This document shows, in pieces, positions 1 through 40,548 of a DNA stretch of 40,548 nt (position 1 is the first letter of the stretch; every line of letters starts with the position of its first letter). The notes below the pieces were generated by a model that had not been told where the DNA came from, ran no database searches, and saw only the letters and a list, made by a program, of their open reading frames with translations. Both the position numbers and the translations under genes were made by a program. The DNA comes from Bacteroidota bacterium (lineage in GTDB: Bacteria; Bacteroidota; Bacteroidia; Bacteroidales; JAGONC01). The stretch spans positions 1 through 40,548 of the forward strand of contig JAPLDP010000061.1 of assembly GCA_026391695.1 (NCBI GenBank), written 5' to 3'.

Positions 1-126
1 ACCTGAACAATGAATTTTGTCAAAACAAAAACTGCATCAATATCTTACAAATTATCCCAGCTTGCCTAATTTTTTGTATTCGTCCTGGAAATAGTATAGC
101 TTTTTATCCGAATTTTGGATTTATGA
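1..126. other. Left-edge sequence unrelated to the adjoining permease
   Basis: This stretch does not continue the MacB reading frame that starts at 127, because an in-frame TGA lies at 124-126. ACCTGAA at 1-7 is repeated inverted as TTCAGGT at 131-137, and the similarity runs over about 10 of 12 bases. On the minus strand a short open frame reads NSDKKLYYFQDEYKKLGKLG and then a stop, which resembles a protein C-terminus that I cannot identify. The segment may be the 3' end of another gene joined here by rearrangement, or a contig-end assembly artefact. Confidence 0.35.
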
Positions 127-549
127 ATTATTCAGGTTAAACAACAGCAAAGAACAAAAGATATCTTTAATATTGTGTTAGGCGCTATTGCCGGTATCTC
201 TCTCATCGTCGGCGGTATTGGTATCATGAACATCATGCTGGCTTCTGTCACTGAACGTACAAAAGAAATTGGCATCAGAATGGCTTCAGGAGCCAATAAA
301 AAAGACATCACCCTGCAGTTTCTTTTCGAAGCTACCATAATCGGATTGACCGGAGGTATTATCGGTATCATTGTGGGCATAACATTTTCTAAACTTATCA
401 TGAGCCTTACACATATACTCACCATCGTTTCACCGGTATCCATTTTCATTTCCTTTGGCGTTTCCTTGGCTGTTGGTATTCTTTTCGGCTATATGCCTGC
501 AAAAAAAGCCTCCGAAAAAGATCCTGTGGAATCATTACGTTATGAATAA
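127..549 (+). CDS. MacB/FtsX-type ABC transporter permease, C-terminal fragment (5' truncated)
   Basis: This is the C-terminal part of an ABC transporter permease of the MacB/FtsX family, which works in the inner membrane with an adaptor and a TolC channel to export peptides, macrolides or lipoproteins. The sequence shows the family signature after the periplasmic domain: QQQRTKDIFNIVLGAIAGIS, then VGGIGIMNIMLASVTERTKE and GIRMASGA, followed by two more membrane helices and the common ending DPVESLRYE. About 140 codons remain of a usual 400 (permease alone) or 650 (ATPase fused). No start codon can be trusted; GTG at 175 or ATG at 226 could be called but lie inside a conserved helix. The frame is closed upstream by TGA at 124-126, so the gene is truly cut in this sequence. 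The TolC-like gene follows after 32 bp, as expected for a MacAB-TolC type operon. Confidence 0.85.
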   Translation: MIQVKQQQRTKDIFNIVLGAIAGISLIVGGIGIMNIMLASVTERTKEIGIRMASGANKKDITLQFLFEATIIGLTGGIIGIIVGITFSKLIMSLTHILTIVSPVSIFISFGVSLAVGILFGYMPAKKASEKDPVESLRYE

Positions 550-581
550 ATTATTTGAATAATCAATTTTCGAGATAAATT

Positions 582-2066
582 ATGACCGGAAAGAATATAG
601 TGAAAATCATCATCACATGTTTAATAGTGACATTCTCTTTTTATAGTCATGGTCAGGATATAACCAAAAAACTTACACTTGATGATGTTATTTATATCGC
701 AAAAAATCAATCTCCTGATGCACTTATTGCCAAACATAGGTTCCGCAGCAGTTACTGGCAATTCAGGACTTATAAGGCAGGATATAAACCCCTTGTCGAA
801 TTTGATGCTACCCTCCCCAACTTAAGCCGATCTATTGACGTCATTACACAACCCGATGGTACCGAAGTCTTCATCAGACGCCAGATTTCACGCTCCTCTG
901 TAAACCTTTCGGTATCACAAAACATTCCATTTACTGGGGGCCAAATCTTTATGAACACGAACCTCCAGCGGATAGATAATTTTGATGATTCCACATTTTC
1001 TTATCTCACTACGCCATTGAATATCGGTATACGGCAGCCTATTTTTGAATTTAACTCATTTAAATGGGATAGAAAAATTGAACCCCTGCGATATGAAGAG
1101 GCTAAGAGAAAATATTTGGAAGATATGGAACAGGTTTCCATTACTGCAACCAATTACTTCTTTGACCTTTTACTCGCACAGATTAACCTTAATATCCAGC
1201 TCGTCAACCAGGCAAACAATGATACTCTCTATCAGATAGCAAAAGGAAGGTATAATATCGGAACAATCGCCGAAAACGAACTTTTACAAATGGAGCTGAA
1301 CCTTCTTAATTCTAATACCAATGTCGAGGAAGCAAAGCTGGATCTGGAAATAAAATCATTCAACCTCAAATCCTATCTCAGGATTAAGGATACTCTCGGA
1401 ATAGAACTTGTACCTCCCGTTAAATCATACACAATCTCTGTGAACATTCAGGATGCTCTTTCTGAAGCCAGGGATAATCGTTCTGAGGCTCTTTCATTCA
1501 GCCGCCGCTTACTTGAAGCCCAAAGTGATGTCAGCAGAGCAAAACTTGAAGGAAGATTCAGCGCAAATCTTTATGCAGTTTATGGATTGACACAAAGCGG
1601 AGATTTTATTGATGAAGCCTATACTGCACCGCTTAATCAGGAACAGATTTCACTCGGCATTCAGGTACCTATTGTTGATTGGGGCTTATCAAAAGGAAAA
1701 ATAAAAATGGCCGAATCAAACCAGGAATTAATTAAAACATCTGTTGAACAGGATCAAATTGACTTTGACCAGGAAGTCTTTCTAAAGGTCATGCAATTCA
1801 ATATGCTAAGGAACCAGCTATCTATTGCAGCCAAAAGCGATACAGTTGCCCAGAAACGCTATGATGTAACTAAACAAAGATATTTGATCGGAACCATCAA
1901 TATTATAGAGTTAAACCTGGCTCAGACCGATAAGGATAATAACAGAAAAGCTTATATCAGCACACTTAATACCTATTGGAGAAACTTCTTTGAATTACGT
2001 AAACTGACACTTCATGATTATATTGAAAATAAGAAAATTACACTCGATTTAAATCAACTAATGTAA
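582..2066 (+). CDS. TolC-family outer membrane efflux protein
   Basis: This 494-residue protein is an outer-membrane factor of the TolC/OEP family, which forms the trimeric exit duct of tripartite efflux pumps. The N-terminus is a signal peptide (basic start, hydrophobic IIITCLIVTFSFYS, cleavage near GQD). The rest shows the two-fold OEP repeat: amphipathic helices rich in Leu, Asn and Gln (LAQINLNIQLVNQANNDTLY and IGTIAENELLQMELNLLNS in the first half; RYDVTKQRYLIGTINIIELN in the second), each followed by strand-like segments (FIRRQISRSSVNLSVSQN; EQISLGIQVPIVDWG). Its length is normal. It lies 32 bp after the MacB-like permease fragment on the same strand, so it probably serves that transporter. 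The substrate cannot be told from the sequence. Confidence 0.92.
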   Translation: MTGKNIVKIIITCLIVTFSFYSHGQDITKKLTLDDVIYIAKNQSPDALIAKHRFRSSYWQFRTYKAGYKPLVEFDATLPNLSRSIDVITQPDGTEVFIRRQISRSSVNLSVSQNIPFTGGQIFMNTNLQRIDNFDDSTFSYLTTPLNIGIRQPIFEFNSFKWDRKIEPLRYEEAKRKYLEDMEQVSITATNYFFDLLLAQINLNIQLVNQANNDTLYQIAKGRYNIGTIAENELLQMELNLLNSNTNVEEAKLDLEIKSFNLKSYLRIKDTLGIELVPPVKSYTISVNIQDALSEARDNRSEALSFSRRLLEAQSDVSRAKLEGRFSANLYAVYGLTQSGDFIDEAYTAPLNQEQISLGIQVPIVDWGLSKGKIKMAESNQELIKTSVEQDQIDFDQEVFLKVMQFNMLRNQLSIAAKSDTVAQKRYDVTKQRYLIGTINIIELNLAQTDKDNNRKAYISTLNTYWRNFFELRKLTLHDYIENKKITLDLNQLM

Positions 2067-2078
2067 GAAGTTAAGTTT

Positions 2079-2108
2079 TTTGTAATTTTACGGCATGTAA
2101 TAACTTTT
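2079..2108 (+). promoter_or_regulatory. Putative Bacteroidota-type promoter of the peroxiredoxin gene
   Basis: TTTG at 2079-2082 is followed after 18 bp by TAACTTTT at 2101-2108, which matches TAnnTTTG in 7 of 8 positions. The start codon lies 31 bp downstream. It would let the peroxiredoxin be transcribed independently of the efflux operon. Confidence 0.4.
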
Positions 2109-2139
2109 TTTACATTTATTAACCTAAAATATCAAGCAA

Positions 2140-2775
2140 ATGGCAGTATTAGTTGGTAAAAAAGCTCCCTTATTTGAAGCAGATGCCGTTGTAAACGGTG
2201 GAGAATTTGTCGAAAAATTTTCATTGGAGCAGTATATCGGGAAAAAATATGTTATCTTTTTTTTCTATCCCCTCGACTTTACTTTTGTATGCCCAACTGA
2301 AATCCTGGCATTTCAGGAAAAATTCGATGAGTTTGAGAAAAGAAATGTAGCTGTTATCGGATGCTCTATCGACTCGAAATTCTCGCACTGGGCATGGCTT
2401 AATACCGAAAAAAAGGACGGTGGAATTAAAGGTGTTAAATTCCCTCTGGTCTCTGACCTTTCTAAAACCATCTCCCAGAATTATGATGTTCTGGCTGGTG
2501 AATATGAATATAATACCGAAGATGATGAAATGGGCTTCAAAGGTACTCCCATTGCATACCGTGGCCTTTTCCTGATTGACAAACAAGGCATGGTGCGCCA
2601 CCAGCTAGTGAATGACCTTCCCCTTGGCAGAAATATCGATGAAGCTATCCGGATGGTCGATGCATTGCAGTTCTTTGAAGAATTTGGTGAGGTTTGTCCT
2701 GCAAATTGGCACAAAGGCGACGAAGCTATGAAAGCGACAGCAGATGGTGTAGCAAAGTACCTTAGTAAACATTAA
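2140..2775 (+). CDS. Typical 2-Cys peroxiredoxin (AhpC/Prx1 class)
   Basis: This 211-residue cytoplasmic enzyme reduces hydrogen peroxide and organic hydroperoxides. The peroxidatic site is FYPLDFTFVCPTE, with Thr48 and Cys51; the resolving cysteine is Cys186 in the C-terminal EVCPANW motif. Both cysteines and the length fit the typical 2-Cys (Prx1/AhpC) class, in which the partner is thioredoxin or an AhpF-like reductase. Neither partner gene is adjacent, so the reductant is unknown. The middle loop reads DGGIKG instead of the GGLG of over-oxidation-sensitive forms, and the C-terminus ends KYLSKH rather than with a YF motif, so a robust form is likely. The gene is separated by 73 bp from the TolC-like gene, appears to have its own promoter, and is convergent with mazG across a shared hairpin. 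Confidence 0.95.
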   Translation: MAVLVGKKAPLFEADAVVNGGEFVEKFSLEQYIGKKYVIFFFYPLDFTFVCPTEILAFQEKFDEFEKRNVAVIGCSIDSKFSHWAWLNTEKKDGGIKGVKFPLVSDLSKTISQNYDVLAGEYEYNTEDDEMGFKGTPIAYRGLFLIDKQGMVRHQLVNDLPLGRNIDEAIRMVDALQFFEEFGEVCPANWHKGDEAMKATADGVAKYLSKH

Positions 2776-2783
2776 ATTCAATC

Positions 2784-2833
2784 ATGAAGGATAAAGAATT
2801 CCATTCTGTATTTTTTATCCTTCATTTTTTTTT
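2784..2833. terminator. Bidirectional hairpin terminator between peroxiredoxin and mazG
   Basis: ATGAAGGATAAA at 2784-2795 pairs perfectly with TTTATCCTTCAT at 2814-2825. The 18-nt interval contains a smaller AGAAT/ATTCT hairpin. A run of nine T follows on the plus strand (2825-2833). The right arm contains the last codons and stop of mazG. Confidence 0.7.
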
Positions 2834-3588
2834 GCCTCATTCCAGTATATATCCATCTCACTGAGCGTCATATCCTTCAAGAACCTTCCATCCTTATCTA
2901 CTTGTTCTTCCATATAGTTGAATCTCCTGATAAATCTTCTGTTTGTCTTCTCTAAAGCATCTTCTGGATTGACTTTAATAAACCTGGCATAATTGACCAG
3001 GGCAAAAAGCAGATCCCCAAATTCATCCTCTATTTTATCTTTAGCGGAGCCTTCATTCACTTCTTTTAAAAGCTCATCTTTTTCTTCCATGACTTTCTCC
3101 CAAACCTGCCTTGGTTCTTCCCAGTCAAAACCTGCACCGCTGGCCTTTTCCTGAATTCTATATGCCTTTACAAGTGCAGGCAATGCATTGGGAACACCTC
3201 CAAGAACCGACCTGCGTCCTTCTCCCATCTTTATCTTCTCCCAATTGTTCCTGACATCCCGTGAATTCTGAACCTCTACATTACCATAAATATGTGGATG
3301 CCGCTTTATAAGCTTCTTATTGAGATCATTGATCACATCCCCAACATCAAAATCATTGGTCTCAGAAGCAATCTTCGAATAAAATACAATATGTAACATT
3401 ATATCTCCTAGCTCATTCTTTATCTCATTTATGTCTTTTACAAGGATGGCATCAGAAAGCTCATACATCTCCTCAATGGTAAGATGCCTCAAACTATCAA
3501 ACGTCTGCTCTTTATCCCAGGGGCATTTTGCCCTTAACTCATCCATAATTGTGAGCAATCTTTCAAAAGCATCCAATTTTTCTTTCAT
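2815..3588 (-). CDS. mazG: Nucleoside triphosphate pyrophosphohydrolase MazG
   Basis: MazG hydrolyses (d)NTPs to the monophosphate and pyrophosphate, cleaning the nucleotide pool and, in some bacteria, modulating (p)ppGpp levels. The 257-residue protein has the full-length two-domain form. The first domain starts with LLTIMDELRAKCPWDKEQTF and carries the EEMYELSDAI and ELGDIMLHIV metal-binding helices. The second domain has EEKDELLKEV and EDEFGDLLFALVNYARF. I chose the ATG at 3586-3588; a TTG eleven codons upstream is possible but adds a stretch not typical of the family. The stop codon sits inside the terminator stem shared with the convergent peroxiredoxin gene. Confidence 0.95.
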   Translation of the reverse strand: MKEKLDAFERLLTIMDELRAKCPWDKEQTFDSLRHLTIEEMYELSDAILVKDINEIKNELGDIMLHIVFYSKIASETNDFDVGDVINDLNKKLIKRHPHIYGNVEVQNSRDVRNNWEKIKMGEGRRSVLGGVPNALPALVKAYRIQEKASGAGFDWEEPRQVWEKVMEEKDELLKEVNEGSAKDKIEDEFGDLLFALVNYARFIKVNPEDALEKTNRRFIRRFNYMEEQVDKDGRFLKDMTLSEMDIYWNEAKKNEG

Positions 3589-3625
3589 CCGTAAATAATT
3601 TTTTAAGTTATACAATATCAACTAC

Positions 3626-3852
3626 TTAATTTAAGCTGCTAATCCCGATAAGAAATAAAAATTTCATCCGCGTGCTCGTAGCAACATTCTTTTGTGCTTA
3701 TCTGTTGATGCCAGTTTCATAAACGGGGTTTGTACCTCCAGTAAAAATCGGCCTTTGACTCATGCAACGTCTAAATCATCTTTAATCACTTTATAACCAA
3801 ATTCTTTCAACTCTCGTTTTAGCCTTTCCAATCTGTTTTTCTGTTTGCGTTT
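3626..3852 (-). pseudogene. Chain of tiny overlapping open frames, possible gene relic
   Basis: The 372-bp gap between mazG and the PagL-like gene holds no recognisable gene, but the minus strand is not random. A 30-codon helix-like frame (3852-3760) reads KQKNRLERLKRELKEFGYKV and ends DLDVA. Its TGA overlaps the ATG of a 21-codon frame (3763-3698, starting MSQRPIFTGG). A third frame of 18 codons (3720-3664) reads MKLASTDKHKRMLLRARG, and its TGA again overlaps an ATG of a 13-codon frame (3667-3626). An ATG at the front (MKTQTEKQ...) is out of frame with the helix-like frame, as if frameshifted. A basic charged C-terminus like this occurs in transposases and DNA-binding proteins, but I cannot name a family. 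A decayed mobile-element or small-protein gene is a guess. Confidence 0.3.
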
Positions 3853-3870
3853 TCATAAGTAAAATTTTGA

Positions 3871-3878
3871 CAAAAGTA
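3871..3878 (-). promoter_or_regulatory. Putative -7 element, minus strand (toward mazG)
   Basis: The minus strand reads TACTTTTG here, an exact TAnnTTTG. It would start transcription a few bases downstream, near the ATG of the small relic frame, and would read into mazG. No clear TTTG box is seen at the expected -33 position. Confidence 0.35.
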
Positions 3879-3882
3879 AGGA

Positions 3883-3913
3883 TTTTCCAAACGCTTAAAT
3901 TTATGTAATTTTG
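3883..3913 (+). promoter_or_regulatory. Putative promoter of the PagL-like / GIN / GT-C group
   Basis: TAATTTTG at 3906-3913 is an exact TAnnTTTG. TTTT at 3883-3886, 19 bp upstream, is a partial -33 box. The predicted start of transcription is about 40 bp before the TTG start codon at 3961. Confidence 0.45.
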
Positions 3914-3960
3914 CGCATCTGAGTCAATACTGAACCATCAAGAAAAACAATCATGACAAG

Positions 3961-5157
3961 TTGAACATTGGCAACTCCATAAGATCCCTTGGCATCTCCT
4001 GCATCTTAATATGGATGATTTTCATCCTCACAACTTCAAATCAGGTTTTTGCTGGAAGAGGTGATGATTATAAACGTCCTCCTAACAGATTTAAACATAA
4101 ACTTTACCGGTCAAATCTTTATTTAGAATGTAAATTATATTACGGCTTTATCGCTAATCATCATATTGGAATGGAAATATACAATAGCCATTTCCCGGCC
4201 ATTGAAATCAGCTTGGGTAAAGCCACTTATGGCCAACAGTTTTGGGAACAGATGTATAGTTATCCCGATATCGGTATCGTGTATTATCATTCAGGACTTG
4301 GCATATCTCCGTACCTTGGAACCGCCAATGCCCTCTTTCCATATATCAATTTTCCTATTATTAAAACAAAAACCATCACCATTGGATTTAGGCTTGGTGC
4401 AGGCATAGGCTATCTAACAAAAAAATTTGAAAGACTTGAAAATTTTAAACATCTGGCAATAGGTTCACATATTAATTTCGCAGGGAATCTGATGCTTGAA
4501 CTCAATTACAGACTTAATGATTTTTACTGGTTCACTGCCGGTCTAACATTGACCCATTTCAGCAACGGATCATTTAAGCTGCCTAATTATGGATTAAACG
4601 TACCAGCCATTTCAATAGGTCTACAACGTTTTTTTAACAGGCAAAACGTACCTATACAAAAAAGACTATATTCCCCGACCAAACCCTTTGATTTTGATAT
4701 CCACCGTATAATAGAATTTAATCTAACCGGTGTTTTCGGATTCAAAGATCTGCAAGCACTTGTTGGTAAAAAGTTTTTTGTTTACTCCCTGTTTGGTACC
4801 GCCCTTAAACAGATAAGTTATAAAAGCAAATTCGGTGGAGGTTTTGATGTTTCTTATGATGGATCTGATGAAAAAATACTGGAGAAAAATCATGTCATAG
4901 TAGAAAATAAATTTTCACTGATAAAAACAGGGTTGAATATTGCCTATCAGTTGGCTCTTGGAAAACTCGCTTTTGATTTTAACTACGGAATGTACCTCAG
5001 CGGAAAAGATCAGAGTGATGGATCTGTCTATCAGAAAGTATCGATAAAATATGATTTTTCTGAACATCTTTATGCCAACATTACACTTAAGGTTCACTGG
5101 GGTAGGGCTGATTTTATTGGTTGGGGAATGGGATATAAAATTAAATGGTACTATTAA
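3961..5157 (+). CDS. PagL-like outer membrane protein (acyloxyacyl hydrolase family)
   Basis: The 398-residue protein has a hydrophobic export signal (CILIWMIFILTTSNQVFAG) and is rich in alternating beta-strands, as in an outer-membrane barrel. The segment LTHFSNGSFKLPNYGLN (His199, Ser201, Asn202) matches the active-site region of PagL-type lipid A 3-O-deacylases, where a His and a Ser two residues later are catalytic. The Glu that completes the PagL triad is not seen at the expected spacing, where an Asn stands, so catalysis should not be assumed. It is more than twice as long as PagL; residues 235-398 form a second beta-rich part. The start is TTG at 3961; the ATG at codon 19 lies inside the signal and is less likely. 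The GIN-lipoprotein gene starts 2 bp after its stop, so the two are probably co-transcribed. Confidence 0.7.
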   Translation: MNIGNSIRSLGISCILIWMIFILTTSNQVFAGRGDDYKRPPNRFKHKLYRSNLYLECKLYYGFIANHHIGMEIYNSHFPAIEISLGKATYGQQFWEQMYSYPDIGIVYYHSGLGISPYLGTANALFPYINFPIIKTKTITIGFRLGAGIGYLTKKFERLENFKHLAIGSHINFAGNLMLELNYRLNDFYWFTAGLTLTHFSNGSFKLPNYGLNVPAISIGLQRFFNRQNVPIQKRLYSPTKPFDFDIHRIIEFNLTGVFGFKDLQALVGKKFFVYSLFGTALKQISYKSKFGGGFDVSYDGSDEKILEKNHVIVENKFSLIKTGLNIAYQLALGKLAFDFNYGMYLSGKDQSDGSVYQKVSIKYDFSEHLYANITLKVHWGRADFIGWGMGYKIKWYY

Positions 5158-5159
5158 CA

Positions 5160-5792
5160 ATGACCCTTCCTAAAATACATATCATCATTAAGTTAATTTT
5201 GAGCTTCCTATTTATATCCTGCGAAAAACTTGACCTTGGAGATTGTTTTAAAAACACAGGAAAGATCATTATCGAAGAAAGAAATGTGCCTGATTTTGAA
5301 TATATTGACCTTGCTGATAATGTCAACCTGATCATCACTCAGGATGTCCACTGTGGTATTAAAGTGGAGGCAGACGAAAACATTATGGGATCGATCATTA
5401 CAGATGTGCAGGATAAAAAGTTGACTATTAGAAATGAAAATACATGTGATTGGGTTAGAAACTATAATAAGGACATCGATATCTATCTTTCTGTCGCACA
5501 TCTTGTCAACATTTATTATAAGGCTTCAGGCAACATCATCAGTACCAACACAATAGTAAGCGATTCACTGAATATTGAGGTTTGGGATGGTTCAGGTTCC
5601 ATCGACCTGGATATTGCAACACAGAAATCAGTCCTTAGCCTCCATTATGGTACTGTTGATTTTAATATAAGAGGAACATCTAATGTTAATTATATCTATG
5701 CTTCCAGTTACGGGCCTTTCTACTGTCAGGATCTTATTACCCAATTCACATTCATGAATAACCGGGGATCCAACGACTGCTATGTCTATTGA
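5160..5792 (+). CDS. GIN-domain (DUF2807) lipoprotein, interrupted near its 3' end
   Basis: The protein has a lipoprotein signal ending LSFLFISC (Cys21) and a beta-helix-like body with the GIN/DUF2807 pattern: VPDFEYIDLADNVNLIITQD, VEADENIMGSI, LTIRNENTCDW, LNIEVWDGSGSIDLDI. This family of putative surface adhesin heads is common in Bacteroidota, usually annotated only as head GIN domain protein. I chose ATG at 5160 rather than 5145, because it gives a clean lipoprotein signal and starts 2 bp after the previous stop. The frame stops at TGA 5790-5792, but family-like sequence continues in the same frame to 5909 after a second stop (TAA 5805-5807), so this is a shortened 210-residue product of a 249-codon gene. 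It may still be exported; whether it folds is uncertain. Confidence 0.75.
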   Translation: MTLPKIHIIIKLILSFLFISCEKLDLGDCFKNTGKIIIEERNVPDFEYIDLADNVNLIITQDVHCGIKVEADENIMGSIITDVQDKKLTIRNENTCDWVRNYNKDIDIYLSVAHLVNIYYKASGNIISTNTIVSDSLNIEVWDGSGSIDLDIATQKSVLSLHYGTVDFNIRGTSNVNYIYASSYGPFYCQDLITQFTFMNNRGSNDCYVY

Positions 5793-5909
5793 ACTAAACA
5801 ACTGTAAGTCGAAATTGAAAACATCGGCAATATTTATTATAAAGGAAATCCGGAAATAATAAAGACAAAAATCACAGGCACAGGACAGTTAATAAAACTG
5901 GACAAATAG
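5793..5909 (+). pseudogene. Detached C-terminal end of the GIN-domain gene
   Basis: Downstream of the TGA at 5790-5792, the same frame reads TKQL, TAA (5805-5807), then VEIENIGNIYYKGNPEIIKT and KITGTGQLIKLDK before TAG at 5907-5909. The run of short strands with Gly at turns (GNIYYKGNP, GTGQL) continues the repeat pattern of the GIN domain and looks like its normal ending. No start codon precedes it, so it is unlikely to be translated alone. Confidence 0.65.
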
Positions 5910-5953
5910 ATTAAAAATGAACTACTTATAACTATTCGAGCCTGATCTATATA

Positions 5954-7276
5954 ATGAAAAACTCCATCCAACACCTCACCATAAGAGTGACGATACCTGC
6001 CATTATTCTTATTCTGATGTTTGTATCAATGAATATTAACCTCAGTAAGGATTATTCAAAAGGGATCATTGAATCAGATGGAAAGGGATACTATGCCTAT
6101 TTACCGGCAGTTTTTATATATAAGGATTTGAACTTTGGCTTCTTCGATTCCATCGAAATGGTGAAATATTATAAAAAAGATCTCTTTTACGATTACAGGT
6201 ATACATATAATGGATATGTCATCAATAAATATTATGCTGGAACAGCTCTCTGCCTGGCACCCTTTTTCATTCTTGGACATGCCATTACCCTTCTTTCCCA
6301 CAATACTCCAGATGGCTATTCAAAGTATTATACTCTCATGCTGCAGATTGGGGTGATTTTCTATTTAGCACTTTCACTTTATTTTCTTAAAAAGCTTTTA
6401 AGTTTATATCACCTCCGGGATGGCTATGTTTCTCTGATACTTTTTTCTCTTGTGTTCGGCACCAACCTCTTCTATTATACAATTATCGAATTCTCTATGT
6501 CGCATGTATATTCTTTCGCCTTTATTACCATGTTCTTGTATTTTTTGAAGAGATATTTCACCAACTATGACAAAAGAAGTCTTCCCCTACTTGGCGCCCT
6601 GCTTGGAATAATCGCACTTATCCGACCCGTCAATCTCCTGATTATATTCATTACCCCGTTTATGGCCGACCAGTTATCTCATCTCACTCAGGGATTAAAA
6701 TCAACCTTCAAAAGCTACCCTTTCCTGTTTTTGGGAATCACTTTTTTTTTATTGATTTTCGGAATACAATTTATTATCTATTTGATTCAAACCGATCATT
6801 GTTTAATTTATTCTTATGCTAATGAAGGATTTAATTTTTTGAGACCACAGATTATTAAAATCCTGTTCAGTTATAAAAAAGGCTTATTTGTTTATACACC
6901 GTTGCTCCTCATCTCACTGGCTGGGGGGTATTTTTTATTCAGAAAAAATATATACCAATTTTTTTCTCTCTTTGCTTTTCTGGGGCTTATCATATTCGTT
7001 TTTTCTTCCTGGTGGATGTGGTATTATGGAGGTAGTTTTTCTTCCAGGGTTTTTATCGAGTATTATTCAGTATTTGCAATATTACTAGGGCTGACTCTCG
7101 AAAATCTTAGATCAAGAATCTGTAGGGTAATGTATATTTCTCTCATCGTGATATTTATCCTGGTATGTCAGATCCAAACATATCAATACCGCTACAACAT
7201 CATTCATTGGTCTGAAATGAACAAGAATACATACTGGGATGTATTCCTCCGAATTGATCAATTACTAAAAAAGTGA
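5954..7276 (+). CDS. Multi-pass membrane protein, GT-C glycosyltransferase-like
   Basis: The 440-residue protein has about ten hydrophobic helices and a large loop after the first helix. That loop holds ESDGKGYYAYLPAVF, an acidic/aromatic region placed where GT-C fold glycosyltransferases (dolichyl- or undecaprenyl-phosphate-sugar dependent) have their catalytic Asp. Further features are MSHVYSFAF, ALIRPVNLL and SWWMWYYGGSFSSRVFIEYY, patterns common in Bacteroidota proteins annotated as glycosyltransferase family 39-like or only as membrane protein. No soluble domain is present. It follows the interrupted GIN gene by 44 bp after the end of its extended frame, so it may belong to the same transcript. 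It converges with proS with only 2 bp between the stops. The sugar donor and acceptor are unknown. Confidence 0.6.
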   Translation: MKNSIQHLTIRVTIPAIILILMFVSMNINLSKDYSKGIIESDGKGYYAYLPAVFIYKDLNFGFFDSIEMVKYYKKDLFYDYRYTYNGYVINKYYAGTALCLAPFFILGHAITLLSHNTPDGYSKYYTLMLQIGVIFYLALSLYFLKKLLSLYHLRDGYVSLILFSLVFGTNLFYYTIIEFSMSHVYSFAFITMFLYFLKRYFTNYDKRSLPLLGALLGIIALIRPVNLLIIFITPFMADQLSHLTQGLKSTFKSYPFLFLGITFFLLIFGIQFIIYLIQTDHCLIYSYANEGFNFLRPQIIKILFSYKKGLFVYTPLLLISLAGGYFLFRKNIYQFFSLFAFLGLIIFVFSSWWMWYYGGSFSSRVFIEYYSVFAILLGLTLENLRSRICRVMYISLIVIFILVCQIQTYQYRYNIIHWSEMNKNTYWDVFLRIDQLLKK

Positions 7277-7278
7277 AG

Positions 7279-8754
7279 CTAATATGCTCTGGCAAAAACG
7301 ACTCTTTGCTTTGATGGCCTTCCTGAATATACACACTTACCAGGTTCCGGATTGTCATCAAACGGTATCACACGGATAGTGGCTTTAGTATCTTCTTTGA
7401 TTGCAATCTCTGTTTCAGAAGTGCCATCCCAATGAGCCATCAGGAATCCTCCTTCGTTTTCGATAATCTCTTTGAACTCATCCCAGGAATTAACAATATG
7501 AGTATTGTTTTCACGGTATGATAAAGCTCGCTCATACAACTTCTGCTGAATCTGAACAAGAAGATGTTCAATCTTATTTTCAATATCGGTAATCTGAAAT
7601 GTCTCTTTTTCTAAAGTATCCCGCCGGGCAATTTCAACAGTATTATTTTCCATATCACGCGGACCTATTGCCAGGCGAATAGGAATACCTTTAAACTCAT
7701 ATTCAGTGAACTTCCATCCCGGTTTATATGAATCCCGTGCATCATATAATACGCTTATGCCTTTCTTTTCAAGTGCTTCCTTTATCCTGAACGCCCGTTC
7801 AGATATCAGAGAAAGTTGATCGGTCTTATTATAGATCGGAACAATAACAACCTGTGTAGGTGCCAGTTTGGGGGGAATAACAAGTCCATGATCATCAGAA
7901 TGAGACATGATCAGTGCTCCCACTAAACGTGTAGAAACTCCCCAGGATGTTGCCCAGACATAATCCAACTTGTTTTCCTTGTTTAAAAACTTTACATCAA
8001 ATGCCTTGGCAAAATTCTGACCAAGGAAATGGGATGTTCCCGTCTGAAGCGCCTTACCATCTTGCATTAAAGCCTCAATACCATATGTATCAACAGCACC
8101 AGCAAAACGTTCATTTGGAGATTTAACACCTTTTATTACTGGGATGGCCATCCATTTTTCTGCAAAATCTGAATATATATTCAGAATCAGTTCGGCTTCC
8201 TTTACAGCTTCCTCTTGTGTGGCATGAGCTGTGTGACCTTCCTGCCAAAGAAATTCAGTAGTCCTGAGAAACAATCGTGTCCTCATTTCCCAACGCACGA
8301 CATTGGCCCACTGATTAATAAGAAGAGGCAAATCACGGTATGACTGTATCCAATTACGGTAAGAGTCCCAAATAATTGTTTCAGAAGTAGGTCTTATGAT
8401 CAACTCTTCTTCAAGCTTTGCTTCCTCATCCACAATAATTCCACTTCCATCATCGGCATTTTTCAACCGGTAATGAGTAACCACAGCACATTCTTTGGCA
8501 AATCCTTCAACATGGCTGGCCTCCTTGCTAAAAAATGATTTGGGTATTAAAAGAGGGAAATAGGCATTGGAATGACCTGTGTCCTTGAACATTTTATCAA
8601 GTGCGGCCTGCATGCCTTCCCATATAGAATAACCATAGGGTTTTATTACCATGCAACCTCTGACAGCCGAATTCTCTGCAAGGCCGGCCCTGATTACCAG
8701 GTCATTGTACCACTGGGCATAATTTTCTTCTCTTGATGCAAAATCTTTAGCCAT
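7279..8754 (-). CDS. proS: Prolyl-tRNA synthetase (eukaryote/archaeal type)
   Basis: This class II aminoacyl-tRNA synthetase charges tRNA-Pro with proline. At 491 residues it belongs to the shorter eukaryote/archaeal-type branch (ProS type 3), which lacks the editing insertion of E. coli-type enzymes and is usual in Bacteroidota. Visible signatures are [16 protein letters not shown] near the N-terminus, the motif 2 region [20 protein letters not shown] with EGHTAH, the motif 3 region ([20 protein letters not shown]), the anticodon-binding domain beginning [11 protein letters not shown], and the C-terminal zinc-domain-like part ending VVFARAY. The ATG at 8754 gives the usual [20 protein letters not shown] start. 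The gene stands alone, divergent from the aromatic-rich lipoprotein gene. Confidence 0.97.
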
Positions 8755-8895
8755 ATGTTATTTGTGGTATAATATTTGCTAAAATTACACTGTTCTTTCA
8801 AAATCTGAAAGTGCTGAATGAGGGGCAAATTTAAAGATTTATTAAAAATGAATCTGATTCAGACAAAAATATATAAAAGTATGGAGGATAAAATC

Positions 8896-10380
8896 ATGAA
8901 AACCTTAGTATTATTCATTTCCCTAGCTGCTCTATTTCTGGCCTCATGTTCATCAACCTATTATTCGTCTAATAAACCAATTTATGATGACGTCTATTAT
9001 TCGGCCAAAGTGGTTCAACCAATTCCTCAGCAAACCTATACTCCCACTGAAGTAGTCACAGCAAATAATGAGCCTGAAGATGAATATATTACTGATGATA
9101 CCATTTACGAAACATATGAACCCGCATATTCTGAATCGGAAACTTATACCGATCCTAATGGTACTACATATATCACGAATAACTATTACTCCGATTTGGA
9201 GTATGCCTCCAGACTCAGAAGATTCTATCAGCCATACTGTTTCGATAGTTACTACTGTAATTACTATACTGATCCCTTTTATTATGATCCCTGGTACTCT
9301 GGGTTGAATATGTCCTTGGGCTTTAACTGGGGATGTGGCTCTATCGGTTGGGGATGGGGCTATCCTTCATATAGTTATTACCCGCCATTCTATTGGGACT
9401 CTTGGTATAATCCTTATTATGGATGGGGTTGGCCATCATATGGATACGGCAGTTACTGGAATGGATATTGGGACGGCTATAATGATGGCCTTTGGGTCGG
9501 AAGTCATTATTATGATAATTATAATGACTATGCTTCCCTTTATTATGGGCCTAGATTATCAAACAGCAGTAATAACAGCACAGATTACAGAGGTAGAAAC
9601 AACAGCGGAAGTGATCAAAATTCCAATATTAGCATACCTGGACGGACAGGTTCAGAACAGGTGTCATCAAATCTTAGAGGTATCGCCAGCTCAGAAACTT
9701 ACTCAGAAACCAAAACTTCTGACAATTCCAATGCATCAGAAAATTCACGCGCTTCTAAAAGCGCCGAAACGAATAATAATCCAATACTTTCGAGCCGCAA
9801 CAATACTTCGGTGGAAACAGAAAAACCCGACATTAGCCCTGTCCAGAACATAAACAATGCAAGGGAAAGCAAAGAAATTTACCAAGACACCAGACAAAAA
9901 CCCTCATACACTAAACCAGCAGCCGAACAAAGAGGTGTTAAAGAAAATCAGAGTCCGATTAACCGGTACGAAAATAATAACCAAATAAGTAAACAAATAC
10001 AGCAGAATTCAGTAAAAACTTACCGTTCTCCGCAATATACTAAACCAAAATCCAGCCAGGAATATAATTCACCCAGATCTGGAAACGTAAAAAATTACTC
10101 TGAGCCTAAACAAAATACAAATTCCACTGCTCCACAACCGAAAAGAAGCTATGAATCAAAAGGGACGGTACAGAAACAATCGGGTAATTTAAACAATTCA
10201 AAACCAGTTCAGTTCAACAACAAAAGTTATTCACCACCGACACCTTCTAATAGCAGGAGCATTTCTACTCCTTCCCGCTCAGGCAGTAACTATTCCGCTC
10301 CCTCCAGGTCATCCGGTGGAAGCAGTTCATCACCTTCCCGTTCAAGTTCTGGATCATCCAGTGGCGGAAATAGAAGGTAG
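8896..10380 (+). CDS. Lipoprotein with aromatic-rich and Ser/Asn/Gln-rich low-complexity regions
   Basis: I do not recognise a family. The 494-residue product starts with a clear lipoprotein signal, MKTLVLFISLAALFLASC, with lipidation at Cys18; this decides the start at ATG 8896 rather than the in-frame ATGs upstream. Residues 95-220 are dominated by Tyr, Trp, Gly and Pro (for example YYPPFYWDSWYNPYYGWGWP), with several Cys (CFDSYYC, WGCG). From about 221 to the end the chain is rich in Ser, Asn, Gln, Pro and Lys and probably disordered, finishing in Ser/Gly repeats (SSSGSSSGGNRR). This suggests a surface-attached lipoprotein whose tail may interact with peptidoglycan, polysaccharide or other proteins. 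The OmpP1/FadL-like gene follows after 55 bp and may be co-transcribed. No function is claimed. Confidence 0.75.
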   Translation: MKTLVLFISLAALFLASCSSTYYSSNKPIYDDVYYSAKVVQPIPQQTYTPTEVVTANNEPEDEYITDDTIYETYEPAYSESETYTDPNGTTYITNNYYSDLEYASRLRRFYQPYCFDSYYCNYYTDPFYYDPWYSGLNMSLGFNWGCGSIGWGWGYPSYSYYPPFYWDSWYNPYYGWGWPSYGYGSYWNGYWDGYNDGLWVGSHYYDNYNDYASLYYGPRLSNSSNNSTDYRGRNNSGSDQNSNISIPGRTGSEQVSSNLRGIASSETYSETKTSDNSNASENSRASKSAETNNNPILSSRNNTSVETEKPDISPVQNINNARESKEIYQDTRQKPSYTKPAAEQRGVKENQSPINRYENNNQISKQIQQNSVKTYRSPQYTKPKSSQEYNSPRSGNVKNYSEPKQNTNSTAPQPKRSYESKGTVQKQSGNLNNSKPVQFNNKSYSPPTPSNSRSISTPSRSGSNYSAPSRSSGGSSSSPSRSSSGSSSGGNRR

Positions 10381-10435
10381 TCCATGTAATACTCTTCGGA
10401 TTAATAATTAGTTTTTCGTTTTAAAACCAAAAAAA

Positions 10436-11908
10436 ATGAAAAAAAGAGAAATAATTGTTCCTATTCTTATCCTCTTATGTCTGACTGTAGGCGGACAAAA
10501 TGAAGTAGATGCCTTACGTTATTCCCAAACTACATTTGGAGGAACAGCACGATATATGGGTTTAGCGGGTGCTTTCGGAGCAGTAGGAGCCGATTTATCA
10601 GTCATTGGTTCAAATCCTGCCGGAATTGGAATATTTAAAACTTCGGAAATCGTTTTCACCCCTTCCGTATATAATTCGGGAACAAGCACTTCTTATTACG
10701 GTTCAGAAAATTCGGATTATATGAACAATTTTAATATTAGCAGTGTTGGATTTATTTATACCTCCGATGTTTCAGGAAAAAACCAGGAGGGTAAATGGCA
10801 TAATGTTCAATTCGGGTTTAGCCTTATCAGGAATAATAACTTCCATAACAGGATTATTATAGGAGGAACGAATCGTGAGAACTCCTTACTGGATGCATAT
10901 GTAGAGTATGCCAATGGTAACTCAACCAATGACCTTGATCCATTTGATACTAAACTTGCTTATGAAACCTATTTAATCGATCCTATTCCTTTAACCTTAA
11001 ACTATTTTAATAGAGCCCCGCTCTATCCTGATGGCTCTATTGCTCCTGTAGATCAAAGGAAATCCATCCTCTCAGAAGGTTATATGAATGAAGTAGGCTT
11101 CTCCTTTGGGGCTAATTACAGTGAAAGGTTATATCTGGGAGCGACGATTGCGATACCCTATATTCGGTTTCATCAGGAATCGACTTATCGGGAGATAAAC
11201 AAAATAACCGACGACACCAATACTTTCAAATCCTTTACTAGATATGAGGATTTAACGACTAAAGGTACCGGATTTAATTTCAAATTCGGTTTAATATACC
11301 GGCCAACCGATTGGGTACGTGTAGGTGCGGCTTTTCATACACCCTCCTATTATGGTAACATGAGGGATGAATGGAATGCCAGTATGTCCTCCAAGTTGAA
11401 CAATGGACAAAACTATTCCTGGCCCTCACCTCTTGGTAACTTCGATTATGAACTGGAAACACCAATGAGAGGAATCGGTAGTATTGCATTCATTATTGGT
11501 CAGTATGGATTGATCAGCGCTGACTATGAATATCTCGACTATACCAGAGCCAAGTTGCGTAGCTACGACTATGATTTTTATTCCGAAAACCAGGCTATAC
11601 ACTCAAAATACACTTCTGCTTCTAATATTCGTATTGGTACTGAATGGAAATTTGGTCAGGTAAGTGTAAGAGCAGGTTATGCTTATTATGGTAGCCCATA
11701 TAAATCTGGAATTAATGATGCCCTAAAGAGCACTATTGCAGCAGGTCTGGGATATAGGGATAAAAATTTCTATGTGGATTTTGCCTACAATTATACCTTC
11801 TTTGCTGAAGATTACTATATGTATGAATCAGCAAATGTTTTTGTCCAGCCAGCAAAGATAAATACCAAAATCAATAATTTCTTGCTTACCCTGGGAATTA
11901 AATATTAA
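10436..11908 (+). CDS. OmpP1/FadL/TodX-family outer membrane barrel protein
   Basis: The 490-residue protein has a signal peptide (KREIIVPILILLCLTVGGQ) and the characteristic N-terminal hatch-like region of the OmpP1/FadL family: FGGTARYMGLAGAFGAVGAD and then SVIGSNPAGIGIF (the NPAG motif). The rest consists of amphipathic strands with aromatic girdles, such as GFSFGANYSERLYLGATIAI and VSVRAGYAYYGSPY, and ends in an outer-membrane type terminal strand, NNFLLTLGIKY. In Proteobacteria, FadL-family barrels take up long-chain fatty acids and other hydrophobic compounds. In Bacteroidota such proteins are numerous, include relatives of the type IX secretion protein PorV, and have mostly unknown substrates. 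It is preceded by the aromatic-rich lipoprotein gene and converges with the zinc-ribbon gene. Confidence 0.9.
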   Translation: MKKREIIVPILILLCLTVGGQNEVDALRYSQTTFGGTARYMGLAGAFGAVGADLSVIGSNPAGIGIFKTSEIVFTPSVYNSGTSTSYYGSENSDYMNNFNISSVGFIYTSDVSGKNQEGKWHNVQFGFSLIRNNNFHNRIIIGGTNRENSLLDAYVEYANGNSTNDLDPFDTKLAYETYLIDPIPLTLNYFNRAPLYPDGSIAPVDQRKSILSEGYMNEVGFSFGANYSERLYLGATIAIPYIRFHQESTYREINKITDDTNTFKSFTRYEDLTTKGTGFNFKFGLIYRPTDWVRVGAAFHTPSYYGNMRDEWNASMSSKLNNGQNYSWPSPLGNFDYELETPMRGIGSIAFIIGQYGLISADYEYLDYTRAKLRSYDYDFYSENQAIHSKYTSASNIRIGTEWKFGQVSVRAGYAYYGSPYKSGINDALKSTIAAGLGYRDKNFYVDFAYNYTFFAEDYYMYESANVFVQPAKINTKINNFLLTLGIKY

Positions 11909-11939
11909 TACTGTTAAGGGGTAAGTAAGCTGAAAATGA

Positions 11940-12809
11940 TCATATTTTAACAGCTTCAACTATAGAATCATCAACAATAATTCTCCCGCAGTATTCACAA
12001 ACAATGATTTTTTTGTGCATCCTGATATCCAATTGTCTTTGAGGGGGAATGCTACTAAAGCAACCACCACAAGCATCTCTTTCAATTTGCACAACAGCTA
12101 AACCATTCCGTGCATTTTTTCTGATACGCTTATAAGCTTTGAGCAACCGGTCTTCAATATATTTCTGATGTTTAAGCGACTGTTCCTGTAATGTCTTCTC
12201 CTCCTTTTCAGTTTCAGCAACTATATCTTTTAATTCAGCTTTTTTCTCCCCCATATCATTTTTTCTTTCATCAAGGACTTGCTGTGAATTTTTTATTTCA
12301 CTTTTTTTAATTTCCAGATCAGCTTTATACTCTTTTATTCTTTTCTCAGATAGTTGTATCTCTAGTGTTTGAAACTCAATCTCCTTAGATAATGAATCAT
12401 ATTCCCTGTTATTTCTTACATTCTTTTGCTGTTCTTCATACCGTTTGATTAAGGCTTCACATTCCTTTATGACTAATTCCTTATCTTTGACAGAACGCTC
12501 TAATGAAGTAATCTCCTGCTTATGATTCTCAATTCTTGTTTCAAGTCCGACAATTTCATCTTCCAAGTCCTGAACTTCCAAAGGCAATTCACCGCGAATA
12601 ATACGGATCTTATCAATCTGTGAATCGATTTGTTGTAATGAGTATAAAGAAATAAGTCTCTTTTCAATACTCACTTCAGCGCTATCATCAGATTCTTTGA
12701 TGTTTACGACAGAAGCTGTACCAGCAGGTTGTGATTCCTGAATGATAGCAGGCTGATCTACCTGTAACTTCGAAGCCTGACTAGATTTTGATGTTGTTTT
12801 TTGGGGCAT
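11940..12809 (-). CDS. Coiled-coil zinc-ribbon protein (COG1579 type)
   Basis: The 289-residue protein has three parts. Residues 1-50 are a low-complexity Ser/Gln/Lys-rich extension. Residues 50-230 form a long coiled coil (for example IENHKQEITSLERSVKDKEL and AELKDIVAETEKEEKTLQEQ). The C-terminus is a four-cysteine zinc ribbon with CGGCFSSIPPQ and VCEYCGRIIVDD. This is the zf-RING_7/COG1579 architecture, annotated as putative nucleic-acid-binding zinc-ribbon protein; chlamydial CdsZ is a relative. The gene lies 31 bp downstream of the NIF3-family gene on the same strand, a pairing that I recall as common in Bacteroidota, but no biochemical link is established. Confidence 0.88.
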   Translation of the reverse strand: MPQKTTSKSSQASKLQVDQPAIIQESQPAGTASVVNIKESDDSAEVSIEKRLISLYSLQQIDSQIDKIRIIRGELPLEVQDLEDEIVGLETRIENHKQEITSLERSVKDKELVIKECEALIKRYEEQQKNVRNNREYDSLSKEIEFQTLEIQLSEKRIKEYKADLEIKKSEIKNSQQVLDERKNDMGEKKAELKDIVAETEKEEKTLQEQSLKHQKYIEDRLLKAYKRIRKNARNGLAVVQIERDACGGCFSSIPPQRQLDIRMHKKIIVCEYCGRIIVDDSIVEAVKI

Positions 12810-12840
12810 AAAACGAATTAATTAATTGATATATAATAAA

Positions 12841-13935
12841 TTAAAAATAATTTACTGAATTGGTATTAAGCTCTGAAATGAAGCATGCAAAATTAGAAAA
12901 TTTTTCGCTTATTATGGTAAATAATAATTCTTTTATAAACTGCTCACTTTCATAGTGTCCAATATCAACCAACAGGATCTTACCCTCTGCTTCAAAAAAA
13001 TCATGATATTTAAGATCTGCTGTTATGAAAGCATCAGCTTTGGCCACAATAGCCTTCTGGATCAGAAAACTGCCTGATCCACCGCAGATGGCTACCCTGT
13101 TGACTTTACCTCCGGTCAATCCAGAATGTCGAAGACAACTACATTTCATCTCTTGCTTTACCTTTTCAAGGAATTTTTTTTCATCCATCCTTTCCGGTAA
13201 TTCTCCGATGACACCGGCACCAGCATTATGAAATTCATTGCCCAGCGAGTAAATGTCATAAGCTACCTCTTCATATGGGTGTGACTGAAGCAAGGCCTCC
13301 AGAATCTCCTTTTCCCGATAGACAGGATAAACCATCTCAATTCTTACTTCATTCTCGAAATGCAATTCTCCGATATTCCCTACATAAGGATCAGCATTTT
13401 CCATTGCTCTGAATGATCCTCTTCCTTCAAGGTTAAAGCTGCATTTATCATAATTCCCAAGGTGACCAGCACCCGATTGAAATAAGGCCTCTCTGACTTC
13501 ATTGGATTTTTCCAAGGGGCAAAAAGTGACAAGTTTGCGCAACAAATCCTTCCTAGGGGTTAATATCCGTAAATTCTTTATTCTAAACTTTTCTGAAACA
13601 GACTTATTGACACTGTGGGGTAGATTGTCGATATTAGTATGGATGGCATATATTGCCAAATCATTCTTAATTGCGTTTATTACCATACGCTCGACTGAAG
13701 TCTTCCCAGTAATCTTACTGATACTCCTGAAAATCAGGGGATGATGTGAAATAATAAGATTACATTGTTTGGTAATTGCTTCTTCTATTACGTCTTCTGT
13801 AATATCAAGACTAATCAGTGCCTGATGTATTTCCTGTTCAGGATCACCAATAATAAGTCCCACATTATCATATGACTCCTGAAGAAACAAAGGAGCATAT
13901 TCTTCAAGAAAGAAAGTGATTTGTTTTAATTTCAT
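12841..13935 (-). CDS. NIF3-family dinuclear metal-binding protein (YbgI/YqfO-like)
   Basis: The 364-residue protein is of the NIF3/DUF34 family, a hexameric ring protein with a di-metal site of unsettled biochemical function, sometimes labelled GTP cyclohydrolase I type 2-like. Signs are QESYDNVGLIIGDPEQEIHQ at the N-terminus, the metal ligands in NLIISHHPLIFRSISKI, AIYAIHTNIDN, and the closing motifs ADAFITADLKYHDFFEAEGK and VDIGHYESEQF. The length exceeds E. coli YbgI (about 250) because of a middle domain (residues 130-230), as in Bacillus YqfO, where the insert has a PII/CutA-like fold. It appears to lead a two-gene operon with the zinc-ribbon protein and is divergent from lpxK. Confidence 0.92.
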   Translation of the reverse strand: MKLKQITFFLEEYAPLFLQESYDNVGLIIGDPEQEIHQALISLDITEDVIEEAITKQCNLIISHHPLIFRSISKITGKTSVERMVINAIKNDLAIYAIHTNIDNLPHSVNKSVSEKFRIKNLRILTPRKDLLRKLVTFCPLEKSNEVREALFQSGAGHLGNYDKCSFNLEGRGSFRAMENADPYVGNIGELHFENEVRIEMVYPVYREKEILEALLQSHPYEEVAYDIYSLGNEFHNAGAGVIGELPERMDEKKFLEKVKQEMKCSCLRHSGLTGGKVNRVAICGGSGSFLIQKAIVAKADAFITADLKYHDFFEAEGKILLVDIGHYESEQFIKELLFTIISEKFSNFACFISELNTNSVNYF

Positions 13936-14076
13936 TAGCTTTTTTTCTTAAATAAAATTAATGTTTCTGAATGGTATCCGAATTAAATTCCATCCCGAAA
14001 TTAACATCTTTTATTAAATTTTAATAATCTCTTGTATTTCAATAATTAGATTTTTTAACTTTAAAAAAAAATTAAA

Positions 14077-15150
14077 GTGGTCATTGTCAAAATATTATTT
14101 TATCCACTTTCATTAATATATGGTCTTGCTGGTTGTATAAGGAATATTTTGTTTGATATCGGCATATTGCCATCAACAACTTATAATTTTCCGGTCATTT
14201 CCATAGGTAACCTAACAGTAGGCGGAACTGGAAAAAGCCCCCACATCGAATACCTAATCAGGTTACTACAGGATAAGTACAACATTGCAACATTAAGTCG
14301 TGGTTATAAAAGATCGACCAAGGGTTTCAGGTTGGTTGATGTCGACTCAACAACTGAGCAGGTTGGGGATGAAGCCCTTCAGATAAAACGAAAATTCAGG
14401 GGGATCATCGTGGCAGTTGATGAAAACCGGCGCAGAGGTATACAGCTTATAAAAGAAAAATTTCCCGAAATTGACATTATTCTCCTTGATGATGCGCTTC
14501 AGCATCGTTACGTTAAACCCGGCTTATCAATTCTATTAACTGATTACCATAATCTGTTTACAACCGATCACCTTCTTCCCTTCGGAACACTTCGCGAACC
14601 CCGATTTGGTTGTAAACGTGCTGATATAGTGATCATTACAAAAACAGATAAAATTCTCTCCCCAATACTTAAAAGAAACCTTTCAGAAGAAATTCACCCT
14701 GAACCTTATCAGAATTTACATTATTCATACCTGGATTATGGCAATTTAATCCCATTATCCGGAACACCAGTTGAGGAAAATGACATTGAGAAAAAAAAAT
14801 ACAGTAGCATACTTTTAGTTGTTGGCATCGCAAATCCTTATCCGCTTCAGGATCATCTGAAAAAAATGTGTACCGATTTAGTTACGGTTCAGTTTGGTGA
14901 TCATCATCGCTATACTGTTGATGACATCCACAGGATAAGAGAAGAATATGACAAGATGTATCTGAAAAACAAAATTATCATCACTACTGAAAAAGATGCT
15001 ATGCGACTTCAAGAACCTTTGTTGAAGGAACACATCTCTGGATTACCCATATTCTATATCCCTGTTTTTGTCACCTTCCACAAGACTATCTCCACATCGT
15101 TCGATAGACTTATCTTAGACTACGTAAGTAAAACTAAAAAAGCCACCTAA
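14077..15150 (+). CDS. lpxK: Tetraacyldisaccharide 4'-kinase LpxK
   Basis: LpxK phosphorylates the 4' position of the tetraacyldisaccharide 1-phosphate, giving lipid IVA, the sixth step of lipid A synthesis at the inner membrane. The 357-residue protein begins with a membrane-associated hydrophobic segment (LFYPLSLIYGLAGCIRNILF). The Walker A site is GNLTVGGTGKSPHIEYL with Lys53. Further hallmarks are LSRGYKRSTKGF, VGDEALQIKRKF, VDENRRRGI, ILLDDALQHRYVKPGLSILL and PFGTLREP. The start codon is GTG at 14077. Its stop overlaps by 4 bp the stop region of the convergent small exported protein. The preceding lipid A hydrolase gene lpxH lies nearby at 17 kb, but not in one operon. Confidence 0.96.
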   Translation: MVIVKILFYPLSLIYGLAGCIRNILFDIGILPSTTYNFPVISIGNLTVGGTGKSPHIEYLIRLLQDKYNIATLSRGYKRSTKGFRLVDVDSTTEQVGDEALQIKRKFRGIIVAVDENRRRGIQLIKEKFPEIDIILLDDALQHRYVKPGLSILLTDYHNLFTTDHLLPFGTLREPRFGCKRADIVIITKTDKILSPILKRNLSEEIHPEPYQNLHYSYLDYGNLIPLSGTPVEENDIEKKKYSSILLVVGIANPYPLQDHLKKMCTDLVTVQFGDHHRYTVDDIHRIREEYDKMYLKNKIIITTEKDAMRLQEPLLKEHISGLPIFYIPVFVTFHKTISTSFDRLILDYVSKTKKAT

Positions 15151-15638
15151 TCAAATATCAGGATTTTTACACGCCATTTATCCCTAATATTAAATTTACG
15201 CTCCTTAAATAGAGTCATTATCAGACCGGCTGCAGTGATAGAACCGCCGATAACAGCCGTTTGCTGATCGACAAGTGGGGATTCCTTATTTATTGTCCTG
15301 TTGAAAGTATCTACAATAAAGTAACCTGTTCCGGAAATGATCATTGCAGATTGTGCTATTCTGATCCCGGTTCTCTCCCGAAATACTGCATCAATATCAG
15401 TAATCGTAACCTCATTACAATAATCTATGAAAATGGTTGAATCTCTGATATTCGTGAGTTTACCCTTTAAATGAAATGCAGCAGTGTCATTCTTAATCCT
15501 GATATGGATGTTATCACCTTCATAATATTTAAAATTTTTTATAGTTCCGGCATACTCAACTAAAAGTATCTTCTGAGCCTGTAAATTTACCGATACTATT
15601 AGACAATAAAGAAAAGGAATAAAACAGGATTTTTGCAT
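15147..15638 (-). CDS. Small exported protein of unknown function
   Basis: I do not recognise this 163-residue protein. It has a signal peptide (FIPFLYCLIVSVNLQAQ) and then a beta-rich part (residues 20-95) with regular strand-turn patterns such as YYEGDNIHIRIKND and LTNIRDSTIFIDYCNEVTIT. After that comes a hydrophobic segment (QSAMIISGTGYFIVD), a second one (TAVIGGSITAAGLIMTLF), and a short basic end. This layout suggests a periplasmic or membrane-anchored protein. It is convergent with lpxK (4-bp overlap) and divergent from the TlpA-like gene, with which it shares a 163-bp regulatory region. Confidence 0.65.
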   Translation of the reverse strand: MQKSCFIPFLYCLIVSVNLQAQKILLVEYAGTIKNFKYYEGDNIHIRIKNDTAAFHLKGKLTNIRDSTIFIDYCNEVTITDIDAVFRERTGIRIAQSAMIISGTGYFIVDTFNRTINKESPLVDQQTAVIGGSITAAGLIMTLFKERKFNIRDKWRVKILIFD

Positions 15639-15664
15639 ATATCTCAGTCATATCGGTTGTAATA

Positions 15665-15672
15665 CAAAACTA
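15665..15672 (-). promoter_or_regulatory. Putative -7 element of the small exported protein gene
   Basis: The minus strand reads TAGTTTTG, an exact TAnnTTTG, ending 27 bp before the ATG at 15638. No convincing -33 box is visible. Confidence 0.35.
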
Positions 15673-15720
15673 ATTATTATTACAAGTCATTTATGCGATT
15701 ATTGAAGGTCGCTTCGTTTA

Positions 15721-15745
15721 TTTTTTGTTGAAAATCAACAAAAAA
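15721..15745. repeat. Perfect 11-bp inverted repeat overlapping a promoter
   Basis: TTTTTTGTTGA (15721-15731) is exactly complementary to TCAACAAAAAA (15735-15745), with AAA between. It covers the -33 box and most of the spacer of the TlpA-like gene's promoter. Neither strand has a U tract after the hairpin, which argues against a terminator and for an operator or a bent-DNA element. Confidence 0.6.
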
Positions 15746-15754
15746 CTAATTTTG
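15724..15754 (+). promoter_or_regulatory. Promoter of the TlpA-like gene
   Basis: TTTG at 15724-15727 and TAATTTTG at 15747-15754 are separated by 19 bp, a full match to the Bacteroidota consensus TTTG-N19-21-TAnnTTTG. The GTG start codon lies 47 bp downstream, and lpxH probably shares the transcript. Confidence 0.65.
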
Positions 15755-15801
15755 TATGGACGAGATACTATAAAATTATTCCTTTTTCAATACCTGTAAA
15801 T

Positions 15802-16989
15802 GTGAAGTTCATCAGATTACAAGTCTTTGTGCCCCTTTTAATTTTGTTTGCTTCTTTTTTGGAGAATTGCCAAAGAGACCAAGTTAGTAAGGATGAATGC
15901 ATTATACTTGGAAGATTTACCGGTATGGATGGGAGGACATTGTACCTAAAAGAGGTAGATATTCGCCAGTTAAGGCCGATTGATTCAATCCGTATAAAAA
16001 CAAATGATGAAAAATTCAAATTCCATCTAAATGTCATTGAACCTGGGTTCTATGTCATCCAGATAGGAACGTATGATTATTTCCCTCTTGTATTAAAAAG
16101 AGGAGATATTATTGATTTCCAGGCCGATGCATATGATGTTCATCGATCATACATGGTTAGCGGTACCAGTGATAATATTATCTTAAAACATTATTTTGAT
16201 TTCACAAATCGCAATGAGGAAAGAATTCAGAAACTAAACCAGGTATTCCTCAAGAGCAAAGAATTGCCAGATTTTGCAAGAATCAGGGATTCTATCAATG
16301 TTATTTATGAAACGATCATTCAAGATCAGCAGGATTCTGTTAAAAAAATCATCCGGCAGAATCCCGGATCACTTTCATCGCTTTTCATTATCAACCAGAA
16401 ATTTGGTCCGCAACCTGTTTTAAATGAGAAGGATCATTTGAATTATTTTTTAATATTAGACAGCGCTCTGACGATAAACTATCCAACTAACAAGCATACA
16501 TTAGATCACCATAAACGCATAGCGTCGTATAAGGAGGTAGAAATGGAGAGGCAGCTTATACTTGAAAATCTCAAAATTGGATCGAAAGCTCCAGATATAA
16601 GCTTAAATGATCCTCAGGGTATTCCTCATAAACTCTCGGATTATAGAAATAAAATCGTTTTACTCGATTTTTGGGCTGCCTGGTGTGCACCATGCCGGAA
16701 AGAAAACCAAAACCTTATTGCACTTTATGAAAAATATAAAAACAGGGATTTTGAGATTTTTAGTGTATCACTTGACAATAACAAAGACTTATGGGTCAAT
16801 GTCATTAAAACGGATAAAATAACCTGGATACAAGTCAGTGATCTAAAATATCCCAGCTCACCCATCCAAAAAATCTACAATGTGGAGGAGATTCCACAAT
16901 CCTATCTTATTGACCGGGAGGGCAAGATCATCGAAAAGAATTTAAAAGGTAAAGATCTGGCAGATAAACTAAAGGAATTGTTTAAATAA
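15802..16989 (+). CDS. TlpA-like thioredoxin-fold protein with N-terminal DUF4369-like domain
   Basis: The 395-residue protein is exported: a basic start and hydrophobic VFVPLLILFASFLENC precede Cys23, an atypical lipobox (LENC), so lipidation is possible but unsure. Residues 30-130 resemble the DUF4369 beta domain (FTGMDGRTLYLKEVDIRQLR). A helical linker follows (residues 130-250), and residues 255-395 form a thioredoxin fold of the TlpA/ResA type with the active site FWAAWCAPCRKE and the cis-Pro region EEIPQSYLIDREGKI. Such proteins reduce or exchange disulfides in the periplasm; partner proteins are unknown, though DsbD encoded at 20.4-22.5 kb is the type of inner-membrane reductant that feeds them. 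The GTG start at 15802 is preceded by a full consensus promoter. lpxH starts 38 bp after its stop. Confidence 0.87.
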   Translation: MKFIRLQVFVPLLILFASFLENCQRDQVSKDECIILGRFTGMDGRTLYLKEVDIRQLRPIDSIRIKTNDEKFKFHLNVIEPGFYVIQIGTYDYFPLVLKRGDIIDFQADAYDVHRSYMVSGTSDNIILKHYFDFTNRNEERIQKLNQVFLKSKELPDFARIRDSINVIYETIIQDQQDSVKKIIRQNPGSLSSLFIINQKFGPQPVLNEKDHLNYFLILDSALTINYPTNKHTLDHHKRIASYKEVEMERQLILENLKIGSKAPDISLNDPQGIPHKLSDYRNKIVLLDFWAAWCAPCRKENQNLIALYEKYKNRDFEIFSVSLDNNKDLWVNVIKTDKITWIQVSDLKYPSSPIQKIYNVEEIPQSYLIDREGKIIEKNLKGKDLADKLKELFK

Positions 16990-17027
16990 ACATCAGCATA
17001 TTGGAACTTACGGCTAAGAATCAAAAC

Positions 17028-17792
17028 ATGAAAGGAAAAATTTATTTTGCTTCTGATTTTCACCTTGGCATACCTGACCATGATAACAGTTTAAGAAGAG
17101 AAAAATTATTTATAAAGTGGTTGGATGAAGTAAAGCAGGATGCTTATGAGATCTACCTGATGGGTGATATCTTTGATTTCTGGTTTGAATATACTACAGT
17201 AGTTCCTAAAGGATTTGTGCGATTATTGGGTAAGCTGGCCGAAATTACAGATGAAGGTATACCCATTCATCTTTTCCGTGGCAATCATGATGTATGGGCA
17301 TTCGACTATCTGGAAAAAGAGATCCATATTCAACTGCACCGGAATCCGGAGATCAAGGAATTTTCCGGTCAAAAGTTTTATCTGGCACATGGTGACGGAC
17401 TTGGACCAGGTGATACCGGATATAAGTTTCTGAAGAAGACCTTTGCCTTCAGACCTAACCAATTCTTGTTTAGCTGGCTTCATCCTGATATTGGTACACG
17501 TCTCGGCTTATTCTTTTCAAAAAGGAGCCAATATGCTCATATAGCCAGGGAGGGTAAAAAGGAGAAAAAGAACCATTTAGAAAATGAAATGTTATATCAT
17601 TATGCAACAAGTATTCTAAAAGAGCATCCAGATATCGATTGTTTTATTTTCGGACATAGGCATCTACCCACCGATGTTAAAATAAATGGTCAAACCCGAT
17701 TCATCCTTCTAGGTGACTGGCTTGTCAACTTTTCATATGCTGTTTATGATGGTACAAATCTGGAGTTAAAGTTTTATCCTTCCTCATTTTAA
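17028..17792 (+). CDS. lpxH: UDP-2,3-diacylglucosamine diphosphatase LpxH
   Basis: LpxH hydrolyses UDP-2,3-diacylglucosamine to lipid X and UMP, the fourth step of lipid A synthesis, at the inner face of the cytoplasmic membrane. The 254-residue protein carries the calcineurin-like metallophosphoesterase motifs in order: SDFHLG (Asp10, His12), MGDIFDFWFEY, RGNHDVW, LAHGDGLGPGD and IFGHRHLP. GDIFDFWFEY and the following helical insert are typical of LpxH and its Bacteroidota homologues. I chose ATG at 17028 over TTG at 17001, because the family begins directly before the first metal motif. It lies 38 bp after the TlpA-like gene and its 3' end overlaps gapA by 9 bp on the other strand. Confidence 0.9.
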   Translation: MKGKIYFASDFHLGIPDHDNSLRREKLFIKWLDEVKQDAYEIYLMGDIFDFWFEYTTVVPKGFVRLLGKLAEITDEGIPIHLFRGNHDVWAFDYLEKEIHIQLHRNPEIKEFSGQKFYLAHGDGLGPGDTGYKFLKKTFAFRPNQFLFSWLHPDIGTRLGLFFSKRSQYAHIAREGKKEKKNHLENEMLYHYATSILKEHPDIDCFIFGHRHLPTDVKINGQTRFILLGDWLVNFSYAVYDGTNLELKFYPSSF

Positions 17793-18803
17793 GTTTGCCC
17801 ATTTTTCAACGAGTTCGACAAGCCTTGCTGCATAGCCGGTTTCATTATCATACCATGCTACTACTTTCACCAGATCATGCCTATCCCCAAGAACGGCAGT
17901 CAAACCAGCGTCAAAGATTGCTGAGTGGGTGTTACCGATGACATCAACCGATACGATGGGATCCTCAGTATATTGAAGTATTTTAAGAAACCGACCTTTA
18001 GCAGCTTTCTTAAAAGCGAGATTAATCTCTTTAATGGAGGTTCCCTTCCTAACGGTACATGTAAAATCTGTCAGCGATCCGTCAGGAACCGGAACACGAA
18101 TACCTGCTCCTCCCAGATTACCTTCCAGATGAGGGAATATCCGCGTTGATGCTTTGGCTGCACCTGTAGTGGTTGGGACGATCGAGATAGCAGCAGCCCT
18201 ACCCCGGCGCAGATCTTTATGTAGGCCATCTATAAGATTCTGATCCCTTGTATAAGAATGCACAGTCGTTATAAAGCCCTCATCAACGCCCCAGTTCTCA
18301 TCAAGAATCTGTATAAGAGGTGCCACGCAATTTGTTGTACAGGAAGAATTGGAAATGATGATGTCCTCTTTACTGAGAATATGATCATTGATGCCGAGAA
18401 CCAGGTATTTGACATCATCAGCGGGGCCTTTGGCAGGAGCCGAAATGATGACTTTCTTTGCACCTGCCCGTATATGTTTTAATGCATCTTTCTTTGTTGT
18501 GAATTCCCCTGTAGATTCAATTACGATGTCGATATCGGTCTCCCTCCAGGGAAGCTTTTCAGGATCTTGTTCAGATAATGCCAGTATTTTCCTTCCATTG
18601 ACAATCAGGTAATTATCCTTTACATTGATAGTTCCCTTGAATTTACCCTGAACAGAATCATAATTGAGCAGGTGTGCAAGTGTCCTGGCATCTGTCAGGT
18701 CATTGACAGCAATAACATCAATTTTTTTATTTTTGATCATTTGCCGGAATGTTATCCTTCCAATACGACCAAATCCATTGATAGCGACCTTAATACTTGA
18801 CAT
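17784..18803 (-). CDS. gapA: Glyceraldehyde-3-phosphate dehydrogenase, type I
   Basis: GAPDH catalyses the reversible oxidation and phosphorylation of glyceraldehyde 3-phosphate in glycolysis and gluconeogenesis. The 339-residue cytosolic protein has the Rossmann signature KVAINGFGRIGRITFRQM, the cofactor-selecting AVNDLTDA (Asp35, typical of NAD-specific forms), the catalytic SNSSCTTNCVAPL with Cys155, and the substrate-binding TGAAKA and PVPDGSLTDF segments, ending with WYDNETGYAARLVELVEKW. All key residues are present. It is a single gene with its own -7 element and converges on lpxH. Confidence 0.97.
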   Translation of the reverse strand: MSSIKVAINGFGRIGRITFRQMIKNKKIDVIAVNDLTDARTLAHLLNYDSVQGKFKGTINVKDNYLIVNGRKILALSEQDPEKLPWRETDIDIVIESTGEFTTKKDALKHIRAGAKKVIISAPAKGPADDVKYLVLGINDHILSKEDIIISNSSCTTNCVAPLIQILDENWGVDEGFITTVHSYTRDQNLIDGLHKDLRRGRAAAISIVPTTTGAAKASTRIFPHLEGNLGGAGIRVPVPDGSLTDFTCTVRKGTSIKEINLAFKKAAKGRFLKILQYTEDPIVSVDVIGNTHSAIFDAGLTAVLGDRHDLVKVVAWYDNETGYAARLVELVEKWANLK

Positions 18804-18826
18804 AGTACAATATTATTGACGTCCTC

Positions 18827-18834
18827 CAAAAGTA
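18827..18834 (-). promoter_or_regulatory. Putative -7 element of gapA
   Basis: The minus strand reads TACTTTTG, an exact TAnnTTTG, 23 bp upstream of the gapA ATG. The -33 region lacks a clear TTTG. Confidence 0.45.
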
Positions 18835-18984
18835 AACATTTTGAAAATTTAATAAGCTTTAGAACAGAATTATTATATTTATCCCCGTTTAAGGACCAAA
18901 TTAGTTGCTTTCAATTTAATAGCTTAAGAGCGATTAATCAGGTTGAAGTTAATATGTTTTAATCACTACTATAATAATCAACTC

Positions 18985-20373
18985 ATGGAATCAATAAAAC
19001 AGTATATTGAAGAAAATAAGCAACGTTTTCTGGATGAATTATTTGATCTGATAAGAATTCCCTCCATCAGTTCAATTTCAGAGCACAAACCCGATATGAT
19101 GAAAGCAGCCATTTACTGGCAAAAAGCTTTACTACAGGCAGGCGCTGATAAAGCTGAGGTTTTTGAGACAGAAGGCAATCCAATCACTTTTGCTGAAAAA
19201 ATCATTGATCCATTATTGCCAACAGTGCTTGTCTATGGCCATATGGATGTCATGCCAGTGGATCCTTTGGACCAGTGGAAGTCCAAACCATTTGAACCAG
19301 AAATCAGGGATGGGAAAATTTATGCCAGGGGAGCAGATGACGATAAAGGGCAGGCATATATCCATGCAAAAGCATTTGAATTCATGACGAGGACCTATTC
19401 ATTACCCTGTAATGTAAAATTTATGATCGAAGGAGAAGAGGAAGTCGGTTCGACAAGTTTAGGTAAGTTTTGCGAGATGTATAAAGAGATGCTCAAAGCA
19501 GATTTCATCCTCATTTCAGATACCGGCATGATCGATAAAGATACGCCGTCAGTTACCATCGGATTAAGAGGCTTATGCTACATGGAGGTTGAAGTGATTG
19601 GTCCGAACAGGGATCTTCATTCCGGGTTATATGGAGGTGCTGTTGCGAATCCAGTTAATGTACTGGCAAAGATGATTGCATCCTTGACAGACGAAAAGAA
19701 CAGAATCGCAATTCCAGGGTTTTATGACGACGTGGTTGAGATTAGACCGGAGGAAAGAAATGCTATGGCTAAAGCCCCTTTTAACCTGCAGAACTTTAAA
19801 AAAACATTAGATATTGCACAGGAAATGGGGGAAGATGGGTTTACTACAATTGAAAGGACTGGTATACGTCCTTCTCTGGATGTAAATGGTATCTGGGGAG
19901 GATATACCGGCGAGGGGGCTAAGACTGTCCTTCCCTCCAAAGCCTCCGCCAAGATTTCAATGCGCCTTGTACCTAATCAGGATCATAAAAAAATCGCAGC
20001 GATTTTTAAAAAACATTTCAGGTCGATTGCACCCGATTATGTTAAGGTAAATATCAAATATCTGCACGGTGGAAAACCATATGTATCTCCAATGGATATG
20101 ACTGCTTATAAAGCGGCTGAAAAAGCTTATCTCAAAGTTTATCGAATAGATCCGGTACCCTTCAGAAGCGGCGGAAGTATTCCTATTATTTCGTCCTTCG
20201 AATCCATTCTCGGCATCAAATCTATATTGATGGGATTTGGTCTGGAATCGGATGCCACTCACTCACCTAATGAAAACTTCTCTTTAGAGCAGTTCTTTAA
20301 AGGAATTGAAACAATCTATTATTTCTACCAGTATTATGGGGAAATGATTAAAAAGGGAGAGAAGCCTAGATAG
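18985..20373 (+). CDS. M20/M25/M40-family dipeptidase
   Basis: This 462-residue cytoplasmic metallopeptidase of the M20 family probably hydrolyses dipeptides or related amide bonds. The metal-binding and catalytic region reads VLVYGHMDVMPVD (His and the following Asp), RGADDDKGQ and IEGEEEVGS (catalytic Glu-Glu). Residues 215-330 form the dimerisation/lid domain, and the late motif FGLESDATHSPNENF contributes the last metal ligand. The subgroup is the one usually labelled dipeptidase or M20/M25/M40 family, common in Bacteroidota. I chose ATG at 18985 (MESIKQYIEENKQRF) over an upstream TTG. The stop directly abuts the stop of the convergent dsbD gene. Confidence 0.92.
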   Translation: MESIKQYIEENKQRFLDELFDLIRIPSISSISEHKPDMMKAAIYWQKALLQAGADKAEVFETEGNPITFAEKIIDPLLPTVLVYGHMDVMPVDPLDQWKSKPFEPEIRDGKIYARGADDDKGQAYIHAKAFEFMTRTYSLPCNVKFMIEGEEEVGSTSLGKFCEMYKEMLKADFILISDTGMIDKDTPSVTIGLRGLCYMEVEVIGPNRDLHSGLYGGAVANPVNVLAKMIASLTDEKNRIAIPGFYDDVVEIRPEERNAMAKAPFNLQNFKKTLDIAQEMGEDGFTTIERTGIRPSLDVNGIWGGYTGEGAKTVLPSKASAKISMRLVPNQDHKKIAAIFKKHFRSIAPDYVKVNIKYLHGGKPYVSPMDMTAYKAAEKAYLKVYRIDPVPFRSGGSIPIISSFESILGIKSILMGFGLESDATHSPNENFSLEQFFKGIETIYYFYQYYGEMIKKGEKPR

Positions 20374-22503
20374 TTATTTTGAGCCATTCCTTCTCTTGAA
20401 TTCCGCAATACCTTTGTCAAGAAAATCAACAAATGCCTCAACATTAAGGTTATATGCCCTCGGATCGGTTAACAATTCTCCCTTATGGTCAAGCAACACA
20501 TAATATGGTTGAGCGTTAACATTGAACCTGGTTATTTGAAAATCGGCATATTTTTTCCCAACAGAATTTTTTACCTTACCATCGTATGTTGATGTTATCC
20601 ATTCTGATTCTGGTATTTTTGTCTTATCATCCACATAAAGAGCGATGACGATATAATTTTCCTTGAGACGTTTAAGAACTTTCGGATCAGACCATACATT
20701 GGCCTCCATCTCACGACAATTCACGCAACCATGCCCTGTGAAATCGATAAAAACCGGTTTATTTTGTTGCTTTGCGCAGGTAAGACCTTGTTCATAGTCG
20801 AAATAGCCTTCCAATCCATGTGGCAAGTCAAGAATATCAGAATACTTCGGTTTATCACAGATTTCAGAATTGGAGACTTCATTTATACCTCCGCTGAGCT
20901 TGATATTGTCGCGGATGATTTTATTGAGATCAAAATCAAGGGTGGTCTGAGGCGGCATATAACCGGATAATTTCTTCAGTGGAGCACCGATCATGCCGGG
21001 AATCATGTACACCACAAAAGAAAAGGTAAATATGGCAAGAATTGCACGTGTAACGCTGATATGTTGGACATCACTGTCATGAGCAAATTTAAGCTTACCA
21101 AGCAGATAGAATCCCATAAGTGTGAAGATGACTATCCAAAGTGCGAGGTAAACTTCTCTGTCAAGAATTCCCCAATGATAGGTTTGGTCAGCTATGCTGA
21201 GAAATTTCAGACCAAGTGCCAGTTCGATGAATCCAAGTACAACTTTTACCGAATTAAGCCAGCCACCGGATTTTGGCAGGCTACCAAGCCATGACGGGAA
21301 AAAAGCAAAAATAGTAAACGGGAGTGCAAATGCAAGTGAAAAACCCAGCATACCAATGATGGGTTTAAGGATCTGTCCACCGGCAGATTCAACCAGTATC
21401 GCACCAACAAGCGGACCAGTGCAAGAAAAAGAAACCAGTGCAAGAGTAAAGGCCATAAAAAAAGGTGCGGTAATTCCGCCCTTGTCAGCTTGCTTGTCAG
21501 CCTTATTGATCAGCCAGCTGGGAAGGGTCATTTCAAAAGCACCAAGAAACGATGCAGCGAAGACCATGAAAATCAGGAAAAACAAAATATTCGGCAGCCA
21601 GTGTGTACTAAGGAAATTGGCAAAATTAGCTCCTAAAGTCACAGCTACCAGAGTTCCGATAATTGTATAGATGGCAATTATAGATAATCCGTAAATGATC
21701 GCCTGGAATTTCGCTTTCTTCTTTTTTTCATTATCATGCATGAAAAATGTTACCGTCATGGGGATCATCGGGAAGACACATGGCGTGATAATAGCAGCCA
21801 GACCAGCTAAGATGGATAAAATGAAAAATCCCCAAAGTGATCTTTTCATCCTGATATTATGAGAATCCTCAATATTATCTGCCTTTAAGGTGGTAGATTC
21901 TCTTTTAGCTGTCTGTTGAGTAATAAGTGTATCTGAATCATCAGCCAGGGTGAGAGTATTCACTTGAGCGATGGGGAGTTGAGATCCATCAGCTTTTTCT
22001 GTCGTGGTAACTCCTGTCTTTATAGCATGATCAAAAATGAACTCAAATTCTTCGTCAGCCGGTGGTATACACTTAGTGTTATCACAAGACATGAAATCTA
22101 TATAGCCTTTGACTGTCAGAGGCTTATCAACAAGCAATTTTATTTTCTGGGTGAAAATGGCCTTTTCTGTAAAGTACTTGAGCACCATCTTGAAACTCGA
22201 GTCATATTCTTCAAGCGCATTGGATTCCATGACTTTACCAACTCTCATGATTCCGGGATTTTCTTCAAATGTGAAGGTAGTCGCCGGAGGCGCTGAATCA
22301 ATATACTGTGAATAAAGATGCCAGTTGGAATCGATAGTAGCCAAAAAAACAAGTTCAACCTCTTGATTTCCAAGATTCTTAGTGCTAAAGCTCCACTTTA
22401 CCGGTTGAAGCACCTGAGATGATCCGGCAAGCGATGCCAGTAAAAAAAACTTGAATAGTATCGGACGCCAGATGTGGAGCCAATATCGAAATAATACAGT
22501 CAT
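20374..22503 (-). CDS. dsbD: Thiol:disulfide interchange protein DsbD
   Basis: DsbD moves electrons from cytoplasmic thioredoxin across the inner membrane to periplasmic thiol proteins. The 709-residue protein has all three modules. After a signal segment, residues 30-150 form the N-terminal domain with its cysteine pair in SCDNTKCIPP. Residues 220-530 hold about eight membrane helices with the two redox cysteines in IITPCVFPMIPMTV and SFSCTGPLVGAIL. The C-terminal thioredoxin domain has GHGCVNCREME. Length and order match the family. I chose ATG at 22503, 19-20 bp after the predicted transcription start; a TTG two codons upstream is less likely. tilS ends 95 bp upstream, and a -7 element in that gap suggests separate transcription. 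Confidence 0.95.
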   Translation of the reverse strand: MTVLFRYWLHIWRPILFKFFLLASLAGSSQVLQPVKWSFSTKNLGNQEVELVFLATIDSNWHLYSQYIDSAPPATTFTFEENPGIMRVGKVMESNALEEYDSSFKMVLKYFTEKAIFTQKIKLLVDKPLTVKGYIDFMSCDNTKCIPPADEEFEFIFDHAIKTGVTTTEKADGSQLPIAQVNTLTLADDSDTLITQQTAKRESTTLKADNIEDSHNIRMKRSLWGFFILSILAGLAAIITPCVFPMIPMTVTFFMHDNEKKKKAKFQAIIYGLSIIAIYTIIGTLVAVTLGANFANFLSTHWLPNILFFLIFMVFAASFLGAFEMTLPSWLINKADKQADKGGITAPFFMAFTLALVSFSCTGPLVGAILVESAGGQILKPIIGMLGFSLAFALPFTIFAFFPSWLGSLPKSGGWLNSVKVVLGFIELALGLKFLSIADQTYHWGILDREVYLALWIVIFTLMGFYLLGKLKFAHDSDVQHISVTRAILAIFTFSFVVYMIPGMIGAPLKKLSGYMPPQTTLDFDLNKIIRDNIKLSGGINEVSNSEICDKPKYSDILDLPHGLEGYFDYEQGLTCAKQQNKPVFIDFTGHGCVNCREMEANVWSDPKVLKRLKENYIVIALYVDDKTKIPESEWITSTYDGKVKNSVGKKYADFQITRFNVNAQPYYVLLDHKGELLTDPRAYNLNVEAFVDFLDKGIAEFKRRNGSK

Positions 22504-22526
22504 GTGCAAAAACTTTATTAAGAAGG

Positions 22527-22534
22527 CAAAAGTA
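22527..22534 (-). promoter_or_regulatory. Putative -7 element of dsbD
   Basis: The minus strand reads TACTTTTG, an exact TAnnTTTG, 23 bp upstream of the dsbD ATG at 22503. No clear -33 box is visible. Confidence 0.45.
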
Positions 22535-22598
22535 AGTAAATACTGGGAATTGAATATGTTAAAAATTTCTAATTATTTACAAAAACAGAAATAGATGG

Positions 22599-23936
22599 TC
22601 AATCTGTAAATAGTTTAATTTGAAAAATCTTCCTAGTCTTTGCTGTAATACAGTAACGGTTATCGATTCTTTTACCAATCACCCATATTATGGCTTCACC
22701 TGAAATAAACAACCAGGTATTTTCTTTTTCATACAGTGACATTTTTTCGTCGATAAAAAAATCACTTATTTTTTTTCTCCCTTTTGAACCAAATGGATAG
22801 AAATAATCGCCTTTTTTCCATTTGCGCAATTCAAGAGGGAATGTCAATTCATCATAATCCAGGCAAGCAACAGAGGGTTGATCTGTGACAATATTATTCT
22901 TCCATTCTTCGATGACACTAAATTTCAGCCGGAGGGGATCATCCAGGAACAGAATATCATTGTCAATCAGGATATTATCAGGAACATCTTTGTCTGTGAG
23001 ATCTTTTCTGTATATGATCAGGTACTCCCTGTCTTTAAGTAATCTGTGGGATTTTGAAATAAATTGTTTACCTGGTATTTCATCAAGAGCGGAAATGATC
23101 CGTTCTACAGTAGGGTAGTTAAATCCATATGGAGAAAGCATCTCAAAGATATAACTTTTCTGAGATTTTAGAGATTTGACGTTTTCAATCAATATTTTGG
23201 TCACCGATTTATCGGTCTGAATTATGCCATCCAGTCTGGCTTTCACGTGTTCATGATAAATGGATTCTGCTTCCCTGATCCTGTAAATTGACTCTGTGAT
23301 TATCCTCTGATAGTCAGGTTCTATACTTCTAAGGATTGGAATCAGCTGAAGCCTTATCTGATTACGGAGATATTTTAGAGACAAATTAGAGTTATCTGTT
23401 CTGTATGCCAGATCATTCTCAATGATAAACTTCTCAATATCCTCGCGGAATGTAAATAGCATAGGGTGGATGATCTTGTCATGTTTGGGTAGGATACCAT
23501 GTAATCCAGTAATGCCTGTTCCCCTGATGAGATTAATGAAAAGTGTTTCGATCTGGTCGTCGGCATGATGAGCGGTGGCCAGATACTGATAATCATATGT
23601 CGCCAGTAACTCTTCAAACCATTCATAGCGTAATTCCCTTGCTGCCATTTGGATGGACAATCCTTTATCACTTGCATAAGCCAAGGTATCCATTTTTTTT
23701 GAAAAGAAGGTAACATGCAGTCGCTCTGCCATTGCTTGAACGAATAAAAGGTCTGCATCAGAATCAGCACCTCTCAGACCAAAGTTGCAATGAGCAATTC
23801 CAAATGAAAATCCAGCCCGTTGGAACAGTGTTGTCATAGCGACAGAATCCATACCGCCGCTGACTGCTAATAAAATCCGGTCACCGGATTTAAATAGTTT
23901 TTCTAAGGTAATATAATCCAGAAAGGCTTTAAACAT
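22599..23936 (-). CDS. tilS: tRNA(Ile)-lysidine synthetase TilS
   Basis: TilS attaches lysine to C34 of tRNA-Ile(CAU), using ATP, so that the tRNA reads AUA codons as isoleucine. The 445-residue protein starts with the PP-loop ATPase motif LLAVSGGMDSVAM (residues 22-34), followed by AHCNFGLRGADSDAD, the conserved TAHHADDQIETLFINLIRGTG, and the KYLRNQIRLQLIPIL segment. The C-terminal part (residues 300-445) contains the lysidine-specific substrate-binding domain with LRKWKKGDYFYPFGSKGRKK and KISDFFIDEKM. All key motifs are intact. The ATG directly abuts the korB stop, so it is probably translated from the korAB transcript. Confidence 0.97.
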   Translation of the reverse strand: MFKAFLDYITLEKLFKSGDRILLAVSGGMDSVAMTTLFQRAGFSFGIAHCNFGLRGADSDADLLFVQAMAERLHVTFFSKKMDTLAYASDKGLSIQMAARELRYEWFEELLATYDYQYLATAHHADDQIETLFINLIRGTGITGLHGILPKHDKIIHPMLFTFREDIEKFIIENDLAYRTDNSNLSLKYLRNQIRLQLIPILRSIEPDYQRIITESIYRIREAESIYHEHVKARLDGIIQTDKSVTKILIENVKSLKSQKSYIFEMLSPYGFNYPTVERIISALDEIPGKQFISKSHRLLKDREYLIIYRKDLTDKDVPDNILIDNDILFLDDPLRLKFSVIEEWKNNIVTDQPSVACLDYDELTFPLELRKWKKGDYFYPFGSKGRKKISDFFIDEKMSLYEKENTWLFISGEAIIWVIGKRIDNRYCITAKTRKIFQIKLFTD

Positions 23937-24974
23937 CTAGATTTCCCAGACATTCCCACTGTTCATTAGGTCGTCAACCGTTTTGATCTTATTTTCTTCT
24001 CTTGCTTTTTTGATCTGTGCTTCCATTACATCCTCATAGACATTGTCATCATAAGATCTGATAACACCTGTTGCAACTGGATATTCAGGCAGGGTCATGC
24101 GTACAAGCATATAATGCAAAGCATCATCAGGACTTTTCGCATTATGAATCAGGATATCCTGCTCACTAATTCCATTTACACCAATTGTAACAACCTTCAA
24201 CCGCATACCTTTAAGCATCAGGCCTTTATTTTTGTTTTTGCCAAAAATCATAGGCTTTCCGTGTTCCAGATAGATCTGGTGATCATCTTTCAATTCTTTA
24301 CTTGTAATTGAGTAATGAATGCCATTATTGAATATAACGCAATTCTGTAAAATTTCAACCACTGATGTACCTTTATGTTTAGCGGCCTCAACAAAAACTT
24401 CCTTCATCCGCTGTGGCTCGGTATCAGGAATCCGTGCAAAAAAAGTTCCCTGGGAGCCCATGACCAATTCACCTGGAATGAATGGAGATTCAATTGTTCC
24501 ATCAGGAGAACTTTTAGTTTTGAGACCTTTTGGCGATGTGGGAGAGAACTGTCCTTTAGTCAGGCCATAAATCCTATTGTTAAAGAGTAAAATATTAATG
24601 TCAATATTTCTTCGGACCAGGTGAATAAAATGATTTCCTCCAATTGCCATACAATCGCCGTCACCGGTTATCTGCCATACACTGAGTTTAGGATTGGCGA
24701 TTTTTATGCCGGAGGCAACAGCGGAGCCCCTTCCATGAAGTCCATGAAAACCATAGGTATTGATATAGTATGGAAACCGTGATGAACAACCGATGCCTGA
24801 AACTATCACGACATCCTCTTTTCTGACTCCTACTTCAGGTAAGGCATTCTGAACTGACGAGAGGATGGCATAGTCACCACAACCGGCACACCATTTAACA
24901 GGCTGGTCCAGCTTGAAATCTTCTTTAGAAACTATCGGCGTGGATAAATCTTCGGTCTGAAATTCATTTGCCAT
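23937..24974 (-). CDS. korB: 2-oxoglutarate:ferredoxin oxidoreductase, beta subunit
   Basis: KorB is the thiamine-diphosphate-binding subunit of 2-oxoglutarate:ferredoxin oxidoreductase, which converts 2-oxoglutarate and CoA to succinyl-CoA, CO2 and reduced ferredoxin, or the reverse. The 345-residue protein has KWCAGCGDYAILSSVQNALP, SGIGCSSRFPYYINTYGFHG, and the TPP/Mg motif TGDGDCMAIGGNHFIHLVRR with NNRIYGLTKGQFSPTSPKG. The cysteines in CAGCG and GIGCS are those expected to bind the Fe-S cluster with one further Cys. It begins 1 bp after the korA stop, and a GGAGG lies 12 bp before its ATG, a rare Shine-Dalgarno-like site here. The substrate assignment rests mainly on the korA partner. Confidence 0.93.
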   Translation of the reverse strand: MANEFQTEDLSTPIVSKEDFKLDQPVKWCAGCGDYAILSSVQNALPEVGVRKEDVVIVSGIGCSSRFPYYINTYGFHGLHGRGSAVASGIKIANPKLSVWQITGDGDCMAIGGNHFIHLVRRNIDINILLFNNRIYGLTKGQFSPTSPKGLKTKSSPDGTIESPFIPGELVMGSQGTFFARIPDTEPQRMKEVFVEAAKHKGTSVVEILQNCVIFNNGIHYSITSKELKDDHQIYLEHGKPMIFGKNKNKGLMLKGMRLKVVTIGVNGISEQDILIHNAKSPDDALHYMLVRMTLPEYPVATGVIRSYDDNVYEDVMEAQIKKAREENKIKTVDDLMNSGNVWEI

Positions 24975-24975
24975 T

Positions 24976-26826
24976 TTATAATTCCTCCAAAATTTGATTG
25001 AACTTCAGCTTCAACTCATATATCATGAAGGGTAGCCCTTGAACTTTATTGTACTGCAAATATGCGTATTGGGGAAACTGAGAGCGCAGATAAATAGCAA
25101 ACTGTCCAAGGTTCAGTTCACAGACTACTATTTTTTTGAATCCATTAAGGATATCTTTAGTATTCTTGGGAAGAGGTTTAATATAATTGAACTGAGCCAG
25201 GCTAATACTTTTTCCTTCCCGTTGGAGATCCTGGACTGCACTGAGCAAGGAGCCGTAGGTTCCACCCCAGCCGATGACGAGGAGGTCTCCTGAGTCTTCT
25301 CCGTCAAGCTGCAATTCAGGAATATAATTCGCAACGCGCTGAACTTTCTCTTCCCGTAATCTGACCATCTTTTCGTGATTGAGAGGATCATGTGATACGA
25401 TACCTGTCACGTCTTCTTTTTCCAGGCTTCCCACGCGATGTCTTAATCCTTCCTGTCCGGGCAATGCCCATAACCGGCTCAATGTTTGAAGGTCTCGACG
25501 GTAAGGTTTAAAATCGGGATCATTATCTTTTACAAATCGGGGCACTATTTCCGGTAAATCAGACATCTTCGGTATTTTCCATAATTCAGAACCATTTGCC
25601 AGATATCCATCAGTGAGAAGTATTACCGGGGTCATATGTTCAATGGACAGTTTACACGCCTTAAAGGCGTAATCGAAGCAATTTGCAGGTGATGAAGCGG
25701 CAATAACGATGACTGGACTTTCACCGTTTCTTCCATATAAGGCCTGAAGCAAATCTCCCTGTTCAGATTTGGTAGGTAATCCTGTTGATGGGCCTCCACG
25801 CTGGACATCGACAATAACTAAAGGTAACTCTGTGATGACTGCTAACCCAATAGCTTCGCTTTTAAGCGCCAATCCGGGTCCTGATGTTGTTGTAACAGCG
25901 AGGTTACCTGCAAAGCTGGCACCAATAGCTGAGTTAATACCTGCAATTTCGTCTTCAGCCTGGAAAGCCTTCACACCAAGGTGTTTCCTTTTACTTAGCT
26001 CCTGGAGAATCTCTGAGGCTGGGGTTATTGGATAAGATCCCAGGAAAAGCGGGAGTCCTGACCGCTCGGAGGCAGCAAGAAAACCCCATGCAACGGCATT
26101 ATTGCCAGTTATGTTCCTGAATAAACCTTTACGCTCCTTGATAGGAAGTATTTGAAATCTGGATTCAAGTGTTTCTATGGTTTCTGCATAATCGTAACCC
26201 GCCCTGAGTACTTTCTTGTTTGCCAGAGCCAGTTGAGGTTTAGATTTAAATTTATCATCAAGAAACTGTTCTCCAAAATTCAGGTCACGGTCAAACAACC
26301 AGTACAGAATACCAACAGCAAACTGGTTCTTGGTCTTATCAGCGGTTTTGCTATCAAGGCCCATTTCTATTACAATAGATTTATTCAAGGTCGTAATGGG
26401 AGCTTTGACGATATTGAATCCATCTAATGTCCCATCTTCCAGTGGATCAGTTTCATATCCTGCTTTTTTATATTGTTTGGATTCGAAGTTATCAATATCG
26501 ATAATAATAGTTGCACCGGTTTTTACCCATTTTAAGTTGGTTTTCAGAGCTGCAGGGTTCATTGCAACGAGAACATCTGCTAAATCTCCTGGGGTTTTTA
26601 CCTCCTTGTGACCGATATGCACCTGAAATCCCGAGACACCGGCAACTGTGCCTTGAGGTGCTCTGATTTCAGCAGGATAGTCAGGAAATGTCGATAGGTC
26701 ATTCCCGACAAAAGCAGATGTATCAGAAAATTGCGTCCCTGTCAGTTGCATTCCATCCCCAGAATCACCGGCAAATTTTACAACTGCATCATCAATTTCG
26801 ATGATCTTTCTCTTTTTCTTAACCAT
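24976..26826 (-). CDS. korA: 2-oxoglutarate:ferredoxin oxidoreductase, alpha subunit (gamma-alpha fusion)
   Basis: This 616-residue subunit fuses the gamma domain (residues 1-190: VVKFAGDSGDGMQLTGTQFS, YPAEIRAPQGTVAGVSGFQV) to the alpha pyrimidine-binding domain (from NAVAWGFLAASERSGLPLFL with GSYPITPASEILQELSK). AEDEIAGINSAIGASFAG, TTTSGPGLALKSEAIGLA and RGGPSTGLPTKSEQGDL are the KorA/ForA signatures of 2-oxoglutarate-specific enzymes; pyruvate enzymes differ here and usually carry the ferredoxin domain in one polypeptide. The C-terminal third supplies the CoA-side domain. I chose ATG at 26826 (MVKKKRK), because the -7 element at 26850 would leave only about 7 nt of leader before the alternative ATG at 26838. 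It leads the korA-korB-tilS transcript and faces a ferredoxin gene across 245 bp. Confidence 0.93.
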   Translation of the reverse strand: MVKKKRKIIEIDDAVVKFAGDSGDGMQLTGTQFSDTSAFVGNDLSTFPDYPAEIRAPQGTVAGVSGFQVHIGHKEVKTPGDLADVLVAMNPAALKTNLKWVKTGATIIIDIDNFESKQYKKAGYETDPLEDGTLDGFNIVKAPITTLNKSIVIEMGLDSKTADKTKNQFAVGILYWLFDRDLNFGEQFLDDKFKSKPQLALANKKVLRAGYDYAETIETLESRFQILPIKERKGLFRNITGNNAVAWGFLAASERSGLPLFLGSYPITPASEILQELSKRKHLGVKAFQAEDEIAGINSAIGASFAGNLAVTTTSGPGLALKSEAIGLAVITELPLVIVDVQRGGPSTGLPTKSEQGDLLQALYGRNGESPVIVIAASSPANCFDYAFKACKLSIEHMTPVILLTDGYLANGSELWKIPKMSDLPEIVPRFVKDNDPDFKPYRRDLQTLSRLWALPGQEGLRHRVGSLEKEDVTGIVSHDPLNHEKMVRLREEKVQRVANYIPELQLDGEDSGDLLVIGWGGTYGSLLSAVQDLQREGKSISLAQFNYIKPLPKNTKDILNGFKKIVVCELNLGQFAIYLRSQFPQYAYLQYNKVQGLPFMIYELKLKFNQILEEL

Positions 26827-26849
26827 TTTTATGCACATAATTAGGACAG

Positions 26850-26857
26850 CAAAATTA
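26850..26857 (-). promoter_or_regulatory. Putative -7 element of korAB-tilS
   Basis: The minus strand reads TAATTTTG, an exact TAnnTTTG, 23 bp upstream of the chosen korA start. No clear TTTG lies at -33. Confidence 0.5.
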
Positions 26858-26982
26858 TAGTAATTAAGATTTCATTTCATTTTTTTTTGTTTTTTAATAA
26901 CAATGGCTCTCAATCCCAAGAATCTTATGACTTTTCTTAATTAATAGCCTAATGGAAATACTGCTAAATAAATAAACTTTTT

Positions 26983-27015
26983 TTTGGTTTATTGAAAATA
27001 TTTCAGATAATTTTG
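26983..27015 (+). promoter_or_regulatory. Promoter of the ferredoxin gene
   Basis: TTTG at 26983-26986 and TAATTTTG at 27008-27015 are 21 bp apart, a full match to the Bacteroidota promoter consensus. The start codon at 27072 lies about 52 bp after the predicted transcription start. The rest of the 245-bp gap (26827-27071) is A/T-rich with no other recognisable feature. Confidence 0.6.
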
Positions 27016-27071
27016 CAAGACACAAATGACTTTATATCTATTACATCATTATTAACCAAAAAAAAATCATT

Positions 27072-27239
27072 ATGGCTTACAAAATATCAGACGACTGTAC
27101 AGCATGTGGCACATGTATCGATGAATGTCCGGTTGACGCCATTTCTGAAGGCGAAATATATGTTATAAATCCGGATATTTGTACTGACTGTGGGTCATGT
27201 GCCGACGTATGCCCTGTTGAAGCAATACATCCAGAATAG
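27072..27239 (+). CDS. Small 2[4Fe-4S] ferredoxin, 55 residues
   Basis: The short gene encodes a clostridial-type ferredoxin. Two CxxCxxCxxxCP motifs are complete: Cys9, 12, 15 and 19 (DDCTACGTCIDECPVDAI) and Cys37, 40, 43 and 47 (DICTDCGSCADVCPVEAI), each set giving three ligands to one [4Fe-4S] cluster and the fourth to the other. At 55 residues it is the normal length for the family. It has its own consensus promoter and is followed by a strong terminator at 27299, so it is a single-gene transcript. Its position directly across from korAB suggests that it is the electron acceptor of KorAB; this is inferred from context only. Confidence 0.95.
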   Translation: MAYKISDDCTACGTCIDECPVDAISEGEIYVINPDICTDCGSCADVCPVEAIHPE

Positions 27240-27298
27240 GACTCATCTGTTACACTCTTTTGGGGGATTTATTTATTCCAACCTTTAAAGATCTTAAT

Positions 27299-27325
27299 AG
27301 TCCACAACATTGTGGACTTTTTTTT
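27299..27325 (+). terminator. Rho-independent terminator after the ferredoxin gene
   Basis: AGTCCACA (27299-27306) pairs with TGTGGACT (27311-27318) around a 4-nt loop, followed by eight consecutive T. It lies 60 bp after the ferredoxin stop and separates that gene from sucA. Confidence 0.85.
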
Positions 27326-27370
27326 GTTTATAGAACGAAGGAGGAATCCTGTGTATTTCATTAATTTACT

Positions 27371-27378
27371 TATTTTTG
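27371..27378 (+). promoter_or_regulatory. Putative -7 element of sucAB
   Basis: TATTTTTG is an exact TAnnTTTG, 27 bp upstream of the sucA ATG at 27406. The -33 region has no clear TTTG. It follows the terminator by 45 bp, as expected for a new transcription unit. Confidence 0.5.
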
Positions 27379-27405
27379 TGGAGCCACATTGTATCAGTTG
27401 CATAC

Positions 27406-30237
27406 ATGGATGAATTCTCTTATTTAAATAATGCCGATCCTTCACAAATTGAAGAACTATATAATGCGTTTAAAAAGGATCCTGATTCTATTGACTTTGG
27501 CTGGAGGAAATTTTTTGAAGGTTTCCAGTTCGCAAAAGAGAACTACCCGCTAACGAAAGAACAAAAGTTAAGGACGTCTTCCGAATTTAAGGTCATCTCT
27601 CTTATAGATGATTACCGTAAACGTGGCCACCTGTTTACGAAAACCAATCCTGTTCGTACACGGCGCAAATACAGTCCAACGTTGGCTATAGAAAATTATG
27701 GACTGGCAGAGTCAAACATGAATCAATACTTTTTGGCTGGACAGGAGGTTGGCATTGGCAGGGCTACTTTAAAAGAAATTATTGATTTTCTGAATCAAAC
27801 GTATTGCCAATCCATTGGGATCGAATACATGTACATAAGAAACACAGAGATCTGTGCCTGGTTAAAAGCGAAAATGGAAGGGTGCCGGAATACCCCTGAT
27901 TTCTTAAAAGAAGACAAGCTGGAAATATTACAAATGTTGACCAAGGCGGTTGATTTCGAACACTTTTTACATACTAAGTTCCCTGGTCAGAAACGATTTT
28001 CTCTTGAAGGCTCTGAATCACTGATACCTGCTCTTGAAGCCATCATAGAAAAAGGGTCCGAATTTGGCACAAAGGAGTTCATAATCGGAATGGCACACCG
28101 AGGACGGCTTAATGTTCTGGCAAATATCTTAAAAAAATCACTGAAAGATATTTTCAATGAGTTTGAAGGCAAAGAATATGAAGAAGAATCACTATTGGGT
28201 GATGTTAAATATCATCTGGGATATACATCCATCAGGGAAACTAAAAAAGGCAAAAAGATTCTTCTAACCCTTTGTCCCAATCCCTCACATCTTGAAGCTG
28301 TTAACTCGGTAGCCGAAGGTATCGTCAGGTCCCGCATTGATCATATTTATAATGGAGATTCAAACCGGATAACACCTGTGCTTATTCATGGTGATGCATC
28401 CATTTCAGGCCAGGGGGTTGTTTATGAAGTTATCCAGATGTCAGGGCTGGAAGGATACAAAACAGGAGGCACTATTCATTTGGTAATAAATAACCAGCTT
28501 GGATTCACGACCAATTATCTTGACGGACGCACAAGTATCTATTGTACCGATGTGGCTAAAACTATCCAGTCACCTATTTTCCATGTTAATGCCGACGATG
28601 TCGAAGCACTCGTTTACACGGTCCAATTGGCAATGGAATTCCGTAAAACTTTCAACAAGGATGTCTTTATCGATCTTCTAGGTTACCGCAAATACGGTCA
28701 CAATGAAGGAGATGAGCCCCGATTCACACAACCGGTCTTGTATAAGATTATTGAAAATCATCCCAATCCAAAGGATATTTATTTAAACAAATTAATAGCC
28801 GAGGGTCATTCTGATATCAGTCAGGACGATTTATTTGCAAAAAAATTCCAGGAATCCATGGAAACGTCACTGATCGATTCAAAAAATATGAAGAAATCAA
28901 CCATAACTTCATTCTTTGAGGATACATGGCAAGAATTCTCCAAGGCCAAAGATGAAGATTTTGAATCTTCTCCCGTGACTGCCGTAGACCATTCAACATT
29001 AGTTAGCATTGGGCTTAAGATAGCAGAAATCCCTCCAGATAAAAAGTTTTTCCGTAAGACCATTAAATTACAAAACGACCGCAGGGTAATGTTCGAACAA
29101 TCTGGACTGATAGACTGGGCTATGGCCGAACTTCTTTCTTTTGGCACTCTGCTTAGGGAGGGTATACCTGTGAGAATCAGCGGACAGGATTCACAGCGTG
29201 GCACCTTTTCACAGAGACATGCAGTAATGACTATTGAAGATTCTGAGGAAAAGTATATTCCACTGGATCACCTGAGTGAAGGCCAGCCCGGATTTAGTAT
29301 ATATAATTCATCCCTATCTGAATATGGTATTCTGGGATTTGAATACGGCTATGCGTTATCCTCACCTAAAATTCTCACCATCTGGGAGGCACAATTCGGA
29401 GATTTCAGCAATGGAACTCAAATTATAATCGATCAGTACATTAGTAGTGCCGAAGACAAGTGGAGTGTGATGAATGGCTTAGTTCTTCTATTACCTCATG
29501 GTTATGAGGGACAGGGTCCTGAACATTCTTCTGCTCGTTTGGAAAGATTCCTTTCACTCTGTGCTGAAAACAATCTTCAGGTCATCAATTGTTCAATACC
29601 AGCCAACTATTTTCATGCATTAAGGCGTCAAATGCACAGACATTTCAGAAAACCACTGATCATATTCACTCCTAAAAGCCTCTTACGTCATCCTTTGTGC
29701 GTGTCCCCGCTGGATGCTTTTACTTCAGGCGGATTTAAAGAACTAATAGATGATTCAGAAGCCAATCCTGATAAAATCAACAAAGTGGTATTCTGTAGTG
29801 GTAAAGTTTTCTATGATCTGTTTGATGAAAAAGAAAAATCAGGAAATGATACCATTGCCTTGATCAGGATTGAGCAAATTTATCCAACGCCAATAAAACA
29901 GATCAAAGCGTTGATCAATAAATACTTACATGCCAGTAGACTACTCTGGGTTCAGGAAGAGCCTGTGAATATGGGAGCATGGCCATTTATTCATCAAGTC
30001 TTTCTCTCGGCAGATATTAATATAAAAGTCATTGCAAGGCCTGCAAGCGGAAGTCCGGCAACAGGATCAATAAATTTTCATTTGCTCCAGCAACGTAAAA
30101 TCATCAGTAAGACCTTCGATGCATGTGACTGCCACCGGTTGAAACTGGAATGTAAAATGGTATGTATCGGTAACCAATGGCGTGCATTTGAAAAAGAAGG
30201 TGCCGTAATCAGACAGAAAAAAAATAAATCCAAATAA
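27406..30237 (+). CDS. sucA: 2-oxoglutarate dehydrogenase E1 component
   Basis: SucA is the thiamine-diphosphate-dependent E1 subunit of the 2-oxoglutarate dehydrogenase complex; it decarboxylates 2-oxoglutarate and passes the succinyl group to the lipoyl domain of E2. The 943-residue protein shows the N-terminal E2-binding motif (MDEFSYLNNADPSQIEELYN), FIIGMAHRGRLNVLANILKK, the cofactor region VLIHGDASISGQGVVYEVIQ with TGGTIHLVINNQLGFTT, the GYRKYGHNEGDEPRFTQP segment, and C-terminal domains with PHGYEGQGPEHSSARLERFL, TPKSLLRHP and RPASGSPATGS. Length matches E. coli SucA (933). I chose ATG at 27406, which gives the known start of the family. sucB follows after 9 bp. Confidence 0.97.
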   Translation: MDEFSYLNNADPSQIEELYNAFKKDPDSIDFGWRKFFEGFQFAKENYPLTKEQKLRTSSEFKVISLIDDYRKRGHLFTKTNPVRTRRKYSPTLAIENYGLAESNMNQYFLAGQEVGIGRATLKEIIDFLNQTYCQSIGIEYMYIRNTEICAWLKAKMEGCRNTPDFLKEDKLEILQMLTKAVDFEHFLHTKFPGQKRFSLEGSESLIPALEAIIEKGSEFGTKEFIIGMAHRGRLNVLANILKKSLKDIFNEFEGKEYEEESLLGDVKYHLGYTSIRETKKGKKILLTLCPNPSHLEAVNSVAEGIVRSRIDHIYNGDSNRITPVLIHGDASISGQGVVYEVIQMSGLEGYKTGGTIHLVINNQLGFTTNYLDGRTSIYCTDVAKTIQSPIFHVNADDVEALVYTVQLAMEFRKTFNKDVFIDLLGYRKYGHNEGDEPRFTQPVLYKIIENHPNPKDIYLNKLIAEGHSDISQDDLFAKKFQESMETSLIDSKNMKKSTITSFFEDTWQEFSKAKDEDFESSPVTAVDHSTLVSIGLKIAEIPPDKKFFRKTIKLQNDRRVMFEQSGLIDWAMAELLSFGTLLREGIPVRISGQDSQRGTFSQRHAVMTIEDSEEKYIPLDHLSEGQPGFSIYNSSLSEYGILGFEYGYALSSPKILTIWEAQFGDFSNGTQIIIDQYISSAEDKWSVMNGLVLLLPHGYEGQGPEHSSARLERFLSLCAENNLQVINCSIPANYFHALRRQMHRHFRKPLIIFTPKSLLRHPLCVSPLDAFTSGGFKELIDDSEANPDKINKVVFCSGKVFYDLFDEKEKSGNDTIALIRIEQIYPTPIKQIKALINKYLHASRLLWVQEEPVNMGAWPFIHQVFLSADINIKVIARPASGSPATGSINFHLLQQRKIISKTFDACDCHRLKLECKMVCIGNQWRAFEKEGAVIRQKKNKSK

Positions 30238-30246
30238 CTATTTATA

Positions 30247-31512
30247 ATGGTCATTGAAATTAAGGTTCCTAGTCCGGGAGAATCGATTACACAGGTACAA
30301 CTGGCTTCATGGCTCGTTAATGACGGCGATTATATAGAAAAAAACCATGAGATAGCCGAAATCGATTCGGATAAGGCCACTATCAGCATCACTGCAGAAG
30401 AAAGCGGCCAGATAAATATTCTTGTACAGGCGGGGGAAACACTCCAGGTCGGTTCAAGAATTGGGACTATTAACACCAAAGCTGTAAAAGAAATAAAGAA
30501 AGAAATAGTTCCGGGTGCTTCTTCTCTGAAAGAAACTAAAGGTAAGACTTCGGAGGTTTCTTCTTCTTTACCGGTTCGGGACAAATCAGATATTACAGCC
30601 TCTGCCAAGGACATGCATATTTCACCTCTGGCAAGAAAGATCATGTCAGAAAATGCTATTTCGGAGAAAGAAATTCTTGGTCGTTATGGAAGTGTAAGGA
30701 TATCACGGAGTGATGTACTGAAATTCGCTGAACAAAAGGATAAAATATCACACCCATCTCGTGCATCGTTATGGAAAGGAAACCGTGATATAGAGAGGAA
30801 AAAGATGTCCACATTGCGATTGAAACTTGCTGAACGTTTGGTTGCTATAAAAAACGAAACCGCCATGCTGACAACCTTTAATGAGGTGAACATGGGGCCT
30901 GTCATGGATATCAGGAAACAATATAAAGATATTTTCGTCGAGAAATTTGGTATCTCCTTAGGATTAATGTCATTTTTCACCAAAGCAGTAACAGAAGCCT
31001 TGAACGATTTCCCGGAAGTAAATGCCACAATTGATGGTGATGAAATCGTCTACCATAAATATGCAGATATTGGGATTGCAGTTAGTGCACCCAAAGGACT
31101 AGTGGTTCCGGTTATCAGAAATGCTGAAATGATGAGCATGGCTGAGATAGAAATAAAGATCAAGGATTTGGCTGAAAGGGCAAGAAATAATTCAATAACA
31201 CTGGAAGAAATGACCGGGGGCACATTTACCATCACAAACGGTGGAGTATTTGGATCGATGCTGTCAACTCCGATTATAAATCCCCCCCAAAGCGGAATTC
31301 TGGGTATGCACAACATAATTGACAGGTCAGTTGTAATAAGCGGAAAAGTGGAAATTCGTCCGGTAATGTATGTGGCACTGTCCTATGACCACAGGATTAT
31401 AGATGGAAGAGAGTCTGTGGGATTCCTTGTCAAAGTAAAGGAAATGCTGGAAAATCCTGCCAAAATGCTTTTCGGTGGTAATGATCCTGTCAGGATTTTA
31501 CTCACTCTTTAA
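30247..31512 (+). CDS. sucB: 2-oxoglutarate dehydrogenase E2, dihydrolipoamide succinyltransferase
   Basis: SucB is the core of the 2-oxoglutarate dehydrogenase complex and transfers the succinyl group from lipoamide to CoA. The 421-residue protein has one N-terminal lipoyl domain ([10 protein letters not shown]; lipoylated Lys43 in [11 protein letters not shown]), a linker, an E1/E3-binding domain (residues 125-160, [20 protein letters not shown]), and the catalytic domain with [20 protein letters not shown] and the catalytic His in [19 protein letters not shown]. The pairing with sucA and the length support the succinyl form rather than the acetyl form. The E3 gene (lpd) is not in the window and must be elsewhere in the genome. 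Another flavoenzyme gene (nadB) follows after 27 bp. Confidence 0.96.
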
Positions 31513-31539
31513 TAATTGTTTTATTACAATCCTAATCAT

Positions 31540-33138
31540 ATGGTGCGTAAAAAGATTGACTTTCTTGTCATCGGCTCAGGAATCGCAGGTTTAAGCTATG
31601 CATTGAAAGTAGCAAAATTTGGGACTGTGTGTATTGTGACCAAGACCCATGCCGATGAAACAGCAACGCGTTATGCCCAGGGAGGAATAGCTGCAGTGAT
31701 GTATACACCTGACACGTATGAGAAACATATCAGAGATACTATTATTGCTGGTGATGACCTTTGCGATGGTAAGATTGTAAGGATGACCATAACGGAATCA
31801 ACAGAGAGGGTGAAAGAGTTGATTGAATGGGGTGTTAGTTTTGACAAGGAAGAATCTGGGCGTTTTGACCTGGCCAGGGAAGGAGGGCACTCCGAGCACA
31901 GGGTTCTGCATCATAAAGATCACACAGGAGAGGAGATAGAAAAAACTTTACTTAAGGAAGTCAGGCGACAATCTAATATCGAAATTCTTGAGAATCATTT
32001 CACGATTGACATTATCACTCAGCATCATCTGGGCATGAATGTGACAAAACGCACGAAAAATATCTGCTGCTATGGGGCATATGTATTGAATAAGGAAACA
32101 AATAAAATTTTCACAATTCTTGCGCGTACCACGATGATAGCGACAGGTGGTATAGGTAATGTTTACAATACGACCACTAATCCTGATATTGCTACAGGAG
32201 ATGGAATTGCCATGGTTTATCGGGCTAAGGGGATTATTGAAAAAATGGAATTTATTCAGTTCCACCCTACAGCATTATTTAATCCAGGCGAGAAACCAGC
32301 CTTTTTAATCACTGAGGCTTTGCGGGGATTTGGAGCTATATTAAGAACCAGGGATGGTGAGGAGTTTATGCAGAAATATGATGCCAGGGGCTCACTGGCC
32401 CCACGCGATATTGTCGCCCGGGCAATAGATAATGTGATGAAGCTGACCGGTGACGACTATGTTAGCCTGGACTGCCGCCATCTCAACAAGAATGAACTGA
32501 TCGATCATTTTCCTTCAGTCTATGCCAAGTGTCTTAGCATTGGTACTGATATCACAAAAGAAATGATACCAGTGATCCCATCTGCGCATTATATATGCGG
32601 CGGCATCAAAACGGATGAATGGGGCCGGAGTTCCATTCAATTCCTTTATGCTTCTGGAGAATGTGCTTCAACGGGACTACATGGCGCTAACCGCCTGGCT
32701 TCTAATTCTTTACTTGAATCCCTTGTTTTCTCCCACCGCGCTAGTATCCATGCTTCAGAAATCTTTATGAAAAATGAGTTTGTTAATGAAATACCTGATT
32801 GGAATGATGAAGGCACTGTATTAAACGAAGAAATGATTCTCATCACACAAAGTCTGAAGGAACTGCAGTCAATAATGAGTCATTATGTGGGTATTGTCAG
32901 ATCAAATTTGCGTCTGAAACGAGCACTTGACCGTTTAGAAATACTTTACCGAGAAACAGAAGAATTGTATCAAAAATCTATTCTTACTGTAAAGATTTGT
33001 GAGTTAAGAAATATGATCAATATCGCCTATTTGATTATAAAAATGGCGAAAGAGAGAAAAGAAAGCAGGGGGTTACATTATTCCATTGATTATTCAAGAA
33101 TTATAGACATTGCACCTGAAATAAAATCTGACAACTAA
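31540..33138 (+). CDS. nadB: L-aspartate oxidase NadB
   Basis: NadB oxidises L-aspartate to iminoaspartate with FAD, the first step of the aspartate route to NAD; NadA and NadC follow. The 532-residue protein begins with the FAD-binding DFLVIGSGIAGLSYALKVA, then ATRYAQGGIAAVM, the substrate-binding loop AREGGHSEHRVLHHKDHTG, FIQFHPTALFNP, GSLAPRDIVARAID, the active-site region HYICGGIKTDEWG, and SGECASTGLHGANRLASNSL. These are NadB features shared with fumarate reductase flavoproteins; the lack of a partner iron-sulfur subunit favours NadB. I chose ATG at 31540 (MVRKKIDF), since the upstream TTG overlaps no known homology. It may be co-transcribed with sucAB, 27 bp upstream. nadA and nadC are not in the window. 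Confidence 0.95.
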   Translation: MVRKKIDFLVIGSGIAGLSYALKVAKFGTVCIVTKTHADETATRYAQGGIAAVMYTPDTYEKHIRDTIIAGDDLCDGKIVRMTITESTERVKELIEWGVSFDKEESGRFDLAREGGHSEHRVLHHKDHTGEEIEKTLLKEVRRQSNIEILENHFTIDIITQHHLGMNVTKRTKNICCYGAYVLNKETNKIFTILARTTMIATGGIGNVYNTTTNPDIATGDGIAMVYRAKGIIEKMEFIQFHPTALFNPGEKPAFLITEALRGFGAILRTRDGEEFMQKYDARGSLAPRDIVARAIDNVMKLTGDDYVSLDCRHLNKNELIDHFPSVYAKCLSIGTDITKEMIPVIPSAHYICGGIKTDEWGRSSIQFLYASGECASTGLHGANRLASNSLLESLVFSHRASIHASEIFMKNEFVNEIPDWNDEGTVLNEEMILITQSLKELQSIMSHYVGIVRSNLRLKRALDRLEILYRETEELYQKSILTVKICELRNMINIAYLIIKMAKERKESRGLHYSIDYSRIIDIAPEIKSDN

Positions 33139-33176
33139 TAATTGGTAAAAGTATCAGCAACTCCTTTAAATTTGAT

Positions 33177-33206
33177 AAAAAAAATCCCGTTAATTACCGG
33201 GATTTT
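33177..33206. terminator. Bidirectional terminator between nadB and the envelope operon
   Basis: AAAATCCCG (33181-33189) pairs with CGGGATTTT (33198-33206) around an 8-nt loop. The minus strand then has a run of eight T (complement of 33177-33184), so it best terminates the skp-side operon; the plus-strand tail is four T, weaker for nadB. Confidence 0.8.
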
Positions 33207-33224
33207 AAATAGAAAATCTTCGTG

Positions 33225-33740
33225 CTATTGTATACCCAGCTTTTTCTTCACCAATTCCATTATATCATCACTTGGGTCAGCATAAAGAAGCATTCCTCCC
33301 GAAGTGTTTAAAATATAGGTATAACCATTTTCTTTTGCAACTTCTTTAACGGCATTCCGGGCTTTTTCAATAAGTGGTTCGGATAGAGCGGCTTCTTTAT
33401 CCTGGAGATCCTGCTGGGCTGATATCTGAAAAGCCTCAATACGTGACTGGAGGTCCTGGATTTCTCTTTCTTTGGTTTGTTTGATTATAGCAGACAAAGT
33501 GGCCTGATTTGACTGATAATCAACAACCTTATTCTGATACTCAGTCTGCATGGCATTATACTGTTCCTGAACACTTTTAGCATATTGTTCATATTGAACT
33601 TTCACAGAATCAATTCCTGGCATCATGCTATAAAGGGTAGCAAAATCAAGGTGACCAAATTTTTCCTGATTCTGTGCTTGCGAGGCTACCGCAAAAAACA
33701 AAACACACGTTGTTACGATTAGTTTTCTAAAATTTCTCAT
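33225..33740 (-). CDS. OmpH/Skp-family periplasmic chaperone (second copy)
   Basis: The 171-residue protein is a Skp/OmpH-like chaperone that holds unfolded outer-membrane proteins in the periplasm before BamA inserts them. It has a signal peptide (LIVTTCVLFFAVASQAQ), the beta core strand KFGHLDFATLYSMMPG, a long amphipathic helical hairpin rich in Gln/Glu/Lys (residues 60-130) that forms the tentacles of the trimer, and the closing strand segment GYTYILNTSGGMLLYADPSD. I chose ATG at 33740, because the upstream codons lack a signal peptide start and a predicted -7 element lies 25 bp before it. It shares the domain with its upstream neighbour but is clearly diverged. Confidence 0.9.
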   Translation of the reverse strand: MRNFRKLIVTTCVLFFAVASQAQNQEKFGHLDFATLYSMMPGIDSVKVQYEQYAKSVQEQYNAMQTEYQNKVVDYQSNQATLSAIIKQTKEREIQDLQSRIEAFQISAQQDLQDKEAALSEPLIEKARNAVKEVAKENGYTYILNTSGGMLLYADPSDDIMELVKKKLGIQ

Positions 33741-33765
33741 GTTAATTGTTTTTAAACTCAGAGGG

Positions 33766-33795
33766 CAAATGTAAGAATAAATCTGATAATTCAAA
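33766..33795 (-). promoter_or_regulatory. Putative promoter of the second skp gene
   Basis: On the minus strand TTTG (complement of 33792-33795) and TACATTTG (complement of 33766-33773) are 18 bp apart, a good match to the Bacteroidota consensus. It lies in the 77-bp gap between the two skp genes and would give extra, independent expression of the last gene. Confidence 0.5.
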
Positions 33796-33817
33796 AGACA
33801 GCATCGATCTTCAACAC

Positions 33818-34381
33818 TTATTTTACTTTATTGTCTGGTTTTTCCGTATTATCTGACTTATTGGAATTGTATGTATAACCCAATTTATCGAGAACATCAT
33901 CGCTCAGGTCATACTTTGAATTTGCATACAGCATTGTAAGGCTGCCAGCTTTATCGAATATCATAGCATAATTACCTTCTGTAGCAATTTCCTCTACTGC
34001 ATTATAAATTTTCTCCTGTAGCGGCTTTATCAACTCCTGTCTTTTTTTGAATAAATCTCCATCTTTTCCAAACCTCTGCATCTGCAATTCTTTAACTTCT
34101 TTTTCTTTTTTAATAATATCATCCTGTCGTTTTTTCTTCATTTCTTCAGGTAACAGAACAGATTCAGCCTGATAGGCTTTATAAAGCTGATCAATTTCGT
34201 TATACCTGGTTTCGATTTCTTTTTGCCATTGTTTGGCAAGATCATCTAAGACAGACTGTGAATCATTATATTCAGGTATGTTTTCAAGAATATAATCTGT
34301 GTCAACAAATGCATATTTCTGTGCAAAAGAAAATAATGCCATATTAATCAGTAGTGTAAAGGTCAAAATAATTCTTTTCAT
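33818..34381 (-). CDS. OmpH/Skp-family periplasmic chaperone (first copy)
   Basis: This 187-residue protein is the first of two Skp/OmpH-like chaperones. It has a signal peptide (MKRIILTFTLLINMALFSFA), the core strand YAFVDTDYILENIPEYNDSQ, a charged helical hairpin (residues 45-125, with KKEKEVKELQMQRF) and the closing strand NYAMIFDKAGSLTMLYANSK. A short Asn/Lys/Asp-rich tail follows the conserved part. It lies 66 bp downstream of bamA on the same strand, matching the bamA-skp order of many Gram-negative bacteria, and supports transit of barrel proteins to BamA. The two copies share the fold but little sequence, so the duplication is old. Confidence 0.93.
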   Translation of the reverse strand: MKRIILTFTLLINMALFSFAQKYAFVDTDYILENIPEYNDSQSVLDDLAKQWQKEIETRYNEIDQLYKAYQAESVLLPEEMKKKRQDDIIKKEKEVKELQMQRFGKDGDLFKKRQELIKPLQEKIYNAVEEIATEGNYAMIFDKAGSLTMLYANSKYDLSDDVLDKLGYTYNSNKSDNTEKPDNKVK

Positions 34382-34447
34382 TGTACTTGTTTTTCTGTTA
34401 ACATTATTGTAATCAGGGCTTTAATCTAGTTAAATATCATACCATAA

Positions 34448-37078
34448 TCAATCTATCGACTGGTTAATAGAGAAATGGAATTGGCTACCACCGGCATTTG
34501 GCATACCGGGGACTGCATCGAAGCCATATCCCCAGTCGAGACCCAGGATGCCAAACATTGGCAAAAACACCCGTATGCCTACACCGGCTGAACGATACAA
34601 ATTAAAGGGATTATAGGACTGAAAATCAGGCCAGTCATTACCCGCTTCAAGGAATGTTAAAAAATAAATGGTGGAATTAGGATTAAGTGAGACCGGATAC
34701 CTGAGTTCAAGAGTGTTTTTAGTATATATAGTTCCTCCTGTATTATGATTTTTATAATAGTTCGGTGTAAGTGATTCATTTGTATATCCTCTGAAACCGA
34801 TTATTTCTCTTCCATCCATATTGTTATACCCTGAGAGTCCATCTCCCCCGAGGTAATATCTTTCAAATGGTGTAATACCAATAGTCTGGTTATAACAGCC
34901 CATGAATCCATATTTCAATCGCAAAGCCATTACAAGATTTCCGGCCAACTGTTTATACAAATAAGCCTGGAAAAACCATTTATGATATTCGATCCATTTA
35001 TATTTCTCATTTTCAGCCAATGAAGAATAATCTTTATTTCCAAAGAGTGAATACCAAGGTGTCAGTTCAAGTGATAATGAAATCTCAGAACCATTGCGTG
35101 GGAAAATCGGTGCGTCGACTGAATTCCTTGCGAGAGTAATCATGTATGTTATACTATTATAATCACCGGTTCCGGTTCCGAATGAAAATACACTAGTATA
35201 ATTTTTAAGTACGTAACGCTGCAGGTTAATGGTTTGCACCAAAGTAAAATAATCATCCGGCCATGTCAGCCTTTTTCCCAGAACAAAGGATAATCCATTC
35301 AGAACGAAAGATTGCCGTTCCGGGTCATTTTTATTTAATCCATTGGAATACAGTGAATGATAGAGGGAAACGCTGAATGAATTAGGTTTTTTTCCCCCAA
35401 GCCAAGGTTCTGTAAATGATGCATTATAACTGACATAACCTTTCCCATAAGATTGCAATCGGAGTTTGAGCTGCTGCCCATCTCCTGAAGGAACTGGCCG
35501 CCAGGCTTCACCTTTAAACAGATTCCGCATTGAAAAGTTATTGAAAGATACACCAACTGTTCCGATGACCCGTCCATAACCCCAGCCACCAGATAATTCA
35601 ATTTGATCAGAAGAGGTTTCCTCAACATTATATTCTATGTCAACAGTTCCATCAGCAGGATTAGGTATTGGAACCGGATTGATTTTTTCCTGGTTGAAAT
35701 ACTGCAATTGAGCCAACTCACGGGTAGTCCGGATGATATCTGACCGATTAAATAAATCACCCGGTTTAGAACGTATTTCGCGTATGATGACATGATCATT
35801 GGTACGCGTATTACCTTTCACCGTTACCTTGTTCACTTTAGCCTGTTTTCCTTCATATATGCGCATTTCAACATCGATAGAGTCGTTTTCGACGTGCACC
35901 TCCACAGGTTCCACACTGAAAAACAAATAACCATCATCCATATAAAGAGAACTGACATCAATGCTGTTTGGATTAAAAGTGAGGTTTGCATTTAAGGCTT
36001 CCTGATTATAAACATCTCCCTTTTTAATTTTAAGAATTGCATTGAGCTGTTCCGCTGTAAATTTGGTGTTTCCTATCCATGTAATATTTCTATAGTAATA
36101 TTTTGGTCCTTCATAAACAGTGATATCAATATTGATATTATTATCCTGATTAATCGAAATGGAGTCTTTCATGAGCTCTGCATCTCTGTAACCGAGTTCA
36201 CGATACTTTTTAATGAGGTTCATTTTATCCTCTTTAAAATCCTCAGCTATGTATTTTGAGGTTTTAAAAATGCGCAGACGCATATTATCCGAAAAATATT
36301 GCCCAACGTTGTTGATTACGTCAAGCATATCAAAACTCATGGCAGCCTTGAAAGTAGAAAGAATGAGGGTATCCAGATAATTCAAAGGCTGAATATAACT
36401 TTTCTCTTTTGTCGATTTAAATGCCTTCCTAACCTGATCAGCACTCAGGTTTTTATTGCCAATGACATTAATTTGATAAATCTTTACCTTGCTATTTTTA
36501 TCAATATTAATATTTAATATTACCTGATTCGCCCTTGTATTAGTATCCTTTTCCTGTGTTATTGCAACCTCTGTATTCAGGAAGCCTTTTTCATGATAAT
36601 ACTTTTTGATGGTATTTGATGTCCTGATTATAAGATTATCCGTGACGACATCGCCGGTTACCAGCTTAATTTCATCGCGGATGTTGTCGGATTCGCTCTT
36701 TTTGACACCAAGGATAGAGAATTTCGAGAGTCGTGGGCGTTCTTTGATAAAAATATTCAGGAAGATGACATCCCCCTCAATCCTGGTAGCCGTAATTTGA
36801 ATATCTTCAAATAACCCCTGTTGCCAAAGGTTTTTAATAGCGTCGCTGATTTTATCTCCAGGAATGGTAATTTTATCACCAACTGATAATCCCGAAAGCA
36901 TGGTCAGAACATTATTATCCATGTATTGAATGCCGGAGAAGGTGATGCCACCTATTTCGTATTCCAGAGGGCGGGCATAATCCATTTCAGAAAGATCACC
37001 ACTAATAGAAATTTGAGCACCGAGAGGCAGTGAATAAAACAACACTATACACAGGATAATATAATAACTTCGCTTCAT
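34448..37078 (-). CDS. bamA: Outer membrane protein assembly factor BamA
   Basis: BamA inserts and folds beta-barrel proteins in the outer membrane. The 876-residue protein has a signal peptide (YYIILCIVLFYSLPLGAQ), five POTRA repeats (residues 40-470; for example GLFEDIQITATRIEG and VKGNTRTNDHVIIREIRSKP at the start of the last one) and a C-terminal barrel (residues 480-876) with YYLGGDGLSGYNNMDGREII and GFRGYTNESL, matching the conserved loop 6 region (VRGF/Y), and ending with the typical HFSINQSID. The ATG overlaps the uppS stop (ATGA), indicating translational coupling. The upper operon contains uppS and a DUF6089 barrel protein, downstream the two skp genes. The accessory lipoproteins BamB-E are not in the window; BamD is usual in the phylum. 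Confidence 0.97.
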   Translation of the reverse strand: MKRSYYIILCIVLFYSLPLGAQISISGDLSEMDYARPLEYEIGGITFSGIQYMDNNVLTMLSGLSVGDKITIPGDKISDAIKNLWQQGLFEDIQITATRIEGDVIFLNIFIKERPRLSKFSILGVKKSESDNIRDEIKLVTGDVVTDNLIIRTSNTIKKYYHEKGFLNTEVAITQEKDTNTRANQVILNINIDKNSKVKIYQINVIGNKNLSADQVRKAFKSTKEKSYIQPLNYLDTLILSTFKAAMSFDMLDVINNVGQYFSDNMRLRIFKTSKYIAEDFKEDKMNLIKKYRELGYRDAELMKDSISINQDNNINIDITVYEGPKYYYRNITWIGNTKFTAEQLNAILKIKKGDVYNQEALNANLTFNPNSIDVSSLYMDDGYLFFSVEPVEVHVENDSIDVEMRIYEGKQAKVNKVTVKGNTRTNDHVIIREIRSKPGDLFNRSDIIRTTRELAQLQYFNQEKINPVPIPNPADGTVDIEYNVEETSSDQIELSGGWGYGRVIGTVGVSFNNFSMRNLFKGEAWRPVPSGDGQQLKLRLQSYGKGYVSYNASFTEPWLGGKKPNSFSVSLYHSLYSNGLNKNDPERQSFVLNGLSFVLGKRLTWPDDYFTLVQTINLQRYVLKNYTSVFSFGTGTGDYNSITYMITLARNSVDAPIFPRNGSEISLSLELTPWYSLFGNKDYSSLAENEKYKWIEYHKWFFQAYLYKQLAGNLVMALRLKYGFMGCYNQTIGITPFERYYLGGDGLSGYNNMDGREIIGFRGYTNESLTPNYYKNHNTGGTIYTKNTLELRYPVSLNPNSTIYFLTFLEAGNDWPDFQSYNPFNLYRSAGVGIRVFLPMFGILGLDWGYGFDAVPGMPNAGGSQFHFSINQSID

Positions 37079-37827
37079 TCAACTGGACCTTTAATTTGTT
37101 CACTGATCATTCCAAATCTACGTTCGCGCCTTTGATAATCAATGATGGCTTCATACAGATCTTCTTTCCGGAAATCAGGCCAGAGTTTAGGTGTAAAATA
37201 CAACTCGGAATAGGCCAATTGCCAGAGTAGAAAATTACTGAGCCGATGCTCTCCGCTTGTACGGATTAGCAATTCCGGATCAGGAAATGGAGCTGTAGTG
37301 AGATATGATTTAAAAAGCTCTTTATTGATGTCTTTTAATGCCAGTTCCTTATTTTTAACCTTACCGGCAATAGATTTGGTCGCTTCCAGTATCTCCCATT
37401 GAGAGCTATAGCTAAGTGCAAGAATAAGAGTCATCCGATTGAGATGGGAAGTTTTATCAATAGCTTCCATTAACTCTGTATAACAGCTTTTATCAAGGCT
37501 TTTCAAGTCACCAATGGCTTTAAGGCGTATATTGTTCTCCTGTAATGTTTTGGTCTCTTTGTTGATTGCTTTTACCAAAAGATGCATCAGGGCGTTCACT
37601 TCAGGTTTTGGTCTATTCCAATTTTCAGTTGAAAAAGCGAAAAGAGTAAGATATTGAATTCCCACTTCAGCTGCTGCTTCAGTTGTCTCTCTCACAGCTT
37701 TAACACCATGTCTGTGACCAAATATTCTTTGTTTGCCCCTTTGCTTTGCCCAGCGGCCATTACCATCCATAATAATTGCAATATGCAAGGGCAACTTTTC
37801 AATATCTATTTTTTCCTTTAAATTCAT
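37075..37827 (-). CDS. uppS: Isoprenyl transferase (undecaprenyl diphosphate synthase)
   Basis: UppS condenses isopentenyl diphosphate units with farnesyl diphosphate to C55 undecaprenyl diphosphate, the carrier lipid for peptidoglycan and O-antigen synthesis. The 250-residue protein has HIAIIMDGNGRWAKQRG (Asp21, Arg25), GVKAVRETTEAAAEVGIQYL, FAFSTENWNRP, and LIRTSGEHRLSNFLLWQLAY near the end. The segment usually written NYGGRWEI reads SYSSQWEI here, with Gln in place of Arg, a minor departure also seen as SSR in relatives. Its stop overlaps the bamA start by 4 bp. The DUF6089 gene lies 40 bp upstream. Confidence 0.96.
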   Translation of the reverse strand: MNLKEKIDIEKLPLHIAIIMDGNGRWAKQRGKQRIFGHRHGVKAVRETTEAAAEVGIQYLTLFAFSTENWNRPKPEVNALMHLLVKAINKETKTLQENNIRLKAIGDLKSLDKSCYTELMEAIDKTSHLNRMTLILALSYSSQWEILEATKSIAGKVKNKELALKDINKELFKSYLTTAPFPDPELLIRTSGEHRLSNFLLWQLAYSELYFTPKLWPDFRKEDLYEAIIDYQRRERRFGMISEQIKGPVE

Positions 37828-37867
37828 CAGATCACCTTATCAGATATATATCATCATCCTGCACCTA

Positions 37868-38623
37868 TTATTTTGAAAACTCCTGATTGCGGCATTTATG
37901 TGTACTAAATATACTAAACTTATAAGATACGAAAATACCTGTGAAATTGTACCAATCATTATTCTGTGAATTCCCGCGTTGCATATCCTGCTTATAAGTC
38001 CCTGAGGGATCAGTATAATGAGGGGAACCTGATTCCTGAAAATTATATATTGTACTCACATCATCAATATAATCTGTGGCAGTTTTTCGCATGCCCCATT
38101 CAGCACCAATGCCCAAGTTTTCACCTAAACTATATTTGAATCCCAGGCCAAATGGCATGGCTATAGAAATTTTAGAATAATTTACACCCTCGGTAGTCAG
38201 CGGGCGAAGTGCAACGCCATCTGCTTTTGGATTAAAGGTAAACAGACTGATCCCACAAAAAATGAAAGTAGTAAAGTATGACCTTGTACTACCAATAAAA
38301 TAATCCAGAAAGTTAAATTCAAACCGTGCAGAAAAATCATTAATGATCGATTCAAATTTAAGCTGCCGTTCAGGTATCCACCGGGCAACAGCGTCATCAC
38401 CCACGAGTTTTCCCCTGTTATAACTTGCCTGGAGTGCTACCCTGGTATCAATATTATAGCGGTAAAAAATACCAAATGCTGCTTTTGACTGAAGAAAATG
38501 TTTAACCGGGTTAATATCACCAACATAATAGGATCCTCCGCCAAAAAGGCCTAATTCTCCTTTCTGACCAAAAAGTGTGGAAACAATAAGTATAAGCGGT
38601 AATATCAAAAAAAATCTCTTCAT
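37868..38623 (-). CDS. DUF6089-family outer membrane protein
   Basis: This 251-residue protein has a signal peptide (FFLILPLILIVSTLFGQ) and a small beta-barrel layout: GELGLFGGGSYYVGDINPVK, FGIFYRYNIDTRVALQASYN, FEFNFLDYFIGSTRSYFTTF, IAMPFGLGFKYSLGENLGIG and YNFTGIFVSYKFSIF, with aromatic ends. It is of the DUF6089 type that is common in Bacteroidota immediately before uppS and bamA. The function is unknown; the constant position suggests a role in outer-membrane assembly or lipid traffic, which is inference. A -7 element 17 bp before the start may drive uppS-bamA-skp in addition to the upstream promoter at 40.28 kb. Confidence 0.85.
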   Translation of the reverse strand: MKRFFLILPLILIVSTLFGQKGELGLFGGGSYYVGDINPVKHFLQSKAAFGIFYRYNIDTRVALQASYNRGKLVGDDAVARWIPERQLKFESIINDFSARFEFNFLDYFIGSTRSYFTTFIFCGISLFTFNPKADGVALRPLTTEGVNYSKISIAMPFGLGFKYSLGENLGIGAEWGMRKTATDYIDDVSTIYNFQESGSPHYTDPSGTYKQDMQRGNSQNNDWYNFTGIFVSYKFSIFSTHKCRNQEFSK

Positions 38624-38640
38624 AAAAGCAAATAGGCGGA

Positions 38641-38648
38641 CAAAATTA
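38641..38648 (-). promoter_or_regulatory. Putative -7 element of the DUF6089-uppS-bamA group
   Basis: The minus strand reads TAATTTTG, an exact TAnnTTTG, with CTTTTC about 19 bp upstream as a partial -33 box. It lies 17 bp before the DUF6089 ATG. Confidence 0.5.
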
Positions 38649-38697
38649 TGATTTTTTTATTCCTCATGAAAAGTTCTTGTCAAGCGATATGATTCTA

Positions 38698-39576
38698 TTA
38701 ATTCCTTATATCTATCCCCCACTTTAATTTTTCCCTGATAGTCTTAAAAAAAACCTCGTCTTCAAGTCTGACAAGATTGATGTTGAAATTTTCCTTCACA
38801 ATGATAAGTTCTGCCGATGAATCGATAGTCCTGAACCGTGAATCGAGGCTAATAAAATACTCCCTTTGCCTGCATTCAACAATAATCTTAATGAGGCTTT
38901 TATCGGGGATAACGATAGGCCGGACGGTTAAATTGTGTGTGGCAATAGGCGTGATAATGAAATTCTCTGATCCTGGAGTAATGATGGGGCCTCCACAACT
39001 CAGAGAGTAGGCTGTTGAACCGGTTGGTGTTGCTATAATCAAGCCATCAGCCCAGTATGAATTTAAAAAATTACCATCAATGAAAACATTGATAATGATC
39101 ATCGAATGAGGATCTTTTTTAAATACACTTAACTCATTAAGTGCAAAGTTTAAATCACCGAAAACACCCGGTTCTATCAACTTGAGCATTGTACGCTGAT
39201 CTATCGAGTAAGTGCCATTTGCCAATGCATTGATAGCGGGAACCAGGTTTTCCTTGGCAACACTTGATAAAAAACCCATTTTACCCATATTGACACCCAA
39301 AATAGGGATACCGGAATTTCTGACAAGAGTTATTGTATCCAGCAATGTCCCATCTCCCCCCACTGAAATCAGAAAATTTATATGGTTGTAAATATCGGTG
39401 AAGTCATTAAAAGTTTCAGGTTCTCTATTAAAACGGATGGTCTGGATGATAGAATGATAAAATGGTTCAAAAATTACCAGATGTATACCTCGCGATTCAA
39501 CAGCTTCGATCAGTTGCTGGAGGTATTGAAGGGAATCATGATTGATTGTTTTACCAAAGAGACCAGTTATTATCAT
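38698..39576 (-). CDS. nadK: NAD kinase
   Basis: NadK phosphorylates NAD to NADP with ATP. The 292-residue protein has the conserved GGDGTLLDT (after INFLISV), GVNMGKMGFLSSVAKENL, NALNELSVFKKDP-type central segment (FALNELSVFKK) and the NAD-binding ATPTGSTAYSLSCGGPII, ending with the C-terminal strands around SLIKIIVECRQREYFISLDS. It is the usual length. The gene starts 25 bp after the CBS-domain gene stop and belongs to the envelope operon, an arrangement widespread in Bacteroidota though the metabolic connection is not obvious. Confidence 0.96.
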   Translation of the reverse strand: MIITGLFGKTINHDSLQYLQQLIEAVESRGIHLVIFEPFYHSIIQTIRFNREPETFNDFTDIYNHINFLISVGGDGTLLDTITLVRNSGIPILGVNMGKMGFLSSVAKENLVPAINALANGTYSIDQRTMLKLIEPGVFGDLNFALNELSVFKKDPHSMIIINVFIDGNFLNSYWADGLIIATPTGSTAYSLSCGGPIITPGSENFIITPIATHNLTVRPIVIPDKSLIKIIVECRQREYFISLDSRFRTIDSSAELIIVKENFNINLVRLEDEVFFKTIREKLKWGIDIRN

Positions 39577-39601
39577 ATAGATTTATTGCACTTGCATGAT
39601 T

Positions 39602-40264
39602 TTATGTATTCAGATACCTCATAAAAGAGTCATATCTTTCACGAAGGTCTTCATAAACATCCTCTTCTGTAAACGAAGCTTTGACAATATAATTGTAACG
39701 GTTAAATGTTTGTAAAATTGATCGAATTTCAACTTTATTGATTTTCAGAGTTATCTCCATTCGGGTTGAATCGTTGTAAGTTGTTGTGCAGAGACTAAGT
39801 ATCTTGGCTTCATTCGATTCAATAATCTGAGCTATCTGAGTCATCAGATAATCGCTAGTATTAAGCTCTAGGATAATGATGGCACCTGGGATTTTAGCGG
39901 CAGATAAAATTGAGAATTGGTTGACCAGCTTTGGAAGTGTAATAGATCCCAAATAATGGCGTTTATCATCCAAAACGGGTAATAATGTCAGCTGGTGAGT
40001 ATCAAAAAGCTTTATGACATCATAAATATGTTGGTACTGCGTAACATAAACCAGACCAAGAGAAAAGGTATATTGGCCCAATAATAGTGAAAATTCATTA
40101 CTGTTAAAAATATCCGTATCTGTTATTAGCCCAATAAGTGTGTTGTCATCGAGTACCGGCAAATGAGTCACATTGAACTCATCCATCCTGTTCAGAGCTA
40201 TCTCCCCATTATCAGAAATCAGGAGAGGAATTATCATGTTGGATATTAATTCCTTGGCTATCAT
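39602..40264 (-). CDS. CBS-domain pair protein with C-terminal ACT-like domain
   Basis: The 220-residue cytoplasmic protein has two CBS motifs (residues 1-55, NVTHLPVLDDNTLIGLITDT; residues 65-125, HQLTLLPVLDDKRHYLGSIT), which as a pair bind adenosine nucleotides such as AMP or ATP. Residues 130-220 have the strand-helix pattern of an ACT-like domain (GAIIILELNTSDYLMTQIAQ, RMEITLKINKVEIRSILQTF). This CBS-ACT combination resembles AcuB-type proteins, but no catalytic domain is present. I chose ATG at 40264, 17 bp after a -7 element. As first gene of the nadK-uppS-bamA operon it could be a nucleotide sensor, an inference from position only. Confidence 0.85.
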   Translation of the reverse strand: MIAKELISNMIIPLLISDNGEIALNRMDEFNVTHLPVLDDNTLIGLITDTDIFNSNEFSLLLGQYTFSLGLVYVTQYQHIYDVIKLFDTHQLTLLPVLDDKRHYLGSITLPKLVNQFSILSAAKIPGAIIILELNTSDYLMTQIAQIIESNEAKILSLCTTTYNDSTRMEITLKINKVEIRSILQTFNRYNYIVKASFTEEDVYEDLRERYDSFMRYLNT

Positions 40265-40280
40265 CAATCAATATATGCTG

Positions 40281-40288
40281 CAAACTTA
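40281..40288 (-). promoter_or_regulatory. Putative -7 element of the CBS-nadK operon
   Basis: The minus strand reads TAAGTTTG, an exact TAnnTTTG, ending 16 bp before the ATG at 40264. The -33 region lacks TTTG. Confidence 0.4.
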
Positions 40289-40548
40289 ATCATTTTATCT
40301 TTTATCCTGACCGAACTACCTGATTTCGGATCATTAAAGTTGCCATACTCAACCGGTAGAATAATTCCAAAGACCATGGAATGGGATACTCCGATAAGGT
40401 AATATTTGTTAAATTTCTCCTATAAATCCTTTCCAAGTTATAACGCCTTTGGTATGCGAGTTTCTCCTGCGAGCTTAGCCAAACGAATGATTGGCATTAA
40501 CTCATGTCTGTGTTCTTAAAGTCCTTTTCAGGACATGTTGCGTTGGTC
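40289..40548. other. Right-edge sequence with short open frames, no recognised gene
   Basis: No known gene is visible. On the minus strand one frame has a 64-codon stretch without stops (40496-40302, SSQEKLAYQRRYNLERIYRR and later ELFYRLSMATLMIRNQVVRS), without a good start. A second frame holds a 37-codon ORF (40377-40264, starting MVFGIILPVEYGNFNDPKSG) whose TGA overlaps the CBS gene ATG (TGATG). Further frames give MPIIRLAKLAGETRIPKAL. The far end has a small hairpin, GTCCTTTTCAGGAC (40520s). A remnant gene or a multicopy intergenic repeat at a contig break are both possible. Confidence 0.25.

Follow-up and report, generated by a model that had tools for sequence, protein, structure and literature searches.

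We regard the GIN/DUF2807 lipoprotein gene of the window (i.e. the whole stretch of 40 548 nucleotides analysed) as a recently inactivated, or still segregating, gene that decayed after a duplication, a reading to which we assign a probability of roughly 68%. The gene carries two in-frame stop codons close to its 3′ end followed by a conserved tail, a combination that can mimic recoding, yet one that recent loss beside an intact paralogue would explain. It would thus represent ordinary gene decay, with no novel decoding of stop codons, as well as a minor example, from a Bacteroidales-like lineage, of reciprocal gene loss in the wake of a segmental duplication; neither lesson is surprising. The gene and its surroundings comprise the following features:

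2815–3621, minus strand: mazG, an open frame, part of whose N-terminal region is duplicated, and decayed, beside the GIN gene of contig C55.
3961–5157, plus strand: PagL-domain protein, an open frame and conserved upstream neighbour.
5160–5792, plus strand: GIN/DUF2807 lipoprotein gene, truncated frame, with an alternative upstream ATG at 5145.
5220–5222, plus strand: Cys codon of the presumed lipobox (residue 21 counted from ATG 5160).
5790–5792, plus strand: first premature stop, TGA (Cys in the five closest homologues).
5805–5807, plus strand: second premature stop, TAA (in the five closest homologues Glu in four and Gly in one).
5808–5909, plus strand: remainder of the C-terminus, in frame, family-like and closed by TAG, recognized by frame, profile, alignment and the differences within the tail.
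5954–7276, plus strand: protein of 440 amino acids with no Pfam match, multi-pass membrane by eye, a conserved downstream neighbour in four same-family genomes.

The initial annotation had placed a TGA at 5790–5792, a TAA in the same frame at 5805–5807 and a 33-codon tail running to 5907–5909, and these coordinates were borne out: 33 open, family-like codons follow the TAA and end in a TAG at 5907–5909. A frameshift was rejected, as that annotation had maintained, because one frame of 249 codons holds the body, both stops and the tail, and is open again after the second stop. Of the two candidate starts, ATG 5145 and ATG 5160, the latter is more likely, since the pagL frame extends past the former, to 5157, and since homology to four same-family genes starts at residues 12–18. 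Using an approximate weight for two stop positions, a random pair of stops would lie five codons or fewer apart with a chance of about 3.6%, and both would fall within the last 39 codons with a chance of about 4.2%. The closeness of the two stops is mildly, not strikingly, unusual, and the late position of both lends modest support to an initially tolerated truncation.

Homologues were sought in 60 genomes (59 besides that of the window), and matches were obtained in 40, its own included. The alignment comprised 18 loci, i.e. a second copy from the same assembly on contig C55, the best match in each of 11 other genomes and six further loci, L012 and L049 being the same in sequence, so that 17 loci are distinct. 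Both stop columns are occupied by sense codons in all 18 (17 distinct), in each of which the frame continues and the tail is kept, and neither stop is conserved across species (0/18). Because all of these loci have sense codons there and read on, the length to 5909 is the DUF2807 family norm, and a natural end of the gene at the first stop is ruled out. Stops at the sense codons of homologues together with a collinear remainder, the criterion for a nonsense pseudogene, were thus found against all 18 loci. Related genomes do contain the uninterrupted gene: a homologue of 244–258 residues occupies the same neighbourhood in all four other same-family genomes, where the common gene order is mazG, pagL, GIN, membrane protein and proS (the last presumably so, being named from its sequence). 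Stops inside the profile match were found in one of the 30 listed same-family matches (some genes being listed twice), namely the window gene, and in none of the 150 best-scoring order-wide matches listed, among which the window gene does not figure. A candidate for a second broken gene, G020:C481, was rejected, as its first match contains stops, yet the domain forms an uninterrupted frame of 241 codons. No same-genus genome was present among the 60 searched or among the five family-wide genomes (own included), and a scan of viral contigs yielded three partial matches with 28–29% identity. Further along the window, the protein encoded at 8818–10380 (plus strand) is rich in Tyr, Gly, Ser and Asn and 34–37% identical in four same-family genomes, and its neighbour at 7279–8754 is 80–81% identical in four same-family genomes.

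The PF10988 profile matches 5292–5852 across both stops (profile positions 1–181), scoring 102 bits when read through and 76.3 bits when truncated (curated cut-off 24.2); without the tail the match stops at profile position 160 of 181. With TGA and TAA inside it, a complete DUF2807/GIN domain is not encoded without interruption. The Cys at residue 21, invariant in a seven-row alignment, presumably belongs to a lipobox, whose motif we take it to fit. The AlphaFold model of the read-through form, built on the same number of alignment rows (mean pLDDT 84.9), is a predicted beta-helix with strands 214–219, 225–228, 233–238 and 244–246 past the first stop. The earlier statement that the shortened protein lacks only the last turn of the domain was roughly right; expressed in strands, the predicted loss is that of four at the C-terminal end of the beta-helix. 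The best solved match of this model was 3pet (BF0245 of Bacteroides fragilis; Foldseek E-value 1.9e-13, TMq 0.78, 24% identity), a putative adhesin, and PGN_1547 of Porphyromonas gingivalis, also a DUF2807 protein, is reported to be an adhesin needed for biofilm formation and attachment (PMC10949514). By analogy with these two proteins, the normal product would be a beta-helix attached to the cell surface by a lipid anchor, probably acting as an adhesin.

Between the window and C55 copies, the 33 codons of the tail display 18 synonymous and four nonsynonymous differences, and the 193 codons of the body 98.6 and 75.4, respectively, with synonymous sites saturated. Judged from these sequences, the tail appears to have evolved as protein until recently. 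In the main codon model (eight sequences, with the window and C55 copies set as sisters), omega on the window branch was 0.062 for the body and 0.020 for the tail, compared with 0.041 and 0.035, respectively, on the remaining branches; the two parameters improved lnL by 0.91 units. When either of two alternative topologies was used, or C55 was omitted, window omega was 0.068–0.078 (body) and 0.032–0.049 (tail) over backgrounds of 0.043 and 0.035–0.038, with gains of 0.25–0.57 lnL units. Body omega on the window branch exceeded the background in each run, not significantly, and no relaxed selection on this branch was detected by the codon models over the three topologies and the run without C55. 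With limits set at a cost of 2 lnL units and interpolated between grid points, a final neutral phase could have spanned, in substitutions per codon, at most about 0.24 (whole gene) or 0.16 (tail only) in the main run and about 0.38 or 0.30, respectively, in the other runs, the limits being equivalent to roughly 0.05–0.13 substitutions per site. The number of stops expected is 1.6–2.4 at 0.16–0.24 substitutions per codon and 0.6 at 0.06, and two stops are within the yield of a short neutral phase. The intact branches L037 (the C55 copy) and L010, used as controls, allowed similar neutral phases, L010 even preferring one of 0.06 per codon by 1.5 lnL units; because intact controls behave alike, the test bounds the age of a loss and is no proof of it. 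That the tail still looks intact says no more than that a loss, if there was one, happened recently.

The main rival to recent inactivation is a tolerated truncation, according to which the cell still produces a useful lipoprotein of 210 residues, the first stop having shortened the beta-helix and the second having arisen in a tail that was by then neutral. We judge this unlikely, at somewhat less than one chance in five. The late position of both stops and the uninterrupted body with its low omega speak for it, as does the model of the truncated form (mean pLDDT 81.4), which is predicted to keep most of the fold, with strands up to residue 201, and these points weigh against inactivation to the extent that a gene free of frameshifts with both stops in its last 39 codons also suits a tolerated truncation. 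The same model, however, frays at its new end, where the pLDDT of block 201–210 falls from 91 to 55 and strand 207–210 is lost; the tail is kept in all 18 aligned loci and so normally matters; and neutrality confined to the tail is limited to at most about 0.16–0.30 substitutions per codon.

Recent inactivation finds its setting in the second close GIN copy of the assembly, which lies on C55 (9843 bases), is uninterrupted and is 68–70% identical. Beside it is a decayed N-terminal piece of mazG that contains stops (L037, G000:C55, 6549–6689, plus strand, just upstream of the intact paralogue) with no pagL between, while mazG and pagL are both open in the window. Also on this contig are two similar tandem genes at 7461–8385 and 8545–9816 (plus strand), the second open with 423 residues and the first broken into two overlapping frames of 277 and 176 residues, so that it looks frameshifted, and a 137-residue frame at 1925–2338 (minus strand) that looks similar by eye to the N-terminal region of a site-specific integrase. 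The tetranucleotide distance of C55 was 0.129 to the genome of the window, the nearest of six, and 0.148 to the next, G002; the former value is within the spread of the fragments of the window's genome (0.103–0.298), and a leave-one-out check placed 20/20 fragments of that genome and 32/42 overall correctly (two G009 fragments being left out). Its G+C content is 0.354, compared with 0.416 ± 0.029 in the window's genome (20 fragments) and 0.374 in G002 (four fragments). Binning and composition make it likely that C55 comes from the same organism as the window, although it might be misbinned because its G+C content is low and its distance to G002 not much larger. In the best protein tree the window copy falls, weakly supported (49/66), with the four same-family genes, and a sister relationship of the C55 and window copies was neither shown nor rejected by it (p-AU 0.326); the codon model favours this relationship by about 5–6 lnL units.

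The two copies are most simply accounted for by an old duplication of the segment followed by reciprocal loss. Duplication of a mazG–pagL–GIN segment would have produced them, the C55 copy then retaining GIN, with pagL absent and mazG reduced to a piece, and the window copy, at the conserved position, retaining mazG and pagL. The intact GIN paralogue would have made the window GIN dispensable, and it may then have acquired two nonsense changes close to its 3′ end. We infer that redundancy permitted this loss and that the product of the window GIN is non-functional.

Less probable than a tolerated truncation, at about one chance in eight, is that the stops are an artefact of consensus or base calling, or a minority strain allele of a draft assembly. 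The 95 contigs and estimated contamination of 1.02% leave room for such an error, but the gene is placed 5 kb into its contig and two substitutions would be needed, both to stops, when a random substitution here creates a stop in about 4% of cases.

Among 31 ORFs of the window, chosen by hand from the 58 listed (the window gene and overlapping and short frames being left out), 19 end in TAA, six in TGA and six in TAG, in keeping with the earlier claim that other genes here use TGA and TAA as normal stops. Neither SelB nor tRNA-Sec was found above curated cut-offs in the genome (97.11% complete; 150 of 219 first-look tRNA-Sec candidates scored), the best matches below them reaching 183.7 bits (cut-off 242.25) and 44.6 bits (cut-off 47), respectively; the 44.6-bit site (C4) was typed as tRNA-Ser by ARAGORN. 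A tRNA scan (150 of 209 candidates scored) gave 44 matches, none of the 43 typed having anticodon TCA or TTA and the 44th containing, by eye, neither triplet in its central part. This 44th match, the 94-base tRNA-like L108 (G000:C31:79864–79957, minus strand; 39.5 bits), left without a type by ARAGORN, is possibly a degenerate or insert-bearing tRNA. TAA is no selenocysteine codon. Selenocysteine or suppressor decoding was rejected because no machinery was found above the cut-offs and neither anticodon among the typed tRNAs, which upholds the view of the initial annotation that selenocysteine or a code change is unlikely. That annotation had offered recent inactivation, a local polymorphism and some form of recoding side by side: inactivation by point changes fits best, and recoding is disfavoured by stop usage and by the lack of machinery above the cut-offs. 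Programmed or tolerated read-through or recoding of the two stops is very improbable in spite of the conserved tail, of a TGA standing at a column with Cys in the five closest relatives and of the finding that in-frame stops under purifying selection are widespread in bacteria, since two serial stops multiply the loss and since the same study finds such stops mostly short-lived (Belinky et al., 2021; PMC7918605). A regulated switch of low-level read-through, yielding mostly the truncated lipoprotein with a trace of full-length form and a tail under selection, is slightly more improbable still.

Among the matches listed for literature on DUF2807/GIN, in-frame stops and pseudogenes, no title concerned the window gene. 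The encoded protein resembles DUF2807/head GIN proteins (PF10988) in its whole-domain profile match, lipobox-like Cys and beta-helix model; it differs from them in that its gene has two premature stops and its predicted product stops short of the four final strands. Segmental duplication followed by reciprocal loss is a general concept, with which the present case agrees in that the window keeps mazG and pagL and C55 keeps GIN, whereas the same-organism status of C55 is inferred here from binning and composition only. The stops described by Belinky et al. (2021; PMC7918605) are like those of the window gene in lying in frame without a frameshift, amid dN/dS below 1 and with a short life, and unlike them in that the window gene has two, in one genome, with no second species carrying the same stop. 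In time scale the window gene fits their pattern, and special decoding is unneeded.
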